Positions 1-64,000 of a stretch of 64,000 nucleotides of DNA are shown here, piece after piece (position 1 is the stretch's first letter; every line of letters begins with the position of its first letter). Location: assembly GCA_012729835.1 (NCBI GenBank), contig JAAYCK010000002.1, positions 1 through 64,000 on the forward strand, written 5' to 3'. This DNA comes from Syntrophomonadaceae bacterium. Its GTDB lineage: Bacteria; Bacillota; Syntrophomonadia; Syntrophomonadales; Syntrophomonadaceae. The position numbers were made by a program, and so were the translations under genes. The notes under the pieces were generated by a model, which made no database searches, was not told where the DNA came from, and saw only the letters and a list, made by a program, of their open reading frames with translations.

Positions 1-300
1 ATCAGTGCGAACATACAGGGTGATATTCCCGGTCGTACAGGCTGGCACAACGTCGCTAGAACCCCTATTGATTTTTACATGACCATAGGTGCTTAGTGTC
101 GCTTTCTCAGCCAGATGCGCAGTAAGAGTTTCCTGTACATCGTCCGCTGCGCCCAGGGCATCATAGGCTCCGTCATGGTTATGACTCGCCTTAGCTGCGT
201 TAGAATCCATAATATCTAGGTTTTCGTTGTAACTGGCCCGGCTGACCGTTTCCGTTCCGATAGGTTTCTTCAATCCTAAATTTGGGGTTAAATCAGGCAT
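1..300 (-). CDS. Phage tail fibre / collar protein, 5' part only
   Basis: The reading frame starts with ATG at 300 and runs off the window edge, giving 100 codons without a stop. The start, MPDLTPNLGLKKP, followed by a stretch resembling ETVSRASYNENLDI and an SHNHDGAY motif, is typical of the N-terminal, baseplate-proximal part of Firmicutes phage tail fibres. Such proteins form trimeric fibres that bind the host surface. The gene overlaps the end of the upstream baseplate gene by 8 bases, as expected in a tightly packed tail operon. The receptor-binding C-terminus is outside the window, so specificity cannot be judged. Confidence 0.8.
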   Translation of the reverse strand, partial: MPDLTPNLGLKKPIGTETVSRASYNENLDIMDSNAAKASHNHDGAYDALGAADDVQETLTAHLAEKATLSTYGHVKINRGSSDVVPACTTGNITLYVRTD

Positions 301-880
301 CTATCCAGCCTCCTAACTCAAAGTCATTCCAGGTCAGGGCCTTGGCGTCCACCTCGTTCCAGGTCAAGCCCTCAGCATCCAACTCGTTCCAGATGAGATA
401 TCGCAGCACATATGTCACACCCAGGTGCGCCGGTTTTATCTCTTCAATGGCAGCTTGCATATCCTCATAGTTTGACGGAATCCCATGTTTATCCGTCATG
501 GTAATCGTAAAGCTATATGTTGCAGGATCCGGGGTAACTTCTACCGACCCATACGTATACGCTTCTGCTACACTCTTAATGAGGGCAATATTCACCGTGC
601 CTATCCCACGGATCTTTGATATTATCCTGCTTCGACGCTGATCAAGAGCCTTTCCACTGTACGATACTAACCCTAACTCTGATTCCCAGATATCCAGGGC
701 CCAGTCCGGAGCTGTAGCCACAAACATAGCTGCTAATAACAGATCGATGCCGGTAACATATGTATCTAGTTCTGCCCCCGCAGTTTGCAGGTAGGTTTTA
801 AATATCAGCGATGTCTGATAGTATTCCGGACAACACTGGAGCATACTTTTGCCGGCAGTCGATGTCAGAATATCACTCAT
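293..880 (-). CDS. Baseplate-associated tail protein, XkdU/YmfQ (DUF2313) family
   Basis: A 195-residue protein between the baseplate J protein and the tail fibre, the position of XkdU in PBSX and YmfQ/gp48 in other myophages. The family lies at the wedge of the baseplate and helps attach fibres. The first 150 residues look like the family core. The last 35 residues form three near-identical units of about ten residues, each built on (L/I)TWN(E/D)-(L/V)D-A, encoded by about 33-bp imperfect DNA repeats at 325-425. Such Trp-rich tails occur in Firmicutes relatives. The start overlaps the upstream gene by 8 bases. Confidence 0.8.
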   Translation of the reverse strand: MSDILTSTAGKSMLQCCPEYYQTSLIFKTYLQTAGAELDTYVTGIDLLLAAMFVATAPDWALDIWESELGLVSYSGKALDQRRSRIISKIRGIGTVNIALIKSVAEAYTYGSVEVTPDPATYSFTITMTDKHGIPSNYEDMQAAIEEIKPAHLGVTYVLRYLIWNELDAEGLTWNEVDAKALTWNDFELGGWIDA

Positions 881-1985
881 TCAACGTCACCGTCCCTTTA
901 ACAGCTACCTGGCCAGCACTAATAGTTATATTGGCTGTACCGCTATTTACCTGAAGGTTTGAATAATCGCTTACTCCTTCAGTATCCAAGATCATAGAGC
1001 CGATTCTCACATAGCGGACAGTATTGTCAGTAGCAAAGGCTATGCTTTTTAAATAGGCGGTCAAGGCAGTCTCGAAAGCCGTTTTGATCTCTGCCAGGGT
1101 CTTGGTACCGGTTCGGATTATAGTAGCTGTTACATTGATATTAACTGCTGTGGCAGCTGCTACTGTAACCGTTGCCCCAACCGGCGCCTCCCCATCACCG
1201 GTGCCAGCTGATGGTGAAATATGTTCCTGGACAGCATCCACGATGGTTGAAGATACCGGCAGTCCATCATCATCAACCAAAACAACCTTCACCGTTCCGT
1301 TTCCATCCCATAACGGGATCACTTGAGCATTACCCACTCCAGCAATCTCCAGTGCCCAGTTTTTATAATCCGCCTTATTGCCACTGGTCCCCGGGTTTTG
1401 CACCTTTGTGAGATACCGGGCCAAAAGAGACGTATCAGTTTCGGTATTCTCCCCGCCGGTAGTAGCAGAAGCGTTGGTTACTGCGCTAACACCGGCTATA
1501 TAGGTTCCCTGGACTGTAATAGTTCCCGATAATACATTGCCATTCTCACCGGCGGTAGTAGCTTGAATGGATGCGTTTACTGATCCCCCTGCCGGAATTG
1601 TAGTGTCAGCCGTGGTAACGAATTCTATGGCAGCCACACTGAGCATAGGATCGGCTGGGGTAGCAACAACCGTTCCTGATGGGATTACGGTCCCACTGGT
1701 ACCAGTAAAGGTGACTGTGCCGGTTGCCTTTACCGCGGCTTTTCTCTCTAATCCATGTTCCTCTACTCGGTAGTCAAGATATTCATCGAAAGTCGTGGAT
1801 GCAAATCCTCTGGCAAGGAAGTTTTGCATATCTATTTTCATTTGTGCCAGTTCAGCGGCCGCCGCAGCCAAGGCGTCATAAATATAACTGCCTTCGGATT
1901 TATCAATATCATTGGAGACCGTTGCAAGAAGCCTGGCCAGAATAACGTCCTCAGTCTCTGTTGTTAAGAAATCCGGTAAACTCAC
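873..1985 (-). CDS. Baseplate J-like protein, XkdT/gp47 family
   Basis: A 370-residue protein with the typical start (SLPDFLTTETEDVILARLL), a middle rich in Thr, Ala and Gly beta-strands, and a C-terminal part resembling GAPVGATVTV. This is the Baseplate_J family (Mu gp47, P2 gpJ, PBSX XkdT), which forms the inner wedge of contractile-tail baseplates. It abuts the XkdS-like gene (stop and start share 1985) and overlaps the XkdU-like gene by 8 bases, so the three are probably translationally coupled. The length is normal for the family. Confidence 0.9.
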   Translation of the reverse strand: MSLPDFLTTETEDVILARLLATVSNDIDKSEGSYIYDALAAAAAELAQMKIDMQNFLARGFASTTFDEYLDYRVEEHGLERKAAVKATGTVTFTGTSGTVIPSGTVVATPADPMLSVAAIEFVTTADTTIPAGGSVNASIQATTAGENGNVLSGTITVQGTYIAGVSAVTNASATTGGENTETDTSLLARYLTKVQNPGTSGNKADYKNWALEIAGVGNAQVIPLWDGNGTVKVVLVDDDGLPVSSTIVDAVQEHISPSAGTGDGEAPVGATVTVAAATAVNINVTATIIRTGTKTLAEIKTAFETALTAYLKSIAFATDNTVRYVRIGSMILDTEGVSDYSNLQVNSGTANITISAGQVAVKGTVTLNE

Positions 1986-2434
1986 TAGATCACCACCCCT
2001 GTACCAACTTGAATCTGGTCGCCCTTAATCGAAATAACATCACAAGTAAAATACAAACGACTATCTTCCCAGACAAAAACGAGGTTTTTAACCTCATCCG
2101 TCCGGGGATCCACCGTCAAAGTCTCTTTAACTATTCGTTGGATCTCACTCTCGATTACTTCCCTGGAGAATCCCCTGCCAATTAAGTCATCGAAATCATG
2201 GCCATACTGTCGGCCATATATCAAATGACGGTATCGCGGAGTTAATAGAGCCTTTTGGCACCACTCCATAAAGGCCTCGTTCTCATCGGCGGTAGCCGTC
2301 CGACCAGTAGGCGTGGTGACAAATTCCCCGGCATCAAAATCAAACTTCCACCCCTTGCCAAATGTAATCGGGGTGGAAGCTTCTTTGTCTATAGTCAGTC
2401 CACTAACTGTATCTGTTGGCAGTAGATTAGCCAT
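1985..2434 (-). CDS. DUF2634 baseplate wedge protein, XkdS/gpW family
   Basis: A 149-residue protein with features of DUF2634: an ITFGKGWKFDF start region, a GRTATADENEAFMEWCQKAL block and the RYRHLIYGRQYGHDFDDLIG motif near residue 90. Members resemble T4 gp25 and P2 gpW, the lysozyme-like wedge component that nucleates the sheath at the baseplate. It lies between the XkdR and XkdT homologues, as in PBSX. Confidence 0.85.
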   Translation of the reverse strand: MANLLPTDTVSGLTIDKEASTPITFGKGWKFDFDAGEFVTTPTGRTATADENEAFMEWCQKALLTPRYRHLIYGRQYGHDFDDLIGRGFSREVIESEIQRIVKETLTVDPRTDEVKNLVFVWEDSRLYFTCDVISIKGDQIQVGTGVVI

Positions 2435-2437
2435 TTG

Positions 2438-2860
2438 CTATGTCACCACCTTACATAGGATCACGCAGTCCTGGCCGCCATTGATTGGGACTACTAATAC
2501 CCTATCGCCGGACTTAAGCTCACTCTTCAGATCTATGTGGACTTTTAGGGCTTCACCAACTCCGCCTTCCCCATGAAAATCTATCCGAGTTAAAGACGAA
2601 TATAGGGTTGATCCATCATCCATATCATTGCCTTTAGGGTCTGACTTTACCGGGGAAGCCGTAATTACTGTCCGGGCAGCTTGAGGAACTTCTAACTTAA
2701 CCGTCCAATCAGCATACATAGGATCATCGATAGCGTGTTTAAAATCATCAAGCTTAACCCCGTTCGAGGTGATTGTCCCAAGGACACAGGTATTACCTGC
2801 TAATGCTCCAGCAGTTCGCTGTTTCATTTGGCGGTCTATCATATCAACCAGTTCCTTCAA
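2438..2860 (-). CDS. DUF2577 tail protein, XkdR family
   Basis: A 140-residue protein matching DUF2577 in its N-terminal MKELVDMIDRQMKQR segment and a C-terminal GDRVLVVPINGGQDCVIL strand pair that looks like an OB fold. PBSX XkdR and SKIN YqbR occupy the same slot between the hub protein and the wedge protein. The role is probably in the baseplate hub or spike. It overlaps the upstream XkdQ-like gene by 17 bases. Confidence 0.8.
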   Translation of the reverse strand: MKELVDMIDRQMKQRTAGALAGNTCVLGTITSNGVKLDDFKHAIDDPMYADWTVKLEVPQAARTVITASPVKSDPKGNDMDDGSTLYSSLTRIDFHGEGGVGEALKVHIDLKSELKSGDRVLVVPINGGQDCVILCKVVT

Positions 2861-3857
2861 GGTAAAACCTCCTCCTCACATAATCCTCACTGGCCAGCTC
2901 CAGAGTCATCTTCCCTGGGTTACCTAGTTGGTGATTAACCGATATCACATAAAGCTCAGTACTCGATAACATGACCTTGTCACCGGCCCGGATGGTATTA
3001 ATGTCAATGGCTTCTACCTCAAATGTTTCCTGCATCCCACATAAAAGCTTCTTGGCAGATATCGAAGCAGCTGAAGCTGTAGTGATTTTTTCGTCTTGAA
3101 GAACTACCTGCAGGGTTCCGTATTTTGCGGTTTCCCCTTTTTCGATGGCCAAGACCGGGGACCTGCTATCTTCTCCGGCATTGCCCAAAACCTTTACCTG
3201 TGTGACTGTCCCTTCCAGGGTGCGCTTCTGGGTTATCTGACTGACGTTCTGATCGGGTTCGAGAACCCATACGTTTTTGTTTTTACCCAGTTCAATCAAT
3301 TCAAGACCATCAGGGCTCATACGGGCCCGGAATAAACCTCCGCCTTTTACCGCAGTCTCTTGAATATCCCGCTGAATCATGCTGTAAATGGATTGTGCTC
3401 GGTATACTCCCTTGGCCAGAGCTATCTTGGTATCGGCAATGATTGAGGACGTAATGCCCCAGTCCTTGCAGTATTGTTTCAGGCGATCTGTTGCGGTCTG
3501 ACCGGCCGGAAACAAATATTCATCCTCTGACTTGGCCAGATAGATTGAGCGGTCATAAATATCAATGTCAATATGTTTAATCCCCGTGGTTTCACTGCTA
3601 CATTCCCAGACTACTCCCGGATGCAGCAGATATACCATGCTCGAGCCGCCAAAGGGGATTCCCGATATTCTTATCTCCTGGCCATTGGCGATCCCTATCT
3701 TTTGGAATTCATCGGTAACCAGCAGACGGACCTGGGCATGATAGGCTATATCCGAGAGGGATTCGTCCAGGCTGATACTCTCAACCAGTTCTCGCAGATA
3801 ATACTTGTTGGCCAGAACCACCTCATATTTGTTTAAACCCGGTTTAACTACACTCAT
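2844..3857 (-). CDS. Baseplate hub protein, XkdQ/YqbQ family
   Basis: A 337-residue protein related to PBSX XkdQ and gpD-like hub proteins that form the central trimer beneath the tail tube. Recognisable parts are an early beta-domain (YYLRELVESISLDESLSDIA), a central segment with SIYSMIQRDIQETA, and a C-terminal GDKVMLSSTELYVISVNHQL strand region seen in the family. It overlaps the LysM protein gene by 4 bases (ATGA), indicating translational coupling. Confidence 0.85.
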   Translation of the reverse strand: MSVVKPGLNKYEVVLANKYYLRELVESISLDESLSDIAYHAQVRLLVTDEFQKIGIANGQEIRISGIPFGGSSMVYLLHPGVVWECSSETTGIKHIDIDIYDRSIYLAKSEDEYLFPAGQTATDRLKQYCKDWGITSSIIADTKIALAKGVYRAQSIYSMIQRDIQETAVKGGGLFRARMSPDGLELIELGKNKNVWVLEPDQNVSQITQKRTLEGTVTQVKVLGNAGEDSRSPVLAIEKGETAKYGTLQVVLQDEKITTASAASISAKKLLCGMQETFEVEAIDINTIRAGDKVMLSSTELYVISVNHQLGNPGKMTLELASEDYVRRRFYLEGTG

Positions 3858-4498
3858 GCCGGCATCACCAGCTTTGTACCGGCATATATGAGCTCAGGCT
3901 TTTTCCCAATTATTGAGGAGTTTAGTGCAAAGAGTTCCTTCCACCGGCTGCCGTCTCCTAACTGCATTTTTGCAATCGCGAACAGGGAATCACCTAGTTT
4001 TACAGTATAAGTTTTGGGTACCGGTTTAAGATCAGGGCGATTGGCAATAATGCCGCTTGCAGTCCGTTGAAGTTCAGCAACGGTTCTAACCTTTATCTCA
4101 CGCCAACTACGTAGGGTAAGTTCGAAATAGATATCACCTGGCTCTCCGCCTTTAATTGTCAGTGTATGAGCTGATGCCATGACTAGCTTATTAATTTTGG
4201 TTCCTCCAACAATAAAGTGGATCGGCTTTTGGCTCTTGGTCCAAGCTTCAAGCTGGGCCATGGCCTCCTCCGGATCCGGAATGCTGGAGAATTGGCAATA
4301 GCTCGCATCATATTCCGCGGGAAAAAATGAAGAGAAGGTAGTTTCCTGGACCTTCTCTCCATTGCTCGGAAAATCAACTTCTCCCAGGGACATTATGTTT
4401 ACTGTTTCAAACAGCTTTTCTCGCTGAAAGCTAATCTCTGCAGGGTTTACCGGTAATCTTAAGACCGGCCCATCCTGTTCCACGAGATAGAAATCCAT
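3854..4498 (-). CDS. LysM-domain baseplate protein, XkdP family
   Basis: A 214-residue protein of the XkdP/YqbP type. The N-terminus (residues 1-120) resembles T4 gp53-like phage proteins with PAEISFQREKLFETVNIM. A single LysM domain occupies the last 50 residues, starting at TYTVKLGDSLFAIA and ending in YAGTKLVMP. LysM binds peptidoglycan, and in contractile tails this protein links the hub to the wedge. It follows the tape-measure gene by 15 bases. Confidence 0.85.
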   Translation of the reverse strand: MDFYLVEQDGPVLRLPVNPAEISFQREKLFETVNIMSLGEVDFPSNGEKVQETTFSSFFPAEYDASYCQFSSIPDPEEAMAQLEAWTKSQKPIHFIVGGTKINKLVMASAHTLTIKGGEPGDIYFELTLRSWREIKVRTVAELQRTASGIIANRPDLKPVPKTYTVKLGDSLFAIAKMQLGDGSRWKELFALNSSIIGKKPELIYAGTKLVMPA

Positions 4499-4513
4499 CT
4501 ACTATCACCAGCC

Positions 4514-6316
4514 TTATCCTCTATTCTGCAAGGCCTGCTTCATTGAACGTTTCATATCGGCCACGATTTTGCGGCCGATTTCCATGGCTAGGGTATCCTC
4601 ATCAACATTGCCCCAGTTTATGGTGTTCGATGAATATACGGTAACATTGCCGCCTCCTCCGGCCAGTGCCGGCGCTGAACCAACAAAACCACCGGCAGCA
4701 TATTGCCTAACTCCGAGTCTTCTGCCGGCTTCCGCCCAAAGATTAATCCCGCGGCTCTTATATTTACTGGACAGTGGAACAATAGCCTCCGGTCCATCTT
4801 CGCCTATTAGGCTATATACAGGCCTGTTTACGATGTCGCCGGTTGCCTTTTTGGGTGTATTTTTGGCAAGCATTGCATCAAAGTTCTGTGCCATATTGTA
4901 TATTGTTAAAGGCAGAACCGCACCGCCTCCCATATTAGCCCCTTTGAAAAGCGTGAGCCCCATTCCAACTCCGTTATCTTTCAATCCCTGCGTAATCGCA
5001 CCCTTTATCCCGGACCCTATGCCTTTAATAAGCGCTTTGCCTAATGCTATTGCTGTTGGTGTTAGCAATGGGATCATCGCTTCGAGGGCAGTTGCAAAGA
5101 GTTCTCCTAGCTTACCCATTATCTCAGATACCTGTTCGCCGCCGGGTCCATTAAGCCAATTATTGAATACCTCCAGGCCTCTGCTGAGAGCTATAATAAT
5201 TTTGCCTCCGAAATCTGCTTTTTGAAATCCGGGGTCTTTTGAAAGGTTTGCATAGAATTTCTTAACCTTCTCATACATTGCTTCAAATCTGGAACCTATT
5301 TTTTGCCCCGCCGCCTGCACCTTAGCTTGGAATGACTGAAATTTCTTGCTCGTAAAATCGGTTGAACCAACTATGTCAGTTAAGACTCGTTTGACAGGTC
5401 CTGCTAATCCGGCCCCGAAAGCAGCAATAATAAATCTTTTGGTATCACTCATAGTTGATCTAAGCCCAAGGTAGGACTGTGATAGTTTATCCATCCCACC
5501 GGCAAAATTCTTTTCCAGGTATGTTACGATATCGTTCATGGCCTTGGATGCAGGTATGCCCAAAGTCCCGATATCTCTTAATTTATCAGAACTAACGCCC
5601 AATGCCTTGCCTAACTCCGACATTGGTACGCGCAGGTTTTCAGATACCTGTCTGAGTTCCTCCATCTGAAGCGTTCCGTTATAGCCAATCTGTTTAAATC
5701 CCATCATGGCTAATTGCATGCCCTCCATGCCGGCGCCGGTATACCCGGCAGCATTGCCAAAGGCGGTAAGGTCCCGTATCGATTCCTTCCAGGCTTTATC
5801 GACATCCATGGTTCCTTTATATACGCCCATCAAGCCAATAGCCGATTCCTGCAGGAAAGGAAACTCGAATGGAGTTTTGGCTGCATACTGCACCAACTCC
5901 CGATAGGCCTTTTTACCCTTTTTGGCACTACCCATGAAGAAATCCAAGCCCATTTCAGCCTGTTCAAGGGAACCGTATTCATTCAAAGCATAAATACTTC
6001 CCCCAACGATACCAGCACCAGCTCCGGCCACAGCTAACCCGAGTTTGCTAATGACTCCGCTGGCCATATCCTTTGCCTTGATTCCTATGGTAAAGTCTTT
6101 GCTTGCCAGAGTTCTGAGTTTTGAATCGATTTTACCTATCGCACCTGACACCCTATCCTTAAGGGAAGCGGTAGGACTGATCTTCAGCTTATCAAGTGCT
6201 TTGGCCTGTTTTTCGTTCCTTTGGATGAATTTTTCCATGGCGCTAAGTTTCTTCTGAGCCTGCTCGGTTCCTTGTGTGTTTACTGATATCTCTATCTCAT
6301 AGCGTTCATCGGCCAT
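4514..6316 (-). CDS. Tail tape measure protein
   Basis: A 600-residue protein containing the TIGR01541/PF20155-like tape-measure core (YNGTLQMEELRQVSENLRVP, followed by GLRSTMSDTKRFIIAAFG). It has alpha-helical and coiled-coil stretches, a hydrophobic Gly-rich segment near residues 90-105 (LGLAVAGAGAGIVGG) and a C-terminal segment resembling YSLIGEDGPEAIVPL that is common in tape measures. It sets tail length; at about 1.5 angstrom per residue the tail would be near 90 nm, an estimate only. Its start overlaps the end of the frameshifted chaperone extension. Confidence 0.9.
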   Translation of the reverse strand: MADERYEIEISVNTQGTEQAQKKLSAMEKFIQRNEKQAKALDKLKISPTASLKDRVSGAIGKIDSKLRTLASKDFTIGIKAKDMASGVISKLGLAVAGAGAGIVGGSIYALNEYGSLEQAEMGLDFFMGSAKKGKKAYRELVQYAAKTPFEFPFLQESAIGLMGVYKGTMDVDKAWKESIRDLTAFGNAAGYTGAGMEGMQLAMMGFKQIGYNGTLQMEELRQVSENLRVPMSELGKALGVSSDKLRDIGTLGIPASKAMNDIVTYLEKNFAGGMDKLSQSYLGLRSTMSDTKRFIIAAFGAGLAGPVKRVLTDIVGSTDFTSKKFQSFQAKVQAAGQKIGSRFEAMYEKVKKFYANLSKDPGFQKADFGGKIIIALSRGLEVFNNWLNGPGGEQVSEIMGKLGELFATALEAMIPLLTPTAIALGKALIKGIGSGIKGAITQGLKDNGVGMGLTLFKGANMGGGAVLPLTIYNMAQNFDAMLAKNTPKKATGDIVNRPVYSLIGEDGPEAIVPLSSKYKSRGINLWAEAGRRLGVRQYAAGGFVGSAPALAGGGGNVTVYSSNTINWGNVDEDTLAMEIGRKIVADMKRSMKQALQNRG

Positions 6317-6487
6317 AGTTTTTGTTCACCTCCTTAAGCCATTTTTCCTGATCTTCAATTTCATAATCAGAAAAGGCCATAAGCAATACTTGTTCGCCTC
6401 TGGGTTTTTCCCAAAATTCACCCGGGGTTAAGTGGTGACGGGTAAAAAGATTATACATAGCCGTCACCACCCCCCCGGCCTTAATCA
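6306..6487 (-). CDS. Tail assembly chaperone extension (gpT-like part of a gpG-T frameshift product)
   Basis: This frame is open from the frameshift site to TGA at 6306-6308 and encodes about 60 residues, with MYNLFTRHHLTPGEFWEKP at its core. Read after a -1 slip at A AAA AAC (6488-6494), it continues the upstream 130-residue protein without a gap. An internal ATG at 6458 exists but lacks a convincing ribosome site. A short acidic Trp/Leu-rich extension located just before the tape measure is the hallmark of the G-T chaperone of long-tailed phages, where the T part recruits tail-tube subunits. Its end overlaps the tape-measure start by 11 bases. Confidence 0.8.
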
Positions 6488-6877
6488 GTTTTTTACCTCA
6501 ACCAGATCCTCTTCAAAACCGGATAGCTCCATCACTATTTCACCTAATGAAGATAATTCACCGGCCAGGAGTAACCTTTTAATAACCTCTTCTTTCCCGC
6601 TGGCATTGTATTTTTCAAGCAAGGCCTTATTTCCCCAATCTGGAGAAACAGTTGCAGCGGCAATTAATCCAACTTTGAACGCTTCTTCATCTAGCGTTGC
6701 ACCGTCTTTGCCTTTACGGGTGCATTTTTCCTGGTGCGCAAAAACCTCTTTCCCGGTCAAACCCTTTAGAGTAACCGGTATACCCAAGCGCTGTAGGGTC
6801 ACGGTTTTTTGTGGAATCTCGCTGCTAAGTAACCGGTTTATAATCTCTGCTTCGCTCAACTTCTGCAGGTCATCCAT
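6485..6877 (-). CDS. Tail assembly chaperone, XkdN/gpG-like
   Basis: A 130-residue acidic, mostly helical protein (MDDLQKLSEAEIINRLLSSE) of the XkdN family, coded between the tail tube and the tape measure. It probably coats the tape-measure protein during tail assembly. The gene ends with a slippery heptamer immediately before its stop, so a fraction of ribosomes should make a longer gpGT-like fusion of about 190 residues. It starts with ATG 11 bases after the tail-tube stop. Confidence 0.85.
   Translation of the reverse strand: MDDLQKLSEAEIINRLLSSEIPQKTVTLQRLGIPVTLKGLTGKEVFAHQEKCTRKGKDGATLDEEAFKVGLIAAATVSPDWGNKALLEKYNASGKEEVIKRLLLAGELSSLGEIVMELSGFEEDLVEVKN
6488..6494 (-). promoter_or_regulatory. 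Programmed -1 ribosomal frameshift slippery heptamer
   Basis: The minus strand reads GTA AAA AAC TGA at the end of the chaperone gene. This places the canonical slippery heptamer A AAA AAC in frame, one codon before the stop. A -1 slip moves the ribosome into the frame CTG ATT AAG GCC and then to the 60-residue extension. The G-rich stretch just downstream (seven consecutive G) could help pausing. A_AAA_AAC is one of the most efficient known bacterial slippery sites. Confidence 0.85.
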
Positions 6878-6888
6878 AAGCTGCCTCC

Positions 6889-7308
6889 TTATGACTGCAC
6901 GATGGGATCAACAAATTCAGGATCTCCATCGTAGACAAACGGCCACTCCTCTTCGATAACTTCACCGGTTTTCCAGTTAGCAAACGGGATACTCGTGAAC
7001 TTAACTTTGCTCACGCGGATCCGCTCAGCGCCATATGCCTCTGGATCATCCAGTTTGGATATGATCTGAAACTGGGCCGTGGGGTTTTTCGCAAGCGTCT
7101 GCTGCAATTTGCTGGTTACCTTGTAACCTGATATAGCGCCCGATCCGTTGACGCCAATCAGTTTATGCTTGGTACGCCTGGTGCCGGCCGTTTTGAGTTC
7201 CGAAAACTCAAGCTCGTCCTTGATTTCGCAATGAGTAAAGTTGGAGAGGAAATCCCCATCTAGGTAGATCTCTCCGAATGATCCGTTTATTACGCGGGTT
7301 TCGTCCAA
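6889..7308 (-). CDS. Tail tube protein, XkdM family
   Basis: A 139-residue protein matching the phage tail tube family (XkdM, DUF2001). Visible features are VINGSFGEIYLDG at the start, KTAGTRRTKHKLIGVNGSG in the middle and a C-terminal EVIEEEWPFVYDGDPEFVD. It polymerises as hexameric rings inside the contractile sheath. It follows the sheath gene by 13 bases, the invariant sheath-tube order of myophages. Confidence 0.9.
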   Translation of the reverse strand: MDETRVINGSFGEIYLDGDFLSNFTHCEIKDELEFSELKTAGTRRTKHKLIGVNGSGAISGYKVTSKLQQTLAKNPTAQFQIISKLDDPEAYGAERIRVSKVKFTSIPFANWKTGEVIEEEWPFVYDGDPEFVDPIVQS

Positions 7309-7321
7309 CTAAGCCACCTCC

Positions 7322-8791
7322 TTAATAGACCACAAAGGTCCCGAATATCTGCTCCATAACGTCGGTGATATATGCCTCCCATTTGACAAATACCTGATCG
7401 GCTTCTGGGTTCTTCTTGGCAGTGGCACCATAGTAGTCTGGGTCAAGGAAGACATCCCAACCAGTGTTCTCTATGATTCCATCCATGGCCAGCGTCTGCA
7501 TGTACTCTTTGAATGCCCCGATCAGGGATGCACGGCCCTCGGCAGTGTTGTTGACCTTACCGATGTAGTTGGCCTCGGCCGCCACCTGCAGGTCACTGTT
7601 GATCGCATCCATAACCCGGATGGTCCGGATCTTCTTCCAGCCAGATCCTTGGTCCTGTCCAAGGGTGGTCAGGGTGTTGATACCCCGCAGCGGCTTTACA
7701 ATAGAACCATCGTGATAGAGTATAAACACTCCGCCGGCAATGGCCGCCTCCATCTCAGATCTGGTCCAGCGTCTGGTAACATCATCGAATGGCGTGGGAG
7801 CATAGGTAGTGGACTCGGACAGTTTCTGTCCACCTATCAGACCGGCCACATAACTGGCCACCTGGGCTGAGCTGTACTCAATGCCATCCAGTTTGGCCCC
7901 GGTACCTATGTTAACGATGCCCTCAAAATTGAATCCAGCTGACCGGGTCACAGCCTGGGATACTGCATCAGCAGCAGTATCAGCCGCAGTAGTGCCTCCC
8001 ATTACACCCATAACCCCCATACCCTCGCCTCTGACCCGCGCTATCCATGCGGCTACCAGAGTATGAATAGCGCTATCGGTTACACCATCGAGAGCCAGCA
8101 GGTTAAAGGTTTGGGTTTCCAAGGCAGTCAGGAACGCAGTGTAATCAGCTGATACCACTCCGGAAATACCCGAATCGCCACTTGCAAACGCCTGGGCTGA
8201 TACATTGGCTAAGGTCCCATTACCAGCAGCCAGTTTAGTGGCTGTTACCCATACATTACCGGTGTCATTGTTGATCGCAGATACCGCTGCGTCGACCGTC
8301 CCAGAAGTAAAGGTGAATGTTCGGAGAAGGGTAGTCCCTTCATACAACTTTATGTCCTTCTTGGTGGCATCGGCAGAATTGACCTGCACAGTCGCCTTGA
8401 AACTGTTACCCCGAGTGCCTTTGTATTTTGCATCGAGCCTGAGAACATTGATCGGGGATGCGGTTGTATCTACTAGAGTGGTTGTTGCTAACGCAGCCGC
8501 CGTACTGGCCAGCCGGTAAGCCAGGACCTTACTGGCTCCACCCAACAGTGCAAAATACAGGCTGGTATAAGCTGTGGCGTTGTTGGTTATGTCTTCGGTG
8601 AAATAATCAATGATCTGCTGAACGCTGGTGATCTCCACAAACTCAGCAATGGGACCCCAGTGAGCTTTGACCGGGATGGCAACCACTCCCCGGGCACCGG
8701 AAGCAATAGCAGCCAGAGCCGCGGCCTTGAAATTCATGTATAGACCTGGTAAGACGGGCATATCCGTCGCGGTCCAATTTCCTCCTGCCAT
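7322..8791 (-). CDS. Contractile tail sheath protein, XkdK family
   Basis: A 489-residue protein of the Phage_sheath_1 family. It opens with AGGNWTATDMPVLPGLYMNF, carries the GARGVVAIPVKAHWGP segment near residue 40, and ends with a region of LAMDGIIENTGWDVFLDPDY type followed by EAYITDVMEQIFGTFVVY. The last part forms the conserved C-terminal sheath domain. The sheath contracts to drive the tube through the host envelope. Presence of a full-length sheath assigns the prophage to the myovirus morphology. Confidence 0.95.
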   Translation of the reverse strand: MAGGNWTATDMPVLPGLYMNFKAAALAAIASGARGVVAIPVKAHWGPIAEFVEITSVQQIIDYFTEDITNNATAYTSLYFALLGGASKVLAYRLASTAAALATTTLVDTTASPINVLRLDAKYKGTRGNSFKATVQVNSADATKKDIKLYEGTTLLRTFTFTSGTVDAAVSAINNDTGNVWVTATKLAAGNGTLANVSAQAFASGDSGISGVVSADYTAFLTALETQTFNLLALDGVTDSAIHTLVAAWIARVRGEGMGVMGVMGGTTAADTAADAVSQAVTRSAGFNFEGIVNIGTGAKLDGIEYSSAQVASYVAGLIGGQKLSESTTYAPTPFDDVTRRWTRSEMEAAIAGGVFILYHDGSIVKPLRGINTLTTLGQDQGSGWKKIRTIRVMDAINSDLQVAAEANYIGKVNNTAEGRASLIGAFKEYMQTLAMDGIIENTGWDVFLDPDYYGATAKKNPEADQVFVKWEAYITDVMEQIFGTFVVY

Positions 8792-8989
8792 TTAGATCAC
8801 GCTCCTTTGGTTAAAGTTATCAATAAGGCCGCTGGCCTCAGCAACGGTGTACACGGTCCTCGCATCTCCAGTTAAGGCGGCCAGCAGAACCTCGGGTTTG
8901 CAATTAAAAAGAGCTTCCGTGTTTGCCAGAAGCTCTTCTCGGGGATATTTGCATGGTTCTTCAGCCGGGACATCTTTTTTGGCCATCAT
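8792..8989 (-). CDS. Small protein between connector and sheath, YkzL-like position
   Basis: A 65-residue protein starting at ATG 8989, chosen because GAGGTGAAA precedes it directly; longer starts would read through the previous gene. It contains KYPREELLANTEALFNCKPE followed by a short helical segment. The slot just upstream of the sheath gene is taken by YkzL/YqzN-like small proteins in PBSX and SKIN. I do not know a defined function. It stops at the base before the sheath frame begins its 3'-5' order, so spacing is essentially zero. Confidence 0.65.
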   Translation of the reverse strand: MMAKKDVPAEEPCKYPREELLANTEALFNCKPEVLLAALTGDARTVYTVAEASGLIDNFNQRSVI

Positions 8990-8996
8990 TTTCACC

Positions 8997-9821
8997 TCAC
9001 TCAATATTGCCCATGGTTGTAACACCATTTATCAGCGGCAATTCGCCGCTAACCTGTTTTACCGACCTGCTTAGGGTTACGGTCACCTGGGATTTGGTCA
9101 GAGAATTCCCCTGGAAGTCAGCCCGTGGATCTTCGACCGTAAGATATCGTTTATTCTCATCGTCCAGTACGATCTTTATTGCGGCCTTTAACCCGGATAC
9201 TATTGAAACTGCCCCTGACATGCTATCATTCGGCGTATTGCCCAGGATATTGGCTGTGAATTTCTTGTGCAGCCTGATCGTGCTGCCCCTGCCGTCGCTT
9301 GTCTGGATCCCGGACAAAGACCATATGACAGATGGCCTTAGGTTACCTGGCCATACCGAGGCCACAGTCCACCCGATTCCCAACACGGTTTCAGTCCAAT
9401 CAACTAGTGCATTTAGCCAGGTATCAGTGATAGTCCCGCTGACCTTGTAAACCGTGACCCGGAAACCAAACAGATATCTCTTTGTCTGGTCCCGATCATA
9501 TATGGACGGTATCTCTTCCAACTGCGCCGTGTAGCTATTAGAACCAACCGTAATCAAGCCGCCGGTGGGGCACAGCACATAGTTTAAAACCCGCCATATT
9601 TTCTCATAGCCGGTTGAATGGGTCTTGCAGCGTACCTGGATGTATAACTGCCGCCACATTTCAGGCGGTTCCCTGGGATCTGTGCCGCCTATATCAAATA
9701 TAGTTATGGCTTCATCCGGTTTATCTGGCTGCAAATCAACAAATATGTTGGTCCCAAATGTCCCCTCTCTTTTCGCCGCAAGATATTCAGCAATATCAGT
9801 GGCTATTATGGTTGTTGCCAT
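8997..9821 (-). CDS. Minor capsid / tail-completion protein with extra C-terminal half
   Basis: A 274-residue protein whose first 130 residues resemble the Minor_capsid_3/tail terminator family (TIIATDIAEYLAAKREGTFG; a central ITIFDIGGTDPREPPEMWRQ). These proteins sit between the connector and the tail. The second half (about residues 135-274) has a repeated beta pattern (TDTWLNALVDWTETVLG) and no family that I recognise. Typical homologues are only 120-150 residues, so this looks like a fusion with an added domain. Confidence 0.6.
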   Translation of the reverse strand: MATTIIATDIAEYLAAKREGTFGTNIFVDLQPDKPDEAITIFDIGGTDPREPPEMWRQLYIQVRCKTHSTGYEKIWRVLNYVLCPTGGLITVGSNSYTAQLEEIPSIYDRDQTKRYLFGFRVTVYKVSGTITDTWLNALVDWTETVLGIGWTVASVWPGNLRPSVIWSLSGIQTSDGRGSTIRLHKKFTANILGNTPNDSMSGAVSIVSGLKAAIKIVLDDENKRYLTVEDPRADFQGNSLTKSQVTVTLSRSVKQVSGELPLINGVTTMGNIE

Positions 9822-9822
9822 A

Positions 9823-10248
9823 CTATCTCAACCCTTCTGGCAAAGAGTTAGTAACTTGGCCGGTTACATATTTCCCGACAGTACTCAATTTCTTTTCAAC
9901 GGTTCGCCTCATCCATGGGTTGCCTTTAGTCCCAGGGTGATGAACCCTTTTTCTATATATCACTTCGCCACCAACTTTGAAGGCCAGCGCTTTGGCCTTA
10001 TCTGGAGCAATGTCATGCGGTGGCGATCCTTCATGCAATGCATGAGCATAAGGAGTATTTGCGCTGATACTTACCGTCAGCCGGGCTCTGTGTGGAGTTA
10101 CGGTCTGACTTCTGCGCAGTGTTCCTGTTTTAATGGGCGTTTCATCGATAATATCAACGATAATTCCCTCAGCACCTGTTACCAGAGCATCAAAGGCCAC
10201 TCTTTTTATCACAGAATCAAGGTTTTTCCCAGTCGGAAACTCTTTCAA
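9823..10248 (-). CDS. HK97 gp10-like head-tail joining protein (XkdI-like)
   Basis: A 141-residue protein with the HK97_gp10 / minor capsid 2 signature: an N-terminal helix, the IVDIIDETPIKTGTLRRSQT motif and YAHALHEGSPPH, then GTKGNPWMRRTVEKK at the C-terminus. The family forms the tail-completion ring. It lies one base upstream of the next gene's frame and downstream of a head-closure protein gene, consistent with the connector order. Confidence 0.85.
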   Translation of the reverse strand: MKEFPTGKNLDSVIKRVAFDALVTGAEGIIVDIIDETPIKTGTLRRSQTVTPHRARLTVSISANTPYAHALHEGSPPHDIAPDKAKALAFKVGGEVIYRKRVHHPGTKGNPWMRRTVEKKLSTVGKYVTGQVTNSLPEGLR

Positions 10249-10262
10249 TTACCTCACCAGCC

Positions 10263-10559
10263 TTAAACCGAGCATTCCCGGTGCCATACTGTCCCGTCAA
10301 AACCCGTCGCCTCAGTTACATTTATCACGATCCATTCAAGATCCTCATATTCTAAAGAATCTCCAGGCTGTACCGCTTCAAGGCAGTAAACTATAGCTTC
10401 CGAAACAACCTCTTCACCCTTTTTATTGCGAACCAACCTGCGCTTACCTTCCCAACGGACTTTGACTGTGACCGGGTCATCAAATATTGCTTCACCATAC
10501 CCGTTATGGCCGGTGACATGCTTCCAGACAGCTGATTGGTTGAGTGCTCCCTCGATCAT
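10263..10559 (-). CDS. Head closure protein, Minor_capsid_1 family
   Basis: A 98-residue beta-rich protein starting at ATG 10559, which overlaps the previous stop by 4 bases (ATGA). It contains GHNGYGEAIFDDPVTVKVRW, a KGEEVVSEAIVYCLEAVQPGD stretch and a C-terminal WHRECSV, matching the Minor_capsid_1/XkdH class. It probably closes the portal channel after packaging. An upstream in-frame start would extend it far into the neighbour and is less likely. Confidence 0.8.
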   Translation of the reverse strand: MIEGALNQSAVWKHVTGHNGYGEAIFDDPVTVKVRWEGKRRLVRNKKGEEVVSEAIVYCLEAVQPGDSLEYEDLEWIVINVTEATGFDGTVWHRECSV

Positions 10560-11098
10560 ATGATCACCGCACTTCCTGCCAGGTATGGTCTTAATAACTC
10601 TCTGGCTTCCGGGCATAGTACTGTGGATCGACGATTACTTTGGGCTTGAGACTGACCAGCATATTCGTTTGCATTACCCACAGATCCACCAACCATGCCC
10701 AGCACCTGCTGCTTGTTACGGTGCCTTTCGTAATCGGTAAGCCCGAGTAAAAACAAAGCCTGCTCACAGCAAGCATCTTTAACTACCTTTGGGATATCGA
10801 TATCACATACATAACCATCCGAGACCGGTTCTTGCAGGTTACCGATGTATTCGACCATGCTGAAGGAACTCCCAGGTGGATAGCATCGTGGGAACTGCAG
10901 GATCTGGTTGTAATACTGCTTTTTCCTGCCCACTAACGCCAGGCGGTCTATATGTTTAGTAGCCATGATCAGCGCCTGGGACTTGTGATCATCTGTCGCA
11001 TTATCCCAGTCATCGGTATATAACCGTTCTTCGAAGAATGCTTCTGCATCTACAAGAGAAATGTAAGTGTTTGTTCCCACGGTAAGGGTTACAGCCAT
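10556..11098 (-). CDS. Head-tail connector adaptor protein (DnaT-like ssDNA-binding annotated family)
   Basis: A 180-residue helical protein that begins with LTVGTNTYISLVDAEAFFEE and continues with SQALIMATKHIDRLALVGRK and QILQFPRCYPPGSS. This pattern belongs to phage head-tail adaptor proteins often labelled 'putative DnaT-like ssDNA-binding protein' in databases. The location, between the capsid block and head closure protein, supports an adaptor role rather than DNA binding. Confidence 0.75.
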   Translation of the reverse strand: MAVTLTVGTNTYISLVDAEAFFEERLYTDDWDNATDDHKSQALIMATKHIDRLALVGRKKQYYNQILQFPRCYPPGSSFSMVEYIGNLQEPVSDGYVCDIDIPKVVKDACCEQALFLLGLTDYERHRNKQQVLGMVGGSVGNANEYAGQSQAQSNRRSTVLCPEARELLRPYLAGSAVII

Positions 11099-11113
11099 TT
11101 ACAATCACCCTTC

Positions 11114-11476
11114 CTAAGTGGTAGCTGGCGGAACATCATCCCCGGCATCAGGGTTATTGTCTGATGGTGTTTCTGCGGCAACTATTTCATGAACCTGCAG
11201 AGCTCCCAGCAAGGCCTCTTTGTTCATTTTGCTATATCCCGGGATCTCGTTTTCCTTGGCCAGTTCCCGCAATTCGTTGTAACTCATTTCATCAAGGGGC
11301 TTATTGTTATCATCAGCACTGCCCTCGGTACCCTTCTGGCTCGGGGGTACTTCTTCAAGCGGCTTGGCGATCCCTTTGTTAATCCAACGCTGAGCGATGG
11401 TATTATCGATATCTATCTCATCTCCAACGTTTAATGGTTCGCCCCAGAATGTGGCCTTAAGTATCTCAACCTTCAC
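11114..11476 (-). CDS. YqbF-like protein with HeH/Rho-N-like module
   Basis: A 120-residue protein of two parts. The N-terminus (MKVEILKATFWGEPLNVGDE) resembles YqbF-type phage proteins. The C-terminal half carries LDEMSYNELRELAKENEIPG, a short helix-extended-helix module like Rho-N/SAP domains. The final 25 residues are acidic and Pro-rich. Homologues sit next to the major capsid in SKIN-type phages. Function is unknown; the module suggests nucleic-acid contact. Confidence 0.65.
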   Translation of the reverse strand: MKVEILKATFWGEPLNVGDEIDIDNTIAQRWINKGIAKPLEEVPPSQKGTEGSADDNNKPLDEMSYNELRELAKENEIPGYSKMNKEALLGALQVHEIVAAETPSDNNPDAGDDVPPATT

Positions 11477-11490
11477 AATATTCCCTCCCT

Positions 11491-11518
11491 AAAAGGAAGA
11501 GGGCCTTTCGCCCCCTTC
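11491..11518 (-). terminator. Intrinsic terminator after the capsid accessory gene
   Basis: On the minus strand a 9-bp stem (GAAGGGGGC with GCCCTCTTC, one G-U pair) encloses a 5-nt loop and is followed by CTTTT. It lies directly after the stop at 11521 and would attenuate transcription between capsid and connector genes, a common way to raise capsid over connector expression. Confidence 0.6.
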
Positions 11519-11520
11519 TC

Positions 11521-12141
11521 TTATACGATTAAATACACATCGACAACGTGACCATCCAATGCAGAGTTGAGGTCTACAGTATTGCCATCAATAGCTGTAG
11601 CACTTACGGCCACAGTCGGGGGAGTACTTTCTTTAACGTTGTTTAGAAAAGCAAACAGCACTGTGTTGTGAGCCAGTTTTTTCGGCAATCCTAACTTGTC
11701 GCCAAATCCAATAGTAACAGTTACGCCAGCACCATCCATTGCAGGTATCTCCACCTTGGTTACGGTTTTAAAGGCTTTGTTTCCTATCACAGTTCCGGCA
11801 GTGTTATCCGTGAACGCTGGAAGATCTTCAGTAATAACTTCGTCAAGGTAATTGGTACCGGTTACCTTGACTTGTACAGCCTTAATATTAGCTGCCGTAT
11901 CACATGCTACAGTAGCAGTAATATTTCTGGGTACCGCTGGATTGGCAAATCCGGTAGTGACTTCAACTTTCGTATCGGAACTACAGTCAATAGTAGCATG
12001 CACTGCATCGTTGTCGGCGGCTACTGCATTAGCAGCGCTTATCTGGAAGTGAGCAAGAAAACCCAAATCAAAGACAACACCCTCAACATCCGATTGCATA
12101 ACCTGATCCAAATTGGGGTTAAGAGGATAGAATCCACTCAT
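11521..12141 (-). CDS. Probable capsid decoration/structural protein
   Basis: A 206-residue protein immediately downstream of the major capsid gene, low in charge and rich in Val, Thr and Ala, predicted mainly beta. It contains LAHFQISAANAVAADNDAVH near the start and a repeated Thr/Val/Asn pattern in the middle. I recognise this type from Clostridia prophages, where it follows the capsid, but no solved family. Decoration (cement) protein or a head fibre is the best guess from location and composition. It has a strong AAGGAGG ribosome site. Confidence 0.55.
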   Translation of the reverse strand: MSGFYPLNPNLDQVMQSDVEGVVFDLGFLAHFQISAANAVAADNDAVHATIDCSSDTKVEVTTGFANPAVPRNITATVACDTAANIKAVQVKVTGTNYLDEVITEDLPAFTDNTAGTVIGNKAFKTVTKVEIPAMDGAGVTVTIGFGDKLGLPKKLAHNTVLFAFLNNVKESTPPTVAVSATAIDGNTVDLNSALDGHVVDVYLIV

Positions 12142-12170
12142 TGTATCAATACCTCCTTATAAGATTGGGA

Positions 12171-12199
12171 GACCCCCGGGCAAATAAGCCACAGGGGTC
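12171..12199 (-). other. Stem-loop between capsid and decoration genes
   Basis: GACCCC (12171-12176) pairs with GGGGTC (12194-12199), with a shorter inner GGC/GCC pair. On the minus strand it lies 27 bases after the capsid stop. No run of T follows, so it is better seen as an mRNA-stabilising or processing hairpin than as a full terminator. Confidence 0.45.
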
Positions 12200-12225
12200 A
12201 ACAACATTACAATATTATTGGATTA

Positions 12226-13182
12226 TTAGGGCTTCAAGACTCCAAAGGGATAACGGCTGGCCGCAGTCGGCTGCAGAGCGTTAACCGGATTGGGCAACTG
12301 CCAGCCCAGTCTCATTACAGCCCTCAGAGCTACCATATCCTGCTGGGCCAGATTGTAGATGATGGCACCAGTGTTGTCCTGGATAACAGCTTCGGTCAGA
12401 ACCTTATAGGTGATGTCCTGGCGAATGGAATATACCAACTGTTGCCAATCACCCGACACTAAGAGACTCTGCGCCGCATCGATGGCGCCGTTTTTGGGGA
12501 ATACGATATCTTCACCATCTAGGGTATAGCGAGTTTTCTCCTGCACGCTGGAATTGAAGATCGGTACGCCATTCGCATCGCGGAGCCCACGAAGCTTTGA
12601 CTTCATTGTCATGGCCCCAATATGACCGTTGACGCCAAAACCATCGACCTCAACAAGTGCCAGGACTCCAGATTCACCCATAATATCATCGTATACATCT
12701 ACACCAGTACCCAGGGTAACCACGTTGCCGGCATTGGTTGCACCAGTTAAAAGATTGCTGGGCCAAGTAGAAGGAGCATTAGTTCCATAGAGGGCAGCCT
12801 GATCAAAAGCTCTTCCAAAAGCCTCGGTCATTTGGGGTTTGATCTCTCCCCAGATATCGTAATCGGCATCATCCAACACTGCTTCCGGTATTGGAACGAT
12901 TACGGCCAGTTCTTCAGCGACTATGTTCTTGCCCTCCCAGGCCGCTTTGGAGGTCTGCTTCAATCCCCCGCCGCTACCACCAGCTTCACCGTTTACGAAG
13001 TAGGCACTGATCAGAGCGGATAAAACCGGGATACTTTTCTGTTTCCGGCTCATGTTGGGCAGCCTTCTCGCCAGGGACATGACTGCGCTAAACTGAGGTA
13101 CATTTTGGATGATTTCGTTGCTGATCTCTGTCGGAATCAGAGCTTCCGCATCTGAGCGGGATATAATGCTGTTGTACGCCAT
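12226..13182 (-). CDS. Major capsid protein, HK97 fold
   Basis: A 318-residue major capsid protein of the HK97 family. Recognisable elements are the N-terminal ISRSDAEALIPTEISNEIIQ, a helix with FSAVMSLARRLPNMSRKQKS, an E-loop region with AYFVNGEAGGSGGGLKQTSK, and a P-domain helix DIWGEIKPQMTEAFGRAFDQ. There is no long N-terminal delta domain; the separate scaffold gene just upstream supplies assembly help. A ribosome site, AGGTGATTA, precedes the ATG. Confidence 0.95.
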   Translation of the reverse strand: MAYNSIISRSDAEALIPTEISNEIIQNVPQFSAVMSLARRLPNMSRKQKSIPVLSALISAYFVNGEAGGSGGGLKQTSKAAWEGKNIVAEELAVIVPIPEAVLDDADYDIWGEIKPQMTEAFGRAFDQAALYGTNAPSTWPSNLLTGATNAGNVVTLGTGVDVYDDIMGESGVLALVEVDGFGVNGHIGAMTMKSKLRGLRDANGVPIFNSSVQEKTRYTLDGEDIVFPKNGAIDAAQSLLVSGDWQQLVYSIRQDITYKVLTEAVIQDNTGAIIYNLAQQDMVALRAVMRLGWQLPNPVNALQPTAASRYPFGVLKP

Positions 13183-13208
13183 TCTTTAATCACCTGTCCT
13201 TTCTGTTT

Positions 13209-13781
13209 TTACCTTCCGGCCATAGTCCGGATAAAATCATTCATACCAACAGTACTTGGTTTACCTCCACCGCCACCCGCGGGATTTGTTCCTCCTCCAA
13301 CGGTAGTGGGAGCACCTTCGCCAAATAGATACGCATCAGACTCGCGCAGGCCCTTAATCTGGTCATCAAACCCGAACAGTTTGTCACCATCCACTTTGAT
13401 GTTGTCAGAATTTAGGAGAGCTCTTACGGCCTTAACGTTTTTGGCTCCGGCTTGGTGGATTGCAAGTTCGATAGCGGAATTAAGCCGCTGTTCAGCCATC
13501 TTGCCCTCGAACTCCTGCTTCGTATTTTGGTTTTCGTCCTTAAGGGTTTGAATCTGCTTCTGCAAATCCTCATTGCCGGCGGCTTTGGTTTTCAGGTCGT
13601 CGAGCTGTTTGTCCCGGTCATCCAACTGTTTCCGCAGGTCCTTTGCCTCCTGCTCCTTCTCGTTGAGCTTTTGCCTGGGAACATAGGATCCATCATTTAT
13701 AACAGCCAACTCTTTATCACCAATTTTCTTGGCGATTTCCTCGGTATATAGATCCCCGAGTAATTCCTTTAATAGCGACAT
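13209..13781 (-). CDS. Scaffolding protein, Phage_GP20 family
   Basis: A 190-residue, highly charged, coiled-coil protein (residues 35-110 are Lys/Glu/Gln/Asp-rich, including KEQEAKDLRKQLDDRDKQLD). It is followed by an AIELAIHQAGAKNVKAVRALL segment and a Gly-rich tail ending in FIRTMAGR. This is the GP20/XkdF-like scaffold that lines the procapsid interior. It lies just upstream of the major capsid gene. Confidence 0.9.
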   Translation of the reverse strand: MSLLKELLGDLYTEEIAKKIGDKELAVINDGSYVPRQKLNEKEQEAKDLRKQLDDRDKQLDDLKTKAAGNEDLQKQIQTLKDENQNTKQEFEGKMAEQRLNSAIELAIHQAGAKNVKAVRALLNSDNIKVDGDKLFGFDDQIKGLRESDAYLFGEGAPTTVGGGTNPAGGGGGKPSTVGMNDFIRTMAGR

Positions 13782-13868
13782 AAAGCAACCTCCTTAGTTT
13801 TTAGGCTGGTCACCCACCAGCTGGGAGTCTCGTTCAGTTAGGCTCCGAACCTTGAAAGTGAGCAAAGG

Positions 13869-14081
13869 CTAATACCCTATTTGCTTCATCACAATGGTAT
13901 CGTTAATTGCTACGGCTTCAACTCGCTCGGGCATTATAACTAGCGAGCCTTCATTATCGTTGAATTCTCCTGGTTCCTGGGGGATTGATTTGACCCATTG
14001 TTTAAGCCTTTCGACTTCTTCATCGGCCATAGTTCCCGATATGGTCTCTCCACTTTTCAGCCAGATAATATAATCCTTCAC
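13869..14081 (-). CDS. Hypothetical phage protein, 70 residues
   Basis: A 70-residue acidic protein starting at GTG 14081. It reads KDYIIWLKSGETISGTMADE and ends in IVMKQIGY. It resembles the small beta-strand proteins often found near phage capsid genes, but I cannot name a family. It begins just to the left of the plus-strand gene 14162-14509, so a promoter serving the scaffold/capsid genes may lie in the short interval 14082-14161. Confidence 0.5.
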   Translation of the reverse strand: MKDYIIWLKSGETISGTMADEEVERLKQWVKSIPQEPGEFNDNEGSLVIMPERVEAVAINDTIVMKQIGY

Positions 14082-14136
14082 ACAGGCTATTCCCCCTCTG
14101 CATGTTTTTGGGTATAAAAAAACACCCCGGTTCGCA

Positions 14137-14142
14137 TATAAT
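14137..14142 (+). promoter_or_regulatory. Probable -10 element for the plus-strand gene in the late operon
   Basis: A perfect TATAAT lies 20 bases upstream of ATG 14162, with AGAGGTG as ribosome site between them. No good -35 at 17 bp is present (the nearest TTGGGT is 23 bp away), so the promoter may depend on an activator. Confidence 0.4.
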
Positions 14143-14161
14143 ACTTACCAGAGGTGTTTAT

Positions 14162-14509
14162 ATGGCCAAATCTATAGATCCTGAATGGACCATTGAAAAT
14201 GACCGCCAGTCTGTCACAGTTGGAATTAATCATCGATTAGGCCTTGTCCATCAACAAGGTCTGGATGCAACTTTAATAAGGCTGGGAAAAGAACATTCGC
14301 GCCTATTCTGGCAGCAACGCGGCGTGCCTTTTATTCCTCAGGGGCCCACTCCGTTGATTTCTGGGGATGTTTACTGGAGCGAAGAAGAAAACTGCTGGTA
14401 CTATAAAACCAAACCGCCAGTGCCAATGCGCTTTAATGACCCAAAAATCATTGGAATAGCTGCAGAAGGAGTTTCCAAACCGGAAAAGCACAAAAAGAAA
14501 AGCATCTGA
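14162..14509 (+). CDS. Unassigned plus-strand accessory gene (moron candidate) inside the late operon
   Basis: A 115-residue protein starting at ATG 14162, preceded by AGAGGTG and by a TATAAT 20 bases upstream. It reads AKSIDPEWTIENDRQSVTVG, has a Trp/Tyr-rich middle (SEEENCWYYKTKPPVPMRF) and a Lys-rich end. I recognise no family. It is transcribed against the surrounding late genes and ends in a bidirectional terminator, so it is an autonomous transcription unit, the classic shape of a moron expressed in the lysogen. Its role is unknown. Confidence 0.7.
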   Translation: MAKSIDPEWTIENDRQSVTVGINHRLGLVHQQGLDATLIRLGKEHSRLFWQQRGVPFIPQGPTPLISGDVYWSEEENCWYYKTKPPVPMRFNDPKIIGIAAEGVSKPEKHKKKSI

Positions 14510-14530
14510 TCGAGTATCAGGTGCTTTTCT
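14496..14530. terminator. Bidirectional intrinsic terminator between convergent genes
   Basis: A 15-bp stem (AGAAAAGCATCTGAT with ATCAGGTGCTTTTCT, one G-U pair) and a 5-nt loop with A/T-rich outer arms works in both directions. It separates the plus-strand gene ending at 14509 from the immunity-like gene ending at 14531. It would therefore also stop minus-strand transcription coming from terminase and portal. Confidence 0.85.
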
Positions 14531-14731
14531 TCAATTTGATTTTAGCTTCCAGATTACCTTCCCGACCTGATCAAAGGATATTTCAGCAAGATCAGTTTCG
14601 CCATCTGAGAATTCAACCAAATAATCGGGCTTATCTCCTTCTATTTGAAAAATCTCAAGAATGGTGCACTCTCTGCCATCTTTGAGTTGAACTACATCCA
14701 GTTCATCTATGTCACTTTCTTTTATCAACAT
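14531..14731 (-). CDS. DUF4926-like small protein, probable immunity partner of the MuF toxin
   Basis: A 66-residue acidic protein with an ELDVVQLKDGRECTILEIF core and a YLVEFSDGETDLAEIS continuation, the pattern of DUF4926, a small beta-rich family that I recall next to DUF6883-type domains in bacterial toxin loci. It overlaps the upstream MuF gene by 20 bases and is the last gene before a strong terminator. Position, size, acidity and overlap are what an immunity gene shows. The immunity role is inference. Confidence 0.65.
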   Translation of the reverse strand: MLIKESDIDELDVVQLKDGRECTILEIFQIEGDKPDYLVEFSDGETDLAEISFDQVGKVIWKLKSN

Positions 14732-15887
14732 GCACAGTCACCATCCTCGTTGTTCCCTGATCATCAACTAGCCACCCGGTGAGAACTTTAGCCGTTTTCC
14801 CATTCGGCCCTGTCAATTCCATTATTACTTGATAACGCTCACCATGTTTGCCCTTACCCTTATAGACTGCTGGGAATCGTGGTAAGTTCCCCCTAATATT
14901 ATCTATCAAGTCCTGGTAATTGCTTAAATTGTATCCAAGGGCTTGCTCAAAAGCAATGGCTTTATCTTTGCCGCCTCCTGAGTGGTTCTTATTCAGGGAG
15001 TATTCAACGATTTTCTTTTCTGGAATATCCGCCTTTTCATAATTGGGCAGGGTTTCTCTTTTTGGCTCCTTATATTCATCATTTTGGAGCTCCGGAAGAT
15101 ATAGACCATAAGCGTGGCGACAATTCGGATGAAAGAGTCCCGCATCTTTGGCTTCCTGAACCGATGGATAATCCTTATCCTCCCCAGATAAGGATAGAAT
15201 CTTGCCTTGCCAGGATGCGCATTTTTCACAGGTGCCGGCGTGGGTACTCACTTTAACCAGATCATGCCCATTTTCTTGCAACCTCAGAGCCGTCCCCTGA
15301 AGGTGTGCTTCCATCGTTGTGGTTCTGGCCACCATCTCAGCATAGCTTCGCATGTTCCACTTACGCTTTAGACGATCTTCAAAGGCAGTAATCCCTTGTT
15401 CGGCCAATTGCTCCCGGTAATTTCGAGCAACCTGCTGCCAACTCTTGTACCCAACCACCGAACCCTTGATATTCTCCAAAGCTAGGGTACGGTAAATATC
15501 GTCAACTCTGCGGCCTATGGTTCGTGCCACATCATCAAACCGGTTATATGCTGTCTCGGCCAGGACCTGGGCTGCTTGCTGATGAATCTCTCCAAAACCA
15601 ACAGCAGCCGTTACCCCTACCGCTTCCAGTTGAGCATCTGCCATTGCAACCCCATTCAAATATGTATCCGGTACTGCCTCTTCACACCATGTTTTAGATC
15701 CTGCCAACAGATCATTTAGTATCTCCTGGACATTGGCCAACATAGTCTGCAGGTATGCGGTATCGTTTCCTTTAAGTAAGGCTTTGTTGATCTCGTCTAA
15801 AATCTCAGCTTCGGCCTCTGAATAGAACTGAAACAGCCTGGCGACTTCGCCATCGCTTTTCTTGATCGCCTTTTCCGGAGACATCAT
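14712..15887 (-). CDS. MuF/minor head protein with C-terminal DUF6883-like toxin domain
   Basis: A 391-residue protein of two parts. Residues about 1-265 are a Phage_min_cap2/MuF head protein: helical N-terminus, ARTTTMEAHLQGTALRLQEN, Cys-containing THAGTCEKCASWQGK and the terminal HPNCRH motif near 253-258. Such proteins ride in the capsid beside the portal. Residues 290-391 form a separate domain (KIVEYSLNKNHSGGGKDKA, ALGYNLSNYQDLIDNIRGN, LTGPNGKTAKVLTGW) resembling DUF6883, found at the end of polymorphic toxins. The architecture fits phage-borne MuF toxins delivered or kept with the particle. The start overlaps the portal stop by one base. Confidence 0.8.
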   Translation of the reverse strand: MMSPEKAIKKSDGEVARLFQFYSEAEAEILDEINKALLKGNDTAYLQTMLANVQEILNDLLAGSKTWCEEAVPDTYLNGVAMADAQLEAVGVTAAVGFGEIHQQAAQVLAETAYNRFDDVARTIGRRVDDIYRTLALENIKGSVVGYKSWQQVARNYREQLAEQGITAFEDRLKRKWNMRSYAEMVARTTTMEAHLQGTALRLQENGHDLVKVSTHAGTCEKCASWQGKILSLSGEDKDYPSVQEAKDAGLFHPNCRHAYGLYLPELQNDEYKEPKRETLPNYEKADIPEKKIVEYSLNKNHSGGGKDKAIAFEQALGYNLSNYQDLIDNIRGNLPRFPAVYKGKGKHGERYQVIMELTGPNGKTAKVLTGWLVDDQGTTRMVTVHVDKRK

Positions 15888-17323
15888 CAGGCCTCACCGC
15901 CCTGGTTTTGAGTAGGCAGCAATACCCTTGGAGTGTTCTTGACTTCAGGTGCAGCTGTGCCCTGTTCACTCTTAATGCGGTCTATCTCTTGCTGTAGGGC
16001 CTCACCTTCAAGGCCATCCAGGCGGCGCAAGCTACTTTCGAGGCTGCTCAATCCTGCCCCTTTCCGCTGGACCTCGATCTGGGTCTGCTCGGTGTCATCC
16101 TGGGGCAACCCATCAAACCAAACGATATGGATGTTGTCAAGTTTCACGGCCCCTTTAAATCCCTGGGCTACTTCCAGCGCTGCGGCCAGTTGCAGAGCTT
16201 TCTTCACTGCAGGGTCAAACTCCATCCTAATCCGGCTTACTTTTGCAAGTGGCGCCATCATCAACCGGCGTAAAGCGCTGCCTGATTCAGCAAGGCCAGA
16301 TTTCAGCTGCCCGAATGCGGCCGGCGATGTCTCGGAAATAAAGTAGAGCTGTTCCATCAGAACATCTATCTCTCTGAATGATGCTTCAAGCTGGCCATCC
16401 CACGTAATATAACCTGGTGGATTTTCTTCCGGTGTTAATGGGAAGTATTTGCCCCCAGACCTGAATGTTGTCTGGCCTGTTAGTGGGTCAACTTCCAGCG
16501 CCGAATCCGGGCCATACATATTGGGATCTGAATGTTTGTCAAGGATCCGGCTTATTTGGGCTACCCTTATCTCAAGCTCCTGGATAATACCATCCAGATC
16601 CGAATAATCATCGAAGCCAGTGGCTCGATCGGTTGTAATCAGGTTACTAACCTGCACCACCAGAAAATCATTGACGCCTGTTTGTTCTACCTTTTCATCC
16701 TCAACCAAATTACCTATCTTTTGCCCTTGGTTTATAAGTTTGTATACCCGGGTAGTTATCTTGCCCTTCTCATGAATCTCGGCCTTGAGATACTGTTGCT
16801 TCCGGCTGCCAACGCCTGCAGGCAAAGGGGAGATGTCATCATAAGTCCAGGCCAACACATGAGCTACTATATCCTTAACATTGTCCTTTGCTACCACAGG
16901 GAACCACACCAGGGGGGTCTGCCCCTCAATAATGGATTTTTCATCATAGCGAACCTTGATCAGCCCGTCACCAAACCGACTGACATCCAAGGCCACCTCA
17001 TAAGCCCTTTTAACAAAACGGTTATCATTGATTAAGTGGTCTACCTCGGTCTGTTCCTGGCTATCTTTGTCACCGGCAGATATCCGTGGCGGCTCACCCA
17101 GCAACAGATTGGCCCATAGAGTTGATAATCGTTTATGCCAATTAAGAATCAGCTCCAGAGTAGCCCGCTTATCCTCACGTAAAAGCCTAATCCAATCCTT
17201 GAAAACCTTATCATGTTCACCTTCGAATAGCAGCCGGTTGGCTTGATATTTCTTCAACCTATCTGCTTCACTCTCGGGCGGCCAGGGCTGACCCGGGGAT
17301 AGAAAATCTAAGTTCGTTAACAC
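15887..17323 (-). CDS. Portal protein, SPP1 gp6-like family
   Basis: A 478-residue portal protein (Phage_prot_Gp6). Features are an N-terminal KKYQANRLLFEGEHDKVFKD, a central DRATGFDDYSDLDGIIQELE segment and the SETSPAAFGQLKSGLAESG motif near residue 345 that precedes the stem helix. It forms the dodecameric DNA-entry ring. It is 6 bases after the terminase large subunit and adjoins the MuF gene, the conserved terL-portal-MuF order. Confidence 0.95.
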   Translation of the reverse strand: MLTNLDFLSPGQPWPPESEADRLKKYQANRLLFEGEHDKVFKDWIRLLREDKRATLELILNWHKRLSTLWANLLLGEPPRISAGDKDSQEQTEVDHLINDNRFVKRAYEVALDVSRFGDGLIKVRYDEKSIIEGQTPLVWFPVVAKDNVKDIVAHVLAWTYDDISPLPAGVGSRKQQYLKAEIHEKGKITTRVYKLINQGQKIGNLVEDEKVEQTGVNDFLVVQVSNLITTDRATGFDDYSDLDGIIQELEIRVAQISRILDKHSDPNMYGPDSALEVDPLTGQTTFRSGGKYFPLTPEENPPGYITWDGQLEASFREIDVLMEQLYFISETSPAAFGQLKSGLAESGSALRRLMMAPLAKVSRIRMEFDPAVKKALQLAAALEVAQGFKGAVKLDNIHIVWFDGLPQDDTEQTQIEVQRKGAGLSSLESSLRRLDGLEGEALQQEIDRIKSEQGTAAPEVKNTPRVLLPTQNQGGEA

Positions 17324-17329
17324 AAGCTA

Positions 17330-18616
17330 TCACCAACCTTTTGGTTTTCCATTAGACACTCCAAATGTCCGGCTGAACATGGTATGTAAGACATAGCGGA
17401 GAGCATCCAGAGCATGGTCATTAGCCTTTACTGGTTTGTCCTCGCCACGTTCTTGGGCTTTCGGATCCCACACGTAATTGGTCAGTTCCTTCAGCAAGTT
17501 AGGGCACTTTGGCCCATAAATAAATAACCGCTGCTCTCCGAAATGGGAAGCAACGGTCCTGATTCCATCGATCACGCTGTTATTCGCTTTTCTAATGCCG
17601 CCGACACCGTCCTTTCTCAGCTGCAGGATGAAACTCGCAGCGCTCGGGTCAATACAAATTGCCCGCGGGTACCTCCCCTTTATGAACTCCCGCAGATCCC
17701 GGCTGTACTCAACATCTGTTTTTTGTCGGCCGGTCTTTGAACTGTCCCAGTAGTACTCATCTACGACATAAAGATTGTTGCCTGCTTGGCCAAGCAACAA
17801 GAGTACCGTGGGGTTTCCGGTACCATAATCCACGCCAAGATAATAAGCTTGGAACTTCTCCGGCAACTTCTTCGGATCGTCAATAAGGTGAACCTGGTCA
17901 TCAAACATATCATAGATAACGCCCTCGGCCAGAACCCAGAGCCCCAGGATCATACGTTTGAACCAGAGCCCGGTGAACATCCGCTTATATCGTTCTTTGA
18001 TCTTCGGCGACAGGCTAAGGTTATCATCCAGAGTGAAGTGGAGGTGTAATACCTTCTTCTCTGCGGCCTTATCTATGTATTCGGTCTTGATGTAGTGGAA
18101 TGGTCCTTCCGGGTTACAATTGAGCCATATTTTTGAACCTTCCACTGAACAGCGTCCTATCATCTGCTCGATAAACGATTCCGGGAACAGTGCAGCCTCA
18201 TCGGCAAGTGCCCCAGCCGCAGTCAAGCCCTGCAGTACGTCCTGGCTGGCTTCATTGTTGGCCCCAAACAGGTAATAGGTATTGGAGCCAATCTCAACCC
18301 GAGCGTCAGACCCTGACCTAATGTAGCGATAAGGTATTGCTTTGGCAGCCAGTATCTGAAACATGGGCTTGAGAACATTTCTCTTTAAAGCACCCATGCT
18401 CCGTCCAGCAAGGATAAAGTTTTCATTCTGGAAGGTGGCCAGCGACCAAGTTACAAAACTATCGATCATGGCCACGGTTTTCCCGGCTCTGATTGACCCG
18501 TCACAGATAATCATGTCGTAGTCTATATATGGGCTGGGGTCCATCCACCAGGTTAAGACTTGTTTCTGTTTTATGGAAAACGGCTGAAACTTAAATGCCG
18601 CAGCTTGTGCTCTCAT
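17330..18616 (-). CDS. Terminase large subunit, PBSX family
   Basis: A 428-residue packaging motor. The ATPase part shows the Walker A variant SIRAGKT (residues 41-47) and the Walker B-like ADEAALFPESF near 155. The nuclease part begins with YYLGVDYGTGNPT (about 250) and has the acidic residues expected of an RNase H fold, ending with a NDHALDALRYVLHT motif. It overlaps the small-subunit stop by 4 bases. Family relatives include PBSX XtmB. Confidence 0.95.
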   Translation of the reverse strand: MRAQAAAFKFQPFSIKQKQVLTWWMDPSPYIDYDMIICDGSIRAGKTVAMIDSFVTWSLATFQNENFILAGRSMGALKRNVLKPMFQILAAKAIPYRYIRSGSDARVEIGSNTYYLFGANNEASQDVLQGLTAAGALADEAALFPESFIEQMIGRCSVEGSKIWLNCNPEGPFHYIKTEYIDKAAEKKVLHLHFTLDDNLSLSPKIKERYKRMFTGLWFKRMILGLWVLAEGVIYDMFDDQVHLIDDPKKLPEKFQAYYLGVDYGTGNPTVLLLLGQAGNNLYVVDEYYWDSSKTGRQKTDVEYSRDLREFIKGRYPRAICIDPSAASFILQLRKDGVGGIRKANNSVIDGIRTVASHFGEQRLFIYGPKCPNLLKELTNYVWDPKAQERGEDKPVKANDHALDALRYVLHTMFSRTFGVSNGKPKGW

Positions 18617-19497
18617 TTATCATCAGCCTCTCCTTCAGGAACCTCTTCCTTATCTTCGGGCTCTTCATTCGGCCAAACTTCCTCGGCGGTTGTTTTAAGA
18701 GCATCGAGATAAGACTTCAGATCCGCTTCGGGATTGGGATTCTTGATCTTCTCAAGTTCAGCCTTCAGCTTCTCTATCTTTAACTGCTGCTCTTCTACAT
18801 CCAGGTCCTTGATCAATAGCTCTTCATACCTAGCAATCAAGCGTTCCAATGTTTGCATAGCCCGGCTCTGAGCCTGAAGAAATGTGGCCTGTTTATCCCA
18901 TGCGTGCTGTAACTCCCACTCTTTCTCGGGGTTCTTACCTCGGCGTTCACGCTTCAGTACCTCCGTGCGATCTTCCTGGTCTCTCACCCACATGATCTTC
19001 TGGGCCCGGGCGATGGCAAGGTATTGTATCTGTATCTGATCCCAGAGGATATCCAGCGGGCTTAGTGTCTGGATTTCATTTAATATTGCATGGGTTTCTT
19101 CATCATCGGGAAATACCATTTTTCTAAACCCATGTTTAGTGGCATTATTATTGCCTTTGTATGGATCTCCTGATCGGGGTCCTGCCGCGTTTCTGCTTCC
19201 CTTTGGTGGACCATGGCCGACCGAAGCTCGATTGCCCGGTTGAAAGCGGCCACTGTTCTTCTTGGCTTCTGGCTGCGACGGCTCAACTTCTTCCGTGTGA
19301 TTAATCACGCTTTCATTAGTCACGTGATTATTTGATAGGTCTATCTTGTCAGCCCATCGATCCTTCCGCTTCCACTGCCGGACCTGGTCCGATGAAATAT
19401 CTAAAGCGGCGGCTATGTCTATCAACATCATTTTGCCGCCGCTTTCTATCCACATGTTATAAGCTAAATCTCGTTTCTCGCTTCGAGCTCTGGACAT
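18613..19497 (-). CDS. Terminase small subunit, PBSX XtmA/YqaS-like
   Basis: A 294-residue protein. Residues 1-55 carry a helix-turn-helix (LAYNMWIESGGKMMLIDIAA, then ALDISSDQVRQWKRKDRW). A low-complexity Gly/Asn linker follows (PGNRASVGHGPPKGSRNAAG), then a long helical region for oligomerisation, and an acidic Glu/Asp tail. It recognises the packaging site. The start ATG 19497 has a GGAGGTGGTGACC ribosome site. Confidence 0.9.
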   Translation of the reverse strand: MSRARSEKRDLAYNMWIESGGKMMLIDIAAALDISSDQVRQWKRKDRWADKIDLSNNHVTNESVINHTEEVEPSQPEAKKNSGRFQPGNRASVGHGPPKGSRNAAGPRSGDPYKGNNNATKHGFRKMVFPDDEETHAILNEIQTLSPLDILWDQIQIQYLAIARAQKIMWVRDQEDRTEVLKRERRGKNPEKEWELQHAWDKQATFLQAQSRAMQTLERLIARYEELLIKDLDVEEQQLKIEKLKAELEKIKNPNPEADLKSYLDALKTTAEEVWPNEEPEDKEEVPEGEADDK

Positions 19498-19530
19498 CTA
19501 CATGGTCACCACCTCCCGGTTTTGGGCATT

Positions 19531-19551
19531 AAAAAAGCCCCCGAAGGGGCT
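19531..19551 (-). terminator. Intrinsic terminator upstream of the terminase genes
   Basis: AGCCCC and GGGGCT close a 4-nt loop and are followed on the minus strand by TTTTTT. It sits between gene 19567-19797 and the small terminase, separating early from late transcription; an antiterminator or a promoter downstream must serve the late genes. Confidence 0.8.
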
Positions 19552-19566
19552 ATGTATCAGTAAATA

Positions 19567-19797
19567 TTAAATATAATACAGCGCTTTATTATGAGGTATT
19601 GACTTATCCACCCGTTTTATAAGTCCTTTCGACTCTAGCTCTATCAGTTTTTTTATAACCCTTTGTTCTTCTTCATAAGAATAACTTTCATTCTTGAATA
19701 CATTAGTGCAGATATAGTCCACTGGAATTGATTCGCCTACTGAATTATATGGTGAGCGGCTTTTAATATATTTAAATATAGCTTCTTTAAGATCCAC
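19567..19797 (-). CDS. Small winged-helix-like protein
   Basis: A 76-residue protein starting at GTG 19797, selected because AGGAGAGGGGAAACAGAA precedes it; an ATG ten codons earlier lies inside that ribosome site. It reads DLKEAIFKYIKSRSPYNSVG and then EEEQRVIKKLIELESKGLIK, which looks like a winged helix. It may be a regulator acting at the early/late boundary. No named family is recognised. Confidence 0.6.
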   Translation of the reverse strand: MDLKEAIFKYIKSRSPYNSVGESIPVDYICTNVFKNESYSYEEEQRVIKKLIELESKGLIKRVDKSIPHNKALYYI

Positions 19798-19858
19798 TTC
19801 TGTTTCCCCTCTCCTTTTTCTCTCCATTCTACCACAAAAGGGGGAATGTGGTGTTATT

Positions 19859-20134
19859 CTACCAATCGTCCCAATCGGGAATTTCGATCGTTTGCCCTGC
19901 TAGTTCATGAGTGCAATCAGACAAAAACTGGATCATGCCGTCAGTGACGAATGAATGGCATATATCCTCCGGCTTAGGATAATGGCCGGTTTTAACCAAA
20001 ATAGAGGGGCTAAATGTTGGCTTCTCATAATCGCCGTTAAAAGTCCATCTCTCGTCTGGTGCATGGCAGCGCCCGCAACCAGGACATATAAAGGCATGTA
20101 TTCCATCAGGGGGCAAGTCATGTATTTTAGGCAC
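19859..20134 (-). CDS. DUF6527 family protein
   Basis: A 91-residue protein of a family common in phages and bacteria (DUF6527). It has a CPGCGRCH zinc-knuckle-like motif near residues 18-25, the conserved WTFNGDYEKPTFSPSIL stretch and a C-terminal HELAGQTIEIPDW. Function is unknown. It is in the cluster of small genes between the late activator and terminase. Confidence 0.8.
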   Translation of the reverse strand: MPKIHDLPPDGIHAFICPGCGRCHAPDERWTFNGDYEKPTFSPSILVKTGHYPKPEDICHSFVTDGMIQFLSDCTHELAGQTIEIPDWDDW

Positions 20135-20158
20135 GATATTCCTCCTACAAAATTGTAG

Positions 20159-20257
20159 TTACCACTTTCTAAAATACTCCTTGAGTATCCGGCTGTACCG
20201 TCGCTCAATCGTTCGCCCTACCCACACCTGGCAGCCATGCCATAAATCTATGATCAT
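20159..20257 (-). CDS. Very short basic protein, 32 residues
   Basis: A 32-residue frame from ATG 20257 to TAA 20159, reading MIIDLWHGCQVWVGRTIERR and ending in EYFRKW. It has a near-perfect ribosome site (TTGGAGGCAAAC) at the right distance, which supports translation. It is basic and rich in Trp/Tyr. Function unknown. Confidence 0.55.
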   Translation of the reverse strand: MIIDLWHGCQVWVGRTIERRYSRILKEYFRKW

Positions 20258-20276
20258 GTTTGCCTCCAAATATAAC

Positions 20277-20307
20277 GGGGCCCGGCGGTCGAAACCATCC
20301 GGGCCCC
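20277..20307. other. GC-rich hairpin downstream of the late activator
   Basis: GGGGCCCGG and CCGGGCCCC form a perfect 9-bp stem around a 13-nt loop. The plus-strand side is followed by TTCTT, the minus side only by GTTATATTT, so termination in the gene direction would be weak. It may protect or attenuate mRNA downstream of the activator gene. Confidence 0.5.
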
Positions 20308-20364
20308 TTCTTCAAAAGTTTTCACATTTATCTGCCCAACCGGCAATTTTTCTACTGTAAAAAA

Positions 20365-20408
20365 GCATATCATGCAAATGTTTTGCCGAAAAGTGCATTA
20401 TATGTGCA
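20365..20408. promoter_or_regulatory. Pair of imperfect palindromes upstream of the late-gene region
   Basis: GCATATCATGC (20365-20375) and TGCATTATATGTGCA (20394-20408) lie 30 bp apart between the activator gene and the late genes. The second contains TATAAT on the minus strand. They could be binding sites for the ArpU/RinA-like activator encoded directly upstream, or the late promoter itself. This is inference from position only. Confidence 0.35.
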
Positions 20409-20418
20409 GGCGGTTTGC

Positions 20419-20991
20419 TTATTTTACAGCCTCGACCCCGTACAACCTTACGGCTATTCTACGCACCAACCGGCCGCGGTTTCTGCGTACCGTGGACGGG
20501 TCACAAGGTATCTCAACTGCAATATCGTCATCGCTTTTTTGGTCAAAATATCTACCAGAAACACATAGGTAATAGGGATCGTTTGTCAAGGGCTCCAAGG
20601 CCTCCTCCACCTCTTGTATTTCGTGTTCACTGGCAGCTATTCTTCTCTCCACATCTTTGATAACAGCTTCAAGCAGATCATCATCAGACAAGCGCTGGCC
20701 GGATCCCTTGAAACGAGCAATATCCTTGCTATGAGAGGACAGCCCAAACTCCTTTATATCGGCCAGATACTTTCTATCAGCCTCGACCTTATCTTTAAGA
20801 TCCGGCAAGGCATAAAGTCTACGCTCTGTGGATTTGTAAGTATCACTGGGAGCTTTTTCGGCCTGACGCCTACCTTCCTCCAGTGCTTCTTTTACTGCCA
20901 TTTTTACTGCTTTCTTTATAGCCTTCTCAACATTACTCGGGCTTTCTTTCTCCTCTTGAACGAAGGTCTTTCCTACCAGTGCTTTAGCCAC
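20419..20991 (-). CDS. ArpU/RinA-like late transcription activator
   Basis: A 190-residue protein with a basic helical N-terminus, a long coiled-coil middle (VIKDVERRIAASEHEIQEVE) and a C-terminal sigma-70 region 4-like helix-turn-helix (YFDQKSDDDIAVEIPCDPST followed by VRRNRGRLVRRIAVRLYG). This is the shape of RinA/ArpU activators that switch on late operons in Firmicutes phages. It is placed exactly at the early-late junction. Confidence 0.75.
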   Translation of the reverse strand: MAKALVGKTFVQEEKESPSNVEKAIKKAVKMAVKEALEEGRRQAEKAPSDTYKSTERRLYALPDLKDKVEADRKYLADIKEFGLSSHSKDIARFKGSGQRLSDDDLLEAVIKDVERRIAASEHEIQEVEEALEPLTNDPYYLCVSGRYFDQKSDDDIAVEIPCDPSTVRRNRGRLVRRIAVRLYGVEAVK

Positions 20992-21016
20992 TTTATCCGC
21001 CTCCTCCTTAATACCG

Positions 21017-21364
21017 CTATGAACACGACCTCTGCCCTAATTTCTCCCGCCTGACCTTCTCCGCCTCTTCGAAAGGAAGTTTGATCCGGCAGCCCCCGGG
21101 CATAGCCTGCACCAGTTTGATGTCTCTGCCTTCAAGTCTCACTCCCTGTTTGGCCAGCTCCCTAACCATGTTGTCATAGATCTTCTGAAGTTCCACCGGA
21201 TCCATCGCCTCCTTCTTGTCCCCGTAAAACTGAATATGTTCGCAAACCCCGTAGGTTTGTTTGACTGGATCTATACATCCCAGAGCATCGATATCCTTTT
21301 TCCCCATCTCCGAGCCGTGTAACCAGCAGAACGCAACTGGCCTCGGCCACGGTTGCCTAATCAT
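21017..21364 (-). CDS. Hypothetical phage protein, 115 residues
   Basis: Start chosen at ATG 21364, giving MIRQPWPRPVAFCWLHGSEM; a longer frame would overlap the next gene by more than 250 bases. The middle contains MDPVELQKIYDNMVRELAKQ and the end has KLPFEEAEKVRREKLGQ. Three cysteines and a histidine in the first 50 residues may bind metal. I do not recognise the family. Confidence 0.5.
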   Translation of the reverse strand: MIRQPWPRPVAFCWLHGSEMGKKDIDALGCIDPVKQTYGVCEHIQFYGDKKEAMDPVELQKIYDNMVRELAKQGVRLEGRDIKLVQAMPGGCRIKLPFEEAEKVRREKLGQRSCS

Positions 21365-21374
21365 CCCCCCGACA

Positions 21375-21761
21375 CTATGATCGCCTCCCCTCCAGAATCC
21401 ACAGCAGGGCTTCGGCAACGGCATCGTCTGGGGCGGCCTTACTCGTGAATGAAGCGAGTTTCTTTTTCTTACCGACAATCCATAGTTGTGCAACATAACC
21501 TTCGGCTCTGCAAAAAGCCATTGCCCACTCATACCCCAACTTCTCGATCCCCGCCAGCAGTTGGTCGAGGCGGGGAAGCCATAACCGATGTTTTTGCCTG
21601 ATTTCTTGGCTCTCCTTTTGGTATGACTTAACCGAATAATCATCTGTAAGGCAGGTTGTTAAAGGCTTTTCCAAGATAGTTAACTGAAAATAATCGTACT
21701 TCTTCGGGTCCCACTCCAACCCCGCATCCTTTAGCTTCCGGGCCATCTCCAGACTAATCAT
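21375..21761 (-). CDS. Hypothetical phage protein, 128 residues
   Basis: Start at ATG 21761, overlapping the end of the membrane-protein gene by 8 bases and preceded by AGAAAGGTGGAAGG. It reads MISLEMARKLKDAGLEWDPK, then a Trp/Leu-rich domain and a C-terminal AAPDDAVAEALLWILEG. The pattern 'MISLEMAKKLKDAGLxW.P' is shared by many Firmicutes phage proteins of unknown role. Confidence 0.7.
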   Translation of the reverse strand: MISLEMARKLKDAGLEWDPKKYDYFQLTILEKPLTTCLTDDYSVKSYQKESQEIRQKHRLWLPRLDQLLAGIEKLGYEWAMAFCRAEGYVAQLWIVGKKKKLASFTSKAAPDDAVAEALLWILEGRRS

Positions 21762-22053
21762 TTCCCTTCCACCTTTCTCTATCTTGCTCGCTGGCCGGCA
21801 CACCCAGTATTGCCCCTTCGCACTCGTCCTTGCTGACTTCCCAAGTCTCTCGGGTGCCGTCCTTGCTCTCCAGGATGATATAGTACTTCCCCTGCTCCGG
21901 ATAAGAGATAGTGGAATGGATGTATAGCGTTGGAGCCACAACAGCCTTGGGTTTTGCAACCGCTGGCTTGTAGTCCTTCATCGTCCAGCCTGTCCCGAAG
22001 GCCAGGGCTATTATGATGATGGCGAATAGGATGCCTTTGATGCGTGGGCTCAT
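21754..22053 (-). CDS. Small single-span membrane protein
   Basis: A 99-residue protein with one N-terminal membrane segment (IKGILFAIIIIALAFGTGW) and a soluble C-terminus containing YIHSTISYPEQGKYYIILES. The topology suggests an inner membrane anchor with an external domain. It overlaps both neighbours by a few bases. Function unknown. Confidence 0.6.
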   Translation of the reverse strand: MSPRIKGILFAIIIIALAFGTGWTMKDYKPAVAKPKAVVAPTLYIHSTISYPEQGKYYIILESKDGTRETWEVSKDECEGAILGVPASEQDRERWKGND

Positions 22054-22358
22054 GGGTTCACCCCTTCCAATTCTGCTAAAATCTTTTCTACGTTGTAACT
22101 ATTCAGGGCTCTTTTGAAGACATATAAATCGCAAAGATCGCAATGCAATTTATAAGAGCAACCATTACATTTTTTGCTCACATATTCATTCGCCGCCTCC
22201 ACCACGGCTCTATATTGTTCCAGTTTTCCCTCCGCCTCAATCGCCCTCTTGATCGCTTCGGGTAATACTTCTGCCGCAATTTCTGCAACCGGTCCATGCG
22301 CGTGACAATGCCCCAATACTTCGTTAAACCATTCCAGGTCCTTCTGCAGATCCCTCAC
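22050..22358 (-). CDS. Hypothetical phage protein with Cys cluster
   Basis: A 102-residue protein starting at GTG 22358, chosen because GAGGAGGGGTAGC precedes it and because this avoids overlap with the upstream gene. It is helical (LEWFNEVLGHCHAHGPVAEI) with a C-terminal KKCNGCSYKLHCDLC cluster that could bind zinc or an iron-sulfur centre. It overlaps the next gene by 4 bases. Confidence 0.6.
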   Translation of the reverse strand: MRDLQKDLEWFNEVLGHCHAHGPVAEIAAEVLPEAIKRAIEAEGKLEQYRAVVEAANEYVSKKCNGCSYKLHCDLCDLYVFKRALNSYNVEKILAELEGVNP

Positions 22359-22369
22359 GCTACCCCTCC

Positions 22370-22756
22370 TCACGCTTCCGTAAACCACATATCCGGGTTC
22401 TGTTTCAACAGCATTTTCTTTTTCAGCAGGTATTCCTTGGTCCGCACTCCCTTGCAATCAACCACTTCCACCCGGCCATCCGGATAATATACCTTAAAAT
22501 CAGCTATGTACTTGATCGCCCGGACGGTCTTGCCATCTCGCTTGTATGATTCCTGCAAGATATATTCCGGTTGCATCTCAAAGCAGGTTATCTCCCCCGC
22601 TTGCTTTCGTAGTAATAGTTCGCAGTAATAGTCGGCCTCATGCTTGGAGTCGAATTTAATGCCGTCGACATAGGTTTTCCGGTTGTGGTATTTGTTCTGC
22701 TTCGGCCCCAGGTCAATTCCCATAGCCCGGGCTTGCTTCTCTGTCAACCTGGTCAT
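22370..22756 (-). CDS. DUF1064 family nuclease-like protein
   Basis: A 128-residue protein starting at ATG 22756 (GGAGGCAAT before it). It matches DUF1064: KYHNRKTYVDGIKFDSKHEA, QPEYILQESYKRDGKTVRA and YIADFKVYYPDGRVEVVDCK. The E-D-DxK arrangement is a PD-(D/E)xK nuclease core, and the family is proposed to act as a Holliday-junction or recombination nuclease in phages. Confidence 0.85.
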   Translation of the reverse strand: MTRLTEKQARAMGIDLGPKQNKYHNRKTYVDGIKFDSKHEADYYCELLLRKQAGEITCFEMQPEYILQESYKRDGKTVRAIKYIADFKVYYPDGRVEVVDCKGVRTKEYLLKKKMLLKQNPDMWFTEA

Positions 22757-23130
22757 ATTGCCTCCGCCTCCTCCACATCTACGGTCCCGTTCCGACACTC
22801 CCTGCTGCAATGCTCTATCGGCCATGTGGCGTATTCTGCTACCCATTTCGCCACTACAATCGGCCGGCCGCAGTTGACACAATTCCCAATCGTCACGGTC
22901 TTGGGCGGCTTGCTGTCGGGTTTAATATTCGGCTGGTTAAATGCCCGGTTGACCGGTGGCGGGGTTCTCTTGTTCTTTTTGAGTGGTATCTGCGCTCTAC
23001 GTATCCAGGCGTTTATCGTTCCTTGGGGTACTCCCAATTCTTTCGCCGCTGCATTCTGGGAGTAGCCCTTGCTTATCAGCACCAGTGCCTTTTCGAGTAT
23101 CTCTGTCTTGTCGGTTCGCCCAGCCATCAA
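22753..23130 (-). CDS. Helix-turn-helix plus zinc-ribbon protein
   Basis: A 125-residue protein. Residues 10-45 form an HTH (ALVLISKGYSQNAAAKELGV, then PQGTINAWIRRAQIP). Residues 80-115 carry a four-cysteine knuckle, CVNCGRP and CSREC, probably zinc-binding. It resembles the paired HTH protein encoded just upstream. Likely a small phage DNA-binding protein; overlaps both neighbours by 4 bases. Confidence 0.65.
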   Translation of the reverse strand: MMAGRTDKTEILEKALVLISKGYSQNAAAKELGVPQGTINAWIRRAQIPLKKNKRTPPPVNRAFNQPNIKPDSKPPKTVTIGNCVNCGRPIVVAKWVAEYATWPIEHCSRECRNGTVDVEEAEAI

Positions 23131-24113
23131 GCCACCCCCAGATCCAGAATGCCCCTGGTCAGCTGCAGGGCATCATCGTAATCTACAATCCCGTCTTTGT
23201 ATTCAGCCAGGATTGTGGCTATAAGTTGGACCTTCACTCGGCCTATGGCTGGTGTATCTGATAGGGCAGGCACCGGTTGGCCTGCTTTCACTGCCTTGTT
23301 GTACTCACTCAGCGTGTAAGGCACTCTTGCCCTGGGCAGTTCCTCGCCAGGCGTCATGACCAATGGCGGCGGTATATTGGCCGGCTTTTCGGTCCTGCCC
23401 AAGTTCTCCAGCCTCTCAGTAGTAAAGGGTTCAGCGGGAGCCTTGTCGTCTGGTACCGGTTCCTGATTCTGCATCTTCAGTAGGTTCTCATGACACATGC
23501 TGCAAAGAACCGTTTCATCAGCCTCAACAATACAATCCTCTTCGCCATATCCAAGGTCTTTGCCGCAGTTATCGCAATGAACATGGTCAGCAGGTTCAGT
23601 GTTCTCTATTATCGGCTGCCCCAGGCCATCAAGGATACCGGCATCTACAAGCCATTGTTTAGCGGTTGCTGTACTGACATCCAACCTTTTTGCTATCTGG
23701 GCTATGGTTCCCAGTTCAAACCATAAGTTCTTCAGAGTCTCAACGGACGGTCGCAAATTCTCTGCTGGCAATATCCCCGCCTCCATCAGCCATTTCTTTG
23801 CTGTCGGCATAGACACTCGCAATTCCTGCGCTACCCTCGATACGGTTCCTTTACGGTCAAATACCTCCTGTAATACCTCTTTGGTCGGCGCCACTTTCGC
23901 CATGTCTATCTCTCCCTCCCCTAAATTAAGTATCTCAGTCTGCCCTGACAGTAGATCATTGACTAATATCGTGTCCGGGTACTTGGGTCCATCTATGGCA
24001 ATGCAACTCTTGGTCACCTGCCGGACGGTTCCAGTGCGGACTCTGGTCTTTCGTTTCCCGTCCCTGGATCGGTATTCGATTTCCATCCCTGGCATTATGG
24101 CGGATAAGTTCAT
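23127..24113 (-). CDS. Tandem HTH protein with zinc knuckle
   Basis: A 328-residue protein. An N-terminal beta-domain (residues 1-70) is followed by two similar HTH units of about 40 residues each: TVSRVAQELRVSMPTAKKWL and TIAQIAKRLDVSTATAKQWL, both ending in (E/D)AGIL. Then comes a CDNCGKD...CSMCHEN zinc knuckle and a proline-rich linker. The C-terminal 60 residues are helical. The duplicated HTH suggests binding of repeated DNA sites. No named family; may be a replication or regulatory protein. Confidence 0.65.
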   Translation of the reverse strand: MNLSAIMPGMEIEYRSRDGKRKTRVRTGTVRQVTKSCIAIDGPKYPDTILVNDLLSGQTEILNLGEGEIDMAKVAPTKEVLQEVFDRKGTVSRVAQELRVSMPTAKKWLMEAGILPAENLRPSVETLKNLWFELGTIAQIAKRLDVSTATAKQWLVDAGILDGLGQPIIENTEPADHVHCDNCGKDLGYGEEDCIVEADETVLCSMCHENLLKMQNQEPVPDDKAPAEPFTTERLENLGRTEKPANIPPPLVMTPGEELPRARVPYTLSEYNKAVKAGQPVPALSDTPAIGRVKVQLIATILAEYKDGIVDYDDALQLTRGILDLGVA

Positions 24114-24157
24114 GGTTCTGCTCCCCCTCTGCTATATAATCCGATTAATTCATTCGG

Positions 24158-25099
24158 TCAACCGGTGTTGGGTACACCAGGTGGTACATAGATCTCGTAG
24201 CCTGAACCGAGTGAAGATTTCTTAGCCTTATCAACATCTGCAACCTTCTGTTGCTGCTTCTGCTTTTGCTCACGGAATTGGCGTTCGTGCTCTTCCGCAT
24301 CCTGCACAGACTTAATACCAAGGCCTCCCCAGTTAGTAAGGATTCCCCTAATATATTTGAGTGTTCGAATACCCCGCGTAATACTCTCTTTTAAGGCCAG
24401 AAGGACCAGTTCGTCCCCGTACTCTTTAACCAGGACTTGTGTTTCCTCCACTTCGAAAGGTCCAAGCAGACGTCCAAATTCCTTCTCAAATGATTCGATA
24501 ACATGACGACTACTACGAAGACCTTCCTCGATTTGAGCGGGATTAAATTCAGCGGGGTTAATGTCAACATCGGGGGGAGTTACTGTAGTATTCTTTTCTT
24601 TACTTTCCTTTACTTTACTTTGCGAATTAATGTCTGCATTAACTCGATTCGAAAGGGGGTTATTGTGAACATTTACGGGATTAATGTTGACATAAACTAT
24701 GTGGGGCTGGTTTTTGAGGTCAATAAGGCAATATTCTGTGACTACTTCGACCTCTTTGCGGCGTCCAACGGCTTCAAAGTATCTGCGTTGAATACCGCGG
24801 GATGTGAGAATTCCGTATGTATCGTAAGTGTCCTGGTCAAATAGATCCCACTTCAGACACTCATTTATGACATCATTAACCTCATTAATGTCAACATTAA
24901 CTCGTTTGGAGAAGAGTAATTGTTCCTTCTCAGACCACTCATAGTAATAACCTTCGCGGTAGATCTTCATGAGCAGTTTGATAACAATACCAAACCCCTT
25001 GATACCAAATTTGGCTTCGATCAGCTGCAGTTTATCGTCTTGATCGATGTCCGTGTTTAAAGGAAAGTACTCCAACCCCTCTTTTTGTGGTCTCGCCAT
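24158..25099 (-). CDS. Replication initiation protein, Lin1244/DUF4373 plus DnaD-like domains
   Basis: A 313-residue protein starting at ATG 25099 (ARPQKEGLEYFPLNTDIDQD). The N-terminal 120 residues match the Lin1244/Lin1753-like domain (IEAKFGIKGFGIVIKLLMKI). The C-terminal part (about 215-280) is DnaD-like (KEYGDELVLLALKESITRG, then YIRGILTNWGGLGI). Such proteins replace DnaA/DnaD functions in phage replication, recruiting helicase to the origin. No helicase loader gene is obvious next to it, although the downstream tandem-HTH gene is a candidate helper. Confidence 0.85.
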   Translation of the reverse strand: MARPQKEGLEYFPLNTDIDQDDKLQLIEAKFGIKGFGIVIKLLMKIYREGYYYEWSEKEQLLFSKRVNVDINEVNDVINECLKWDLFDQDTYDTYGILTSRGIQRRYFEAVGRRKEVEVVTEYCLIDLKNQPHIVYVNINPVNVHNNPLSNRVNADINSQSKVKESKEKNTTVTPPDVDINPAEFNPAQIEEGLRSSRHVIESFEKEFGRLLGPFEVEETQVLVKEYGDELVLLALKESITRGIRTLKYIRGILTNWGGLGIKSVQDAEEHERQFREQKQKQQQKVADVDKAKKSSLGSGYEIYVPPGVPNTG

Positions 25100-25119
25100 T
25101 CCCGCTCCCCCTCTGCTAC

Positions 25120-25689
25120 TTACTGTCGACCTGCTTCCCCGATCGCCTTGTGCCATCTTGAACCGTATGTCTCTTGCCCGATTCGCATTAAGTCCCAGTA
25201 TTTACGGCGGTACTCTTCCGCCTCTCTTCTTAGCCGGGCTATCTGCCTATTTGTGCAATCTACATAATTCGGATCATCAGCTAGGCGCTGCTTCTGTAAC
25301 TCTCTACACAAAGACCGAATCATAGAGTCTTTTAAAACTTGTTCTTCAATCGCCAGTTCCTGCTTTTTGGCGTTTTTAATACTGCTTCCATTGACGTAAA
25401 CCCCTATGTGATTCGGTATTTCATCCTTCACCTGCTCATAAAGTTCCCGGGTCATAACATAGTAGTTATAATGACCGATGAAAGTATTGTGTGCCTTGCT
25501 ATGGAAATCAGCTTTAGATACCTTAATCTCGAAGCATCGCCATATACCCTTGGTGTCGTAGGTCATAAAATCGACTCTTTCATTGCCGAACCAGCCGATA
25601 GTAACCTCAAAACAGCCGAAAACCCCTTGCTTATGGGTGGCTTTCCATATCTCCCTTTCGAGTTGTAAGGTTAATTCTGTTTTGGCCAT
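25120..25689 (-). CDS. MmcB-like nuclease-fold protein
   Basis: A 189-residue protein. The first 110 residues contain a PD-(D/E)xK-type core: RVDFMTYDTKGIWRCFEIKV with Asp and the ExK pair, followed by a KADFHSKAHNTFIGHYNYYV stretch. This resembles the MmcB/DUF family of DNA-repair-like nucleases. The C-terminal third is a helical Arg/Gln-rich segment. It lies between the replication protein and the PAPS-reductase-like gene. Confidence 0.65.
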   Translation of the reverse strand: MAKTELTLQLEREIWKATHKQGVFGCFEVTIGWFGNERVDFMTYDTKGIWRCFEIKVSKADFHSKAHNTFIGHYNYYVMTRELYEQVKDEIPNHIGVYVNGSSIKNAKKQELAIEEQVLKDSMIRSLCRELQKQRLADDPNYVDCTNRQIARLRREAEEYRRKYWDLMRIGQETYGSRWHKAIGEAGRQ

Positions 25690-25723
25690 ACGAGTCAGCC
25701 CCCCTTGCAGCCGCTATTTCCTA

Positions 25724-26914
25724 TCAGAACAACAATGTCCCATACTGCAGGTCTTCTAATAAGTTTTGCTTTGGCGTCAATCTATCAAATGCACAGGGAC
25801 GCATGTCCAATAGCCAGTCATGTTCTAAATTATTTAATTTGATGTTGTCACTAATAGCACATGCGAATGTTTTCATTTCCCTGGCCATACCGTATTTCAT
25901 GAGCCCAGCCCACTTTTGAGGGTAGTGTTTCCTCAGGATTTCAATATTGTTACCTTCGTAAGCTAAGCCGGTACCGCAGACATAACAACCGTTACGCGCA
26001 AACAGTTTATTGCCCTCTTCGTCCGTCAGATCGTACAGGGGCGCATACGGACAGGCCCTCGATCTGATATAGGCCCAGATATCATCGTCGGTGAAGATAC
26101 TCAAAGGGTTTGAATACAGGTATCCTTCTTTCACCCGATACAAAAAACCATAGTCCAGGAAAGTAAACGTCCTGCGGCGTGATTCAGCTGCTAGTAGACC
26201 ACGGAAAAGCGTATCGCATCCCAGTTTACGTTGAAGTTGTTCAGACGGTTTCTCCTTGATGAAGTTGCAGCAGGCATGAGAAACGCGAAGGTCTGGGAAC
26301 GTTCGCAAAATCTCATAGTATTTATCATTCCTTTCGCTCTGCTCTGGGCTATATTTAAGAAACACGTTGATATTGATCCGCGGTGCGTCCAATTTCGTAG
26401 CGGCCTTGCCAAGGATAGGGAAACCATATTGTTCAGCGATAAACCAAAAGCTAACGCGCGTTCCGACTTCCCATACTAACTTACGGTTGCGAAAGTCTTC
26501 CCACATCTCAGGCGTTACCGCTTTATTTAGCTTGTCGGTTGAAAGCAAACGGCCTTTCTTGTTTAAATATCTCGCAACATCGCCAGCGGCTTCAATCTTG
26601 GCCCATACTTCTTTTTGCGCTTCGTATTTCAGCCTGGGTACTTTCAGCCGGTCTAGCTCCGTTTCGTAGAAATTATCGCCGCCCCATTCTTTGCCAAGCT
26701 GACGGGCGAACAGGAGCGATTCCCGATATTCCACACCTGTATTCCCAAAAATGACGATCATGTTTTTGGCTTCTTCTGGGCACGTCTCGCGAATCAAATG
26801 CCACAGCGCCGTACTGTCCTTGCCACCCGAAAACGCAAGCGCCACCCTTTTGCCCTGGCCGAACGTTTCGCGGATTATTTCCTGGGCTTTTTCGATTTTC
26901 TTTTCGAGTGGCAT
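25724..26914 (-). CDS. PAPS reductase / DndC-like ATP-pyrophosphatase
   Basis: A 396-residue protein of the phosphoadenosine phosphosulfate reductase superfamily. The PP-loop SGGKDST is at residues 29-35. Further cysteines occur as HACCNF, RACPYAPLY and GCYVCGTG, an arrangement that could hold an iron-sulfur cluster as in DndC. PP-loop enzymes adenylate a substrate before sulfur transfer. The gene overlaps by 40 bases a DUF3343 Se/S-carrier-like gene, so a sulfur-transfer pair is plausible. The substrate (DNA, tRNA or sulfate) cannot be told. Confidence 0.8.
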   Translation of the reverse strand: MPLEKKIEKAQEIIRETFGQGKRVALAFSGGKDSTALWHLIRETCPEEAKNMIVIFGNTGVEYRESLLFARQLGKEWGGDNFYETELDRLKVPRLKYEAQKEVWAKIEAAGDVARYLNKKGRLLSTDKLNKAVTPEMWEDFRNRKLVWEVGTRVSFWFIAEQYGFPILGKAATKLDAPRININVFLKYSPEQSERNDKYYEILRTFPDLRVSHACCNFIKEKPSEQLQRKLGCDTLFRGLLAAESRRRTFTFLDYGFLYRVKEGYLYSNPLSIFTDDDIWAYIRSRACPYAPLYDLTDEEGNKLFARNGCYVCGTGLAYEGNNIEILRKHYPQKWAGLMKYGMAREMKTFACAISDNIKLNNLEHDWLLDMRPCAFDRLTPKQNLLEDLQYGTLLF

Positions 26915-27171
26915 GACTGCATTTCTTGCATTTCAGCGTATGTAAACACGCTTTTCTTTTGGCTCAAATGCTGCTCTTCCTCTACCTCTATCTGTGCCCA
27001 TGGAATGCCGGCCTCTTTTAACTTGCCGAGTATTGCATCCTTCACCCCATCAATGTTTATGGAAAGCCCACAACTCTTTGATATCCGCCGGGGTGTCGGA
27101 ATAATTTTGCCTTCGGGTAAAACCTTATAGGCTCTCATAACTTGGGTGTGTGATTCAAAGGCTATAATCAC
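26875..27171 (-). CDS. DUF3343, putative Se/S carrier-like protein
   Basis: A 98-residue protein with the DUF3343 pattern: a first strand (IIAFESHTQVMRAYKVLPEG), then IIPTPRRISKSCGLSINID with the conserved Cys at residue 34 in an SCGL motif. DUF3343 is annotated as a putative selenium/sulfur carrier because it occurs with TusA/YedF-like proteins. The C-terminal 35 residues are Lys/Gln-rich and specific to this copy. It directly precedes and overlaps the PP-loop enzyme. Carrier function is inference. Confidence 0.7.
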   Translation of the reverse strand: MIIAFESHTQVMRAYKVLPEGKIIPTPRRISKSCGLSINIDGVKDAILGKLKEAGIPWAQIEVEEEQHLSQKKSVFTYAEMQEMQSCHSKRKSKKPRK

Positions 27172-27213
27172 GGCTTCTTCTCCCCTCTACTGCGTATCTT
27201 CCGTGGAAGTTCA

Positions 27214-28110
27214 CTAGCTTGTATATGTTTTCGCTATGGTTTCCCAGTTATTTGAAACCTTCTTAAGAAGACTTTTGGCGTTAATTTCCCGGGATCTAAC
27301 TTCCTCAAAAAGTGCCAAGTCACAGTTCTCAGTAACCTTTTCTCTTATTAGCGCCTCGATTATTTCAGGCCTAAGTGCGTCCAATTCCCAGCATTCGGTA
27401 CCAAATTCTTCGATGTAAGCATGGCATCTGGTATCGGTCAATTTCGTGGGATTCGGAGGCGGATTGTATTCTTCCACCTGATCGATATTCAATGCAATCC
27501 GGTCAAAATATGGATACACGCCGAAGGTATCAAGGCGGTCAACAATATCACGGGACATATCTCTTCCACTCGGATCATGGTCGCCGAGATGTATAATTAT
27601 TAAATCCTTACCCAGATTGGCGAATCTCTCTAAGCGCCTTGCAGCGCTCCACATTTCCGATTGGCTGACATAGCCGCGGCACGAAAAGTATGGCACATCT
27701 AGCCTTTCGCATATCTGTCCTACAACGCCAACCAAGGCATCCTTTTCAACCCACACCTCTAAATAGTTCTCTTGGCCTTGCCACTTATCAAACGCAAACT
27801 GGTTAGCTGCCGTTTGAATAATATCTGACGGTGAATCCCAGTGGCTATTTTTCCTCAAGTTTCGGGTTCGATCGATTATCGCTTCCCAATCAATGAGCCC
27901 GGCCATTCTGCCATCAGATATTAAACTGCCCAGGTTCTTGTAACTGCGCTCATTGTTTGGTATTACGTCCCTGGCCACAAGCTGATAATATACTTGTCTC
28001 AACGTCAGGTCATATCCCATCGTCTGATACTCAGTCACAATGTTATTTACACGCTCAATAAGATTCAAACTTTGTTGCCTAAAGTTGATATCTCGGTAAC
28101 AAATTTTCAT
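27214..28110 (-). CDS. Stand-alone Spo11/TopoVI-A-like protein with toprim domain (Mini-A-like)
   Basis: A 298-residue protein. The N-terminal winged-helix region contains TLRQVYYQLV (residues 36-45), which matches the RxxYY catalytic-tyrosine motif of TopoVI-A/Spo11. A toprim domain follows, with Glu122 in LEVWVEKDAL and the DxD pair Asp177/Asp179 in LGDHDPSG. A TopoVI-B-type ATPase gene is absent nearby. It resembles the single-subunit 'Mini-A' relatives of type IIB topoisomerases described in mobile elements. Possible roles are DNA cleavage in replication or recombination. Ribosome site GGAGGAAGAG supports the ATG. Confidence 0.7.
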   Translation of the reverse strand: MKICYRDINFRQQSLNLIERVNNIVTEYQTMGYDLTLRQVYYQLVARDVIPNNERSYKNLGSLISDGRMAGLIDWEAIIDRTRNLRKNSHWDSPSDIIQTAANQFAFDKWQGQENYLEVWVEKDALVGVVGQICERLDVPYFSCRGYVSQSEMWSAARRLERFANLGKDLIIIHLGDHDPSGRDMSRDIVDRLDTFGVYPYFDRIALNIDQVEEYNPPPNPTKLTDTRCHAYIEEFGTECWELDALRPEIIEALIREKVTENCDLALFEEVRSREINAKSLLKKVSNNWETIAKTYTS

Positions 28111-28148
28111 CTTCTCTCTTCCTCCCTCTGCTGCGCATCGTTACCAGA

Positions 28149-28637
28149 CTACGCAGCTTCATTATTCGGGAACAAACTACCCTGAGCCCTATCCCCTTTG
28201 ATATAGAGCTCGCACTCTTCATGTAGAGCTTCCAGGCGCTCAATACAATCGCTGTATAGCAATTGCATTTCATCTTCCGGCGTGTCCAGATTGTACATTT
28301 CCGAAGCCTTATGCGGTGTGTTCAGGTTCAGATCCTGGTAAGATTCTTCTAACTTCATACTGGCGCTGATAGTTGCCCCCATGGTGTCGTTATCGCCGCC
28401 GTAGCTGTAGGACACACCCTTAACCGTGATCCGGTCCAGATAACTCTCGGGTAGCTCACACATGGTTATAACGTCCTGGCCCAAGTCTTTCAATGCCTGA
28501 TGAAATTCCGGTCTCGGTTCCTCACTGCAAGTGAAGGAATATTCATCCCAACTCCCTTTCGGGGTTTGCTGCTCCCAGATCATGCTTATCTTTCCGTCCT
28601 TTGTCACTTTGGTTTTCTTGATGTGGATTTTACTCAT
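28149..28637 (-). CDS. Hypothetical phage protein, 162 residues
   Basis: A 162-residue acidic alpha/beta protein beginning with SKIHIKKTKVTKDGKISMIW and containing GVSYSYGGDNDTMGATISAS. I recognise similar proteins in Firmicutes phages near DNA-modification genes, but no function. The spacing to the toprim gene downstream is 38 bases with a separate ribosome site. Confidence 0.65.
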   Translation of the reverse strand: MSKIHIKKTKVTKDGKISMIWEQQTPKGSWDEYSFTCSEEPRPEFHQALKDLGQDVITMCELPESYLDRITVKGVSYSYGGDNDTMGATISASMKLEESYQDLNLNTPHKASEMYNLDTPEDEMQLLYSDCIERLEALHEECELYIKGDRAQGSLFPNNEAA

Positions 28638-28660
28638 AAATCCCTCTCCCTTCGTGTTTA

Positions 28661-28825
28661 CTACTCTTCTATCCCCCGGGCCTTGATTGTTTCCTCATCT
28701 GCCTGCAGGTGCCCGAAACAATAATCATCAGCCTTCTTTGTGACCTTCAGCAGATCACATGGCGCCTTGGACATCCATCTGGCTATAGGGCGCCATCGAT
28801 CACAGGTTCTGCAACGCTTTCTCAT
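28661..28825 (-). CDS. Small Cys/His protein, 54 residues
   Basis: A 54-residue frame from ATG 28825 to TAG 28661, preceded by AAGGGGGGCGGGC. It reads MRKRCRTCDRWRPIARWMSK and later DDYCFGHLQ, so Cys-x2-Cys and Cys-x2-His could form a zinc finger. Small zinc-finger proteins of this size are common in phage early operons. The position in the packed operon supports it. Confidence 0.6.
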   Translation of the reverse strand: MRKRCRTCDRWRPIARWMSKAPCDLLKVTKKADDYCFGHLQADEETIKARGIEE

Positions 28826-28836
28826 GCCCGCCCCCC

Positions 28837-30723
28837 TTATGCTGCCACCTGGCAGAGTTCTGGCAGGTTAGCTCTGACTAAAGCCTCGGCAAATGGTGGT
28901 GGAACTGCATTGCCGCAGCGTGCTACCTGGGCCGCCTTGGGATACGCTTTTCCCTCATGGTCCCGGTCGATAATATAACTAGCCGGGAAGCCCTGGGCCG
29001 CGAACAGTTCATGGGGCTCCAGCATTCTCATGCCAATATCGACTATCTGGTAGTCAACGCCCTGAACAGTCACCAGGCCGAACCGGTGCTTCGTGGTGAT
29101 GGTTTGTAAAGGTTCATTACACCCCTGGCCAATGTTGGTGCCGTAGTATTTGAGAAGGAAGGCTCGGACCTCGCCAATATGTAAGCCGCCGGCGGTAATC
29201 GTCGGCATAGGCTCAGTTATTGGTTGGCCATGCTGGCAGGTGCCTCTAAGTTTTACAAGGTGACTGGTGACCAGGGCATTGTGATCTACTGAAGTTACCG
29301 TGGATAATGGATCAGTAATCTCATTACCCGGTCCCTTATATCGCCCGCCATAATGTTTAGCCATGAAAGCAGTAATCAGAGAATACCGGTTCGATGTGTC
29401 AATTGTTTGAATAGGATCATCCGGCATCTGGCCGCGTACCTCTGTGGGTGACTTCTCGCCATGGTACTGAGAAAGGAAGGCAGCAACTAATTGAGACTTA
29501 CCTCCACCCCCTGCAGTTATTGTCCCGAGTGGATCAGTGAGCTCATGGCCAACAGATTTACCAAACTGGCGAGAGATAGTTGCAGCTATAAGCGCATGTT
29601 TTTGCCCGCCAGCCACGACCGTACCTAATGGCTTGTCCAAGCCGGGAACACGTGGGGCTTGCCCGTCTCTTTCGCCGTAACCGGTTTGAATGAGCGTAGG
29701 GGCAACCAATAAATGCTCGGCTTTGGTTACGATAGTGGTAAGCGGCTGGTTCATAGGGTACTGCATCCGGTCCCCACTAAATCCTGTTTGACCTATTCGG
29801 GCTATGTAAGGGGATACAATACCCCATCCATTCTTTCCGGTAATGGTCTGCATAGGATCATATATATCCTGTCCTCTGAAATTGCCCCCGCTGCCGCTAT
29901 GGTTCACTTGGATGATGAATGGCTCAGGATTATCGATAACAAACTTTTGGATGCCCCGGGCAATCCGCTTCATGGTGTTCTCCGCAAGCGGCTTTTTCCG
30001 CTCAAAAATAGACGGGCAGGGCAAGGACCAGTCAATGATCTCTGCTGCCGTCCGCCATGGAAGGAGTCTTCCGCTTTTGACCGCTGCGCTTTTAGGATCT
30101 CCATGGGTAGGTTCCGGCCAAACTATTGGCTGTCCATCACAACGGGCAATCAAGAAAAACCGCTTTCTGATAGTAGGTGCGCCGTAATCACAGGCGCGAA
30201 GTTCACGCCATTCAACTTGATAGCCATAGCGTATTAATGCATTAATAAAAGCATTGAATGTGCGGCCCTTCTTATCAGGGTCCGGCATATTGTTTTTCAG
30301 CAGAGGTCCCCATGTCTTGAACTCTTCCACGTTCTCTAAGATGATTACCCGCGGCTTAACGGTGGCTGCCCATCTAACAGCTACCCAGGCAAGCCCCCGG
30401 ATTTTCTTTTCAACGGGTTTACCGCCTTTAGCCTTTGAGAAGTGCTTACAATCTGGGCTGAGCCAAACCAAGCCTACTGGTCTGCCCTTGGTTACCTCTC
30501 GGGGATCCACATCCCAAACAGACTCGCAATAATGAGTGGTGTCGGGATGGTTGGCTATGTGCATTCTGATTGCATCCGGGTCATGGTTGATCGCAATATC
30601 AACGCTACGGCCAAGGGCCTGAGAAATCCCGCAGGATGCCCCACCCCCGCCGGCAAAGTTATCGATAACGAGCTCATGGGATGAATCCGGTATGTATTGA
30701 CGAAATAGCGATTGCTGCCTCAT
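28837..30723 (-). CDS. DNA (cytosine-5) methyltransferase with repetitive target-recognition region
   Basis: A 628-residue C5 methyltransferase. Motif I is FAGGGGASCG (23-32), motif IV is SPDCKHFS with catalytic Cys92 (a variant of the usual GPPC), motif VI is LENVEEF (Glu130), motif VIII is APTIRKRFFLIAR and motif X is GNAVPPPFAEALV at the end. Between about residues 270 and 555 there are seven imperfect repeats of about 40 residues, each with a (D/E)P(L/M)xTIT core followed by (L/I)(V/I). This greatly enlarges the region where target recognition normally lies. It likely protects phage DNA from host restriction. Confidence 0.9.
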   Translation of the reverse strand: MRQQSLFRQYIPDSSHELVIDNFAGGGGASCGISQALGRSVDIAINHDPDAIRMHIANHPDTTHYCESVWDVDPREVTKGRPVGLVWLSPDCKHFSKAKGGKPVEKKIRGLAWVAVRWAATVKPRVIILENVEEFKTWGPLLKNNMPDPDKKGRTFNAFINALIRYGYQVEWRELRACDYGAPTIRKRFFLIARCDGQPIVWPEPTHGDPKSAAVKSGRLLPWRTAAEIIDWSLPCPSIFERKKPLAENTMKRIARGIQKFVIDNPEPFIIQVNHSGSGGNFRGQDIYDPMQTITGKNGWGIVSPYIARIGQTGFSGDRMQYPMNQPLTTIVTKAEHLLVAPTLIQTGYGERDGQAPRVPGLDKPLGTVVAGGQKHALIAATISRQFGKSVGHELTDPLGTITAGGGGKSQLVAAFLSQYHGEKSPTEVRGQMPDDPIQTIDTSNRYSLITAFMAKHYGGRYKGPGNEITDPLSTVTSVDHNALVTSHLVKLRGTCQHGQPITEPMPTITAGGLHIGEVRAFLLKYYGTNIGQGCNEPLQTITTKHRFGLVTVQGVDYQIVDIGMRMLEPHELFAAQGFPASYIIDRDHEGKAYPKAAQVARCGNAVPPPFAEALVRANLPELCQVAA

Positions 30724-31715
30724 ACACTCACCCCCGGAATCTCTCCGCGAACTTGGCCGTCAAGCTCGGGCATTTTTTGGTATATACCATAATCATCTGG
30801 TCCCTGCTTATAGAAGAATGGAACGGCAGCCCCCCTGCATTGGCGCATTAACTCAAAAGCCCACTCTGGGCGCATGGGCCTTTTGCCAGGACCGCTTTCA
30901 GATCCACAGATAACCCAGTCAAGGTGCGGCACATCAGGGCAAGGGCGGCACATATCGGTATGTTCGCCGGTCAAAGCATCAATCTGGCACCACTCTTTGC
31001 AGCCCGCTTCATCGACATCCATGTGGCGCAGGTTTATTGGCCCCAGCATCGGCTCAATAGATACAAATCTTTTCGCTGCTGGTGTCTGCAATAGAATCGG
31101 GATCCGTTCGTCAGCCCTAGCCTGGTTCTCAGCGGTTACACCCAGCCAGAGGTTAGGAAGAGGCCATATTTTATTGAGGTATCCCCATGGCTTGTATTCA
31201 CTTCCACTGCTATTCCTTCCGTTTTCATCCCAATCACGGCAAGTGGCAGAGTACACGATATCTTCAACGGTTACATCCGGGTCGTCTGTATAACAAGGAC
31301 AAGCGTCTGACCAAGCCCTGAGTAACTCCACTGGTGTTCTGGAAGCAAAATAGCCTTGCATGCGGCCGGGACGTTTGGTGAGGACCATGAAAACATGATC
31401 AGGTGTATTATTAAATATTCTGCATCCCAGGATTACCCCGAATATTTCATCAAGCATCCAGTCTTCTACGTCCGGGTGAAATAAATCCCCCATGGAACAC
31501 ACAAAGACTCTGCGCGGCTTTCTCCAGTGCAAAGGTTCGTCCATTTTATCCAGGTGCCGGGTAACATTAAACGGATTGTCTCTGTCGTACCCACAGCGCC
31601 CGGCCAGCCGCTTACTCATTCTCTTGGCATAACAATTCTGGCAACCTTCGGATACGGGCGTGCAGCCAGTTATAGGATTCCATGAGTCGGTAGCCCATTC
31701 GATCTTTGTGCTCAC
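30720..31715 (-). CDS. DUF5131 (phage Gp37/Gp68) family protein
   Basis: A 331-residue protein starting with STKIEWATDSWNPITGCTPV and carrying the GCQNCYAKRMSKRL motif, diagnostic of DUF5131, a radical-SAM-like family frequent in phages. Further conserved parts are RVFVCSMGDLFHPDV and WVICGSESGPGKRPM. Several Cys residues (CPCYT, CRPCPD) are present in the middle. The reaction is unknown; neighbouring methyltransferase and ASCH genes suggest nucleic-acid modification. It overlaps the methyltransferase and the ASCH gene by 4 bases each. Confidence 0.85.
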   Translation of the reverse strand: MSTKIEWATDSWNPITGCTPVSEGCQNCYAKRMSKRLAGRCGYDRDNPFNVTRHLDKMDEPLHWRKPRRVFVCSMGDLFHPDVEDWMLDEIFGVILGCRIFNNTPDHVFMVLTKRPGRMQGYFASRTPVELLRAWSDACPCYTDDPDVTVEDIVYSATCRDWDENGRNSSGSEYKPWGYLNKIWPLPNLWLGVTAENQARADERIPILLQTPAAKRFVSIEPMLGPINLRHMDVDEAGCKEWCQIDALTGEHTDMCRPCPDVPHLDWVICGSESGPGKRPMRPEWAFELMRQCRGAAVPFFYKQGPDDYGIYQKMPELDGQVRGEIPGVSV

Positions 31716-32278
31716 GCGGCTACCTCCAATCCCATCACAGCATCTTCGGTACCGGCTTCAACACGCCGCCCAGATACTATGCCTCTTGGCGTCCATATCT
31801 TTGTGTCCCCGACTACCCAAGGATCAATAGTAACCTGGTGTTCGGTGGCATCCCATTTCCATAGTCCCTGCTGGCCCTTAGCAGGTATCGGCGTTTTAAG
31901 CCTCGCAACGTCTTTTAATTTCCAGGCATAGCGCCCAAGTGTATAATCACCGAAAGCCCTTTCCTGATCAGTGAGTCCAGCCACAAACTGAGGCGTAATC
32001 TTCACACAATCAGCTAGGGTACATACTGCTATTACTGCACCAAATGGCAACTTAGGCCATATCATTAAGTCCAGTTCAGTTTTGCCAGTCAACGCATTAT
32101 TGAAGGTTTTATCTGTAATGGCCAATTCCTTTGCATATGCTGGAGCACTCTTTGCTGCATGGATAGCAAATGGTCCTCTGTAACTGGGAGCCCATGAACG
32201 GGTTTCGTTCTGTTTTTTCTCTAGCCCCGCCAGGCTCGCCCATGGCTGCCACAGAGTAATCGTTGGTATCATTAACAT
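31712..32278 (-). CDS. ASCH-domain protein
   Basis: A 188-residue protein with an N-terminal ASCH (PUA-like) domain: IPTITLWQPWASLAGLEKKQ, a GPFAIHAAKSAPAYAK segment and PFGAVIAVCTLADCVKI. ASCH domains bind RNA or modified nucleotides. The start could be ATG 32278 or ATG 32272; both follow an AAGGGGGGAATG region. The C-terminal third is specific. It overlaps the DUF5131 gene by 4 bases. Confidence 0.8.
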   Translation of the reverse strand: MLMIPTITLWQPWASLAGLEKKQNETRSWAPSYRGPFAIHAAKSAPAYAKELAITDKTFNNALTGKTELDLMIWPKLPFGAVIAVCTLADCVKITPQFVAGLTDQERAFGDYTLGRYAWKLKDVARLKTPIPAKGQQGLWKWDATEHQVTIDPWVVGDTKIWTPRGIVSGRRVEAGTEDAVMGLEVAA

Positions 32279-32282
32279 CAGA

Positions 32283-32462
32283 TCATTCCCCCCTTATAAC
32301 TCTCACATTGCGGCCAGGCACAACCACCCGGCCTATCTTTGTCTCGATCAGAACATTGTGCGGTCCTTTGCCCTTGCCCCGGCAGATAACTCGCCCAGGT
32401 ATTCCCTGCCATGTTGCATTTAATTCAGCAGTACGTCCCCGGTAAAGTATGTAGTGGGTCAT
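32283..32462 (-). CDS. Small basic hypothetical protein, 59 residues
   Basis: A 59-residue frame from ATG 32462 to TGA 32283, reading MTHYILYRGRTAELNATWQG and ending KIGRVVVPGRNVRVIRGE. The beta-rich, basic composition resembles small SH3-like phage proteins. It fills an otherwise empty interval in a fully coding operon, and its stop lies 5 bases before the ASCH start. Confidence 0.6.
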   Translation of the reverse strand: MTHYILYRGRTAELNATWQGIPGRVICRGKGKGPHNVLIETKIGRVVVPGRNVRVIRGE

Positions 32463-32465
32463 AGG

Positions 32466-32690
32466 CTACCACCACCCATTAATCTTCCCCGCCTGGTTGA
32501 CGACATTAGTGGCCAGTAGGAGCAACATTCCCGCATGTACCTTGCGTTCAAACTTGCCGGTTTGCGCCCGGTATATGTCCAGAAATGATGGTTTCTCCCG
32601 TCTGGGCTTGTCCGCTGCTTTGACCGGCTGAACTGATATATGGCTGATCTTATATTGATCACGGGCAATCGCGATGCTTTCTTCACGCAC
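32466..32690 (-). CDS. Hypothetical phage protein, 74 residues
   Basis: A 74-residue basic protein starting at GTG 32690, preceded by GGAGGGACAAGCCA. A competing frame of similar length on the same strand (start 32686) lacks this ribosome site and is rejected. The protein reads REESIAIARDQYKISHISVQ, then MLLLLATNVVNQAGKINGWW. Unknown function. Confidence 0.5.
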   Translation of the reverse strand: MREESIAIARDQYKISHISVQPVKAADKPRREKPSFLDIYRAQTGKFERKVHAGMLLLLATNVVNQAGKINGWW

Positions 32691-32946
32691 TGGCTTGTCC
32701 CTCCTTCGGATATATCTCTCGGTAATCTGCTACCCGTTTCCTTATTCGGTCATCTACGTCATAGCCTTTTGCAATGCATTCCTCTTGGTACTTGATGTCG
32801 TCTGCCAGGGCTAACATATAGGCTTCTATCTTCACCTGTCTCTCGGTGGGTTGGCTCGGCTCGGCCTTTAACTGCTTTGCCTCATCTATTATTTGGTCTA
32901 CCAAGGCCAAAATGCTCGTTATTACCTTGTTGTTAACATTGCTCAT
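32683..32946 (-). CDS. Hypothetical phage protein, 87 residues
   Basis: An 87-residue helical acidic protein (SNVNNKVITSILALVDQIID...). Charged coiled-coil composition, no recognised family. It has an AAAGGAGG ribosome site and overlaps both neighbours by a few bases, as the rest of the operon does. Confidence 0.6.
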   Translation of the reverse strand: MSNVNNKVITSILALVDQIIDEAKQLKAEPSQPTERQVKIEAYMLALADDIKYQEECIAKGYDVDDRIRKRVADYREIYPKEGQASA

Positions 32947-33445
32947 CGGAAAGAGCCTCCTTTGCTTCGTCGAGGAATCCTTTGGCTATAACCCTATGGA
33001 TTTCCCCAACCGATTCGCAGTTTTCGCGATATACTTGATCGGCACCAACAAGGGTGTAATAATGCAACAGTTCTTCAGCAGCTCGTTTGAGAGCCAGCTT
33101 GTACTCTTCCAATTCCCGCAGCAGGTCCGCCCCGGGGTGGGGATTTTCGTTATAAAAACATTCCATCGACCTGAATAAATCGTTAACAACTTCGTCCTTA
33201 TCGCTCTTGCCAGTAAAGACATAATTCAAATCAGCCAACCAAGCCTTGATATATTGCAGCGTACCCGCGTTGTCCGCTTTCGCCTGGGCGAGCTGGGCTT
33301 CGAGGTCTTTGACCTTCTCCGCAAGCTCGTTCCTTGAATCTACAGCCATCTGTATAAATGCTTCTATATCCATCAACATTGGCGGCTCTACCCCGTTGTC
33401 CAGAAGAACCGATTTGCAGTCTTCCTTTATCGATACATTCAGCAT
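32933..33445 (-). CDS. Hypothetical coiled-coil phage protein, 170 residues
   Basis: Start chosen at ATG 33445, after GAGGGATAAG. The protein reads MLNVSIKEDCKSVLLDNGVE and has a coiled coil at about 35-60 (AEKVKDLEAQLAQAKADNAG). The remainder is helical and acidic. I recognise no function. It overlaps the downstream gene by 14 bases. Confidence 0.6.
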   Translation of the reverse strand: MLNVSIKEDCKSVLLDNGVEPPMLMDIEAFIQMAVDSRNELAEKVKDLEAQLAQAKADNAGTLQYIKAWLADLNYVFTGKSDKDEVVNDLFRSMECFYNENPHPGADLLRELEEYKLALKRAAEELLHYYTLVGADQVYRENCESVGEIHRVIAKGFLDEAKEALSDEQC

Positions 33446-33447
33446 CC

Positions 33448-33636
33448 TTATCCCTCGCTTTCCCCGGCGCACTCCGGACACCAGTCCTCCCAATTACCGT
33501 TCCGCTTTTTGCTTTTCCATCCGGCCTCTTTCTTAACATCAAGGGCATCGTGGAAGCCAATAACCGGCTCGTCGTAGATGTAACCGCAGTTGTCGCAAAT
33601 GAGGTCGTATTTACCGTGAGAGTTGTCTATGGTCAT
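33448..33636 (-). CDS. Small zinc-ribbon protein
   Basis: A 62-residue protein starting at ATG 33636 (AGGGGGTG six bases before). It contains LICDNCGYIYDEPVIGFHDA and ends with a WCPECAGE motif, so two Cys-x2-Cys pairs form a zinc ribbon. This type (Gly-Trp-Lys between the knuckles) is common in Clostridia phages. Likely a nucleic-acid or protein-binding accessory factor. Confidence 0.65.
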   Translation of the reverse strand: MTIDNSHGKYDLICDNCGYIYDEPVIGFHDALDVKKEAGWKSKKRNGNWEDWCPECAGESEG

Positions 33637-33648
33637 CAGCGGCACCCC

Positions 33649-33948
33649 CTAATAAATCGAGTCTAATGCACTGCGCCGACTTCCCGATATCCCGCCGGCA
33701 GGCGGCATCCGAAAGACGACTTTTGGCGTCTCCCAATCTTCGCTGGGTAAAAGCCTTACGCGTTCATGGAAAATCACATATTCCTGTATCTGATTTAGAA
33801 CCTCTGTGGCCTCACCTTCGGAAGAATATTCGCCGACAAAGGCCTTGCGCAACCCTTCGCCCTCGGCATAAACTTTTTCGCCGTCAACCCATATAACATC
33901 AGCATTGCAAAGTACCATGCCGTTCTGCGACCGTATCCAAATACCCAA
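33649..33948 (-). CDS. Hypothetical phage protein, 99 residues
   Basis: Start placed at TTG 33948, because GGGGAGATCACT gives correct spacing; a GTG at 33972 would overlap the neighbour. It reads GIWIRSQNGMVLCNADVIWV, then YSSEGEATEVLNQIQEYV. Proteins with this 'IRSQDG...YSTEEEA' pattern are common small Firmicutes phage proteins of unknown function. Confidence 0.6.
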   Translation of the reverse strand: MGIWIRSQNGMVLCNADVIWVDGEKVYAEGEGLRKAFVGEYSSEGEATEVLNQIQEYVIFHERVRLLPSEDWETPKVVFRMPPAGGISGSRRSALDSIY

Positions 33949-33968
33949 AGTGATCTCCCCTTTCTCGA

Positions 33969-34319
33969 TCACGCTTTGCTGGCCTGAGCTTTACCCAACG
34001 GTAACCCGCAGATCTTGCAGAACTTTGCCCCAGGGTTTATCTCTTCGTTTCCGCATTGGGGACAATGCGGCGGAATGCCAATCCCGGCCATCGCAAAAAG
34101 AACCTTCTTAATGAGGTCAGGTTCTTCTTTTCCTCCATCCATCTGGATTACATGGACCTTTGGCTTCAGGTTGAGCTCCGGTTTCGGTTCCGATAGCATG
34201 ATCTCCAATATCTTCAGACCGAAGAGGCCAGAGCCAACCAATGTCCACTGATTCTTGTTGGCACCATGCTCTATCTTTTCTCGGCACTCGTTTAATGCCG
34301 CTAAAATCTGTTTGTTCAT
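33969..34319 (-). CDS. Zinc-ribbon hypothetical protein, 116 residues
   Basis: A 116-residue protein with a helical first half and a C-terminal zinc ribbon, CPQCGNEE...CKICGLPLG. Four Cys in two Cys-x2-Cys pairs support zinc binding. It lies just downstream of recT, so a role with recombination is possible but not shown. Confidence 0.6.
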   Translation of the reverse strand: MNKQILAALNECREKIEHGANKNQWTLVGSGLFGLKILEIMLSEPKPELNLKPKVHVIQMDGGKEEPDLIKKVLFAMAGIGIPPHCPQCGNEEINPGAKFCKICGLPLGKAQASKA

Positions 34320-34353
34320 GATATTTGCTCCCTTCTATTGGCAAGGTCAGGCA

Positions 34354-35223
34354 TTATGCCTGAGCCTGACCTTTCATAGCATTTTCAAAATCAAGAGATC
34401 CTGTATTGTTTGGTTCTCCTGTAGGGCCAGCACCATCAGCCGAGGAAGTGGTTTCTTCCCTGACGTCAAAAGGAACATCAATATATTCCCTCTTGGCTCC
34501 CACATCAGCCTGAGCTGTATCGTCAGCCTCCATAGCGTTAGCCATCTCGAGGCTCTTGGGAGCGTATTTTAGAACGGCGATAAGCACGGTCTTTTTGCCC
34601 ATGGAAACGGGATTAGTCTGCCATCCGCCGTCCTTCTTGTTGAAGCTCTTGGAGAATTTCTTAGCGTGCTTAATGATCTTGGTCCATGACCAACACTCGA
34701 AGTTATATCCACCATTCTTCAGGTGGTAGACGGCATATATATGAGTGGGCAACTCGCCATCTGCAGGACCATCATCGCTCGGGATATGCTCAATGTCCTC
34801 AAATATTCCATAGGTGACCTTGAAATGGTCACCTTTGTATACTTCCCGGACATAGATAGATTTGTATTCCCCGGTTCGATAAGCCAGAGCCAATAAGCCT
34901 TGATATCCCAACTGGAAGGTAGCCTGATCGCCATAGGGAATAATGAAGCACTGTCCGAGGGGAGTATTGGGCTCTAATCCAAACTGAGCGCAGGTTATAA
35001 GGGCTGCTACAAAGCTGCTTTTCGTACAGGCCGCCAACTTCTCATTGCCCGTCCATATCTGAATAGCGAGTTTAGCCATTCGCTGGGGGTCCATTATGCC
35101 CTTTGGCAGAACCGCAGCTATATTTGGTATCTGGGCCTCGAAGAATTGCTGCACCGTCATTGTCTTGGGTTTATCCTGGACCGCCAGTTTGTTAGTGATA
35201 TCAGTACCTTTGCTATCTGCCAT
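34354..35223 (-). CDS. recT: RecT family single-strand annealing protein
   Basis: A 289-residue RecT-family annealase. Core features are ALITCAQFGLEPNTPLGQCF, IIPYGDQATFQLGYQGLLAL and a downstream SWTKIIKHAKKFSKSF segment. The C-terminus is acidic and disordered. It anneals complementary single strands made by the partner exonuclease encoded 190 bases upstream (YqaJ type), as in SKIN yqaJ-yqaK and Rac recE-recT. Confidence 0.92.
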   Translation of the reverse strand: MADSKGTDITNKLAVQDKPKTMTVQQFFEAQIPNIAAVLPKGIMDPQRMAKLAIQIWTGNEKLAACTKSSFVAALITCAQFGLEPNTPLGQCFIIPYGDQATFQLGYQGLLALAYRTGEYKSIYVREVYKGDHFKVTYGIFEDIEHIPSDDGPADGELPTHIYAVYHLKNGGYNFECWSWTKIIKHAKKFSKSFNKKDGGWQTNPVSMGKKTVLIAVLKYAPKSLEMANAMEADDTAQADVGAKREYIDVPFDVREETTSSADGAGPTGEPNNTGSLDFENAMKGQAQA

Positions 35224-35395
35224 TGGTATTGTCCTCCTTTAAAATCTTTTCGCCTAATGCTTGGAACAAAGCGGTGGCTTGATCGCGTGTCATTATTATC
35301 CAAAGGGATTTGCCGATAGCAACATCAACTAAATCTCCTCCAGTGTTGTATCTGATCTCATTCCCGCATTCGCTTACATTAATTTCCCCCGTCAT
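35213..35395 (-). CDS. Hypothetical protein between recT and exonuclease
   Basis: A 60-residue protein (TGEINVSECGNEIRYNTGGD, then a helical DQATALFQALGEKILKE end). It overlaps recT by 11 bases, so the pair is probably translationally coupled. Unknown function; small accessory proteins in this slot occur in other recT operons. Confidence 0.55.
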   Translation of the reverse strand: MTGEINVSECGNEIRYNTGGDLVDVAIGKSLWIIMTRDQATALFQALGEKILKEDNTNGR

Positions 35396-35409
35396 AACCC
35401 CGCGCCCCC

Positions 35410-36369
35410 CTAATACACCCGTAACGCCCGGAAGCTAGTCGGTTCAACCGTATAGCCTTTCCGGTGGGTGGTTTTCCAGGTGATTTTCTTGTTTCCGACA
35501 AAGGCCATTTCAGCCTCGCCCATGGCCTGCATGAACTTCTGCTTGATGCCCTCTTGCTCCAAAGACAACTCTTTGATCTTGGCCCCCAGGTCCTTATACC
35601 GGTCATAGTAGCCCTGGTGATCAGGAAGTTGTACGACCTTGCCGCTGTCCTCTTTTTCATAGAGCTTTTTAAGGATGTCGGTATCATCATCAAGGCCGGC
35701 CGGCATGGGTTCAATCCGCAGGACAACAAAGTTATCCCAGAAATCAATTAGGCGGGGAGTCATGAGGTTTATAAACTCGTCATTGCGGGGGATCATGGTC
35801 CACAGAAGCCGCTTACCTACCAATGCCACTACATAGGCATATGATAAACCTGTGATGCTTAACTCCTGCTGGATCTGCGCATAATAGTGGTCGGGCAAAT
35901 TATCGTCCTGCCACTCCCGCCACTGCATTTCTGATGCAGTCTTGATCTCGATAACTCCAGGTCCATACTCCGGATGCTCCACTATCCCGTCCAGATTGAC
36001 TGACAACATTTCAAAGTCGGGATGTTGTAACATATATGGGTAGGCATGGACCTTGATCTCAATCCCCTCTTGCTTGAGGAAACGCTTCGGGAACTCTTCC
36101 CGGATATGGGGCTCCATCCAGTTTCCAAACTCGGTATGGATATTGCCCTCGAAGGTCGAGCCTTGAGTCTTATCTACGTATACACCGAAACTGGAACGCC
36201 AGGGATTAATGCCTAATACTGCAGCCACTTCAGAGGCACCAATGTAGTGCCTCCGCAGTTGCAACCACTCAGATTCGGGCATGTCGGTGGTGTCTGCAAT
36301 AACAATGCCTTTAATGCCAAATCCGGGGTCGATAAGAGTCTGTAGCTTCTCCGCTGCCATTGCCACCAT
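35410..36369 (-). CDS. YqaJ-like viral recombinase exonuclease
   Basis: A 319-residue lambda-exonuclease-fold protein (YqaJ). It shows YIGASEVAAVLGINPW near residue 40, a central Asp region and the GVIEIKTASEMQW motif with the catalytic ExK pair, plus a C-terminal coiled-coil segment. It resects double-strand ends 5'-3' to feed RecT. The start lies one base after the ATPase gene stop, with ATG after GGTGGCA. Confidence 0.9.
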   Translation of the reverse strand: MVAMAAEKLQTLIDPGFGIKGIVIADTTDMPESEWLQLRRHYIGASEVAAVLGINPWRSSFGVYVDKTQGSTFEGNIHTEFGNWMEPHIREEFPKRFLKQEGIEIKVHAYPYMLQHPDFEMLSVNLDGIVEHPEYGPGVIEIKTASEMQWREWQDDNLPDHYYAQIQQELSITGLSYAYVVALVGKRLLWTMIPRNDEFINLMTPRLIDFWDNFVVLRIEPMPAGLDDDTDILKKLYEKEDSGKVVQLPDHQGYYDRYKDLGAKIKELSLEQEGIKQKFMQAMGEAEMAFVGNKKITWKTTHRKGYTVEPTSFRALRVY

Positions 36370-37938
36370 CTAGCTCACCGCCTTTACCTGCAGGTCGCCC
36401 TGGGTGACTTCAGTGATGAAATACTGATAATCATCATTGGCTATCTCCTGCAGCATGATTTCGCGCTGATCAGTGTCCAGGGATTCAAAGCGGTCGATAC
36501 AGATCAGTTTAAGATCCCCGGTTGTGGCCCGGGCAATATCAAGGGCCAGCTTGATCTGTCTGCTGGTGGAAAGGTTGGTGATGGGCAGATCATCAATGGT
36601 AATCTGCATTTGATCATTGATGCCCAAACCCTTGATGGGCAGTTTAATATCCTGCAGCAACAGTGCCGGGAGCTCTCGGGCCTTGGTTACGTGCTGATCG
36701 AACAACGCTGCCCGTTCCACTTTGAGGTTTAGCGTATCCCGCAATGCTTGCATCTGGTCATACAGGGCAATATACCCCTTCATGGATTCTGCTTTGTTGG
36801 CTTCTTTCTCCAGGGGTTCAATCTCTATTGCCGGATGGGTACCCAGAAAACACTCTGCATTCTCAGCCCGGTTTCGAATCCCCTTCTTTTCGTCATCTCG
36901 GCGCTCGTCTATAGCTTTGATGCATGCATCCCGCTCCTTCTCAAGCCCTTCAATCTTTATGGCTACAATGCCATCATCGATATTAGCCAGGTCGTTCTTC
37001 TTGAGAATGATCTTGTTCTTGGCGGCCTGGATGCCTTCTTGCAGGAGCTTGATCTTCTCTTCCATGTCACTGATCTCAGATTCGATGCCGGTAATTTCAT
37101 CCCGGATCTTCTGCTTATCTTCCTCAACACTCTTCCGGGCCTTATCAGCTTTGAACTCAAAAAGCTCCTGTTGCTCCCGTACCTGTTGGTCGTATTTGCG
37201 GTCAACATTGGCCATCTTGTCGCCCCAGGTATCTATCGCTTCCTGGGCTTGCTGGCGCATGGCGTTTACCTTCTGAGCATCCTGGACCTTTGCCCACAAA
37301 TCCCCAAGCTTGAGGTCCCGCCAATCATCAGCGTTGTAATTATCCGGCAGCTGTTCGAATAATGCGTGGATCTCATTCTGGCACTCTTTAACTTCGGTGT
37401 TGGCAATAGTGCGACGATCATAGAAATACTTCTCGGCCAGGTAGGTCAGCACATCGATAGCATGTTGATTCAGATTGACTTCCGGTACCATCCCAAACCA
37501 TTCCTGCAGGTTCTCTTCGGTTACCCTTATTGGCATGAGGGAGAGCAATAGCTTGGTTTGATCAGATTCTTTCTGGGCCATAAAATCTACCGGGTTAAAG
37601 CCAAAACCTTCACCTGTCAAACCCTTAAGGTAGGTCTCGGGCTTTGAGATACTGGCTCCCGCCCGAGTTATTTTGGCCGATTCCTTGCCGTCGGGCATGA
37701 TTCTGCGGTCTATTGCAGTGCTATCGTCTAAGGCAACGAAGAGAGTAGCCCCTTCTGTCCCCTCGCGGACAAATTGAGTACGCCTCTTTGTATTGCGTAC
37801 GGCCTTTTCAATGACTTCGAGAACAGAGGTTTTACCCCGTTCATTACCACCCTGGATCAGGTTGATTTTCGCCGCTTGGATCTCCAGCTCTGATATGCCA
37901 AGGCAGTTCCTGATTTCGAGTCTCGATATCTTAGGCAT
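36370..37938 (-). CDS. SbcC/RecF-like AAA ATPase with coiled coil
   Basis: A 522-residue SMC-like ATPase. The N-terminus has LEIRNCLGISELEIQAAKIN and the Walker A GGNERGKTS. A long coiled coil occupies about residues 200-330 (KARKSVEEDKQKIRDEITGI). The C-terminal ATPase half has LSTSRQIKLALDIARATTGD (signature) and LICIDRFESLDTDQREIML (Walker B). Phage members of this class sit beside the YqaJ/RecT pair and probably assist end processing. Confidence 0.85.
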   Translation of the reverse strand: MPKISRLEIRNCLGISELEIQAAKINLIQGGNERGKTSVLEVIEKAVRNTKRRTQFVREGTEGATLFVALDDSTAIDRRIMPDGKESAKITRAGASISKPETYLKGLTGEGFGFNPVDFMAQKESDQTKLLLSLMPIRVTEENLQEWFGMVPEVNLNQHAIDVLTYLAEKYFYDRRTIANTEVKECQNEIHALFEQLPDNYNADDWRDLKLGDLWAKVQDAQKVNAMRQQAQEAIDTWGDKMANVDRKYDQQVREQQELFEFKADKARKSVEEDKQKIRDEITGIESEISDMEEKIKLLQEGIQAAKNKIILKKNDLANIDDGIVAIKIEGLEKERDACIKAIDERRDDEKKGIRNRAENAECFLGTHPAIEIEPLEKEANKAESMKGYIALYDQMQALRDTLNLKVERAALFDQHVTKARELPALLLQDIKLPIKGLGINDQMQITIDDLPITNLSTSRQIKLALDIARATTGDLKLICIDRFESLDTDQREIMLQEIANDDYQYFITEVTQGDLQVKAVS

Positions 37939-37953
37939 ACAGCCATTCCTCCT

Positions 37954-38148
37954 TTACGCTTCAACTACTCTGCGGTAGTCAACAAACCTGTTGGTAGCTA
38001 CTTGGTACGCCCTGCCCTTTTCCACCTTCACCCCGGCTGCCGGTTCCCATCCCGGCTTATAATCTGCGGTAGCACACTTGCGGCACCGTTTGCGGATCTT
38101 CCCGCCCTTGTTGTCGCAGTTATCGCAGGTCGCTCCTTCGTTTCGCAT
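37954..38148 (-). CDS. Small zinc-finger protein, 64 residues
   Basis: Start at ATG 38148, directly after AGGAGTGAGACC. The protein reads MRNEGATCDNCDNKGGKIRK, then RCRKCATADYKPGWEP. Two Cys-x2-Cys pairs suggest a zinc finger. The C-terminus is basic. A longer in-frame extension lacks a ribosome site. Confidence 0.6.
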   Translation of the reverse strand: MRNEGATCDNCDNKGGKIRKRCRKCATADYKPGWEPAAGVKVEKGRAYQVATNRFVDYRRVVEA

Positions 38149-38173
38149 GGTCTCACTCCTTTTAAAGAGTTGC

Positions 38174-38196
38174 CCGGGGGGCCGAAGCCACCCCGG
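38174..38196 (-). other. GC-rich hairpin in the 146-bp gap between early genes
   Basis: On the minus strand CCGGGG and CCCCGG enclose GGC-TTCG-GCC with a one-base bulge, a very stable hairpin. No T-run follows, so it may be an mRNA processing or attenuator structure preceding the recombination genes. The rest of the 38149-38294 gap shows no gene. Confidence 0.45.
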
Positions 38197-38294
38197 ATAT
38201 ATAGAAACATTAAGGGGGTTACATGGCATCGGAGCGGGTACTTGCGGCGTTCACTCAAATCGGGCCACGGTGCTTTCGCCGCCCCGAAAAGTTA

Positions 38295-38597
38295 TTACGC
38301 CGCCTGATCCTCCGCTGGCAGGATCCCGTACCGGTTCATCAGATCCTCTTCCAACTGCTTGATCTTGTCCTGGGCCTTTAATGCCTCTTCTAACTGCTTC
38401 CCTAACTCAATAGCCTTGGCGCTCAATTCCTCTCCGCCATGGCTGTCATAAAGATCAATCTCGTATAGGGCATTTACTGCCGCCTGATACTGGTCTTCTA
38501 ACTGGGGCAGCTTTTCGACCAGAAGCTTCTGGTGGTTGATATCTGCGAACAGCCTGTTTATCTCATGGACTTTATCCAGTCCCATCAATGTTGGCAC
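38295..38597 (-). CDS. Hypothetical coiled-coil protein
   Basis: About 100 residues from GTG 38597 (after GGGGAGGGGAAAAGCAA) or 96 from ATG 38585. Charged coiled coil throughout (NHQKLLVEKLPQLEDQYQAA). No recognised family. First gene of the leftward early operon after the regulatory block. Confidence 0.55.
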   Translation of the reverse strand: MPTLMGLDKVHEINRLFADINHQKLLVEKLPQLEDQYQAAVNALYEIDLYDSHGGEELSAKAIELGKQLEEALKAQDKIKQLEEDLMNRYGILPAEDQAA

Positions 38598-38648
38598 TTG
38601 CTTTTCCCCTCCCCTGTGGTAAAATTGAGGCAACCTATTTTACATATC

Positions 38649-39116
38649 CTATCTAGCCGCTCTGACCAGCGGCTTTTCTTCTTTTCTGGTGAATAACACT
38701 GCCAGCGCAGCGCCAGCTAATTCTTGAAGCTCTGTTCTGGCTTTCCCCCAAAGCGATTGCTCATTGTTGTCTACCACGCCGTCACAAGCAATAGATATTA
38801 GGTCACCTTCGATGGCCTGCATATCACGGCTTTCCTTTTGGAGTCTGAGCACTGCACGGGGTAGCTCGTCCAAACAAATCGCTGGCAAATATCTCCTGCC
38901 AACCTCTGTGTTTTCCTTAAGGTGCAGGTAAGCTAATTCGGGAGCTCCGTAAAGCTCGATCATGCGGCAGACTACATCATCACCTGGGATGGTCTTGCCG
39001 GTCTCATAGTCTGATAGAGACCTGGGTGATATCTCCAGGCGTTCGGCAGCAACATCCTGATTGAGCCATGCGGGCAACCTGCATAACTTATAAATGTTTT
39101 GGCATTCACTCTTCAT
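38649..39116 (-). CDS. XRE-type HTH regulator
   Basis: A 155-residue protein. An HTH (WLNQDVAAERLEISPRSLSD, continuing YETGKTIPGDDVVCRM) fills residues 15-60. The rest is helical and mentions no known effector domain. It is a plausible second regulator in the lytic direction. The start ATG follows AAAAGGA closely. Confidence 0.75.
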   Translation of the reverse strand: MKSECQNIYKLCRLPAWLNQDVAAERLEISPRSLSDYETGKTIPGDDVVCRMIELYGAPELAYLHLKENTEVGRRYLPAICLDELPRAVLRLQKESRDMQAIEGDLISIACDGVVDNNEQSLWGKARTELQELAGAALAVLFTRKEEKPLVRAAR

Positions 39117-39228
39117 TCCTTTTACACCCCCCTTCTGGTCTAATGATGGTAGAGCCCTTTCCGCTTTACCCCAATACTTTTCCTCGCTGGCCTGGCTCTG
39201 TTGCTAGAGCCGGGTCGGTTATCCCGCC

Positions 39229-39558
39229 TTAAGCAATGATCTTTCTCAACTGTCCATATTGGCCTTCATCATTGCCCCGTTGGGGTGTTCTCTCTTTTTC
39301 ATGTTTGGCCAGATATTCATCAAGTGCTGATCTCCTGAACAAAACCCTTTGTCCACCCGGCTTAGAAGATGGAATTATTCCTTCTCGGGCCCACCGGAGC
39401 ACCGTATCATAAGAAACACCTAAGTATTCGGCGGCTTCCTGAGGAAACATAGTGCGATCTCCGTCGCCTGGCTTTTCTTCTCTATTCCCCAGGTAATTAT
39501 TCAGGTCGTGCAGTTCCTGGGCTATCTGCTCCAATAAAGTAAGGACCTTTTCAACCAA
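39229..39558 (-). CDS. Excisionase-like MerR/HTH_17 DNA-binding protein
   Basis: A 109-residue protein whose centre (residues 35-90) is a helix-turn-helix of the excisionase/MerR class: MFPQEAAEYLGVSYDTVLRW and SSKPGGQRVLFRRSALDEYL. The N-terminal 30 residues form a short coiled coil for dimerisation. It may act as excisionase or as an early regulator. It follows the antirepressor gene by 15 bases. Confidence 0.75.
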   Translation of the reverse strand: MVEKVLTLLEQIAQELHDLNNYLGNREEKPGDGDRTMFPQEAAEYLGVSYDTVLRWAREGIIPSSKPGGQRVLFRRSALDEYLAKHEKERTPQRGNDEGQYGQLRKIIA

Positions 39559-39573
39559 GCGAATTACCTCCTT

Positions 39574-40383
39574 TTACGCCACATATTTGATGGCTAACTC
39601 GCGGACAATGGCGGTGTAGATTTCTTGCAGCCGCCTATCCTGATCGATTACATCCAGCCGATTGGTATCATTGATCTTTGTCTTGCTGGCTCCCGCCTCG
39701 AACAACCGCTCTTTGTGGTTAGCTAAACGCCGACGCAGGTTACATGCAGCCCGTTTTTCTAAGAGATCATAACTCTCTTCCCTGACGCCTTGGAAATCAT
39801 CGCCTCTGGCTCTGGCCACTTTGTTTAACTGCTCATTGATGTACTTGCGCCATTGTTTGTCGGTGGGAGCGAGGGCCTCTTTGATGTTCTGGATAGTTTC
39901 GGCCTGGGCTTCCTGGTTGGTCTCCAGTGCCTGGATTTTCTTTTCCTGGTCAACCAAACACTGAGCAAGTTGAAGGGTAACTTCGGCCTGAGAAACAGGT
40001 TGATTTGTTGGTAAGAAAACTGCAGCCAAAACATCCTTGGCTTTGAGTTGGTATTCAATAACCCGGTCTTGGATCTTGAGGTCATCAATAATACCAGCGT
40101 TGATCTTGGCCAGCCATAATGGTAGGAACTCGAGTTCGATGCATAAAGCTTCTTGAGTGCCGCTATTAGTGGGGAGTGAAATTTTTTTCACCCCTCTGGA
40201 AAGGACTACATCTTCATTAAGTTTCATATATTGCCCACGGCGTTGATTATCATTGAGACCCAGTCCGTTGCATATCCAGCGGGCACCGGCATAAACTTTG
40301 CCATCGTTGAATTTTACGGCTAGTAGTTCTGCCCCGTTGAAATCAACCGTCTTCTGTTCTACTGGCGTGATTTGGTTGTCCAT
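39574..40383 (-). CDS. Phage antirepressor, P22_AR_N-like
   Basis: A 269-residue protein starting at ATG 40383 (GGAGGAGATGCC before it). Residues 1-120 match the P22 antirepressor N-terminal domain: NGAELLAVKFNDGKVYAGAR, LGLNDNQRRGQYMKLNED and ALCIELEFLPLWLAKINAGI. A coiled coil spans about 130-175, and the C-terminal part resembles ORF6C domains. It would counter a CI-like repressor to favour induction. It is next to cro, as expected. Confidence 0.85.
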   Translation of the reverse strand: MDNQITPVEQKTVDFNGAELLAVKFNDGKVYAGARWICNGLGLNDNQRRGQYMKLNEDVVLSRGVKKISLPTNSGTQEALCIELEFLPLWLAKINAGIIDDLKIQDRVIEYQLKAKDVLAAVFLPTNQPVSQAEVTLQLAQCLVDQEKKIQALETNQEAQAETIQNIKEALAPTDKQWRKYINEQLNKVARARGDDFQGVREESYDLLEKRAACNLRRRLANHKERLFEAGASKTKINDTNRLDVIDQDRRLQEIYTAIVRELAIKYVA

Positions 40384-40419
40384 GGCATCTCCTCCTTCCA
40401 TCTTTTACATGTTTACCGT

Positions 40420-40459
40420 CCTAACCGTCTGGGTTAGGTTAATTCCAACCCTAACCTAA
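40420..40459. repeat. Overlapping inverted repeats downstream of cro
   Basis: Three copies of a CCTAAC/GTTAGG element lie here. Two alternative hairpins can form: CCTAAC...GTTAGG (40420-40438) and TTAGGTTA...TAACCTAA (40434-40459). The second overlaps the cro stop. They could be a mutually exclusive attenuator before the antirepressor or operator sites; no T-run follows. Confidence 0.5.
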
Positions 40460-40710
40460 TTGCAGGTGCCGGTGGGCATGCCTTCGATACATTCAGTATC
40501 GTCGTGGGGTAAAAAAATATCTGGGAAGAGTTCTTGCATCGAAATCCCATAGTAAGCTTCTAACCTGATCATGAGATCTCGACCAGGTTTCGATGCTCCA
40601 CTTTCCAACTTGCGAAGATATACGGTTGAAATGTTATTATCTTCTGCAGCTTTGTTGAGAGTTTTTTCGCGGCTCTTTCTTGCCTGAATAAGCTTATTTC
40701 GTCTCAACAT
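40456..40710 (-). CDS. Cro-like XRE regulator
   Basis: An 84-residue protein starting at ATG 40710 (AGGAGGTGCAA in front). The HTH spans about residues 5-60 (LIQARKSREKTLNKAAEDNN, then ISTVYLRKLESGASKPGRDL). It is transcribed away from the CI-like gene from a strong promoter covered by operator sites, so it is the first lytic gene and likely the Cro counterpart. Confidence 0.85.
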   Translation of the reverse strand: MLRRNKLIQARKSREKTLNKAAEDNNISTVYLRKLESGASKPGRDLMIRLEAYYGISMQELFPDIFLPHDDTECIEGMPTGTCN

Positions 40711-40725
40711 TTGCACCTCCTAGCT

Positions 40726-40820
40726 GATACCGTTTGTATCATTGTAAATGATACTTTTTGTATCGTCAAGTTTTTTTCGATACATTTTTTATCATTAATT
40801 GATGTGATAAAATTTGTATC
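40726..40820. promoter_or_regulatory. Four-site operator array of the lysis-lysogeny switch
   Basis: Four 15-bp palindromic sites of the form GATAC-N5-GTATC lie at 40726-40740 and 40750-40764 (both with perfect 5-bp arms), 40779-40793 and 40806-40820 (one mismatch each). Centre-to-centre spacings are 24, 29 and 27 bp. The second site lies in the spacer of the cro promoter and the fourth in that of the repressor promoter. Three or more operators between divergent repressor and cro genes is the lambda-like design. Confidence 0.9.
40741..40769 (-). promoter_or_regulatory. Early lytic promoter (PR-like)
   Basis: On the minus strand TTGACG (-35, 40764-40769) and TACAAT (-10, 40741-40746) are 17 bp apart, a near-consensus sigma-A promoter. 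The spacer contains operator 2. It drives cro and the leftward operon. Confidence 0.85.
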
Positions 40821-40827
40821 GCATAAT
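40799..40827 (+). promoter_or_regulatory. Repressor promoter (PRM-like)
   Basis: TTGATG (40799-40804) and CATAAT (40822-40827) are 17 bp apart, just upstream of the repressor start. Operator 4 fills the spacer, so the repressor probably autoregulates. Confidence 0.75.
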
Positions 40828-40845
40828 TAAAATGAGGTGATAATA

Positions 40846-41541
40846 GTGGCTGGAAATCCTATTCTGGGTAAAAACATGGCCAGACTCAGGGGGAACCGAA
40901 GCCAAGAAGAAGTAGCCCAATCTATCGGTATTTCTAGAGCGCGTTATTCACATTATGAAACCGCGCGAAGTGAGCCAGACCATGAAGTCTTGGAATCACT
41001 AGCCAATTATTTTGGAGTATCCACTGATTACCTACTGGGATTAACTGATGATCCAAAGCCTATAAGTATATATACATCATCCGGTTTTCTTGAAAAGGCT
41101 CTTAGAACTATGAAAAGTCAACGTGGACAAGCAACTATTGATTCAATCCCGTTGCTCTTAATTGAAATGGCCAAGCTATATGCAGTTTCTAAGGGTGTTC
41201 CCACATCTGCTATTATGAGCCATTTGTCCGAGGAATCTCCTTTATCCGAAGAAGAAAAAAACAAACTAGCACGCGAGATAGACAGGGCTTTGAATGAGGA
41301 GCCTGACCCCGCCAGCGAGCTGGCCAAAGAGATTGAGAGCCTACCGACAGAAGAGCGAAAAGCGATGGAGACTATGCTCGAAGTACTTAGGAAACGTAAT
41401 GAAGGTGCGGCAGCATATGACCCGATCGCTGCCAACCAAGATGGGGGATCAGACAAGACTTTGCGAGGTCCGGCAGCCAGAAGCGAAGCAGAATTTAAAA
41501 AAGCATATAGAGAAGAAATGTTAAAGAAAAAACAGAAATGA
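40846..41541 (+). CDS. CI-like XRE repressor
   Basis: A 231-residue protein starting at GTG 40846 (GAGGTG six bases before). The HTH lies at about 8-60 (ARLRGNRSQEEVAQSIGISR and YFGVSTDYLLGLTDDP). The remainder is helical and acidic with no LexA/S24 autoprotease signature, so induction probably uses the ImmA-like protease encoded next door. The C-terminal Lys-rich end is unusual. Divergent from cro over an operator array. Confidence 0.9.
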   Translation: MAGNPILGKNMARLRGNRSQEEVAQSIGISRARYSHYETARSEPDHEVLESLANYFGVSTDYLLGLTDDPKPISIYTSSGFLEKALRTMKSQRGQATIDSIPLLLIEMAKLYAVSKGVPTSAIMSHLSEESPLSEEEKNKLAREIDRALNEEPDPASELAKEIESLPTEERKAMETMLEVLRKRNEGAAAYDPIAANQDGGSDKTLRGPAARSEAEFKKAYREEMLKKKQK

Positions 41542-41622
41542 TTGACCCGCAATTAGGCGGGTCAGTTTCATTTAAAGGGTTTTCGACATTATATGACTAT
41601 ATGTGGCAAAGAAGGTGTAGTG

Positions 41623-42033
41623 ATGAAAGAAATGTATGCGATAGCAGAGAGAGAAGGGATTAATATTCGCTGGTGGGACTTTGCCCCTCCGCTTCGGGGG
41701 CTATATTGGGCACCGAAAGATTTGCCACCAGTCATTGCATTGGATAATGCTCTTGAAAACAATACTCCTTTGTTGCGTTCAATATTTGCTGAAGAACTCG
41801 GGCATCATTTCACTTTAGATCGCGCTGCCATTTGCCGTACATATTTCAACTACCGGGACAGGCTCGCGGTATCCAGGGCAGAATACCGCGCCTGGAAGTG
41901 GGCCGCTGAATATCTGATACCAAAGAAACAGTTGCGCAAAGCATTGAGGAACGGGAACGGAACGCTTTGGGACTTGGCAGAATTGTTTGATGTAACAGAA
42001 GAGATGATGGAGTTCAGGTTGAAATTGGCATAG
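41623..42033 (+). CDS. ImmA/IrrE-like metallopeptidase (variant active site)
   Basis: A 136-residue protein starting at ATG 41623 with AGAAGGTG ahead. It matches DUF955 (ImmA/IrrE): GLYWAPKDLPPVIALDNALE, SIFAEELGHHFTLD and EYRAWKWAAEYLIPKKQL. The canonical HExxH helix reads EELGHH, so the first His is Glu, a variant I also recall in other phage ImmA-like proteins. Such proteins cleave their phage repressor after DNA damage. It lies 80 bases after the repressor gene. Confidence 0.8.
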   Translation: MKEMYAIAEREGINIRWWDFAPPLRGLYWAPKDLPPVIALDNALENNTPLLRSIFAEELGHHFTLDRAAICRTYFNYRDRLAVSRAEYRAWKWAAEYLIPKKQLRKALRNGNGTLWDLAELFDVTEEMMEFRLKLA

Positions 42034-42059
42034 TAACAAGAGTAAAGGGGAGATGTAAC

Positions 42060-42440
42060 TTGGCAACATGCAAGTGGTGTAGAAAGGGCGGCATATTTAT
42101 ACGAGTTGATCGATATGGCTTGTGCAATAACTGCTCAGATGCAATATTGATTGAAGTTAACTCACGAGTAAAGGTAATTCAAGAATCAAAAGATATAATT
42201 AATTCTTCAAAAAAGCTTGATACCGTGCTTTCGCGACTCGATACAATAGTAATGCACGCACAAGAACTTCGCAAATATGAAGATGCTGCCAATATGCAGT
42301 CTAAGGAAACATCTTTAACACAGGATATCGCACCGGGCACATGGAACAAAGTTGATCTGATTTTAGCCCCTGTTAAAGCAAGCGAATTTAATTATCTCAG
42401 TATAAATATTGAGGAAGATGAAATACAGCTCTTAAACTAA
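42060..42440 (+). CDS. Hypothetical protein with N-terminal zinc knuckle
   Basis: A 126-residue protein starting at TTG 42060 (GGGGAGATGTAAC in front). It opens with ATCKWCRKGGIFIRVDRYGL and CNNC, two Cys-x2-Cys pairs, followed by helices. Similar 'CKWC...GLCxxC' proteins occur in Firmicutes phages near the repressor. Function unknown; it may be an accessory lysogeny gene. Confidence 0.65.
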   Translation: MATCKWCRKGGIFIRVDRYGLCNNCSDAILIEVNSRVKVIQESKDIINSSKKLDTVLSRLDTIVMHAQELRKYEDAANMQSKETSLTQDIAPGTWNKVDLILAPVKASEFNYLSINIEEDEIQLLN

Positions 42441-42487
42441 ATAATCTATAAAGATCCCATGATAAGTATTTTTTGGGGGGTTTCATT

Positions 42488-43075
42488 ATGGAATTATACT
42501 CCGGCCTAGCGCTTATAGCAATTGCAATCATGTATTGGATTAATGCAGACAAAAAGAAAAAAGCGTTATCAGTTACTGATCCAGATACAGCCAAGAAGAA
42601 TTACGATAAAGCTATGGTCAGTAGCATAATTGTTATGATGATTGGCCTTATTTGCATTGGAGTATGGTTTTATAAAACTGGAAGTAGTATTGCCCAATCC
42701 ACCCAATCTATTAATGTCTCAGGGGTATCCAGTAATGTGACAATTGAAGTACCTGAGATGATGACCACCGATATCATTGACGGTGAAGAGGCCCAGGGAA
42801 TATTTAAGATCCTTCATCTTAAAATAACCAATGAGCAAAAAGATGCTATATACGTTAACTGCGCAAATTATGCTTTAATTGACGATCAGGACCGAGAATT
42901 CACATATTCAGATATCAATCTAACCAATGATAAAGCAATATCATTTAAAAAGCTTAATCCCGGCCTAACCCTTGACGGATATATCGCCTATGATGTTCCG
43001 AAAGATGCCACGGGTTTGAAGCTCAAATGCAGGGGCGGAATGACTGGAGAAGCTATTTACCTCGATCTTGATTAG
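42488..43075 (+). CDS. Membrane-anchored DUF4352-like protein in the lysogeny module
   Basis: A 195-residue protein starting at ATG 42488 (GGGGGG ahead). Two membrane segments are visible: residues 3-20 (LYSGLALIAIAIMYWI) and about 45-65 (MVSSIIVMMIGLICIGVWFY). The rest is an extracellular beta-domain resembling DUF4352 (FKILHLKITNEQKDAIYVNC). Being expressed from the lysogeny side, it could change the cell surface, for instance as a superinfection-exclusion protein. This is inference. Confidence 0.7.
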   Translation: MELYSGLALIAIAIMYWINADKKKKALSVTDPDTAKKNYDKAMVSSIIVMMIGLICIGVWFYKTGSSIAQSTQSINVSGVSSNVTIEVPEMMTTDIIDGEEAQGIFKILHLKITNEQKDAIYVNCANYALIDDQDREFTYSDINLTNDKAISFKKLNPGLTLDGYIAYDVPKDATGLKLKCRGGMTGEAIYLDLD

Positions 43076-43154
43076 CCCAATAATTACCGCTTGCTCCATT
43101 TCATTCGGAAAGTAAAACTAGTTGTTAAGGATAAGAATATGGAGTTGATTCCTG

Positions 43155-44483
43155 TTGGCCGATGAAGAAAAAGACCAAGAGAAAAAAAAGAAACGAAAAC
43201 TAGGGCACTATGAATGGCGGGGCACTGAATCTCTATATCTATCGGTAAGAGACGGCACTGATCCGGACACTGGAAAACCTAATAGATATACAAAAACAGT
43301 TCTTGGCATCAAAGAGGGTGACGAGAGAGCTGCAGATACGGAACTGGCTTTATTTATTGCAGAAATAAAAAAGGGGAAAGCCAAAAAGAAGGCTTCGAAA
43401 GAGACTCTCCGAGCCTTTTCAGTACGGTGGATGCGCGATTATGTAAAAACACAGCTATCCCGCGGCACCGCCAAAGTCTACCAAACTAACCTGGATAATT
43501 ATATACTTCCCACCCTTGGGGACCTCGCCATGAGCAAGATCAAGCAAAAACACCTTTTGAAGTTTTATAACAATCTGCAGGAAGATGGTATACGAAAGGA
43601 TAAGAAATCCGGGCCCCTTGGGCCAGCAACTATACAAAAATGCCATCATATTATATCTTCGATGTTTTCCACCGCTAATGATTGGGGTGAAATAGATGAT
43701 AATCCCTGTGAAAAGGTTAAGCCTCCTAAAGTACCCAAGCGTAGAAAAGTAAGTTTAGATAAGGCAAAGGCTAAAGAAATGCTCCAGGCCCTCGCAAAGG
43801 AATCTCTCAAATATCGGGTCTTAACAGTCTTATCAGCATCAACCGGCATGCGACGTGGTGAACTCTTGGGCATAGGGAATAGTACCTTAGATCTTGATAA
43901 TTGCCTGATCAATATCGACCGAGCATCAACTCATGTTTCGGGCGAGGGTATTTTTATCGATGATCCCAAAACCGAAGCCAGCATAAGGACCATCCCGTTT
44001 CCGCAAAGTATCGTGCCATTGCTGAAAGAAATGATAGCTGCAAGAGATAAGCAACGGAACAAGTGCGGCGAATTATGGCAGAAGAAAATAATGGTCTATG
44101 GGAAATGGGTGGACAACGACTTGCTGTTTACCCAGTGGAACGGAAAGCCCATGCACCCTAATTCCGTCGATACCTGGTTTACAAAATTCAAAGAGGAGAA
44201 TAAGCTGCCGGATAATCTGACCTTTCATGGGCTGCGGCATACGAATGTTTATCTGTTATTAAAGCATGGCACTGACCTGGGAACCGTGGCTGATCTTGAA
44301 GGCCATGCCCGAAAAACTACCACATTAGATTATGACGATCCCTCTCCTGAAGCAATGCGGGAAGCTTCTGATAAAATTAATGATGTGCTGTCCCTTCCGG
44401 AAACCATCCCGAATCTAATTGGAAAGCCTGTTAACATCCGCCGTAAGAGAGAAAAGAAGTCTTCCAAAGAGCCCGAAAAATAG
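43155..44483 (+). CDS. int: Tyrosine integrase
   Basis: A 442-residue site-specific recombinase starting at TTG 43155. The N-terminal arm-binding (AP2-like) domain contains YEWRGTESLYLSVRDGTDPD. A SAM-like core-binding domain follows (VKTQLSRGTAKVYQTNLDNY). The catalytic domain has Arg233 (GMRRGEL), the HGLRH motif with His358 and Arg361, His384 (GHA) and Tyr393 (LDYDD). The C-terminus is Lys-rich. It sits next to a tRNA-Val 3' end, the presumed attachment site. Confidence 0.95.
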   Translation: MADEEKDQEKKKKRKLGHYEWRGTESLYLSVRDGTDPDTGKPNRYTKTVLGIKEGDERAADTELALFIAEIKKGKAKKKASKETLRAFSVRWMRDYVKTQLSRGTAKVYQTNLDNYILPTLGDLAMSKIKQKHLLKFYNNLQEDGIRKDKKSGPLGPATIQKCHHIISSMFSTANDWGEIDDNPCEKVKPPKVPKRRKVSLDKAKAKEMLQALAKESLKYRVLTVLSASTGMRRGELLGIGNSTLDLDNCLINIDRASTHVSGEGIFIDDPKTEASIRTIPFPQSIVPLLKEMIAARDKQRNKCGELWQKKIMVYGKWVDNDLLFTQWNGKPMHPNSVDTWFTKFKEENKLPDNLTFHGLRHTNVYLLLKHGTDLGTVADLEGHARKTTTLDYDDPSPEAMREASDKINDVLSLPETIPNLIGKPVNIRRKREKKSSKEPEK

Positions 44484-44521
44484 TCAACACTTTTGCACTC
44501 GTAGGTATACTTTCGGACTTG

Positions 44522-44544
44522 TCTGACATCAAATCTGACATCAA
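44522..44544. repeat. Tandem 11-bp repeats near the right attachment site
   Basis: TCTGACATCAA occurs twice with one base between. Location between integrase stop and tRNA-Val 3' end fits integrase arm-type binding sites of attP. Function is inferred from position. Confidence 0.5.
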
Positions 44545-44569
44545 GGTCAATATCGCCCCGTTGATATAA

Positions 44570-44599
44570 AAATACCGGGGTCCTCAAACCCAGGTATTT
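44570..44599 (-). terminator. Terminator after tRNA-Val
   Basis: On the minus strand AAATACC pairs with GGTATTT, extended by CCC/GGG with one bulged base, and TTTTATAT follows. It lies 12 bases after the tRNA 3' end and would end the tRNA transcript; it also may stop integrase read-through. Confidence 0.75.
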
Positions 44600-44611
44600 G
44601 CGTATTTCTTA

Positions 44612-44686
44612 TGGTGGGCGCGGAGGGTTTCGAACCCACGACTTCTACCGTGTGAAGGTAGCACTCTCCCGCTGAGTTACGCGCCC
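44612..44686 (-). tRNA. tRNA-Val (anticodon CAC)
   Basis: The minus strand folds into a full cloverleaf: acceptor GGGCGCG/CGCGCCC, anticodon stem CTACC/GGTAG with loop TTCACAC (anticodon CAC, reading GTG), and T-arm with GGTTCGAAACC. The terminal CCA is encoded at the 3' end (44612-44614). The 3' end faces the prophage, so the attachment core is probably within its last 20-40 bases. The gene remains intact after integration. Confidence 0.95.
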
Positions 44687-44697
44687 GAATTATAGGT

Positions 44698-44726
44698 ATT
44701 ATATATCATGAAAAGTGTGTTTTCAA
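44698..44726 (-). promoter_or_regulatory. tRNA-Val promoter
   Basis: TTGAAA (44721-44726) and TATAAT (44698-44703) are separated by 17 bp on the minus strand, placing the start a few bases before the mature tRNA 5' end. It lies just beyond the purA stop. Confidence 0.8.
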
Positions 44727-44727
44727 A

Positions 44728-46008
44728 TCAGTCAAACAGCTGCCCGCTGACGATAGTCTGGGACCGGCGGGGGCCGACGGCCACGATGGACTGTTTCACC
44801 CCGGAGAGTTCCTCGATCTTGGCGATGTAGTTGCGGGCTTCCACCGGCAGGTCAGACCACTCGGTGACATCGGAGAGGTCCTTCTGCCAGCCTGGCATCT
44901 CGATGTATTGCGGCTCACACTTGGCCAACACCCCGATGTTTTCGGGGAATTCGGTCAGAACTCTGCCCTCGTAACGATAGCCGACACAGATCTTTAACAC
45001 CGGAAATTCGTCCAATACATCCAGCTTGGTCACCGCCAGGTCGGTCAAGCCATTGACTCGGGTGGCGTAGCGCAGGATAACCGCATCCAGCCAGCCACAG
45101 CGACGCGGACGCCCGGTGGTGGTACCGAATTCACAGCCGCGCTGGCGCAGCTTCTCGCCCATTTCATCATTCAACTCAGTGGGGAAGGGACCTTCACCCA
45201 CTCTGGTAGTATAGGCCTTGGCGATACCCAGTACCTTGTTTATACAGGTCGGGCCGATTCCGGCCCCTACACAGGCTCCGCCGGAGATAGGATGGGAAGA
45301 GGTCACATAGGGATAGGTGCCGTGATCGATATCCAGGAGAGTCCCCTGGGCACCCTCGAAAAGCACCTTCTTGCCTTCTTTTATTTGGTTGTAGACCAGG
45401 TAAGAGGTATCCGCCAGATAGGGTTTGAGTATCTCAACCTGGCTTAACAGCTCATCCATCAGTATACGGTAATCGAAGCCTTCTTCTCCGTATATCTCGG
45501 TGATTAAACGGTTCTTTTGTTCTACCTGAGCCTTGAAACGGGTCTCAAAGAACTCGGGTTCCATTACCAGATCGGATATCCTGAAGCCGGTCCGATTGAT
45601 CTTATCCGCATAGGTGGGGCCGATGCCGCGTTTGGTGGTACCGATCCCGTTGCTGCGGTCTTCCAGTTCATCGATTTTTTTATGATAAGGCATGACCAGC
45701 GGGGCTCGCAGGCTGATCCGAAGATTGCTGGTATCCACCCCTCGCTGCTGCAGTCCGTCCAGTTCCTTGATCAGGTTGCCCATATCCAGAGCAACACCGT
45801 TGCCGACCACACAGATGGTCTGGGGGTAGAGTATCCCTGACGGCACCAGGTGAAGCATGAACTTCTCGTCCTGAACTTCCACGGTATGTCCGGCATTGCT
45901 TCCTCCCTGGTATCTGACTACACAATCTGCCCTTTTGGCGAGAAAATCGGTAATCTTGCCCTTACCTTCATCTCCCCACTGGGTTCCAATTAATACTACC
46001 GCTGACAC
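44728..46008 (-). CDS. purA: Adenylosuccinate synthetase
   Basis: A 426-residue enzyme that joins IMP and aspartate with GTP in AMP synthesis. The start was set at GTG 46008, which has GGAGG seven bases upstream and yields SAVVLIGTQWGDEGKGK, matching other PurA proteins; an ATG two codons earlier is in the ribosome site. Motifs include the P-loop-like GDEGKGK, GGSNAGHT, RGIGPTYADK and TTTGRPRRCGWLD. Length is normal (about 427). It ends 42 bases before the tRNA. Confidence 0.97.
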   Translation of the reverse strand: MSAVVLIGTQWGDEGKGKITDFLAKRADCVVRYQGGSNAGHTVEVQDEKFMLHLVPSGILYPQTICVVGNGVALDMGNLIKELDGLQQRGVDTSNLRISLRAPLVMPYHKKIDELEDRSNGIGTTKRGIGPTYADKINRTGFRISDLVMEPEFFETRFKAQVEQKNRLITEIYGEEGFDYRILMDELLSQVEILKPYLADTSYLVYNQIKEGKKVLFEGAQGTLLDIDHGTYPYVTSSHPISGGACVGAGIGPTCINKVLGIAKAYTTRVGEGPFPTELNDEMGEKLRQRGCEFGTTTGRPRRCGWLDAVILRYATRVNGLTDLAVTKLDVLDEFPVLKICVGYRYEGRVLTEFPENIGVLAKCEPQYIEMPGWQKDLSDVTEWSDLPVEARNYIAKIEELSGVKQSIVAVGPRRSQTIVSGQLFD

Positions 46009-46072
46009 CGGCATTCCTCCCGGTTCTGGTCTGTTAAACAAACCTTAATTTTCCGCATTTGACGGCAAGCTT

Positions 46073-46102
46073 ATCTTAGCAAAAAGCACGGCGCCATGTC
46101 AA
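46073..46102 (-). promoter_or_regulatory. purA promoter
   Basis: A perfect TTGACA (46097-46102) and TAAGAT (46073-46078) are 18 bp apart on the minus strand, 65-95 bases upstream of the purA start. No purine riboswitch is visible in the short leader. Confidence 0.75.
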
Positions 46103-46266
46103 ATGATAGCAGATGGCACAGCGCAGCAAAGGGGTGTTCGCGATGCTCCAGGAAATAGTGCTTTCCAGCAACCAAAGCAGGGGCAAATAATTAAGCTGGC
46201 GTTCCGAGCAACCGGTTAAAGAAAGTCCCTCTGTAACGCAAGCTTGGGTGGATATGCCCGCTCCTT

Positions 46267-46358
46267 GCCGTCCATGGCACCGCCGCACTAGTCCGTCACT
46301 GGCCGTCGCATCGCTCCTGCCTCGTCCTGGCGCCCGCGATACTAGGCCATCCGTGGCC
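46267..46358. repeat. Three short GGCC-type dyads in the purA-lonC intergenic region
   Basis: GCCGTCCATGGC (46267-46278), GTCCGTCACTGGCC (46291-46304) and GGCCATCCGTGGCC (46345-46358) share a dyad of the form GGCC-N6-GGCC. The last two copies extend to ACTAG before and GTCG after. The 331-bp gap 46042-46372 holds otherwise only the purA promoter and shows no gene. The dyads look like a dispersed intergenic repeat. Confidence 0.55.
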
Positions 46359-46372
46359 GTCGGAATCCGCCC

Positions 46373-48274
46373 TTACTCGAAGATGTGGTCGTGGGCCTGG
46401 CTTATGTATTCGATGGGTACTACCTCGATATCTGTCATCCCTCCCGGGATGTCCTTCAGGTTGTCCAGGGGTATGAGGATCTTTTTAATCCCGGCCTGAC
46501 GGGCTCCGCAGATTTTTTCGTATAGGGAACCGACCGGTTTGACCCGTCCCTGCAGCGATAGTTCTCCAGTAACCGCCACATCCTGTCGGATGCCCTGACC
46601 TTTGATGGCGCTGTAAATAGCCAGGTACACTGCCGCACCGGCCGAGGGTCCGTCTACCTTGCCCCCACCAACAAAGTTTATGTGTAGATCATAGTTGTTA
46701 AGGTTCTCGTCACACTCCTTGCGCAGGACCGAGGCAGCGTTAAATACTGAATCACGAGCCATGGTGCCGGCGGTATCATTGAAGCGGATGGTTCCCTCGC
46801 CGCTGTTTTCCGGCTTGAACGCGATGGCTTCCAATTCCAGCAGGGTCCCGCGGTAGCCGGCTGCACCTATGGCAAATATCTTGCCGATCTCACTGCCGAC
46901 CCCGGCCTTATTCCAGGTATGCGGCGCCATCCTGCTGTTTTGGATAGCTTCATAGACATGCTCGGTCCGAACCTTGACCCGGGGAATACGCGACCGGCTC
47001 TCGTTCAGGGCTATGGCATAGGCATCGACCAGGATCTTGTTGGCCGCCCGTCCTTCTGAAGTGTAGTCGGCTATGATATCATCAACGCCGGGCTGGATGG
47101 AGAGCCGCAGTTTGCGGGCAGAAATCTTCACGATCTGTTTGATATTCCCGACGCTGAGCGGCTCGAAGAACACCTCCATACAGCGGGACCGGAAGGCCGG
47201 GCTGATATCTTCGCGGCTGCGGGTAGTAGCGCCGATGAGTACGAAGTCGGCGGGAACGCCTTGCTCGAACATCTGCTTGATATAGCGCGGTATCCTTTCG
47301 TCCTGGGGATCAAAATAGGAAGACTCGAAAAATACCCGCTTATCCTCCATTACTTTCAGCAGCTTACTCTGCAGGAAGGGCTCCATGTCGCCAATTTCGT
47401 CGATGAAAAGTATGCCGCCATGGGCATCGGAGACCAGTCCTAGCTTTGGTTCGGGTATGCCTTCCTCGGCCAGTTCTTTGCGGGCGCCCTGATAAATGGG
47501 GTCATGTACTGAACCCAGGAGCGGGTTGGTCGATTCCCGTGGGTCCCAGCGCAGGGTGGTCCCGTCTACCTCGATAAAGGGAGCATTAGCGGCAAATATG
47601 CTGTCGCGCCGTCCCCTGACCATCTCCAGGGCCAACCGGGCACAGGTAGTTTTGCCTACACCGGGCGGGCCATAGAGCAGTATATGTTGTGGATAGGGGG
47701 TATTAAGCTTGGATATGAGAGATTTGATAGCCTTTTCCTGACCGATGACCTCTTTCAGGCTGGAGGGTCGCAGCATCTCCAGGGCAGAGCGGCTGAGGCT
47801 GGTGCATTCCATTTTTTCCAGGCGGCCGAGTTTTTTGAGGGTCCAGGCATTTTCCGAGCTGGGTTTCTGTTCTTTGAGTACCTCCAGCTTGATATCCCGG
47901 ATATATTCGTTATACTTTTTCTCCATCTTGTCCTGGATAAGCAGCTCCAACTTGTCTTCCACTATCTGGCGGGCATAGATATCCGCCAGCATCTCTTCCA
48001 GGCCGTCCATCAGGGCGGGAATATCTTCCTCGGCTAATTCGGCCGAGAGGGGGGTCTCCTGCAGTATCCGCTGCAGAGCCCGGACCCGATCGGTGATCCG
48101 GATAGATCCCATCAGGTCGATGACATCCAATCTGCTGGCCCGGAGTATAAGGCCCTGAGTGCCGTAAATGTTGTCCAGATGTTTGTAGATGGATTCTATC
48201 CGCAGGTTAAGGTCTTGTTCCTGTTCCGGATCGGAATCCTTGGAAAATCGTTGCTTCACCGTATACTGCGTCAC
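46373..48274 (-). CDS. lonC: ATP-dependent protease LonC (spore-former Lon family)
   Basis: A 633-residue Lon-type protease of the spore_lon_C class restricted to endospore formers. It lacks the classical Lon N-domain and has a shorter helical N-region with coiled coil. Walker A GPPGVGKTT is at residues 202-210, Walker B IDEIGDMEPF follows, and the protease domain carries Ser544 (GPSAGAAV) and Lys587, the Ser-Lys dyad. It probably degrades regulatory or misfolded proteins. It stands between rplI and purA, the usual place in Clostridia. The ribosome site is AGGAGGAACTAG. Confidence 0.92.
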   Translation of the reverse strand: MTQYTVKQRFSKDSDPEQEQDLNLRIESIYKHLDNIYGTQGLILRASRLDVIDLMGSIRITDRVRALQRILQETPLSAELAEEDIPALMDGLEEMLADIYARQIVEDKLELLIQDKMEKKYNEYIRDIKLEVLKEQKPSSENAWTLKKLGRLEKMECTSLSRSALEMLRPSSLKEVIGQEKAIKSLISKLNTPYPQHILLYGPPGVGKTTCARLALEMVRGRRDSIFAANAPFIEVDGTTLRWDPRESTNPLLGSVHDPIYQGARKELAEEGIPEPKLGLVSDAHGGILFIDEIGDMEPFLQSKLLKVMEDKRVFFESSYFDPQDERIPRYIKQMFEQGVPADFVLIGATTRSREDISPAFRSRCMEVFFEPLSVGNIKQIVKISARKLRLSIQPGVDDIIADYTSEGRAANKILVDAYAIALNESRSRIPRVKVRTEHVYEAIQNSRMAPHTWNKAGVGSEIGKIFAIGAAGYRGTLLELEAIAFKPENSGEGTIRFNDTAGTMARDSVFNAASVLRKECDENLNNYDLHINFVGGGKVDGPSAGAAVYLAIYSAIKGQGIRQDVAVTGELSLQGRVKPVGSLYEKICGARQAGIKKILIPLDNLKDIPGGMTDIEVVPIEYISQAHDHIFE

Positions 48275-48289
48275 TAGTTCCTCCTGGGA

Positions 48290-48736
48290 CTATTCTGCTG
48301 TTACTACCACGATAATCTCAGCTTGAACAGCAGGATAAATTTTCAGCTTAACCCGGTATTCACCCAGGTGCTTGATGGGGTCCTTGAGATCGATCTTCTT
48401 TTTATCGATATCCAGCCTGTATTCCTTATGGATAAATTCAGCAATCTCACGGCTGGTGACTGCGCCAAACAGCTTATCGCCACCGCCGGCCCGGGCTGGC
48501 ACCTTGACCGTCTTGCCGTCAATTTTGTCGCGCAGGGCTTCGGCGTCGGCCATTTCACGGTCCTTGTGCTTTTGCACCCGCTGCTTCTTCTCCTCGCCGG
48601 CCTTAATATTGGTATTGGTCGCCTCTACCGCCAGGCCTCTAGGCAGTAAATAATTGCGGGCGTAACCGTCCGCAACCTCTTTGACATCCCCTTCTTTGCC
48701 CAGATTCTTAATCTCTTTGGTCAGAATTACCTTCAT
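48290..48736 (-). CDS. rplI: Ribosomal protein bL9
   Basis: A 148-residue bL9. The N-terminal rRNA-binding domain has [20 protein letters not shown] and [16 protein letters not shown], the long connecting helix is Lys-rich, and the C-terminal domain ends in [15 protein letters not shown]. Length is standard. Only 1 base separates it from the upstream membrane-protein gene. Confidence 0.98.
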
Positions 48737-48737
48737 G

Positions 48738-49700
48738 TTAATCCCCCTTCTCTATTCGCAGTTTGCGATAATCCAGCAGAGCGTCAAACATGCCAAAAAT
48801 ACTGAAGAATATCAAGGCTGACGGAAGGAAAAAGGTACCCAAGATGACCAGTATGACGGTAAACCATCGCCGGGCCGTCGGTCGCATCTGTCCTATCTTG
48901 TATATTACTGCCGCCAATCCATAGTAGACCGTTACAGGAACCAGCACGACCAAAATGTTGGACCCGATGTAGAACAGCTGGTCATTTCCCTGCTGATTGC
49001 CCCATAAACATAAGGCCAGGCCGGCAATTATCACCCAAACCAACTGCCAGGCCATGATCTCCTGGCTAAATGGTTTTTTCTTTAGACGCTCATCGCCCGA
49101 CTTTCGGTTGATAAAAACCGCCAGTAGCAGGGCGAAAAATACTGTCATGATTACCTGAAGATAGAAAATAGCCCACAGATGATTGAGGATAGCCCCGCTC
49201 ACCTTCTGGGCATTCTCTATGAAACTCTCCCGGGTTATGCCCTGCTCGGCATAAAGCTCCGCCAATCCAGATTTATCAAAATCCTGCATGCTCTCTTCAA
49301 TATAGGTATTGATCTCGTTTTGTACACCCTGCTTCCAATCTTCCTGGTCCTGAAACAGGGTTATGCCTAGAAACACCGACAAACCAACTACAGCAATCGC
49401 TATACCGGCCCTTAGCAGTTCATAATACTTGGCTCCCCGCCATAACATATAGCTCATGATCATCATGGCCAGACCCGATAAAGCCATTATAAATAAGGAA
49501 AATACCAATCCGCCTAAATAATAGATCACCGCGATATTAACTGCAAAAATAACCAAGAGTTGCGGCCTCTGCAAGTGTTTGCCGCCGATAATCAGAATAG
49601 CCCCCCACACTATAGCTACCACCAGCGCGAACGCAGGTCCGGCTGCCATCAAATAGCACAGCGTACAACTCAGTAATAAGAATAGTATAAAGACTGCCAT
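48738..49700 (-). CDS. DUF2232 (YybS-like) membrane protein
   Basis: A 320-residue polytopic membrane protein with about eight hydrophobic segments (for example [20 protein letters not shown], and near the end [20 protein letters not shown]). It matches DUF2232/YybS, which is regularly encoded between rpsR and rplI in Firmicutes. A loop in the middle (residues 120-165) is soluble. Function is unknown, perhaps small-molecule transport. Confidence 0.85.
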
Positions 49701-49703
49701 TCG

Positions 49704-50021
49704 TCACCTCTTTGATTTTTCCAGGTAGACCAGCAACTCTGACAGGTTACCCAACCAATCTTCTCCTCCCAGAGATTCATCCAGGCTGATGTGTAATTTA
49801 TTCTTTATTTTGGTGTCCACCTCCGCAAAGCTTACCCCTACCTTCTGGCCCAGTATATATGCCAGAATGATAATGGTAGACAGAGCATCGCACACCGCAT
49901 CTGAACTCTTTAATAATAGCGATTTGAACAGTTGGGCAATCGAATCAACCATTTCTGCCTTGAGCCAGTCAATCATCTTCAGATTCTTTGCTACATCAAT
50001 TTCACGAGCTCGCGCTCTCAA
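49704..50021 (-). CDS. MazG-like family protein
   Basis: A 105-residue helical protein starting at TTG 50021 (GGAGGTGAGATGA ahead). It contains KMIDWLKAEMVDSIAQLFKS and CDALSTIIILAYILGQKVGV, as in the Firmicutes MazG-like family. Short MazG relatives hydrolyse NTPs or are inactive. It precedes the DUF2232 gene by 3 bases. Confidence 0.8.
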   Translation of the reverse strand: MRARAREIDVAKNLKMIDWLKAEMVDSIAQLFKSLLLKSSDAVCDALSTIIILAYILGQKVGVSFAEVDTKIKNKLHISLDESLGGEDWLGNLSELLVYLEKSKR

Positions 50022-50109
50022 TCATCTCACCTCCAGGAATTAGATTTCTGCAATCGAAAGCCTATTTCCTGCTTTTGGATCGTTAGGGCAAAATAAATAA
50101 AAATACAAC

Positions 50110-50138
50110 AAGGGACCCTCCAAATGGGAGGGTCCCTT
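50110..50138. terminator. Terminator after the rpsF-ssb-rpsR operon
   Basis: GGGACCCTCC and GGAGGGTCCC form a perfect 10-bp stem with a 5-nt loop, extended by A-T pairs. On the minus strand TTGTTGTATTTTTAT follows, and the plus strand has a run of seven T further on. It terminates the ribosomal operon and may work in both directions. Confidence 0.85.
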
Positions 50139-50155
50139 AAAATCATTTTTTTAAT

Positions 50156-50380
50156 TTATTCGGCAGTGTAAGGCAGGAGCGCCATCGTGCGGGTTCTCTT
50201 GATGGCTATGGTCAGCTGCCGCTGGTGATGAGCACAGTTTCCGGTGATCCGGCGGGGCAGAATCTTGCCGCGTTCCGTGATATACCGACGCAGACGAGAA
50301 ACTTCCTTGTACTCAATATGCTCAATTTTATCAGCGCAGAAATTGCACTGACGTCTCTTCTTCCTTCTTTCCTTTTTCAC
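50156..50380 (-). CDS. rpsR: Ribosomal protein bS18
   Basis: A 74-residue bS18 starting at GTG 50380 (AAGGAGGGAAGAAC in front). Core motifs are [20 protein letters not shown] and [20 protein letters not shown]. The N-terminus has CNFCADK, the zinc-binding form of bS18, with a third Cys in GNCAHH. Third gene of the rpsF-ssb-rpsR operon. Confidence 0.98.
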
Positions 50381-50400
50381 GTTCTTCCCTCCTTGTCGAT

Positions 50401-50838
50401 CTAGAATGGGACCTCATCGTGGGGATCCACGAAGTCGACTTCTTCGATGGCAACTTCACGCCCCAGGTCATTCCATTCATCCTGCTGACGGGGTTTACTA
50501 TTAAAATCCGAGCTTGATTGCGAGCCTGTCCCTGGCCTGGTTAAAAATCTCACATCCTCGGCGACTACTTCCACCGCTTTACGCTTCGAGCCGTCCTGCG
50601 CTTCGTAACTACGTACCTGCAGACGTCCTTCCACCATAGCCATCTGACCCTTGGTAAGATACTGGGCACAATTCTCTGCGGTCTTCTGCCAGACCACGAT
50701 ATCGATAAAGTCAGTCTCCTCGCGCTTGAATTTGCGATTTATGGCTAAGGTGAACCGCGCTACGGCAGTTCCTTGCTGGGTATACCGCAATTCAGGGTCG
50801 CGGGTAAGTCTCCCGATAAGAATCACTCGGTTTAACAA
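50401..50838 (-). CDS. ssb: Single-stranded DNA-binding protein
   Basis: A 145-residue SSB. The OB fold has [40 protein letters not shown] and [20 protein letters not shown]. The disordered linker is short, and the acidic tip ends in DPHDEVPF, the partner-binding tail. It lies 20 bases before rpsR and 28 after rpsF. Confidence 0.97.
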
Positions 50839-50866
50839 TGATTTTACCCCCCAACGCTATAGAGCC

Positions 50867-51160
50867 CTATTTTTCATCCTGACGGATGATTATATGGCGC
50901 AGGAATTTATCTGAGATCTTGATGACCCGGTCCAGTTCCTGGATGGTCTCCGGCTGCCCCTTGAAATGCCACACAGAATAAACACCTTCCGTGTATTTTT
51001 CAATGGGGTACGCCAGACGCTTCTTTCCCCAACCGTCCAGTTCCTTGCCAAACTCGCCGCCGAAGTCGGCTATGATCTTCTGCAGCCTTTCCTTTGCTTC
51101 GACGCTTTGTTCCTCTTCCAGATCCGGTTTGAGAATAAACATCATCTCATACTCGCGCAC
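50867..51160 (-). CDS. rpsF: Ribosomal protein bS6
   Basis: A 97-residue bS6 starting at GTG 51160 (GGAGGAGGTGTAGCG). Visible motifs are REYEMMFILKPDLEEEQSVE, WGKKRLAYPIEKYTEGVYSV and ISDKFLRHIIIRQDE. It forms a complex with S18 on the 30S platform. It opens the rpsF-ssb-rpsR operon. Confidence 0.98.
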   Translation of the reverse strand: MREYEMMFILKPDLEEEQSVEAKERLQKIIADFGGEFGKELDGWGKKRLAYPIEKYTEGVYSVWHFKGQPETIQELDRVIKISDKFLRHIIIRQDEK

Positions 51161-51235
51161 CGCTACACCTCCTCCCTATGGTCTAACCCACATGTAATGG
51201 GTAATGGCCCCGACTCAAGGCCGGAGCAGGGACCT
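51161..51235 (-). promoter_or_regulatory. Structured leader of rpsF, candidate S6:S18 autoregulatory site
   Basis: Between promoter and rpsF the minus strand can form two hairpins: GCTCCG/CGGGGC and ACCCA/TGGGT with a 7-nt loop TTACATG. Many bacterial rpsF leaders carry an S6:S18-binding motif here. I cannot confirm the consensus by eye, so the regulatory call is inference. Confidence 0.4.
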
Positions 51236-51240
51236 TATGA

Positions 51241-51270
51241 TTATACCAGTATCAGGGAGAGCAATGCAAG
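51241..51270 (-). promoter_or_regulatory. rpsF operon promoter
   Basis: TTGCAT (51265-51270) and an extended TGGTATAAT (-10 at 51241-51246) are 18 bp apart on the minus strand, about 80-110 bases upstream of rpsF. Confidence 0.8.
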
Positions 51271-51337
51271 GGATAAGAGTTATTTTATGTTGGATGGTAA
51301 AATATCTGCCCAGTTCTGGCTGAAATAACTTTGATGA

Positions 51338-52708
51338 TCAGGACGAGACAATTATTATCCTTCTTTCGTTGGCATCATAATACATGGTGACATCCCGAAG
51401 TTCCCGCTTAAGCTCCACCGAATCGTTTTTGATGCGAAACGAGGTAGCATTATGTATCCGGTCTTTGACTTTGATCATGCCTTCGCCCTTGGTCAGGCGC
51501 AGGGTATTATTGATCCTGGCAATCTCTTCCTTGCTCTTTTCCGCTTTCTCCAGCAGTGAATTATAAGTGGGCAGCAGCTTTCTCAGAACCTCCAGGGTGT
51601 CCGGATTCTGATCCTTGGCCATTTCTCTGATTTTTGCTGCCAGGAAACGTATCCGTTCTTCTTCTGACTGCATATCTTCCTTGAGTTTTCTTAGCTCACG
51701 GAACAGAGCCCGGCGGTCAAAGCCCTTGACTACCAGGTTAAGATCACGGTCTGACTGGATCGAATTGACCAGTACCCGGGAGCCGACCATTATATCGTTA
51801 TATCCCAGTATCTTACCTCGACGCCCCTGTAACAGCAGCGCCTGTCCGGCTTTGATATTAGAGCGCAGTACATACTCATTGACTACGACGTCTTCGCCGG
51901 CTTCCACCTCGGCTTCCTGAACGTAGCGGGCTTCGACGTTTTTACGGGCTTTTATCAGTGCTCCGCCGCGGCCATTGATCCCCTGGTGCACAAAAATCGA
52001 GCCCCCGTAGGAGATAGCCGAAGCATTCTCGATACCGCCGCGGATCTCGATGTCCTCCTCCGCTTCGACCTTGAACCCATCGCGGATCCAGCCGGTAATA
52101 ACGATCTTGCCGGGGAACTGGAGATTGCCGATATTGAAGTCGACGTCCCCCTTTATTACCTGCAGGCGGGTGACCCCAATCTTGCCGCCTTGCCAGGTCA
52201 ATGCCCCATCATACTCGGCAACGGCAGCGTTGGTCTTCACCAGCACACCCTTGCTAACTTCAAACTTCCCTGGTCTGCCCGGTTTGGGCGCAAGCAGCTG
52301 GCCCAACACGTTATAGCCCGGCTCCCCTTCGGTGCCTGGCTGCATGGACGCCAAAAACTGCCCGGTCTCCACCTGTATAATAGAGCCCAGGTTATAGTAA
52401 TCGACGCTGCCGTCTTCAGTTATTTCAGGTTTGAGGTCAGGTGGCCGGTAATGATAAGTGATTTTGGCGTCTTCGCCCGGAATGGGATTGTTTCCTTCAG
52501 CGACGAGGTATTTGGTGCTGGAAGTACGGTTCTCCAAACATAAGTGTTCGATTCGTTCTTTATTAATACCATAACATACGCCGGCTTCGGCCAGGGCTTC
52601 CATAACCTCGGAATGGCTTACTTGATCATAAGCCCCGACTGTCACCCAGGCCAGCATTTTATCGGGTGAAATCTTCACTCCGACCCGTTTCGGAATCGAC
52701 TCTAACAA
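51338..52708 (-). CDS. FapA family (DUF342) polymer-forming protein
   Basis: A 456-residue protein starting at TTG 52708. Residues about 80-330 form the right-handed beta-helix of DUF342/FapA (VIKGDVDFNIGNLQFPGKIV, then GGSIFVHQGINGRGGALIKA). A coiled coil follows (LRKLKEDMQSEEERIRFLAA), then a small C-terminal strand domain. Family members are cytoplasmic scaffold-like proteins; the role is not settled. It lies alone between the rpsF promoter and a 225-bp gap. Confidence 0.85.
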   Translation of the reverse strand: MLESIPKRVGVKISPDKMLAWVTVGAYDQVSHSEVMEALAEAGVCYGINKERIEHLCLENRTSSTKYLVAEGNNPIPGEDAKITYHYRPPDLKPEITEDGSVDYYNLGSIIQVETGQFLASMQPGTEGEPGYNVLGQLLAPKPGRPGKFEVSKGVLVKTNAAVAEYDGALTWQGGKIGVTRLQVIKGDVDFNIGNLQFPGKIVITGWIRDGFKVEAEEDIEIRGGIENASAISYGGSIFVHQGINGRGGALIKARKNVEARYVQEAEVEAGEDVVVNEYVLRSNIKAGQALLLQGRRGKILGYNDIMVGSRVLVNSIQSDRDLNLVVKGFDRRALFRELRKLKEDMQSEEERIRFLAAKIREMAKDQNPDTLEVLRKLLPTYNSLLEKAEKSKEEIARINNTLRLTKGEGMIKVKDRIHNATSFRIKNDSVELKRELRDVTMYYDANERRIIIVSS

Positions 52709-52891
52709 CTTCTCCCTTAACCCCCGCAGACTCTATTTCTCTACGTTTCTCTCCGTGTGGACTGCAATTCTTGCTGGGATAATTTGTGTGACGATTACAT
52801 TATAAAATATGTCGTATTATACCACTACCAGAACTAATGTGCAAAAGGTGGCAATATTCCCTTATTAGGCTATTGCCGGATAAAAACAGAA

Positions 52892-52911
52892 GTGCGGGCT
52901 TTACCCCGCAC
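52892..52911 (-). terminator. Terminator after the 72-residue protein gene
   Basis: GTGCGGG and CCCGCAC close a 6-nt loop, and the minus strand continues TTCTGTTTTTATCC. It lies 23 bases past the stop at 52934. The remainder of 52709-52933 shows no gene. Confidence 0.85.
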
Positions 52912-52933
52912 TAGATGGTTATAACTTGATTTT

Positions 52934-53152
52934 CTACAGGCGTCCCCGGACCAGCAGACTGTTAAGTTCGGAGATCGGTTTCTCAATGATGTAGGTATCG
53001 GCAAACAACGCCTTCAGAACCGCAATAACCTCGCTTTTTCCTGCCCTTTTGAAGGCTAATATACAAAACTGGTCAGCTGGAGACATGGTTTTTACCGTCA
53101 CCAGATCTCCTATCCGAAAAGTGCCACCGCTTCCTGCCACCCTGAACTTCAT
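52934..53152 (-). CDS. Hypothetical protein, 72 residues
   Basis: A 72-residue protein with a beta-rich first half (KFRVAGSGGTFRIGDLVTVK) and a helical second half. Ribosome site GAGTGAGGACAT supports ATG 53152. The opening resembles short KOW/SH3-like modules, but no family is certain. It is encoded 79 bases after the DUF951 gene, probably co-transcribed with it and selD. Confidence 0.6.
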   Translation of the reverse strand: MKFRVAGSGGTFRIGDLVTVKTMSPADQFCILAFKRAGKSEVIAVLKALFADTYIIEKPISELNSLLVRGRL

Positions 53153-53230
53153 ATGTCCTCACTCCCAGCTGGTCGAACGTCAATAAAGATGCGGTTCTAC
53201 CAGTAGTATATGCAGGGTGGTAAACAAAGG

Positions 53231-53425
53231 TTATGGGGCCGGTTTCTCAACGCGTATCATGCGTTTTTCGAATTCCATCCGGGGCAGCATGACGACGCGC
53301 TGGCAGCCCTGGCATTGGATCTTGATATCAGCACCCATGCGGGTAACTTCCCAATTATAGCTGCCGCAGGGATGTTGTTTCTTCATGCGCACTATGTCGC
53401 CCAGCTTAAACTGCTTACGCTCCAT
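53231..53425 (-). CDS. DUF951 family protein
   Basis: A 64-residue protein with the DUF951 signature: LGDIVRMKKQHPCGSYNWEV, RMGADIKIQCQGCQRVVMLP and RMEFEKRM. The three Cys (PCG and CQGC) may bind zinc. It is widespread in Firmicutes and of unknown function, perhaps translation-related. It follows selD by 46 bases on the same strand. Confidence 0.88.
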   Translation of the reverse strand: MERKQFKLGDIVRMKKQHPCGSYNWEVTRMGADIKIQCQGCQRVVMLPRMEFEKRMIRVEKPAP

Positions 53426-53471
53426 CTTCCCACCCCTCCCCCGGGCTTTTTAGATTTTCATAACAATACGT

Positions 53472-54500
53472 TTAACGAATTATCAACCTGCCCTCGCCGG
53501 ATTCCATGACTCGCCCTACCACCCAGGCAGGACAGTTAACCCGGGTCAGTTCAGCCTTGAGTTTCTCGGCCTGACTTTGTTCCAGGGCAATAAGCATGCC
53601 CCCGGCCGTTTCCGGTGAGAAAATCAAATCACTCATGACGGGGTCAGTCTGACCCCGGAAAACTACCCGGGAGATCACGTGATCCCGGTTGCGGTAAGCC
53701 CCGGCCGGAATCAGCCCCATTGCTGCATACTCAAGGGTTCCCTGCATAAAAGGCAGGCGGTTGATATCAACTTCCAGATCAACCCGGCTGGCGGCAGCCA
53801 GCTCCATTAGGTGCCCTGCTAAACCAAATCCGGTGATATCGGTGGCAGCATGAGCACCGGTCTCTTGCATGGCTTCAGCGGCTGCCCGATTAAGAGTGGA
53901 CATCCAGGACACCGCCTCGGCAGCAGCCTCTAGCGATGCCATTTCCGCCTTGATGGCAGTGGTTATCACCCCGCTGCCCAAGGGTTTGGTGAGGATGAGC
54001 ATGTCACCAGGCTGTGCTCCGTTATTTCCGATGATGCGATCCGGATGCACCAGGCCGGTTACTGCCAATCCGTATTTTGGTTCATTATCATCCACCGTGT
54101 GCCCGCCCATTAGCAGTGCCCCGGCTTCCTTTAGCTTGTCCAGTCCTCCGGCCAGTATCTGACCCAGGACTTCCATCTCACCGCATTCCGGAAAACAGAC
54201 AATATTCATGGCCAACAGCGGCCGCCCTCCCATGGCATAAACATCGTTCAAGGCGTTGGTCGCAGCAATCTGGCCAAAAACATAGGGATCGTCAACCATG
54301 GGTGTGAAAAAATCCAGCGTCTGCACCAGGGCAGTCGTTTCATTCAGGCGGTAGACGCCTGCATCATCGCGCCCGCCAAACCCCACCAGCAGATCCGGAT
54401 GACCCGGTATATCCAGCGCGGACAATATCTCTTCCAGGGCCCCCGGCCCCATCTTGGCAGCTCAACCCGCCGCTCGTACCATCTGGGTAAGTCTCTCCAC
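53472..54500 (-). CDS. selD: Selenide, water dikinase with in-frame UGA (selenoprotein SelD)
   Basis: A 342-residue SelD, which makes selenophosphate from selenide and ATP. The frame from GTG 54500 (GGAGG ahead) reads VERLTQMVRAAG, then TGA (54462-54464), then AAKMGPGALEEIL. The UGA is codon 13, exactly where SelD has its catalytic Cys or Sec, followed by the essential Lys16. Ignoring it gives a protein lacking the active site. Later motifs include GFGGRDDAGVYRL, ATNALNDVYAMGG, MGGHTVDDNEPKYGLAVTGL and ATDITGFGLAGHL. The most likely reading is a Sec-containing SelD. Confidence 0.9.
54437..54464 (-). promoter_or_regulatory. Sec codon and possible bSECIS hairpin in selD
   Basis: UGA at 54462-54464 is followed 12 nt later by GGGCC-GGG-GGCCC (54437-54449), a 5-bp stem with a G-only loop at the distance expected for a bacterial SECIS. 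The short 3-nt loop is not typical, so other folds are possible. Confidence 0.5.
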
Positions 54501-54535
54501 GGTCAACACCTCCCTTCCTGGGGTTTGATTTTTTT

Positions 54536-54743
54536 GCCACTGATGAACACAGATTAAGACAGATTTTTCTGTATCATTTTATTATATCTGCTACAAGATT
54601 CACCGATGGCTAGCTTTATAAAAATATTTTTGAGGTGAAAATCCCTTAACCACATTATGCAACCACAAGCAGGTATAAGAACCATCCCTATACCTGCTTT
54701 CCCGCTGTAAAAGAATCTGTGTCCATCTGTGTAAATCTGTGGC
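54536..54743. repeat. Inverted intergenic repeat (MITE-like) between selD and the aminopeptidase
   Basis: The left arm starts GCCACTGATGAACACAGATT (from 54536) and the right arm on the opposite strand starts GCCACAGATTTACACAGATG (from 54743); about 27 of 33 bases agree. The 210-bp element contains a perfect 9-bp hairpin GCAGGTATA/TATACCTGC (54669-54697). Sequences of the type 'CACAGATnnACACAGAT' are common dispersed intergenic repeats. No gene is present in 54501-54771. Confidence 0.6.
54669..54697. terminator. Hairpin downstream of the aminopeptidase gene
   Basis: A perfect 9-bp stem (GCAGGTATA with TATACCTGC) and 11-nt loop, followed on the minus strand by TTGTGG. It may end aminopeptidase transcription although the T-run is weak. 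Confidence 0.4.
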
Positions 54744-54771
54744 TAAATTTTCGTAACCCTCTACCCGATCC

Positions 54772-56229
54772 CTAGCTCCGTTTGGGTTTGGCTGCCCGGG
54801 TGCGGGTGGTTTTGGCCCGGGGTTTGGCCTCTTTGACCGGAACTGCTCCGAAGGACTGCATGAAGGCTTTATACCCTTTGTAAGCCATATAGACATCCGC
54901 CTTGCTGGTCACTTCAAACGGTGAATGCATGCCCAGGACGGCTACGCCACAATCCAGTACTTCCATGCCGTAGCGGGCGATATACTGGGCCACGGTTCCA
55001 CCGCCACCAATGTCGACCTTGCCCAACTCCCCGACCTGCCAGGTGACTCCATTGCCATCGAACAGCTGGCGGATAGCGGCAAGAAACTCGGGGTTAGCAT
55101 CACTGGATCCGGATTTGCCACGGGCACCGGTGTATTTGGTGACAACCAGGCCATTACCCATAAAACTGTTGTTCATTTTTTCAAAAACCTCGGGATAATT
55201 GGGATCGACCGCTGAATTTACATCGGCCGACAGGCAGTGGGATGCCATCAGGCTCTTGCGTACGGCAAAATAGCTGGTCTCCCCGCTCTTATGCAGCAGT
55301 TCTGCTATCAGATTTTCGATTATCATGGATTGCAGGCCGGTGTTGCCGGTACTGCCTATCTCTTCTTTGTCTACAAACAAAGCTATGGCCGTTCGCTGTG
55401 GTTTATCCAGCTCCAGCGCCGCGATCAGTGAGGTATAAGCGCAGACCCGGTCATCCTGCCCGTAAGCACCTACCATGCTGCGGTCCAATCCCACATCCCG
55501 GGCCGGCCCGGCTGGTACCAGTTCCAGTTCGGCGCTGGTGAAATCATCTTCTTCGATGCCATAGCGCTCTTTCAACAATTCGGCGATCATGGTCTTGACC
55601 GGATCGCGTTCGGCTTCTCCCGGACGGCTGCCGACCAGCGCATTAAGCCCTTCTCCCTTTATGGCCTCACCCAGCTTCTTTTCCATCTGATCCTTGGCCA
55701 GATGGGGGAGCAGGTCACTGATAGTCAGGACCAGGTCATCCGCGCTTTCTCCTACTGACAGCCGTATGATCTGCCCGTCCGGTTTTACCACTACCCCGTG
55801 CAGCGCCAGCGGTATAGCCAGCCATTGATACTTCTTGATCCCGCCATAATAATGAGTCTTGAGCAAAGCCTGCCCGTCAGCCTCATAGAGCGGTCGGCCT
55901 TTGAGATCCAGGCGGGGGCAATCGATATGGGACGCCACCAAATTGACCCCATTGGCCAGAGGTTCTTCGCCTATCACGATCAGGGCGCATACCTTGCCCT
56001 TGTCCGTAAAAAAGATCTTTTGTCCTGGTATTATGGTGTCGATGTCCGACAGCTTTTTGAACCCTTGCTCTGCTGCCAGCTGGGCCATGTAATCCACTGC
56101 TTCCCGCTCGGTCTTAACCACGCTGAGAAAATTCAGGTAACCTTCATTGAAGTCATAGGCCGCCTGAGTCTCGGCCTCTTCCATTCGGGTCCACGCATTG
56201 GGTTTAAGTTCTGCACCGTTTTCCGTCAC
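54772..56229 (-). CDS. M18 family aminopeptidase
   Basis: A 485-residue zinc aminopeptidase of the M18 family starting at GTG 56229 (AAGGAGG seven bases ahead). Metal-ligand regions are LVASHIDCPRLDLKG (His/Asp), FVDKEEIGSTGNTGLQS (Glu pair) and GMHSPFEVTSKADVYMA near the C-terminus. It releases N-terminal residues, preferring acidic or hydrophobic ones in relatives. The last 20 residues form a Lys/Arg/Thr-rich tail not typical of the family. Confidence 0.93.
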   Translation of the reverse strand: MTENGAELKPNAWTRMEEAETQAAYDFNEGYLNFLSVVKTEREAVDYMAQLAAEQGFKKLSDIDTIIPGQKIFFTDKGKVCALIVIGEEPLANGVNLVASHIDCPRLDLKGRPLYEADGQALLKTHYYGGIKKYQWLAIPLALHGVVVKPDGQIIRLSVGESADDLVLTISDLLPHLAKDQMEKKLGEAIKGEGLNALVGSRPGEAERDPVKTMIAELLKERYGIEEDDFTSAELELVPAGPARDVGLDRSMVGAYGQDDRVCAYTSLIAALELDKPQRTAIALFVDKEEIGSTGNTGLQSMIIENLIAELLHKSGETSYFAVRKSLMASHCLSADVNSAVDPNYPEVFEKMNNSFMGNGLVVTKYTGARGKSGSSDANPEFLAAIRQLFDGNGVTWQVGELGKVDIGGGGTVAQYIARYGMEVLDCGVAVLGMHSPFEVTSKADVYMAYKGYKAFMQSFGAVPVKEAKPRAKTTRTRAAKPKRS

Positions 56230-56318
56230 TGGATAACCTCCTTAATACTAAGTATATAAATTTTTTTCATCTTTCCCTGTCGCGGGAATGCTCTATACAT
56301 TGAAAGCATCAGCGTGCT

Positions 56319-56942
56319 CTAGGTGACCAGCCCCTTGAAGAACTCGAACCACTGCAGAAGCCATTCCACCAGCAAAGAACCGCTGACATACCCATTCATG
56401 GCCGAGGCTGAAGACAGTCCCATTTGGGAGCCCAGATCCAGGGAGGGCATGATCAGACCCAGGACTACGGCCATAATCAGCAGGTTCTTTACCATTACTA
56501 CCGCGGCCCCCAAGCCCCGGTTGACCCCGGAAAAGATGGTTCCATCCAGCAAGCTGTTTATCCCCCGGCTAAAAAACTGCACCGCTTTGCTGCCAATAAA
56601 CAATATTAATAAAAAGGATAAAATGAGCAGCAGATTGCCCGCTAAATAGCTGGCTGCATCATTATATATGGTGTCCAACTGGTCCAGATTCAACAAGCTG
56701 TTGTCCGGAGCTAGCGCTGCCAGGGGAAATTTGATCCGAATCCAATCCGCCAGGATGGCGCTGATGCCCCAGTATTGGTCAGCCCATTCGGCCAGGGCAT
56801 GGTAAAAAATCGCGGCCAGGGCGAGGCCGACGATGAAACCTAGTACTCCGCTGACCGCTCCTACCATGCCCTGTCGGTAGCCCGCCACCAGGCTAAGGAG
56901 CAATACGGCAATAATAATGTAATCCACCGGATTTAACTGCAT
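56319..56942 (-). CDS. CvpA family membrane protein
   Basis: A 207-residue protein with four membrane segments and the CvpA start LNPVDYIIIAVLLLSLVAGY, then GVLGFIVGLALAAIFYHALA. It also has a central loop with LNLDQLDTIYNDAASYLAG and the SRGINSLLDGTIFSGVNRGL motif. CvpA proteins have been linked to colicin V export and envelope stress; the biochemical role is unclear. Confidence 0.88.
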   Translation of the reverse strand: MQLNPVDYIIIAVLLLSLVAGYRQGMVGAVSGVLGFIVGLALAAIFYHALAEWADQYWGISAILADWIRIKFPLAALAPDNSLLNLDQLDTIYNDAASYLAGNLLLILSFLLILFIGSKAVQFFSRGINSLLDGTIFSGVNRGLGAAVVMVKNLLIMAVVLGLIMPSLDLGSQMGLSSASAMNGYVSGSLLVEWLLQWFEFFKGLVT

Positions 56943-57024
56943 GAAATCACCTTGAATGGCTGAATAATCCTTATTATAGCATAGTGGTTTGCTAAATACC
57001 CAAAATCGTTGCTGCCGTGTTCTA

Positions 57025-57053
57025 TTGCCTGCCCCGGCCGCAACGTCTATAAT
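57025..57053 (+). promoter_or_regulatory. Promoter upstream of the HD-domain gene
   Basis: TTGCCT (57025-57030) and a perfect TATAAT (57048-57053) are 17 bp apart. The transcript would start near 57060, giving a leader of about 290 nt that contains a short ORF. Confidence 0.7.
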
Positions 57054-57160
57054 ATAAACAGAATTTCTCGCTTGAACCCTTGATCGTTCTGTGCATCCGG
57101 GAAAGAGCGCTGATATGCATAAAACCTTCGTGCCCAGACTAAGATTTAGAAGGACCTGAC

Positions 57161-57310
57161 ATGCATCTGGTGCAAAGCACTAGGCATCCTAACCTGGTTG
57201 ATATACACAGATACATAGCAGCCCTGCAGAAGTCTGACACCCATGCTGGTCTGGCTGATTTTTATAGTCCAGGCTATGCTGCCAGCCGGGAATACTATCG
57301 ACCAGGATAG
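57161..57310 (+). CDS. Short upstream ORF, 49 residues
   Basis: ATG 57161 is preceded by AGAAGGACCTGAC and encodes MHLVQSTRHPNLVDIHRYIA and a Tyr-rich end (FYSPGYAASREYYRPG). It lies in the leader between the promoter and the HD gene, so it may be a leader peptide or a small protein. The rest of 56943-57348 contains only the promoter. Confidence 0.5.
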   Translation: MHLVQSTRHPNLVDIHRYIAALQKSDTHAGLADFYSPGYAASREYYRPG

Positions 57311-57348
57311 ATGATCCCGGCTCGGAATGCCCGAAGGAGCGGTTTTCA

Positions 57349-58701
57349 TTGATAGATTTGGACCAAGTACTGGTGGATCCAAAGAAAAACTATATCGCCG
57401 CCCTGACCCCGGTCACTGTGGTGGCTTTGATGAAATTTAGACCGGACCGCTTTCGCTATGAAGATTGTCTGCCTTACCTGGCCAGCCATGGGCTGGAGGT
57501 AAGTGACTTCTATTTCAACCGCTTTGAAGCCTTTGCCTGGTATGTCTATTACAAAGACTTCGTCATGCTCGATCTGCCGGCCTTTAATGTTCGCACCCTG
57601 GAATCCTTTCAGCCCGCCCGGGCCTATGAGTTCGAAAAATCCCGGCTGCAGGCCTGCCTGGATGCTGAAGATTATCTGAGTTTCTTTACACTGGTCCATA
57701 AACGTTTAGCCCTCAAGGTCTATCTGGAGCTTTTTTCCCGTATCCCTGACCCGGAAAAGGCGGAAGTATTCTGGTATATATTTTCCCGTTGCGATTACCG
57801 GCTGGAGGACTTTGAGCCGGCTTTCATCGCCCGGATAAAGCAGTTCACTCCCGACGGTTCACCGCTCCGGTGTCAACCAACCGGCGAATCCCGCGACATC
57901 TACCGGGGACAGGCGGCCGACGGTCAAGAAAATCCAGCTCACCAACCCTGGGCTACATCCTGGACACTGGATATCAATGCCGCCATTCTGCACGCAACTC
58001 GTCTACTTACCAGTGGCAGGATATTTAGCGGCAAGATCGCTTGTGAAAAGGTGGTGGCTCTGATAAAATACCGCAATGAAAATGAAATCATCGCTTATCC
58101 GGATGACATTTTCGACATCCACGAGATCCCCCAATTGTCATACTATGATTTGGAACCTGAATTGCAGGCAGCCGGGATACTTACGCTCGATGCCGCCTAC
58201 CAGCAGCGTCTGAAACCAGGCTACTTTCACCGCCCCTTCGGGATCCACGGTCTGGCTCATACCAAAAGGGTCTTGCTGCACTGTCTGATCCTGTCCTATT
58301 TGGAGCAAATTTCTCCGGCCAGTACTGATATCTTGTGCAACGCCGCGCTTTATCACGACATCGGCCGCACTAATGATAATTATGATCCCCAGCACGGCTG
58401 CGAGAGCTATAAGAAACTGCTGGCCCTGCAGCTTTCCCCCTATGAAGATATCGATTCTTCCGAGACTCTGCGTTTTCTCATGGAAAACCATTGTGTGGCT
58501 GACCAGGAGGCGGTCAACCTACTCACCGGTTATCAGGTCCAGGATCCGGGCTATGTACTGGATCTGTACCATGTATTTAAGGATGCCGACGGTCTGGATC
58601 GTATCCGCATCATGGACCTTGATGTCAAACAACTGCGCACGGAATCTGCCCGGCGCTTGTTATTAGTCGCTCGCCAGCTATATCAAACCATCACCGCCTA
58701 G
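57349..58701 (+). CDS. HD-domain protein with long N-terminal region
   Basis: A 450-residue protein starting at TTG 57349 (AAGGAGCGG in front). The C-terminal 180 residues form an HD domain: FHRPFGIHGLAHTKRVLLHC, then AALYHDIGRTNDNYDPQHGC (metal-binding HD) and LRFLMENHCVADQEAV. The N-terminal half is helical and Tyr/Phe-rich with no family recognised. HD proteins hydrolyse phosphoesters or nucleotides; the substrate is unknown. Confidence 0.75.
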   Translation: MIDLDQVLVDPKKNYIAALTPVTVVALMKFRPDRFRYEDCLPYLASHGLEVSDFYFNRFEAFAWYVYYKDFVMLDLPAFNVRTLESFQPARAYEFEKSRLQACLDAEDYLSFFTLVHKRLALKVYLELFSRIPDPEKAEVFWYIFSRCDYRLEDFEPAFIARIKQFTPDGSPLRCQPTGESRDIYRGQAADGQENPAHQPWATSWTLDINAAILHATRLLTSGRIFSGKIACEKVVALIKYRNENEIIAYPDDIFDIHEIPQLSYYDLEPELQAAGILTLDAAYQQRLKPGYFHRPFGIHGLAHTKRVLLHCLILSYLEQISPASTDILCNAALYHDIGRTNDNYDPQHGCESYKKLLALQLSPYEDIDSSETLRFLMENHCVADQEAVNLLTGYQVQDPGYVLDLYHVFKDADGLDRIRIMDLDVKQLRTESARRLLLVARQLYQTITA

Positions 58702-58896
58702 CCCAAATTAAAAAAATAACAAGCTCCTGCCTTGCCCGTATAACCTATGACGGTTAGTCCTTATGAACTAGTTATGCGACTGATTTGTATATACGGAAGT
58801 AAAATCTATTTCTTTTTATGATATAATTCGAGTATTGAACCACGCCATTCTACCATATATTGTAATCAAAAATCGTTTTTCTTAGCAGGTGTTTAT
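58702..58896 (+). promoter_or_regulatory. Intergenic region with a -10 element for the GGDEF-EAL gene
   Basis: A perfect TATAAT lies at 58822-58827, about 70 bases before the next start, without a recognisable -35 (GTAAAA at the expected spot). An AGCAGGTG ribosome site precedes ATG 58897. No gene or riboswitch is seen in this gap. Confidence 0.4.
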
Positions 58897-61245
58897 ATGG
58901 CCTTCACTCAGCTTGACAGCCGTACAATTATGACCATCTCCGTCTTTCTCGCTCTCTTCTTCACACTGGGGATGCTGGCCCTTTCGATATACTTAATTAG
59001 ACTGCCCGGTTTAAAATACTGGTTGGCTAGCCTGCTGGTGCTCGACCTGGGGTTGGTATTACTGGGCGGACAGACGATCATTGCTAACTGGCTTTCCGTT
59101 TGGGTGGCAAATATGCTGGTCGGTATTGCGGGGGCTGGTTTTGCCATGGGTACCAACGTTATAATGGGAAGACCGATCAATTTACCCTTTTACCGGGTTT
59201 CTTTTATAGCTTTTGCTGCATCTCTAACTTATTTCACTTTCATAGATTCCATGACCGGGCCGCGTATCGCGATCGACTCCCTCTTTCTGGCCGTAGTCAT
59301 CACTGACGCTGTCTATGCCGTTTTTTCAAAGGCACCTCCCCAAATGCGCTTTCCCTTCTGGGGTTCTGGCTTTCTGCTGCTTAGTATAGACATTCTCTTT
59401 GCTCTGCGTGCTATTACCGGACTTTCTGCTCCTATCGCCAATTCCCTGTTTGAAAATCAGTCAGCCCTGACCCTGGGCATGGTACTCTTGTTTTATGGAC
59501 TGACGGCCTGGATCGCCTGCATGCTATCTCTGGTATACGGCCGTCTGTTATACGAAAGGGATTTGTCCTCGGAAGCTGATATGGCCTTGATCATGGAATC
59601 CTCTAATGCCGGCCACTGGTCCATTGATTTCATTAATGACCGCCGCTACTATTCCCCCTGGTACAAAAAGATCCGCCATATGGAATTAGAAGACTATGAA
59701 CAATGGCGCAAAGTGGTACATCCCGATGATTTTCCCCATATCATCAAAGAAATCGAAGATCATATTGCTGGCAAAACGCCGCTTTTTTCCATAGAACACC
59801 GAGTTACCCGCGATGATAGCGATCATGATTATAATTGGGTCCTCGCCAAGGGCAAGGTCATAACTGACAGTGCCGGCAACATGCTGAAAGCGGCCGGTTC
59901 ACATATTGATATCACCGATATCAAACAGAAGGAAGAACAAATATACCAGCTGGCCTTCCACGACGCCTTGACCGGGTTGCTCAATCGTAACTCACTTAGC
60001 GAGGAGATTGATAAGCAGATCCTGAATGACCAGACCCAGGGCTGCCGGGGGGCCTTTATCTTCATCGATCTGGATGATTTTAAGCTGATTAATGATAGCT
60101 ACGGGCACCCGCGGGGTGATCAGCTGCTGATCCTTATCGCCAGACGCCTGCTCACCCTGCAAGACGAAAAAGTCACTCTGGCCCGTCTGGGCGGTGACGA
60201 GTTTATTATTTACCTGAAATCCATCACCGGCTTTGATCAATTGTTGTCTTTCCTGCGCCGTCTGTTAGGATTGTTTGATGAGCCGTTTTCCCTTGCTGGT
60301 TCGAACTTCGATATTTCTGTCAGTGTCGGAGTCGCCTTATGTCCGGACCACGGAACAGATCTGGATACCCTGCTGATGAATGCCGACGCCGCTATGTATA
60401 AAGCCAAGGAAACCGGCAACAACCTGTTCCGCATCTACGAACCCAGCATGACTCTACATAGCGAAGAAAGACTGCTTCTGGACCGTGATCTGCGTTATGC
60501 CATTGCCAACAATGAATTTGAACTGCATTATCAACCCATCCTGAACACCAGCACCTACAATTTACTGGGATTTGAGGCCCTAATCCGCTGGAGGAAAAAT
60601 GACGCCCACATCATGCCGGCCAATTTTATTCCGCGCTCCGAGGAAAATGGCATGATCGTTCCCATCGGTGCCTGGGTCTTGGAGCAGGCCTGTACTTTCG
60701 CTGCCGATCTGGTCCGACGCGGCTATACTAAACTAATGATGTCGGTGAATATTTCCGCCATCCAGATCATACAGGAAGGCTTCGTGAACATGGTCCAGGA
60801 GGTGCTGGAACGTACCGGACTGCCCCCGTATAATCTTTTGCTCGAAATAACCGAAACTGCCATGATGAAGTCTTTTGAGAATGACAGCAAAAAACTGCAG
60901 CAGCTCCGCGACCTGGGCGTGCATCTGGCCCTGGATGATTTCGGCACCGGCTATTCTTCATTGAACTATCTGAAAAACCTGCCCATAAACTGGATCAAAC
61001 TGGATCGCACCTTCCTGGCCGACCTGGACAGTGAACGTGAAAAGCCGATACTGGAGATCATCATAAACATCGCTCATCATCTGGGGGTGAAAGTGGTGGC
61101 CGAGGGTATCGAGACCCCGGACCAGTTTGATTTCTTGCTTAATCTTAGCTGCGATCTGGTACAGGGATATCTCTTCTCCTACCCGCTGCCAGTCGAACAA
61201 GCTCTGGAACTGGCTGAATCCTCTCCCCCCACTCAGCCTGAGTAA
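58897..61245 (+). CDS. Membrane-bound PAS-GGDEF-EAL cyclic-di-GMP protein
   Basis: A 782-residue signalling protein. Residues 1-215 hold seven to eight membrane segments. A PAS_3-type fold follows (YYSPWYKKIRHMELEDYEQW...). The GGDEF domain has an intact GGDEF at 432-436 without a RxxD inhibition site. The EAL domain has FEALIRW (Glu560), DDFGTGYSSLNYLKNLP and VVAEGIETPDQ, so both synthase and phosphodiesterase sites look intact. It probably controls a membrane-sensed cyclic-di-GMP response. Confidence 0.95.
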   Translation: MAFTQLDSRTIMTISVFLALFFTLGMLALSIYLIRLPGLKYWLASLLVLDLGLVLLGGQTIIANWLSVWVANMLVGIAGAGFAMGTNVIMGRPINLPFYRVSFIAFAASLTYFTFIDSMTGPRIAIDSLFLAVVITDAVYAVFSKAPPQMRFPFWGSGFLLLSIDILFALRAITGLSAPIANSLFENQSALTLGMVLLFYGLTAWIACMLSLVYGRLLYERDLSSEADMALIMESSNAGHWSIDFINDRRYYSPWYKKIRHMELEDYEQWRKVVHPDDFPHIIKEIEDHIAGKTPLFSIEHRVTRDDSDHDYNWVLAKGKVITDSAGNMLKAAGSHIDITDIKQKEEQIYQLAFHDALTGLLNRNSLSEEIDKQILNDQTQGCRGAFIFIDLDDFKLINDSYGHPRGDQLLILIARRLLTLQDEKVTLARLGGDEFIIYLKSITGFDQLLSFLRRLLGLFDEPFSLAGSNFDISVSVGVALCPDHGTDLDTLLMNADAAMYKAKETGNNLFRIYEPSMTLHSEERLLLDRDLRYAIANNEFELHYQPILNTSTYNLLGFEALIRWRKNDAHIMPANFIPRSEENGMIVPIGAWVLEQACTFAADLVRRGYTKLMMSVNISAIQIIQEGFVNMVQEVLERTGLPPYNLLLEITETAMMKSFENDSKKLQQLRDLGVHLALDDFGTGYSSLNYLKNLPINWIKLDRTFLADLDSEREKPILEIIINIAHHLGVKVVAEGIETPDQFDFLLNLSCDLVQGYLFSYPLPVEQALELAESSPPTQPE

Positions 61246-61367
61246 AGTATTCTTATATGGCCTCTGATAAGGTAAACTATATTTGAAGCCTGATATTCCT
61301 TAACCCGGTTTCTCGTTAATAATTATGATAAAGGCTTTGCTTGGCACTAGCCCGGAAGGAGGTTAAT

Positions 61368-61889
61368 ATGTCTAATATCTTTTCCGATATGTTTACCCGC
61401 ATCACCATGGCTCGTTTGATGGAGGTATTAGCCGCTTTGTCGCCCACTCGTGCCGCCGAGCTACAGGGGGCATCCCTCCAGGATAAAACAGCTTCGTCCG
61501 CTGGCAGCCGGCCTTTCTCCGAGATAATCAAGGAAGCCAGCGAGAAATATGGGGTCGATGAAAACATCATCCAGGCGGTAATCCAGCAGGAGTCATCCTT
61601 CAACGCCAGAGCCGTTTCCAGCTGCGGAGCCCAGGGTCTGATGCAACTCATGCCGGCCACCGCCCGTGCCCTAGGAGTAAACGACCCCTTCGACGCTGAG
61701 CAGAATATTTTGGCCGGGACTAAATATCTACGCGAAAAACTGGATGAATTCGGCGGCAACCTCAGCCTGGCCCTGGCCGCCTATAACGCCGGCAGCGGAG
61801 CTGTCCGCAAATATGCCGGGATCCCTCCCTATCAAGAGACTCAAAATTATGTAGCCAAGATCATGAAGTCCATCGACTATCAGGCCTAA
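61368..61889 (+). CDS. Lytic transglycosylase (SLT/goose-lysozyme type)
   Basis: A 173-residue protein starting at ATG 61368 (AAGGAGGTTAAT). The SLT domain covers residues about 55-170: IIQAVIQQESSFNARAVSSC with the catalytic Glu, GAQGLMQLMPATARALGV and LALAAYNAGSGAVRKYAG. There is no signal peptide, only a short N-terminal helix, so secretion would be non-classical. It cleaves peptidoglycan between MurNAc and GlcNAc. Confidence 0.9.
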   Translation: MSNIFSDMFTRITMARLMEVLAALSPTRAAELQGASLQDKTASSAGSRPFSEIIKEASEKYGVDENIIQAVIQQESSFNARAVSSCGAQGLMQLMPATARALGVNDPFDAEQNILAGTKYLREKLDEFGGNLSLALAAYNAGSGAVRKYAGIPPYQETQNYVAKIMKSIDYQA

Positions 61890-61940
61890 TATCCAGCCTC
61901 AAGCAATAAAACAGCACCGATGCAAAATGAAGTCACCCTG

Positions 61941-62086
61941 TCATTGCGAACGTAGTGAAGCAATCTATACTAGCTTGGGATATAAATCTTCCCGGCTTTT
62001 ATTAAAGACACCCAAGTCGTTTGTCACAGATCTACATATAGAACACAAGACCATTAGAACAAGATTGCCGCGCTGCGCTCGCAATA
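61941..62086. repeat. Palindromic intergenic repeat element, copy 1
   Basis: TCATTGCGAACGTAGTGAAG at the left and AGATTGCCGCGCTGCGCTCG near the right are inverted versions of one module (TCATTGCGAnCGnAGnGnnGCAATCT). They flank about 95 bp without genes. The same module recurs at 63744. It looks like a REP or small MITE family. Confidence 0.75.
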
Positions 62087-62127
62087 CATATAAGATCGCT
62101 TCCCTGACTACATAAAACCATCCCAGC

Positions 62128-62170
62128 ATGCAAAAAGCACCCAGATTGCCCATCTGGATGCTTTTTGCAT
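62128..62170. terminator. Strong bidirectional terminator
   Basis: ATGCAAAAAGCA-c-CCAGAT and ATCTGG-a-TGCTTTTTGCAT form an 18-bp stem with one mismatch and a 5-nt loop, with A and T runs on the two flanks. It ends the selenocysteine glutaredoxin gene on the minus strand (stop 62193) and may also stop plus-strand read-through. Confidence 0.9.
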
Positions 62171-62192
62171 TTTATCATAACTACTCAATGAT

Positions 62193-62423
62193 CTAGTGGT
62201 TGACCAGCTGCAGGATCTGGGTCTTGTCCAATCCTACCACCATATCATCACCGATGAGGAAGGCCGGTACACCGCGTGCCTTCCGCCGGATCATTTCCTG
62301 CCTCGCTTCGGTATCGACGTTGATATCCTTTTCAACATAGGAAATGTTGTTCTGCGCAAGAAACTCTTTCGCCAGAGTGCAGTAGGGTCAGGTCTGAGTA
62401 GTAAACATGGTAACCTGCTTCAT
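62193..62423 (-). CDS. Selenocysteine glutaredoxin (UPYC active site)
   Basis: Reading from ATG 62423 (GAGGTGAGCG ahead), the frame gives MKQVTMFTTQT, then TGA, PYCTLAKEFLAQNNI and runs to TAG at 62193, 76 residues in all. With UGA as selenocysteine the motif is UPYC at residues 12-15, replacing the CPYC of glutaredoxins. The rest is a full glutaredoxin fold: YVEKDINVDTEARQEM, the cis-Pro segment RGVPAFLIGDDMVVGLD and the final helix. Selenoprotein glutaredoxins are known from some Clostridia. It probably reduces disulfides or ribonucleotide reductase. Conventional gene finders would miss it. Confidence 0.9.
62363..62390 (-). promoter_or_regulatory. Sec codon and bSECIS-like stem-loop of the glutaredoxin gene
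   Basis: Nine bases after the UGA (62388-62390), ACTCT pairs with AGAGT around the 6-nt loop GGCGAA (stem-loop 62363-62378). A G at the start of the apical loop, close downstream of UGA, is what SelB-binding bacterial SECIS elements require. Confidence 0.7.
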
Positions 62424-62525
62424 AATCGCTCACCTCACGTCATAGTATCAAACACACGGAGCGGTGCTGCTGATTTAAATCTACCATCAGCCGCCACAAC
62501 CAATAACTGCCTGAATGCCCGGTGT

Positions 62526-63134
62526 TTACTCGCTTTCGTCCGCCTCCCCGGAATCCGGCACTTCCTCCGCTTCTTTCACCGGCGCCATGATAGAAACTAC
62601 CAGAGAGTCGGGATCAGTGAGAATCTCCACCCGCTCCGGCACCGAAAGATTTGCTACCGTAACCTTGTCTCCTTCGGACAGTTGGGAAATGTCTACTACG
62701 ATGGTCTCCGGCAAATCTGCCGGCATACAGGAGATCTCGATTTCCTTCAACCCCGCTACCGGTATCGCATCCCTGGCTAACAGATCTTCTTCACCGCTGA
62801 TATGGATGCCTACGGTGGCGGTCATCTTTTCCTTCATATTCACCTGGTAAAAGTCAATATGCGTAAGCTGCCCGTTGACTGGATGCCGCTGGATCTCCCG
62901 CACCACGACCATCAGCGGCACCTGCTCCCCTTCGATGCCGAGGGAGAAGAGTCCCCGGGTTCCATGAGTCTGAAAGATTTTGCCCAATTGTTTGGCCTCG
63001 GTCGCTATGTTGACCGGTCTCATCTCATTACCGTAAACTACTCCGGGTACCATGGAATTTTTCTTGAGCTGGTTCAAAAACCCCTTAGTCTTTACGTCTC
63101 TGCGCTGGCAGTTGATGGCTGCTGCCTCTGCCAA
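62526..63134 (-). CDS. rplY: Ribosomal protein bL25 (CTC form)
   Basis: A 202-residue bL25 with the C-terminal TL5/CTC domain. The start was set at TTG 63134, because GGGGGTGG lies five bases ahead and MAEAAAINCQRRDVKTKG fits the family; two earlier in-frame starts lie within that site. Motifs: PGVVYGNEMRPVNI, LTHIDFYQVNMKEK and the C-terminal acidic tail. It binds 5S rRNA. It is followed downstream by the Sec-glutaredoxin gene on the same strand. Confidence 0.95.
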   Translation of the reverse strand: MAEAAAINCQRRDVKTKGFLNQLKKNSMVPGVVYGNEMRPVNIATEAKQLGKIFQTHGTRGLFSLGIEGEQVPLMVVVREIQRHPVNGQLTHIDFYQVNMKEKMTATVGIHISGEEDLLARDAIPVAGLKEIEISCMPADLPETIVVDISQLSEGDKVTVANLSVPERVEILTDPDSLVVSIMAPVKEAEEVPDSGEADESE

Positions 63135-63444
63135 TGAATCCACCCCCAATCATTCATTCGGCTCTGGCAAGGAGAAAACCACTAAATCCCCCAGGCCTTT
63201 GCTATTAGCTTTACCCGTTAACAAAGCTTTGAAACGCCTGATCCAAATGACTGCAGAGAACTGCATATACTCTGTCAATGATTTTCTCTCATCAGCTTGT
63301 CTCTACTTCATTTAATTGCACTCCGGTTAAAAACAGCCGGAAATCCTGTTTAAGTCCGCATTATTACAGTCTTATGGATTAAACGTAGCCGACCGCACAC
63401 CTGCGAAAATGAATTGTGTTTACAAAAATTTTACAATTATAGTA
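63135..63444. other. Intergenic region upstream of rplY
   Basis: No gene is seen. A dyad TGCAG-AGAA-CTGCA lies at 63252-63265, and a perfect TTGACA (minus strand, 63273-63278) stands next to it but without a convincing -10 at 17 bp. The dyad could be a regulator site in the rplY promoter region. The rest is AT-rich toward the next promoter. Confidence 0.4.
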
Positions 63445-63473
63445 TTGGCTTTTTACTTTAATGGTGCTATACT
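63445..63473 (+). promoter_or_regulatory. Strong promoter of a non-coding RNA
   Basis: TTGGCT (63445-63450) and TATACT (63468-63473) are exactly 17 bp apart. Transcription would start near 63480, immediately before a structured, non-coding region. Confidence 0.8.
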
Positions 63474-63479
63474 ATCTGT

Positions 63480-63658
63480 AAGCTAATAATAACCTTCAGA
63501 GGAACGTACGGAAAGTTGTTCGGCTGAGCGAAAGGGTTATTAGGAGCAGGTAGTCGAACGTACCAGAGTTGTTCGATTACATCATTAGCAGAGTCCCCGC
63601 TAAGGGGCCCTGCCAATTTTAAAAAACAGATCCCATCGTTTATGGCGATGGGATTTTT
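63480..63658 (+). ncRNA. Unassigned structured RNA of about 180 nt with own promoter and terminator
   Basis: A three-way junction can be drawn. P1 pairs GCTAAT (63482-63487) with ATTAGC (63584-63589). P2 pairs 63488-63496 with 63533-63541. P3 is a hairpin with GAAC/GTTC and loop GTACGGAAAGTT. P4 is a 10-bp stem GTAGTCGAAC/GTTCGATTAC (63550-63559 with 63571-63580) with loop GTACCAGAGTT. P3 and P4 share GAAC-GTAC-N2-3-A-x-AGTT-GTTC. A CCCC/GGGG hairpin (63595-63607) and a terminator follow. It is not tRNA, SRP, tmRNA or 6S by eye. It could be a riboswitch-like leader for the gene at 63942 or an independent sRNA. Confidence 0.65.
63630..63658 (+). terminator. Terminator of the structured RNA
   Basis: ATCCCATCG and CGATGGGAT pair in a perfect 9-bp stem with a 7-nt loop and are followed by TTTTT. 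It ends the transcript begun at the 63445 promoter. Confidence 0.9.
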
Positions 63659-63743
63659 GCATGCATAGGGAATGATGTAAGCAACCAGCCGTGGCAGGGG
63701 CGGATTATATATCTGCCCGGTTCTGTTTCCCCCAGCAATGGAT

Positions 63744-63850
63744 AGATTGCCGCGCTGCGCTCGCAATGACTCAATAAAAGATTGAGCCCCGGCGCCCCGC
63801 CCAGTCATTGCCGCGAAACTCGCGTATTTGTCTTTGCGAGGACGCGTGCC
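63744..63850. repeat. Palindromic intergenic repeat element, copy 2
   Basis: AGATTGCCGCGCTGCGCTCG (from 63744) repeats the module of the 61941 element, and a degenerate inverted partner (TCATTGCCGCGAAACTCGCG, then TTTGCGAGGACGCG) follows near 63804-63847. No gene is seen between the terminator at 63658 and 63942. Confidence 0.65.
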
Positions 63851-63941
63851 CTTTCCCTGCCCACTGGTTTCCAGCAAGGAATTAGTATATATTGGTGATG
63901 ATACGTACTGCGATCAATCTTCAAGGCAAGGTATTCATTGA

Positions 63942-64000
63942 ATGAGATTCTTAAAAACCTATGGATTTGTCATCGGGCTGCTGGTCTGCCTGGTTTTTAG
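63942..64000 (+). CDS. Start of an unidentified secreted or membrane protein
   Basis: ATG 63942 opens a frame to the window edge reading MRFLKTYGFVIGLLVCLVF, a basic start followed by a hydrophobic stretch like a signal peptide or membrane anchor. Only a weak ribosome site (AAGGTATT, 9 bases ahead) is present. Too short to assign. Confidence 0.5.
   Translation, partial: MRFLKTYGFVIGLLVCLVF

Follow-up and report, generated by a model that had tools for sequence, protein, structure and literature searches.

A Grx1-type glutaredoxin gene with an in-frame UGA, probably read as selenocysteine, in a Syntrophomonadaceae genome

The glutaredoxin of Clostridium (Alkaliphilus) oremlandii is a native selenoprotein with a U(C)PXC motif (PMC7642778), and a wider family of selenocysteine (Sec) glutaredoxins (PF00462, UxxC) has been surveyed in Geobacter, Moorella and Alkaliphilus (PMC13188914, PMC1794560), with no member listed for Syntrophomonas wolfei in the 2006 survey (PMC1794560). 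The pairing of Sec and Cys homologues is standard evidence for Sec coding, a strategy followed in PMC13188914, where the bacterial SECIS element (bSECIS) is modelled as a loop of 3-9 nt with a G in the first two loop positions, on a stem of 4-16 bp, located 16-37 nt from the UGA and with MFE <= -7.5.

Here we describe a glutaredoxin gene that, like the surveyed family, would have Sec in place of the first Cys of the glutaredoxin motif, with a probable bSECIS downstream. It belongs to this known, usually unannotated family and thus calls for a corrected annotation without amounting to a new system, leaving the understanding of Sec coding unchanged. Gene callers would split or miss such a gene, so that it would be absent from redox inventories of syntrophic anaerobes.

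The glutaredoxin frame and the selenocysteine genes

We analysed a stretch of 64,000 nucleotides (henceforth the window) of a contig (C186) from a Syntrophomonadaceae genome of 3.13 Mb that is 99% complete. A prophage occupies about 293-44483 of the window. Its tail, baseplate-like and portal-like genes and its terminase large subunit (17330-18616) lie on the minus strand, its tyrosine integrase (43155-44483) on the plus strand. The gene under study is accompanied by the following features:

62193-62423, minus strand: predicted Sec-glutaredoxin gene, 76 codons plus TAG, UPYC active site (frame, Pfam and structure match)
62388-62390, minus strand: UGA codon 12, probably read as Sec, at the catalytic Cys position of glutaredoxins (frame, homologue alignment)
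62431-62436, minus strand: Shine-Dalgarno-like GAGGTG, 7 nt 5' of the ATG (sequence)
62526-63149, minus strand: ribosomal protein L25 (TL5/Ctc), same-strand gene upstream of the glutaredoxin
62130-62168, minus strand: intrinsic terminator after the glutaredoxin gene, a near-perfect inverted repeat plus T-run giving a strong hairpin (sequence)

The frame runs from ATG at 62423-62421 through the in-frame TGA at 62390-62388 to TAG at 62195-62193 and translates as MKQVTMFTTQT-U-PYCTLAKEFLAQNNISYVEKDINVDTEARQEMIRRKARGVPAFLIGDDMVVGLDKTQILQLVNH*, with the TGA (motif T-U-P-Y-C) as its sole in-frame stop. An earlier reading of the letters alone (the sequence-only reading) had claimed a complete 76-codon glutaredoxin frame, interrupted once by TGA (codon 12), and a good ribosome site; both are borne out, and we add the strand, which it did not give. 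The Pfam glutaredoxin model PF00462 matched the translation with E 3.3e-15 (56.4 bits vs. a cut-off of 22.9) in an alignment spanning residues 4-61, unbroken across the TGA. When aligned with homologues, the TGA falls exactly on the catalytic Cys column and the resolving Cys is kept. Given a Pfam match straight through the TGA and the position of the TGA on the catalytic column, the frame is not a chance one. An Rfam scan of the region gave no match, which we did not count against a bSECIS. Taking all lines of evidence together, we infer with high confidence that the gene encodes a Grx1-type glutaredoxin with Sec12, the UGA being decoded via SelB and a downstream hairpin. The apparently broken gene is almost certainly intact, the host most probably reading this UGA as selenocysteine.

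The window holds a second gene of this kind:

53472-54500, minus strand: selD, selenophosphate synthetase, with its own in-frame TGA (GUAAK) at codon 13 (TIGR00476)

The sequence-only reading had pointed to this selD as a second Sec gene, and rightly so, as the frame matches TIGR00476 with E 3.7e-117 and contains the TGA in the context VRAAG-U-AAK. A GC-rich hairpin with a GGG loop lies shortly 3' of this UGA, and a naive list of open reading frames begins the gene too late (at 54452). The other components of the machinery, which the same reading had named as genes to look for, are all present on the window's own contig just beyond the window end: selC (tRNA-Sec, anticodon UCA) at C186:65549-65643 with 70.9 bits, selB at C186:74124-75998 with E 7.4e-114, and selA at C186:76323-77696 with E 1.8e-173. 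The four sel genes thus lie within about 24 kb of C186.

Conservation of the UGA and of a downstream hairpin

Among 60 relatives we found 8 homologues at E <= 1e-8, each with a single TGA, always at the codon where the window gene has it (within UPYC, UPHC, UPAC or UPSC). The TGA is therefore kept and the sequence downstream is fully conserved; a true stop without downstream conservation, the pattern that the sequence-only reading had set against itself, was not seen. As selA is present in 53 of the 61 genomes overall, its presence in all 9 carriers (the window genome included) is consistent with Sec coding without being informative. We also scanned GTDB genomes with a closer homologue set (A2), the first profile (A1) being too diverse for a scan of the collection, and found 54 homologous loci. 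At that codon 40 of them have TGA, and the other 14 have TGT or TGC, so that homologues with Cys at the Sec codon exist. The TGA forms occur in Desulfosporosinus, Sedimentibacter, Syntrophomonadaceae, Peptococcaceae, Geosporobacter, a Chloroflexi MAG and others, so the earlier mention of "a few clostridial" Sec versions was too narrow.

The glutaredoxin tree was built on few columns and leaves many of its forks open, but it places the window protein within a clade that is well supported and comprises 34 rows (31 Sec, 3 Cys). The TGT forms (L041 and L048 from Eubacteriaceae, and L051) are nested inside the TGA clade, and on the tree as drawn Sec and Cys would have been swapped within it at least twice. 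In Desulfosporosinus fructosivorans a single contig bears both a TGA paralogue (L036, UPYC) and a TGT paralogue (L051, CSSC).

The alignment with Cys also bears on the identity of the inserted residue. Trp or Gly suppression, a general reassignment of UGA or plain readthrough would carry translation across the codon just as well, though no result singles out a suppressor. Against this, the TGA aligns with Cys in homologues and not with Trp or Gly, the tRNA-Sec (UCA) is present together with selA, selB and selD, and several close homologues appear to end on TGA as an ordinary stop (L031 after WAP, L074 after LLH). We thus regard a non-Sec reading as extremely improbable, and the claim that UGA is read as Sec is strongly supported by the machinery in the genome, the TGA kept in relatives and the Cys homologues at the same codon.

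We then considered the mRNA downstream of the UGA, where three elements are relevant:

62351-62376, minus strand: probable bSECIS hairpin, +12 to +37 after the UGA, with one A.G mismatch in the window copy; conserved in Sec homologues but lacking in Cys homologues
62364-62362, minus strand: apical loop GUU of the probable bSECIS, +24 to +26
62363-62378, minus strand: 5-bp stem with loop GGCGAA, an in-silico competitor of the probable bSECIS; not conserved

The typical conserved hairpin in Sec homologues is GCGAAAGA-GUU-UCUUUCGC, with its loop at +24 to +26. We compared 39 Sec sequences and 14 Cys sequences with versions in which the protein was fixed and synonymous codons were shuffled. In the Sec sequences the occupancy of the 8-bp stem was 6.67 vs. 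4.57 in shuffles (z 14) and the local fold energy -7.8 vs. -2.0 (z -18.5), although these z-scores ignore the relatedness of homologues and so overstate significance. By contrast, the Cys sequences did not exceed their shuffles (pairs 3.7 vs. 3.5; energy -2.7 vs. -2.1), and this contrast between Sec and Cys genes is the sounder argument for a SECIS. The position +24 is G in 39/39 Sec genes vs. 4/14 Cys genes; residue 20 varies between E, K, V and M in the Sec genes, yet its codon is always NNG.

Most Sec homologues clearly have a hairpin that agrees with the bSECIS model. The geometry of the window copy fits the model (GUU loop, 4-bp upper stem, 23 nt spacing). Despite the A.G mismatch, the best form with the conserved loop reaches -7.4 kcal/mol with the help of the lower pairs UCUG/CAGA, slightly short of the literature cut-off of -7.5. 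The predicted minimum for this copy is the fold with the GGCGAA loop (-8.5 kcal/mol), and the SECIS hairpin and this fold compete with computed probabilities of about 0.5 and 0.4. Taken alone, the SECIS of the window copy would therefore be borderline, and it is the family that carries the argument.

The GGCGAA stem itself (ACUCU/AGAGU) had been noted directly behind the TGA by the sequence-only reading. It exists, but 5 pairs also arise in 11% of versions in which these codons are shuffled synonymously. We rejected it as the main SECIS: its loop begins at +15, i.e., 14 nt from the UGA and thus nearer than 16-37 nt, and its pairing probability is 0 in 38/38 other Sec homologues. The conserved SECIS is probably the next hairpin, with the GUU loop at +24.

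Alternatively, the gene could be a pseudogene or carry a nonsense mutation of recent origin, or a TGC or TGT could have become TGA through an error in sequencing. The frame does contain a single in-frame stop, the one same-genus genome searched lacks the glutaredoxin gene, and the window SECIS is weaker than that of most homologues. However, the same TGA stands at the catalytic codon in dozens of independently assembled species with intact frames, the SECIS hairpin is conserved and the genome has a complete Sec machinery. We consider such decay or error very unlikely, as it is largely refuted already by the TGA kept in relatives.

Proposed function and the C-terminal tail

By homology, the glutaredoxin is predicted to be a thiol/selenol oxidoreductase. 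At 8 kDa, the product would be a Grx1-type glutaredoxin with selenocysteine as its catalytic residue (Sec12-Pro-Tyr-Cys15). As conservation suggests, SelB with Sec-tRNA(Sec) would read UGA12, aided by the mRNA hairpin with its GUU loop 23 nt past the UGA. By homology with the C. oremlandii protein (cGrx1), the selenolate would attack a disulfide, selenenylsulfide or oxidised thiol of the substrate, and Cys15 would resolve the intermediate. The genome gave no match to PF04262 (glutamate-cysteine ligase) and no full GshF (the TIGR01435 match was partial and below cut-off), while thioredoxin reductase is present. Given the lack of a complete glutathione-synthesis enzyme among the two families searched and the presence of thioredoxin reductase, the protein is more likely to be recycled through a route of the thioredoxin-reductase type, or through another low-molecular-thiol route, than by endogenous glutathione.

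The window glutaredoxin ends at His76, ahead of a tail found elsewhere: among the homologues collected, 27 (most of the close ones among them) continue for another 30-40 residues that contain CxxC...CxxC, a region with weak matches (below cut-off) to Zn_ribbon_5 and other ribbon-like models. For the fusion of Sec-glutaredoxin and tail (many loci: L019-L022, L027-L053), neither Pfam nor NCBIfam gave a match to a dedicated model. Since short forms emerge several times within the ribbon clade of the tree, loss of the tail is the simplest reading. An evenly balanced proposal is that there is a wider, largely uncurated Grx1-type clade across Bacillota, whose main form is tailed, in which the window lineage lost the tail and Sec and Cys were swapped at least twice. 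If true, the tail might serve to link the selenolate with a metal site or a partner. Since this small protein comes in Sec and in Cys forms, some with the ribbon and some lacking it, and since its SECIS is legible at synonymous sites, the family offers a neat system for Sec/Cys exchange and SECIS loss. Separately, in a Chloroflexi MAG (L065) a TGA-containing UPYC glutaredoxin domain is followed by an in-frame region that looks PDZ-like by eye.

Comparison with known systems

Like the UXX-star (seleno)proteins (NF041212, NF041114, NF041211), the window protein has a glutaredoxin-like fold with a predicted Sec near the N-terminus. The motifs listed for UXX-star (UxxT, GxGU) lack the resolving Cys of UPxC, however, which the window protein has, and we rejected membership as its scores fall below the cut-offs (NF041212, 47.6 bits vs. 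66; NF041114, 24.9 vs. 72; NF041211, 24.7 vs. 100). As an aside, a contig labelled Pseudomonas sp. ISL-84 (L076) carries a Bacillaceae-type UXX-star selenoprotein gene that is close to the Cytobacillus version (L077) and is likely mislabelled or contaminated.

The best match among solved structures is cGrx1 of C. oremlandii OhILAs (PDB 7c10/7c12/7c13; 3e-17 for 7c10). The two proteins share domain and length, with residues 2-74 aligned gap-free and the predicted Sec at the position of that in cGrx1, and the U-P-x-C motif, Cys15 as the resolving residue and the V-P (cis-Pro) turn at 52-53 are all aligned; the motif is UPYC here and UPHC in cGrx1. The partner of cGrx1, cMsrA, is a selenoprotein, whereas the sole MsrA found in the window genome has no internal stop, and we rejected a Sec-MsrA partnership as in C. 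oremlandii.

The tailed Sec-glutaredoxins of Sedimentibacter, Desulfosporosinus and Syntrophomonas (L027, L031, L035) share a glutaredoxin domain that is about 55-71% identical and have the TGA at the same codon, differing from the window copy in the residues that they carry beyond His76. Compared with the 2006 survey and its Syntrophomonas wolfei, the family is found here in other Syntrophomonadaceae.
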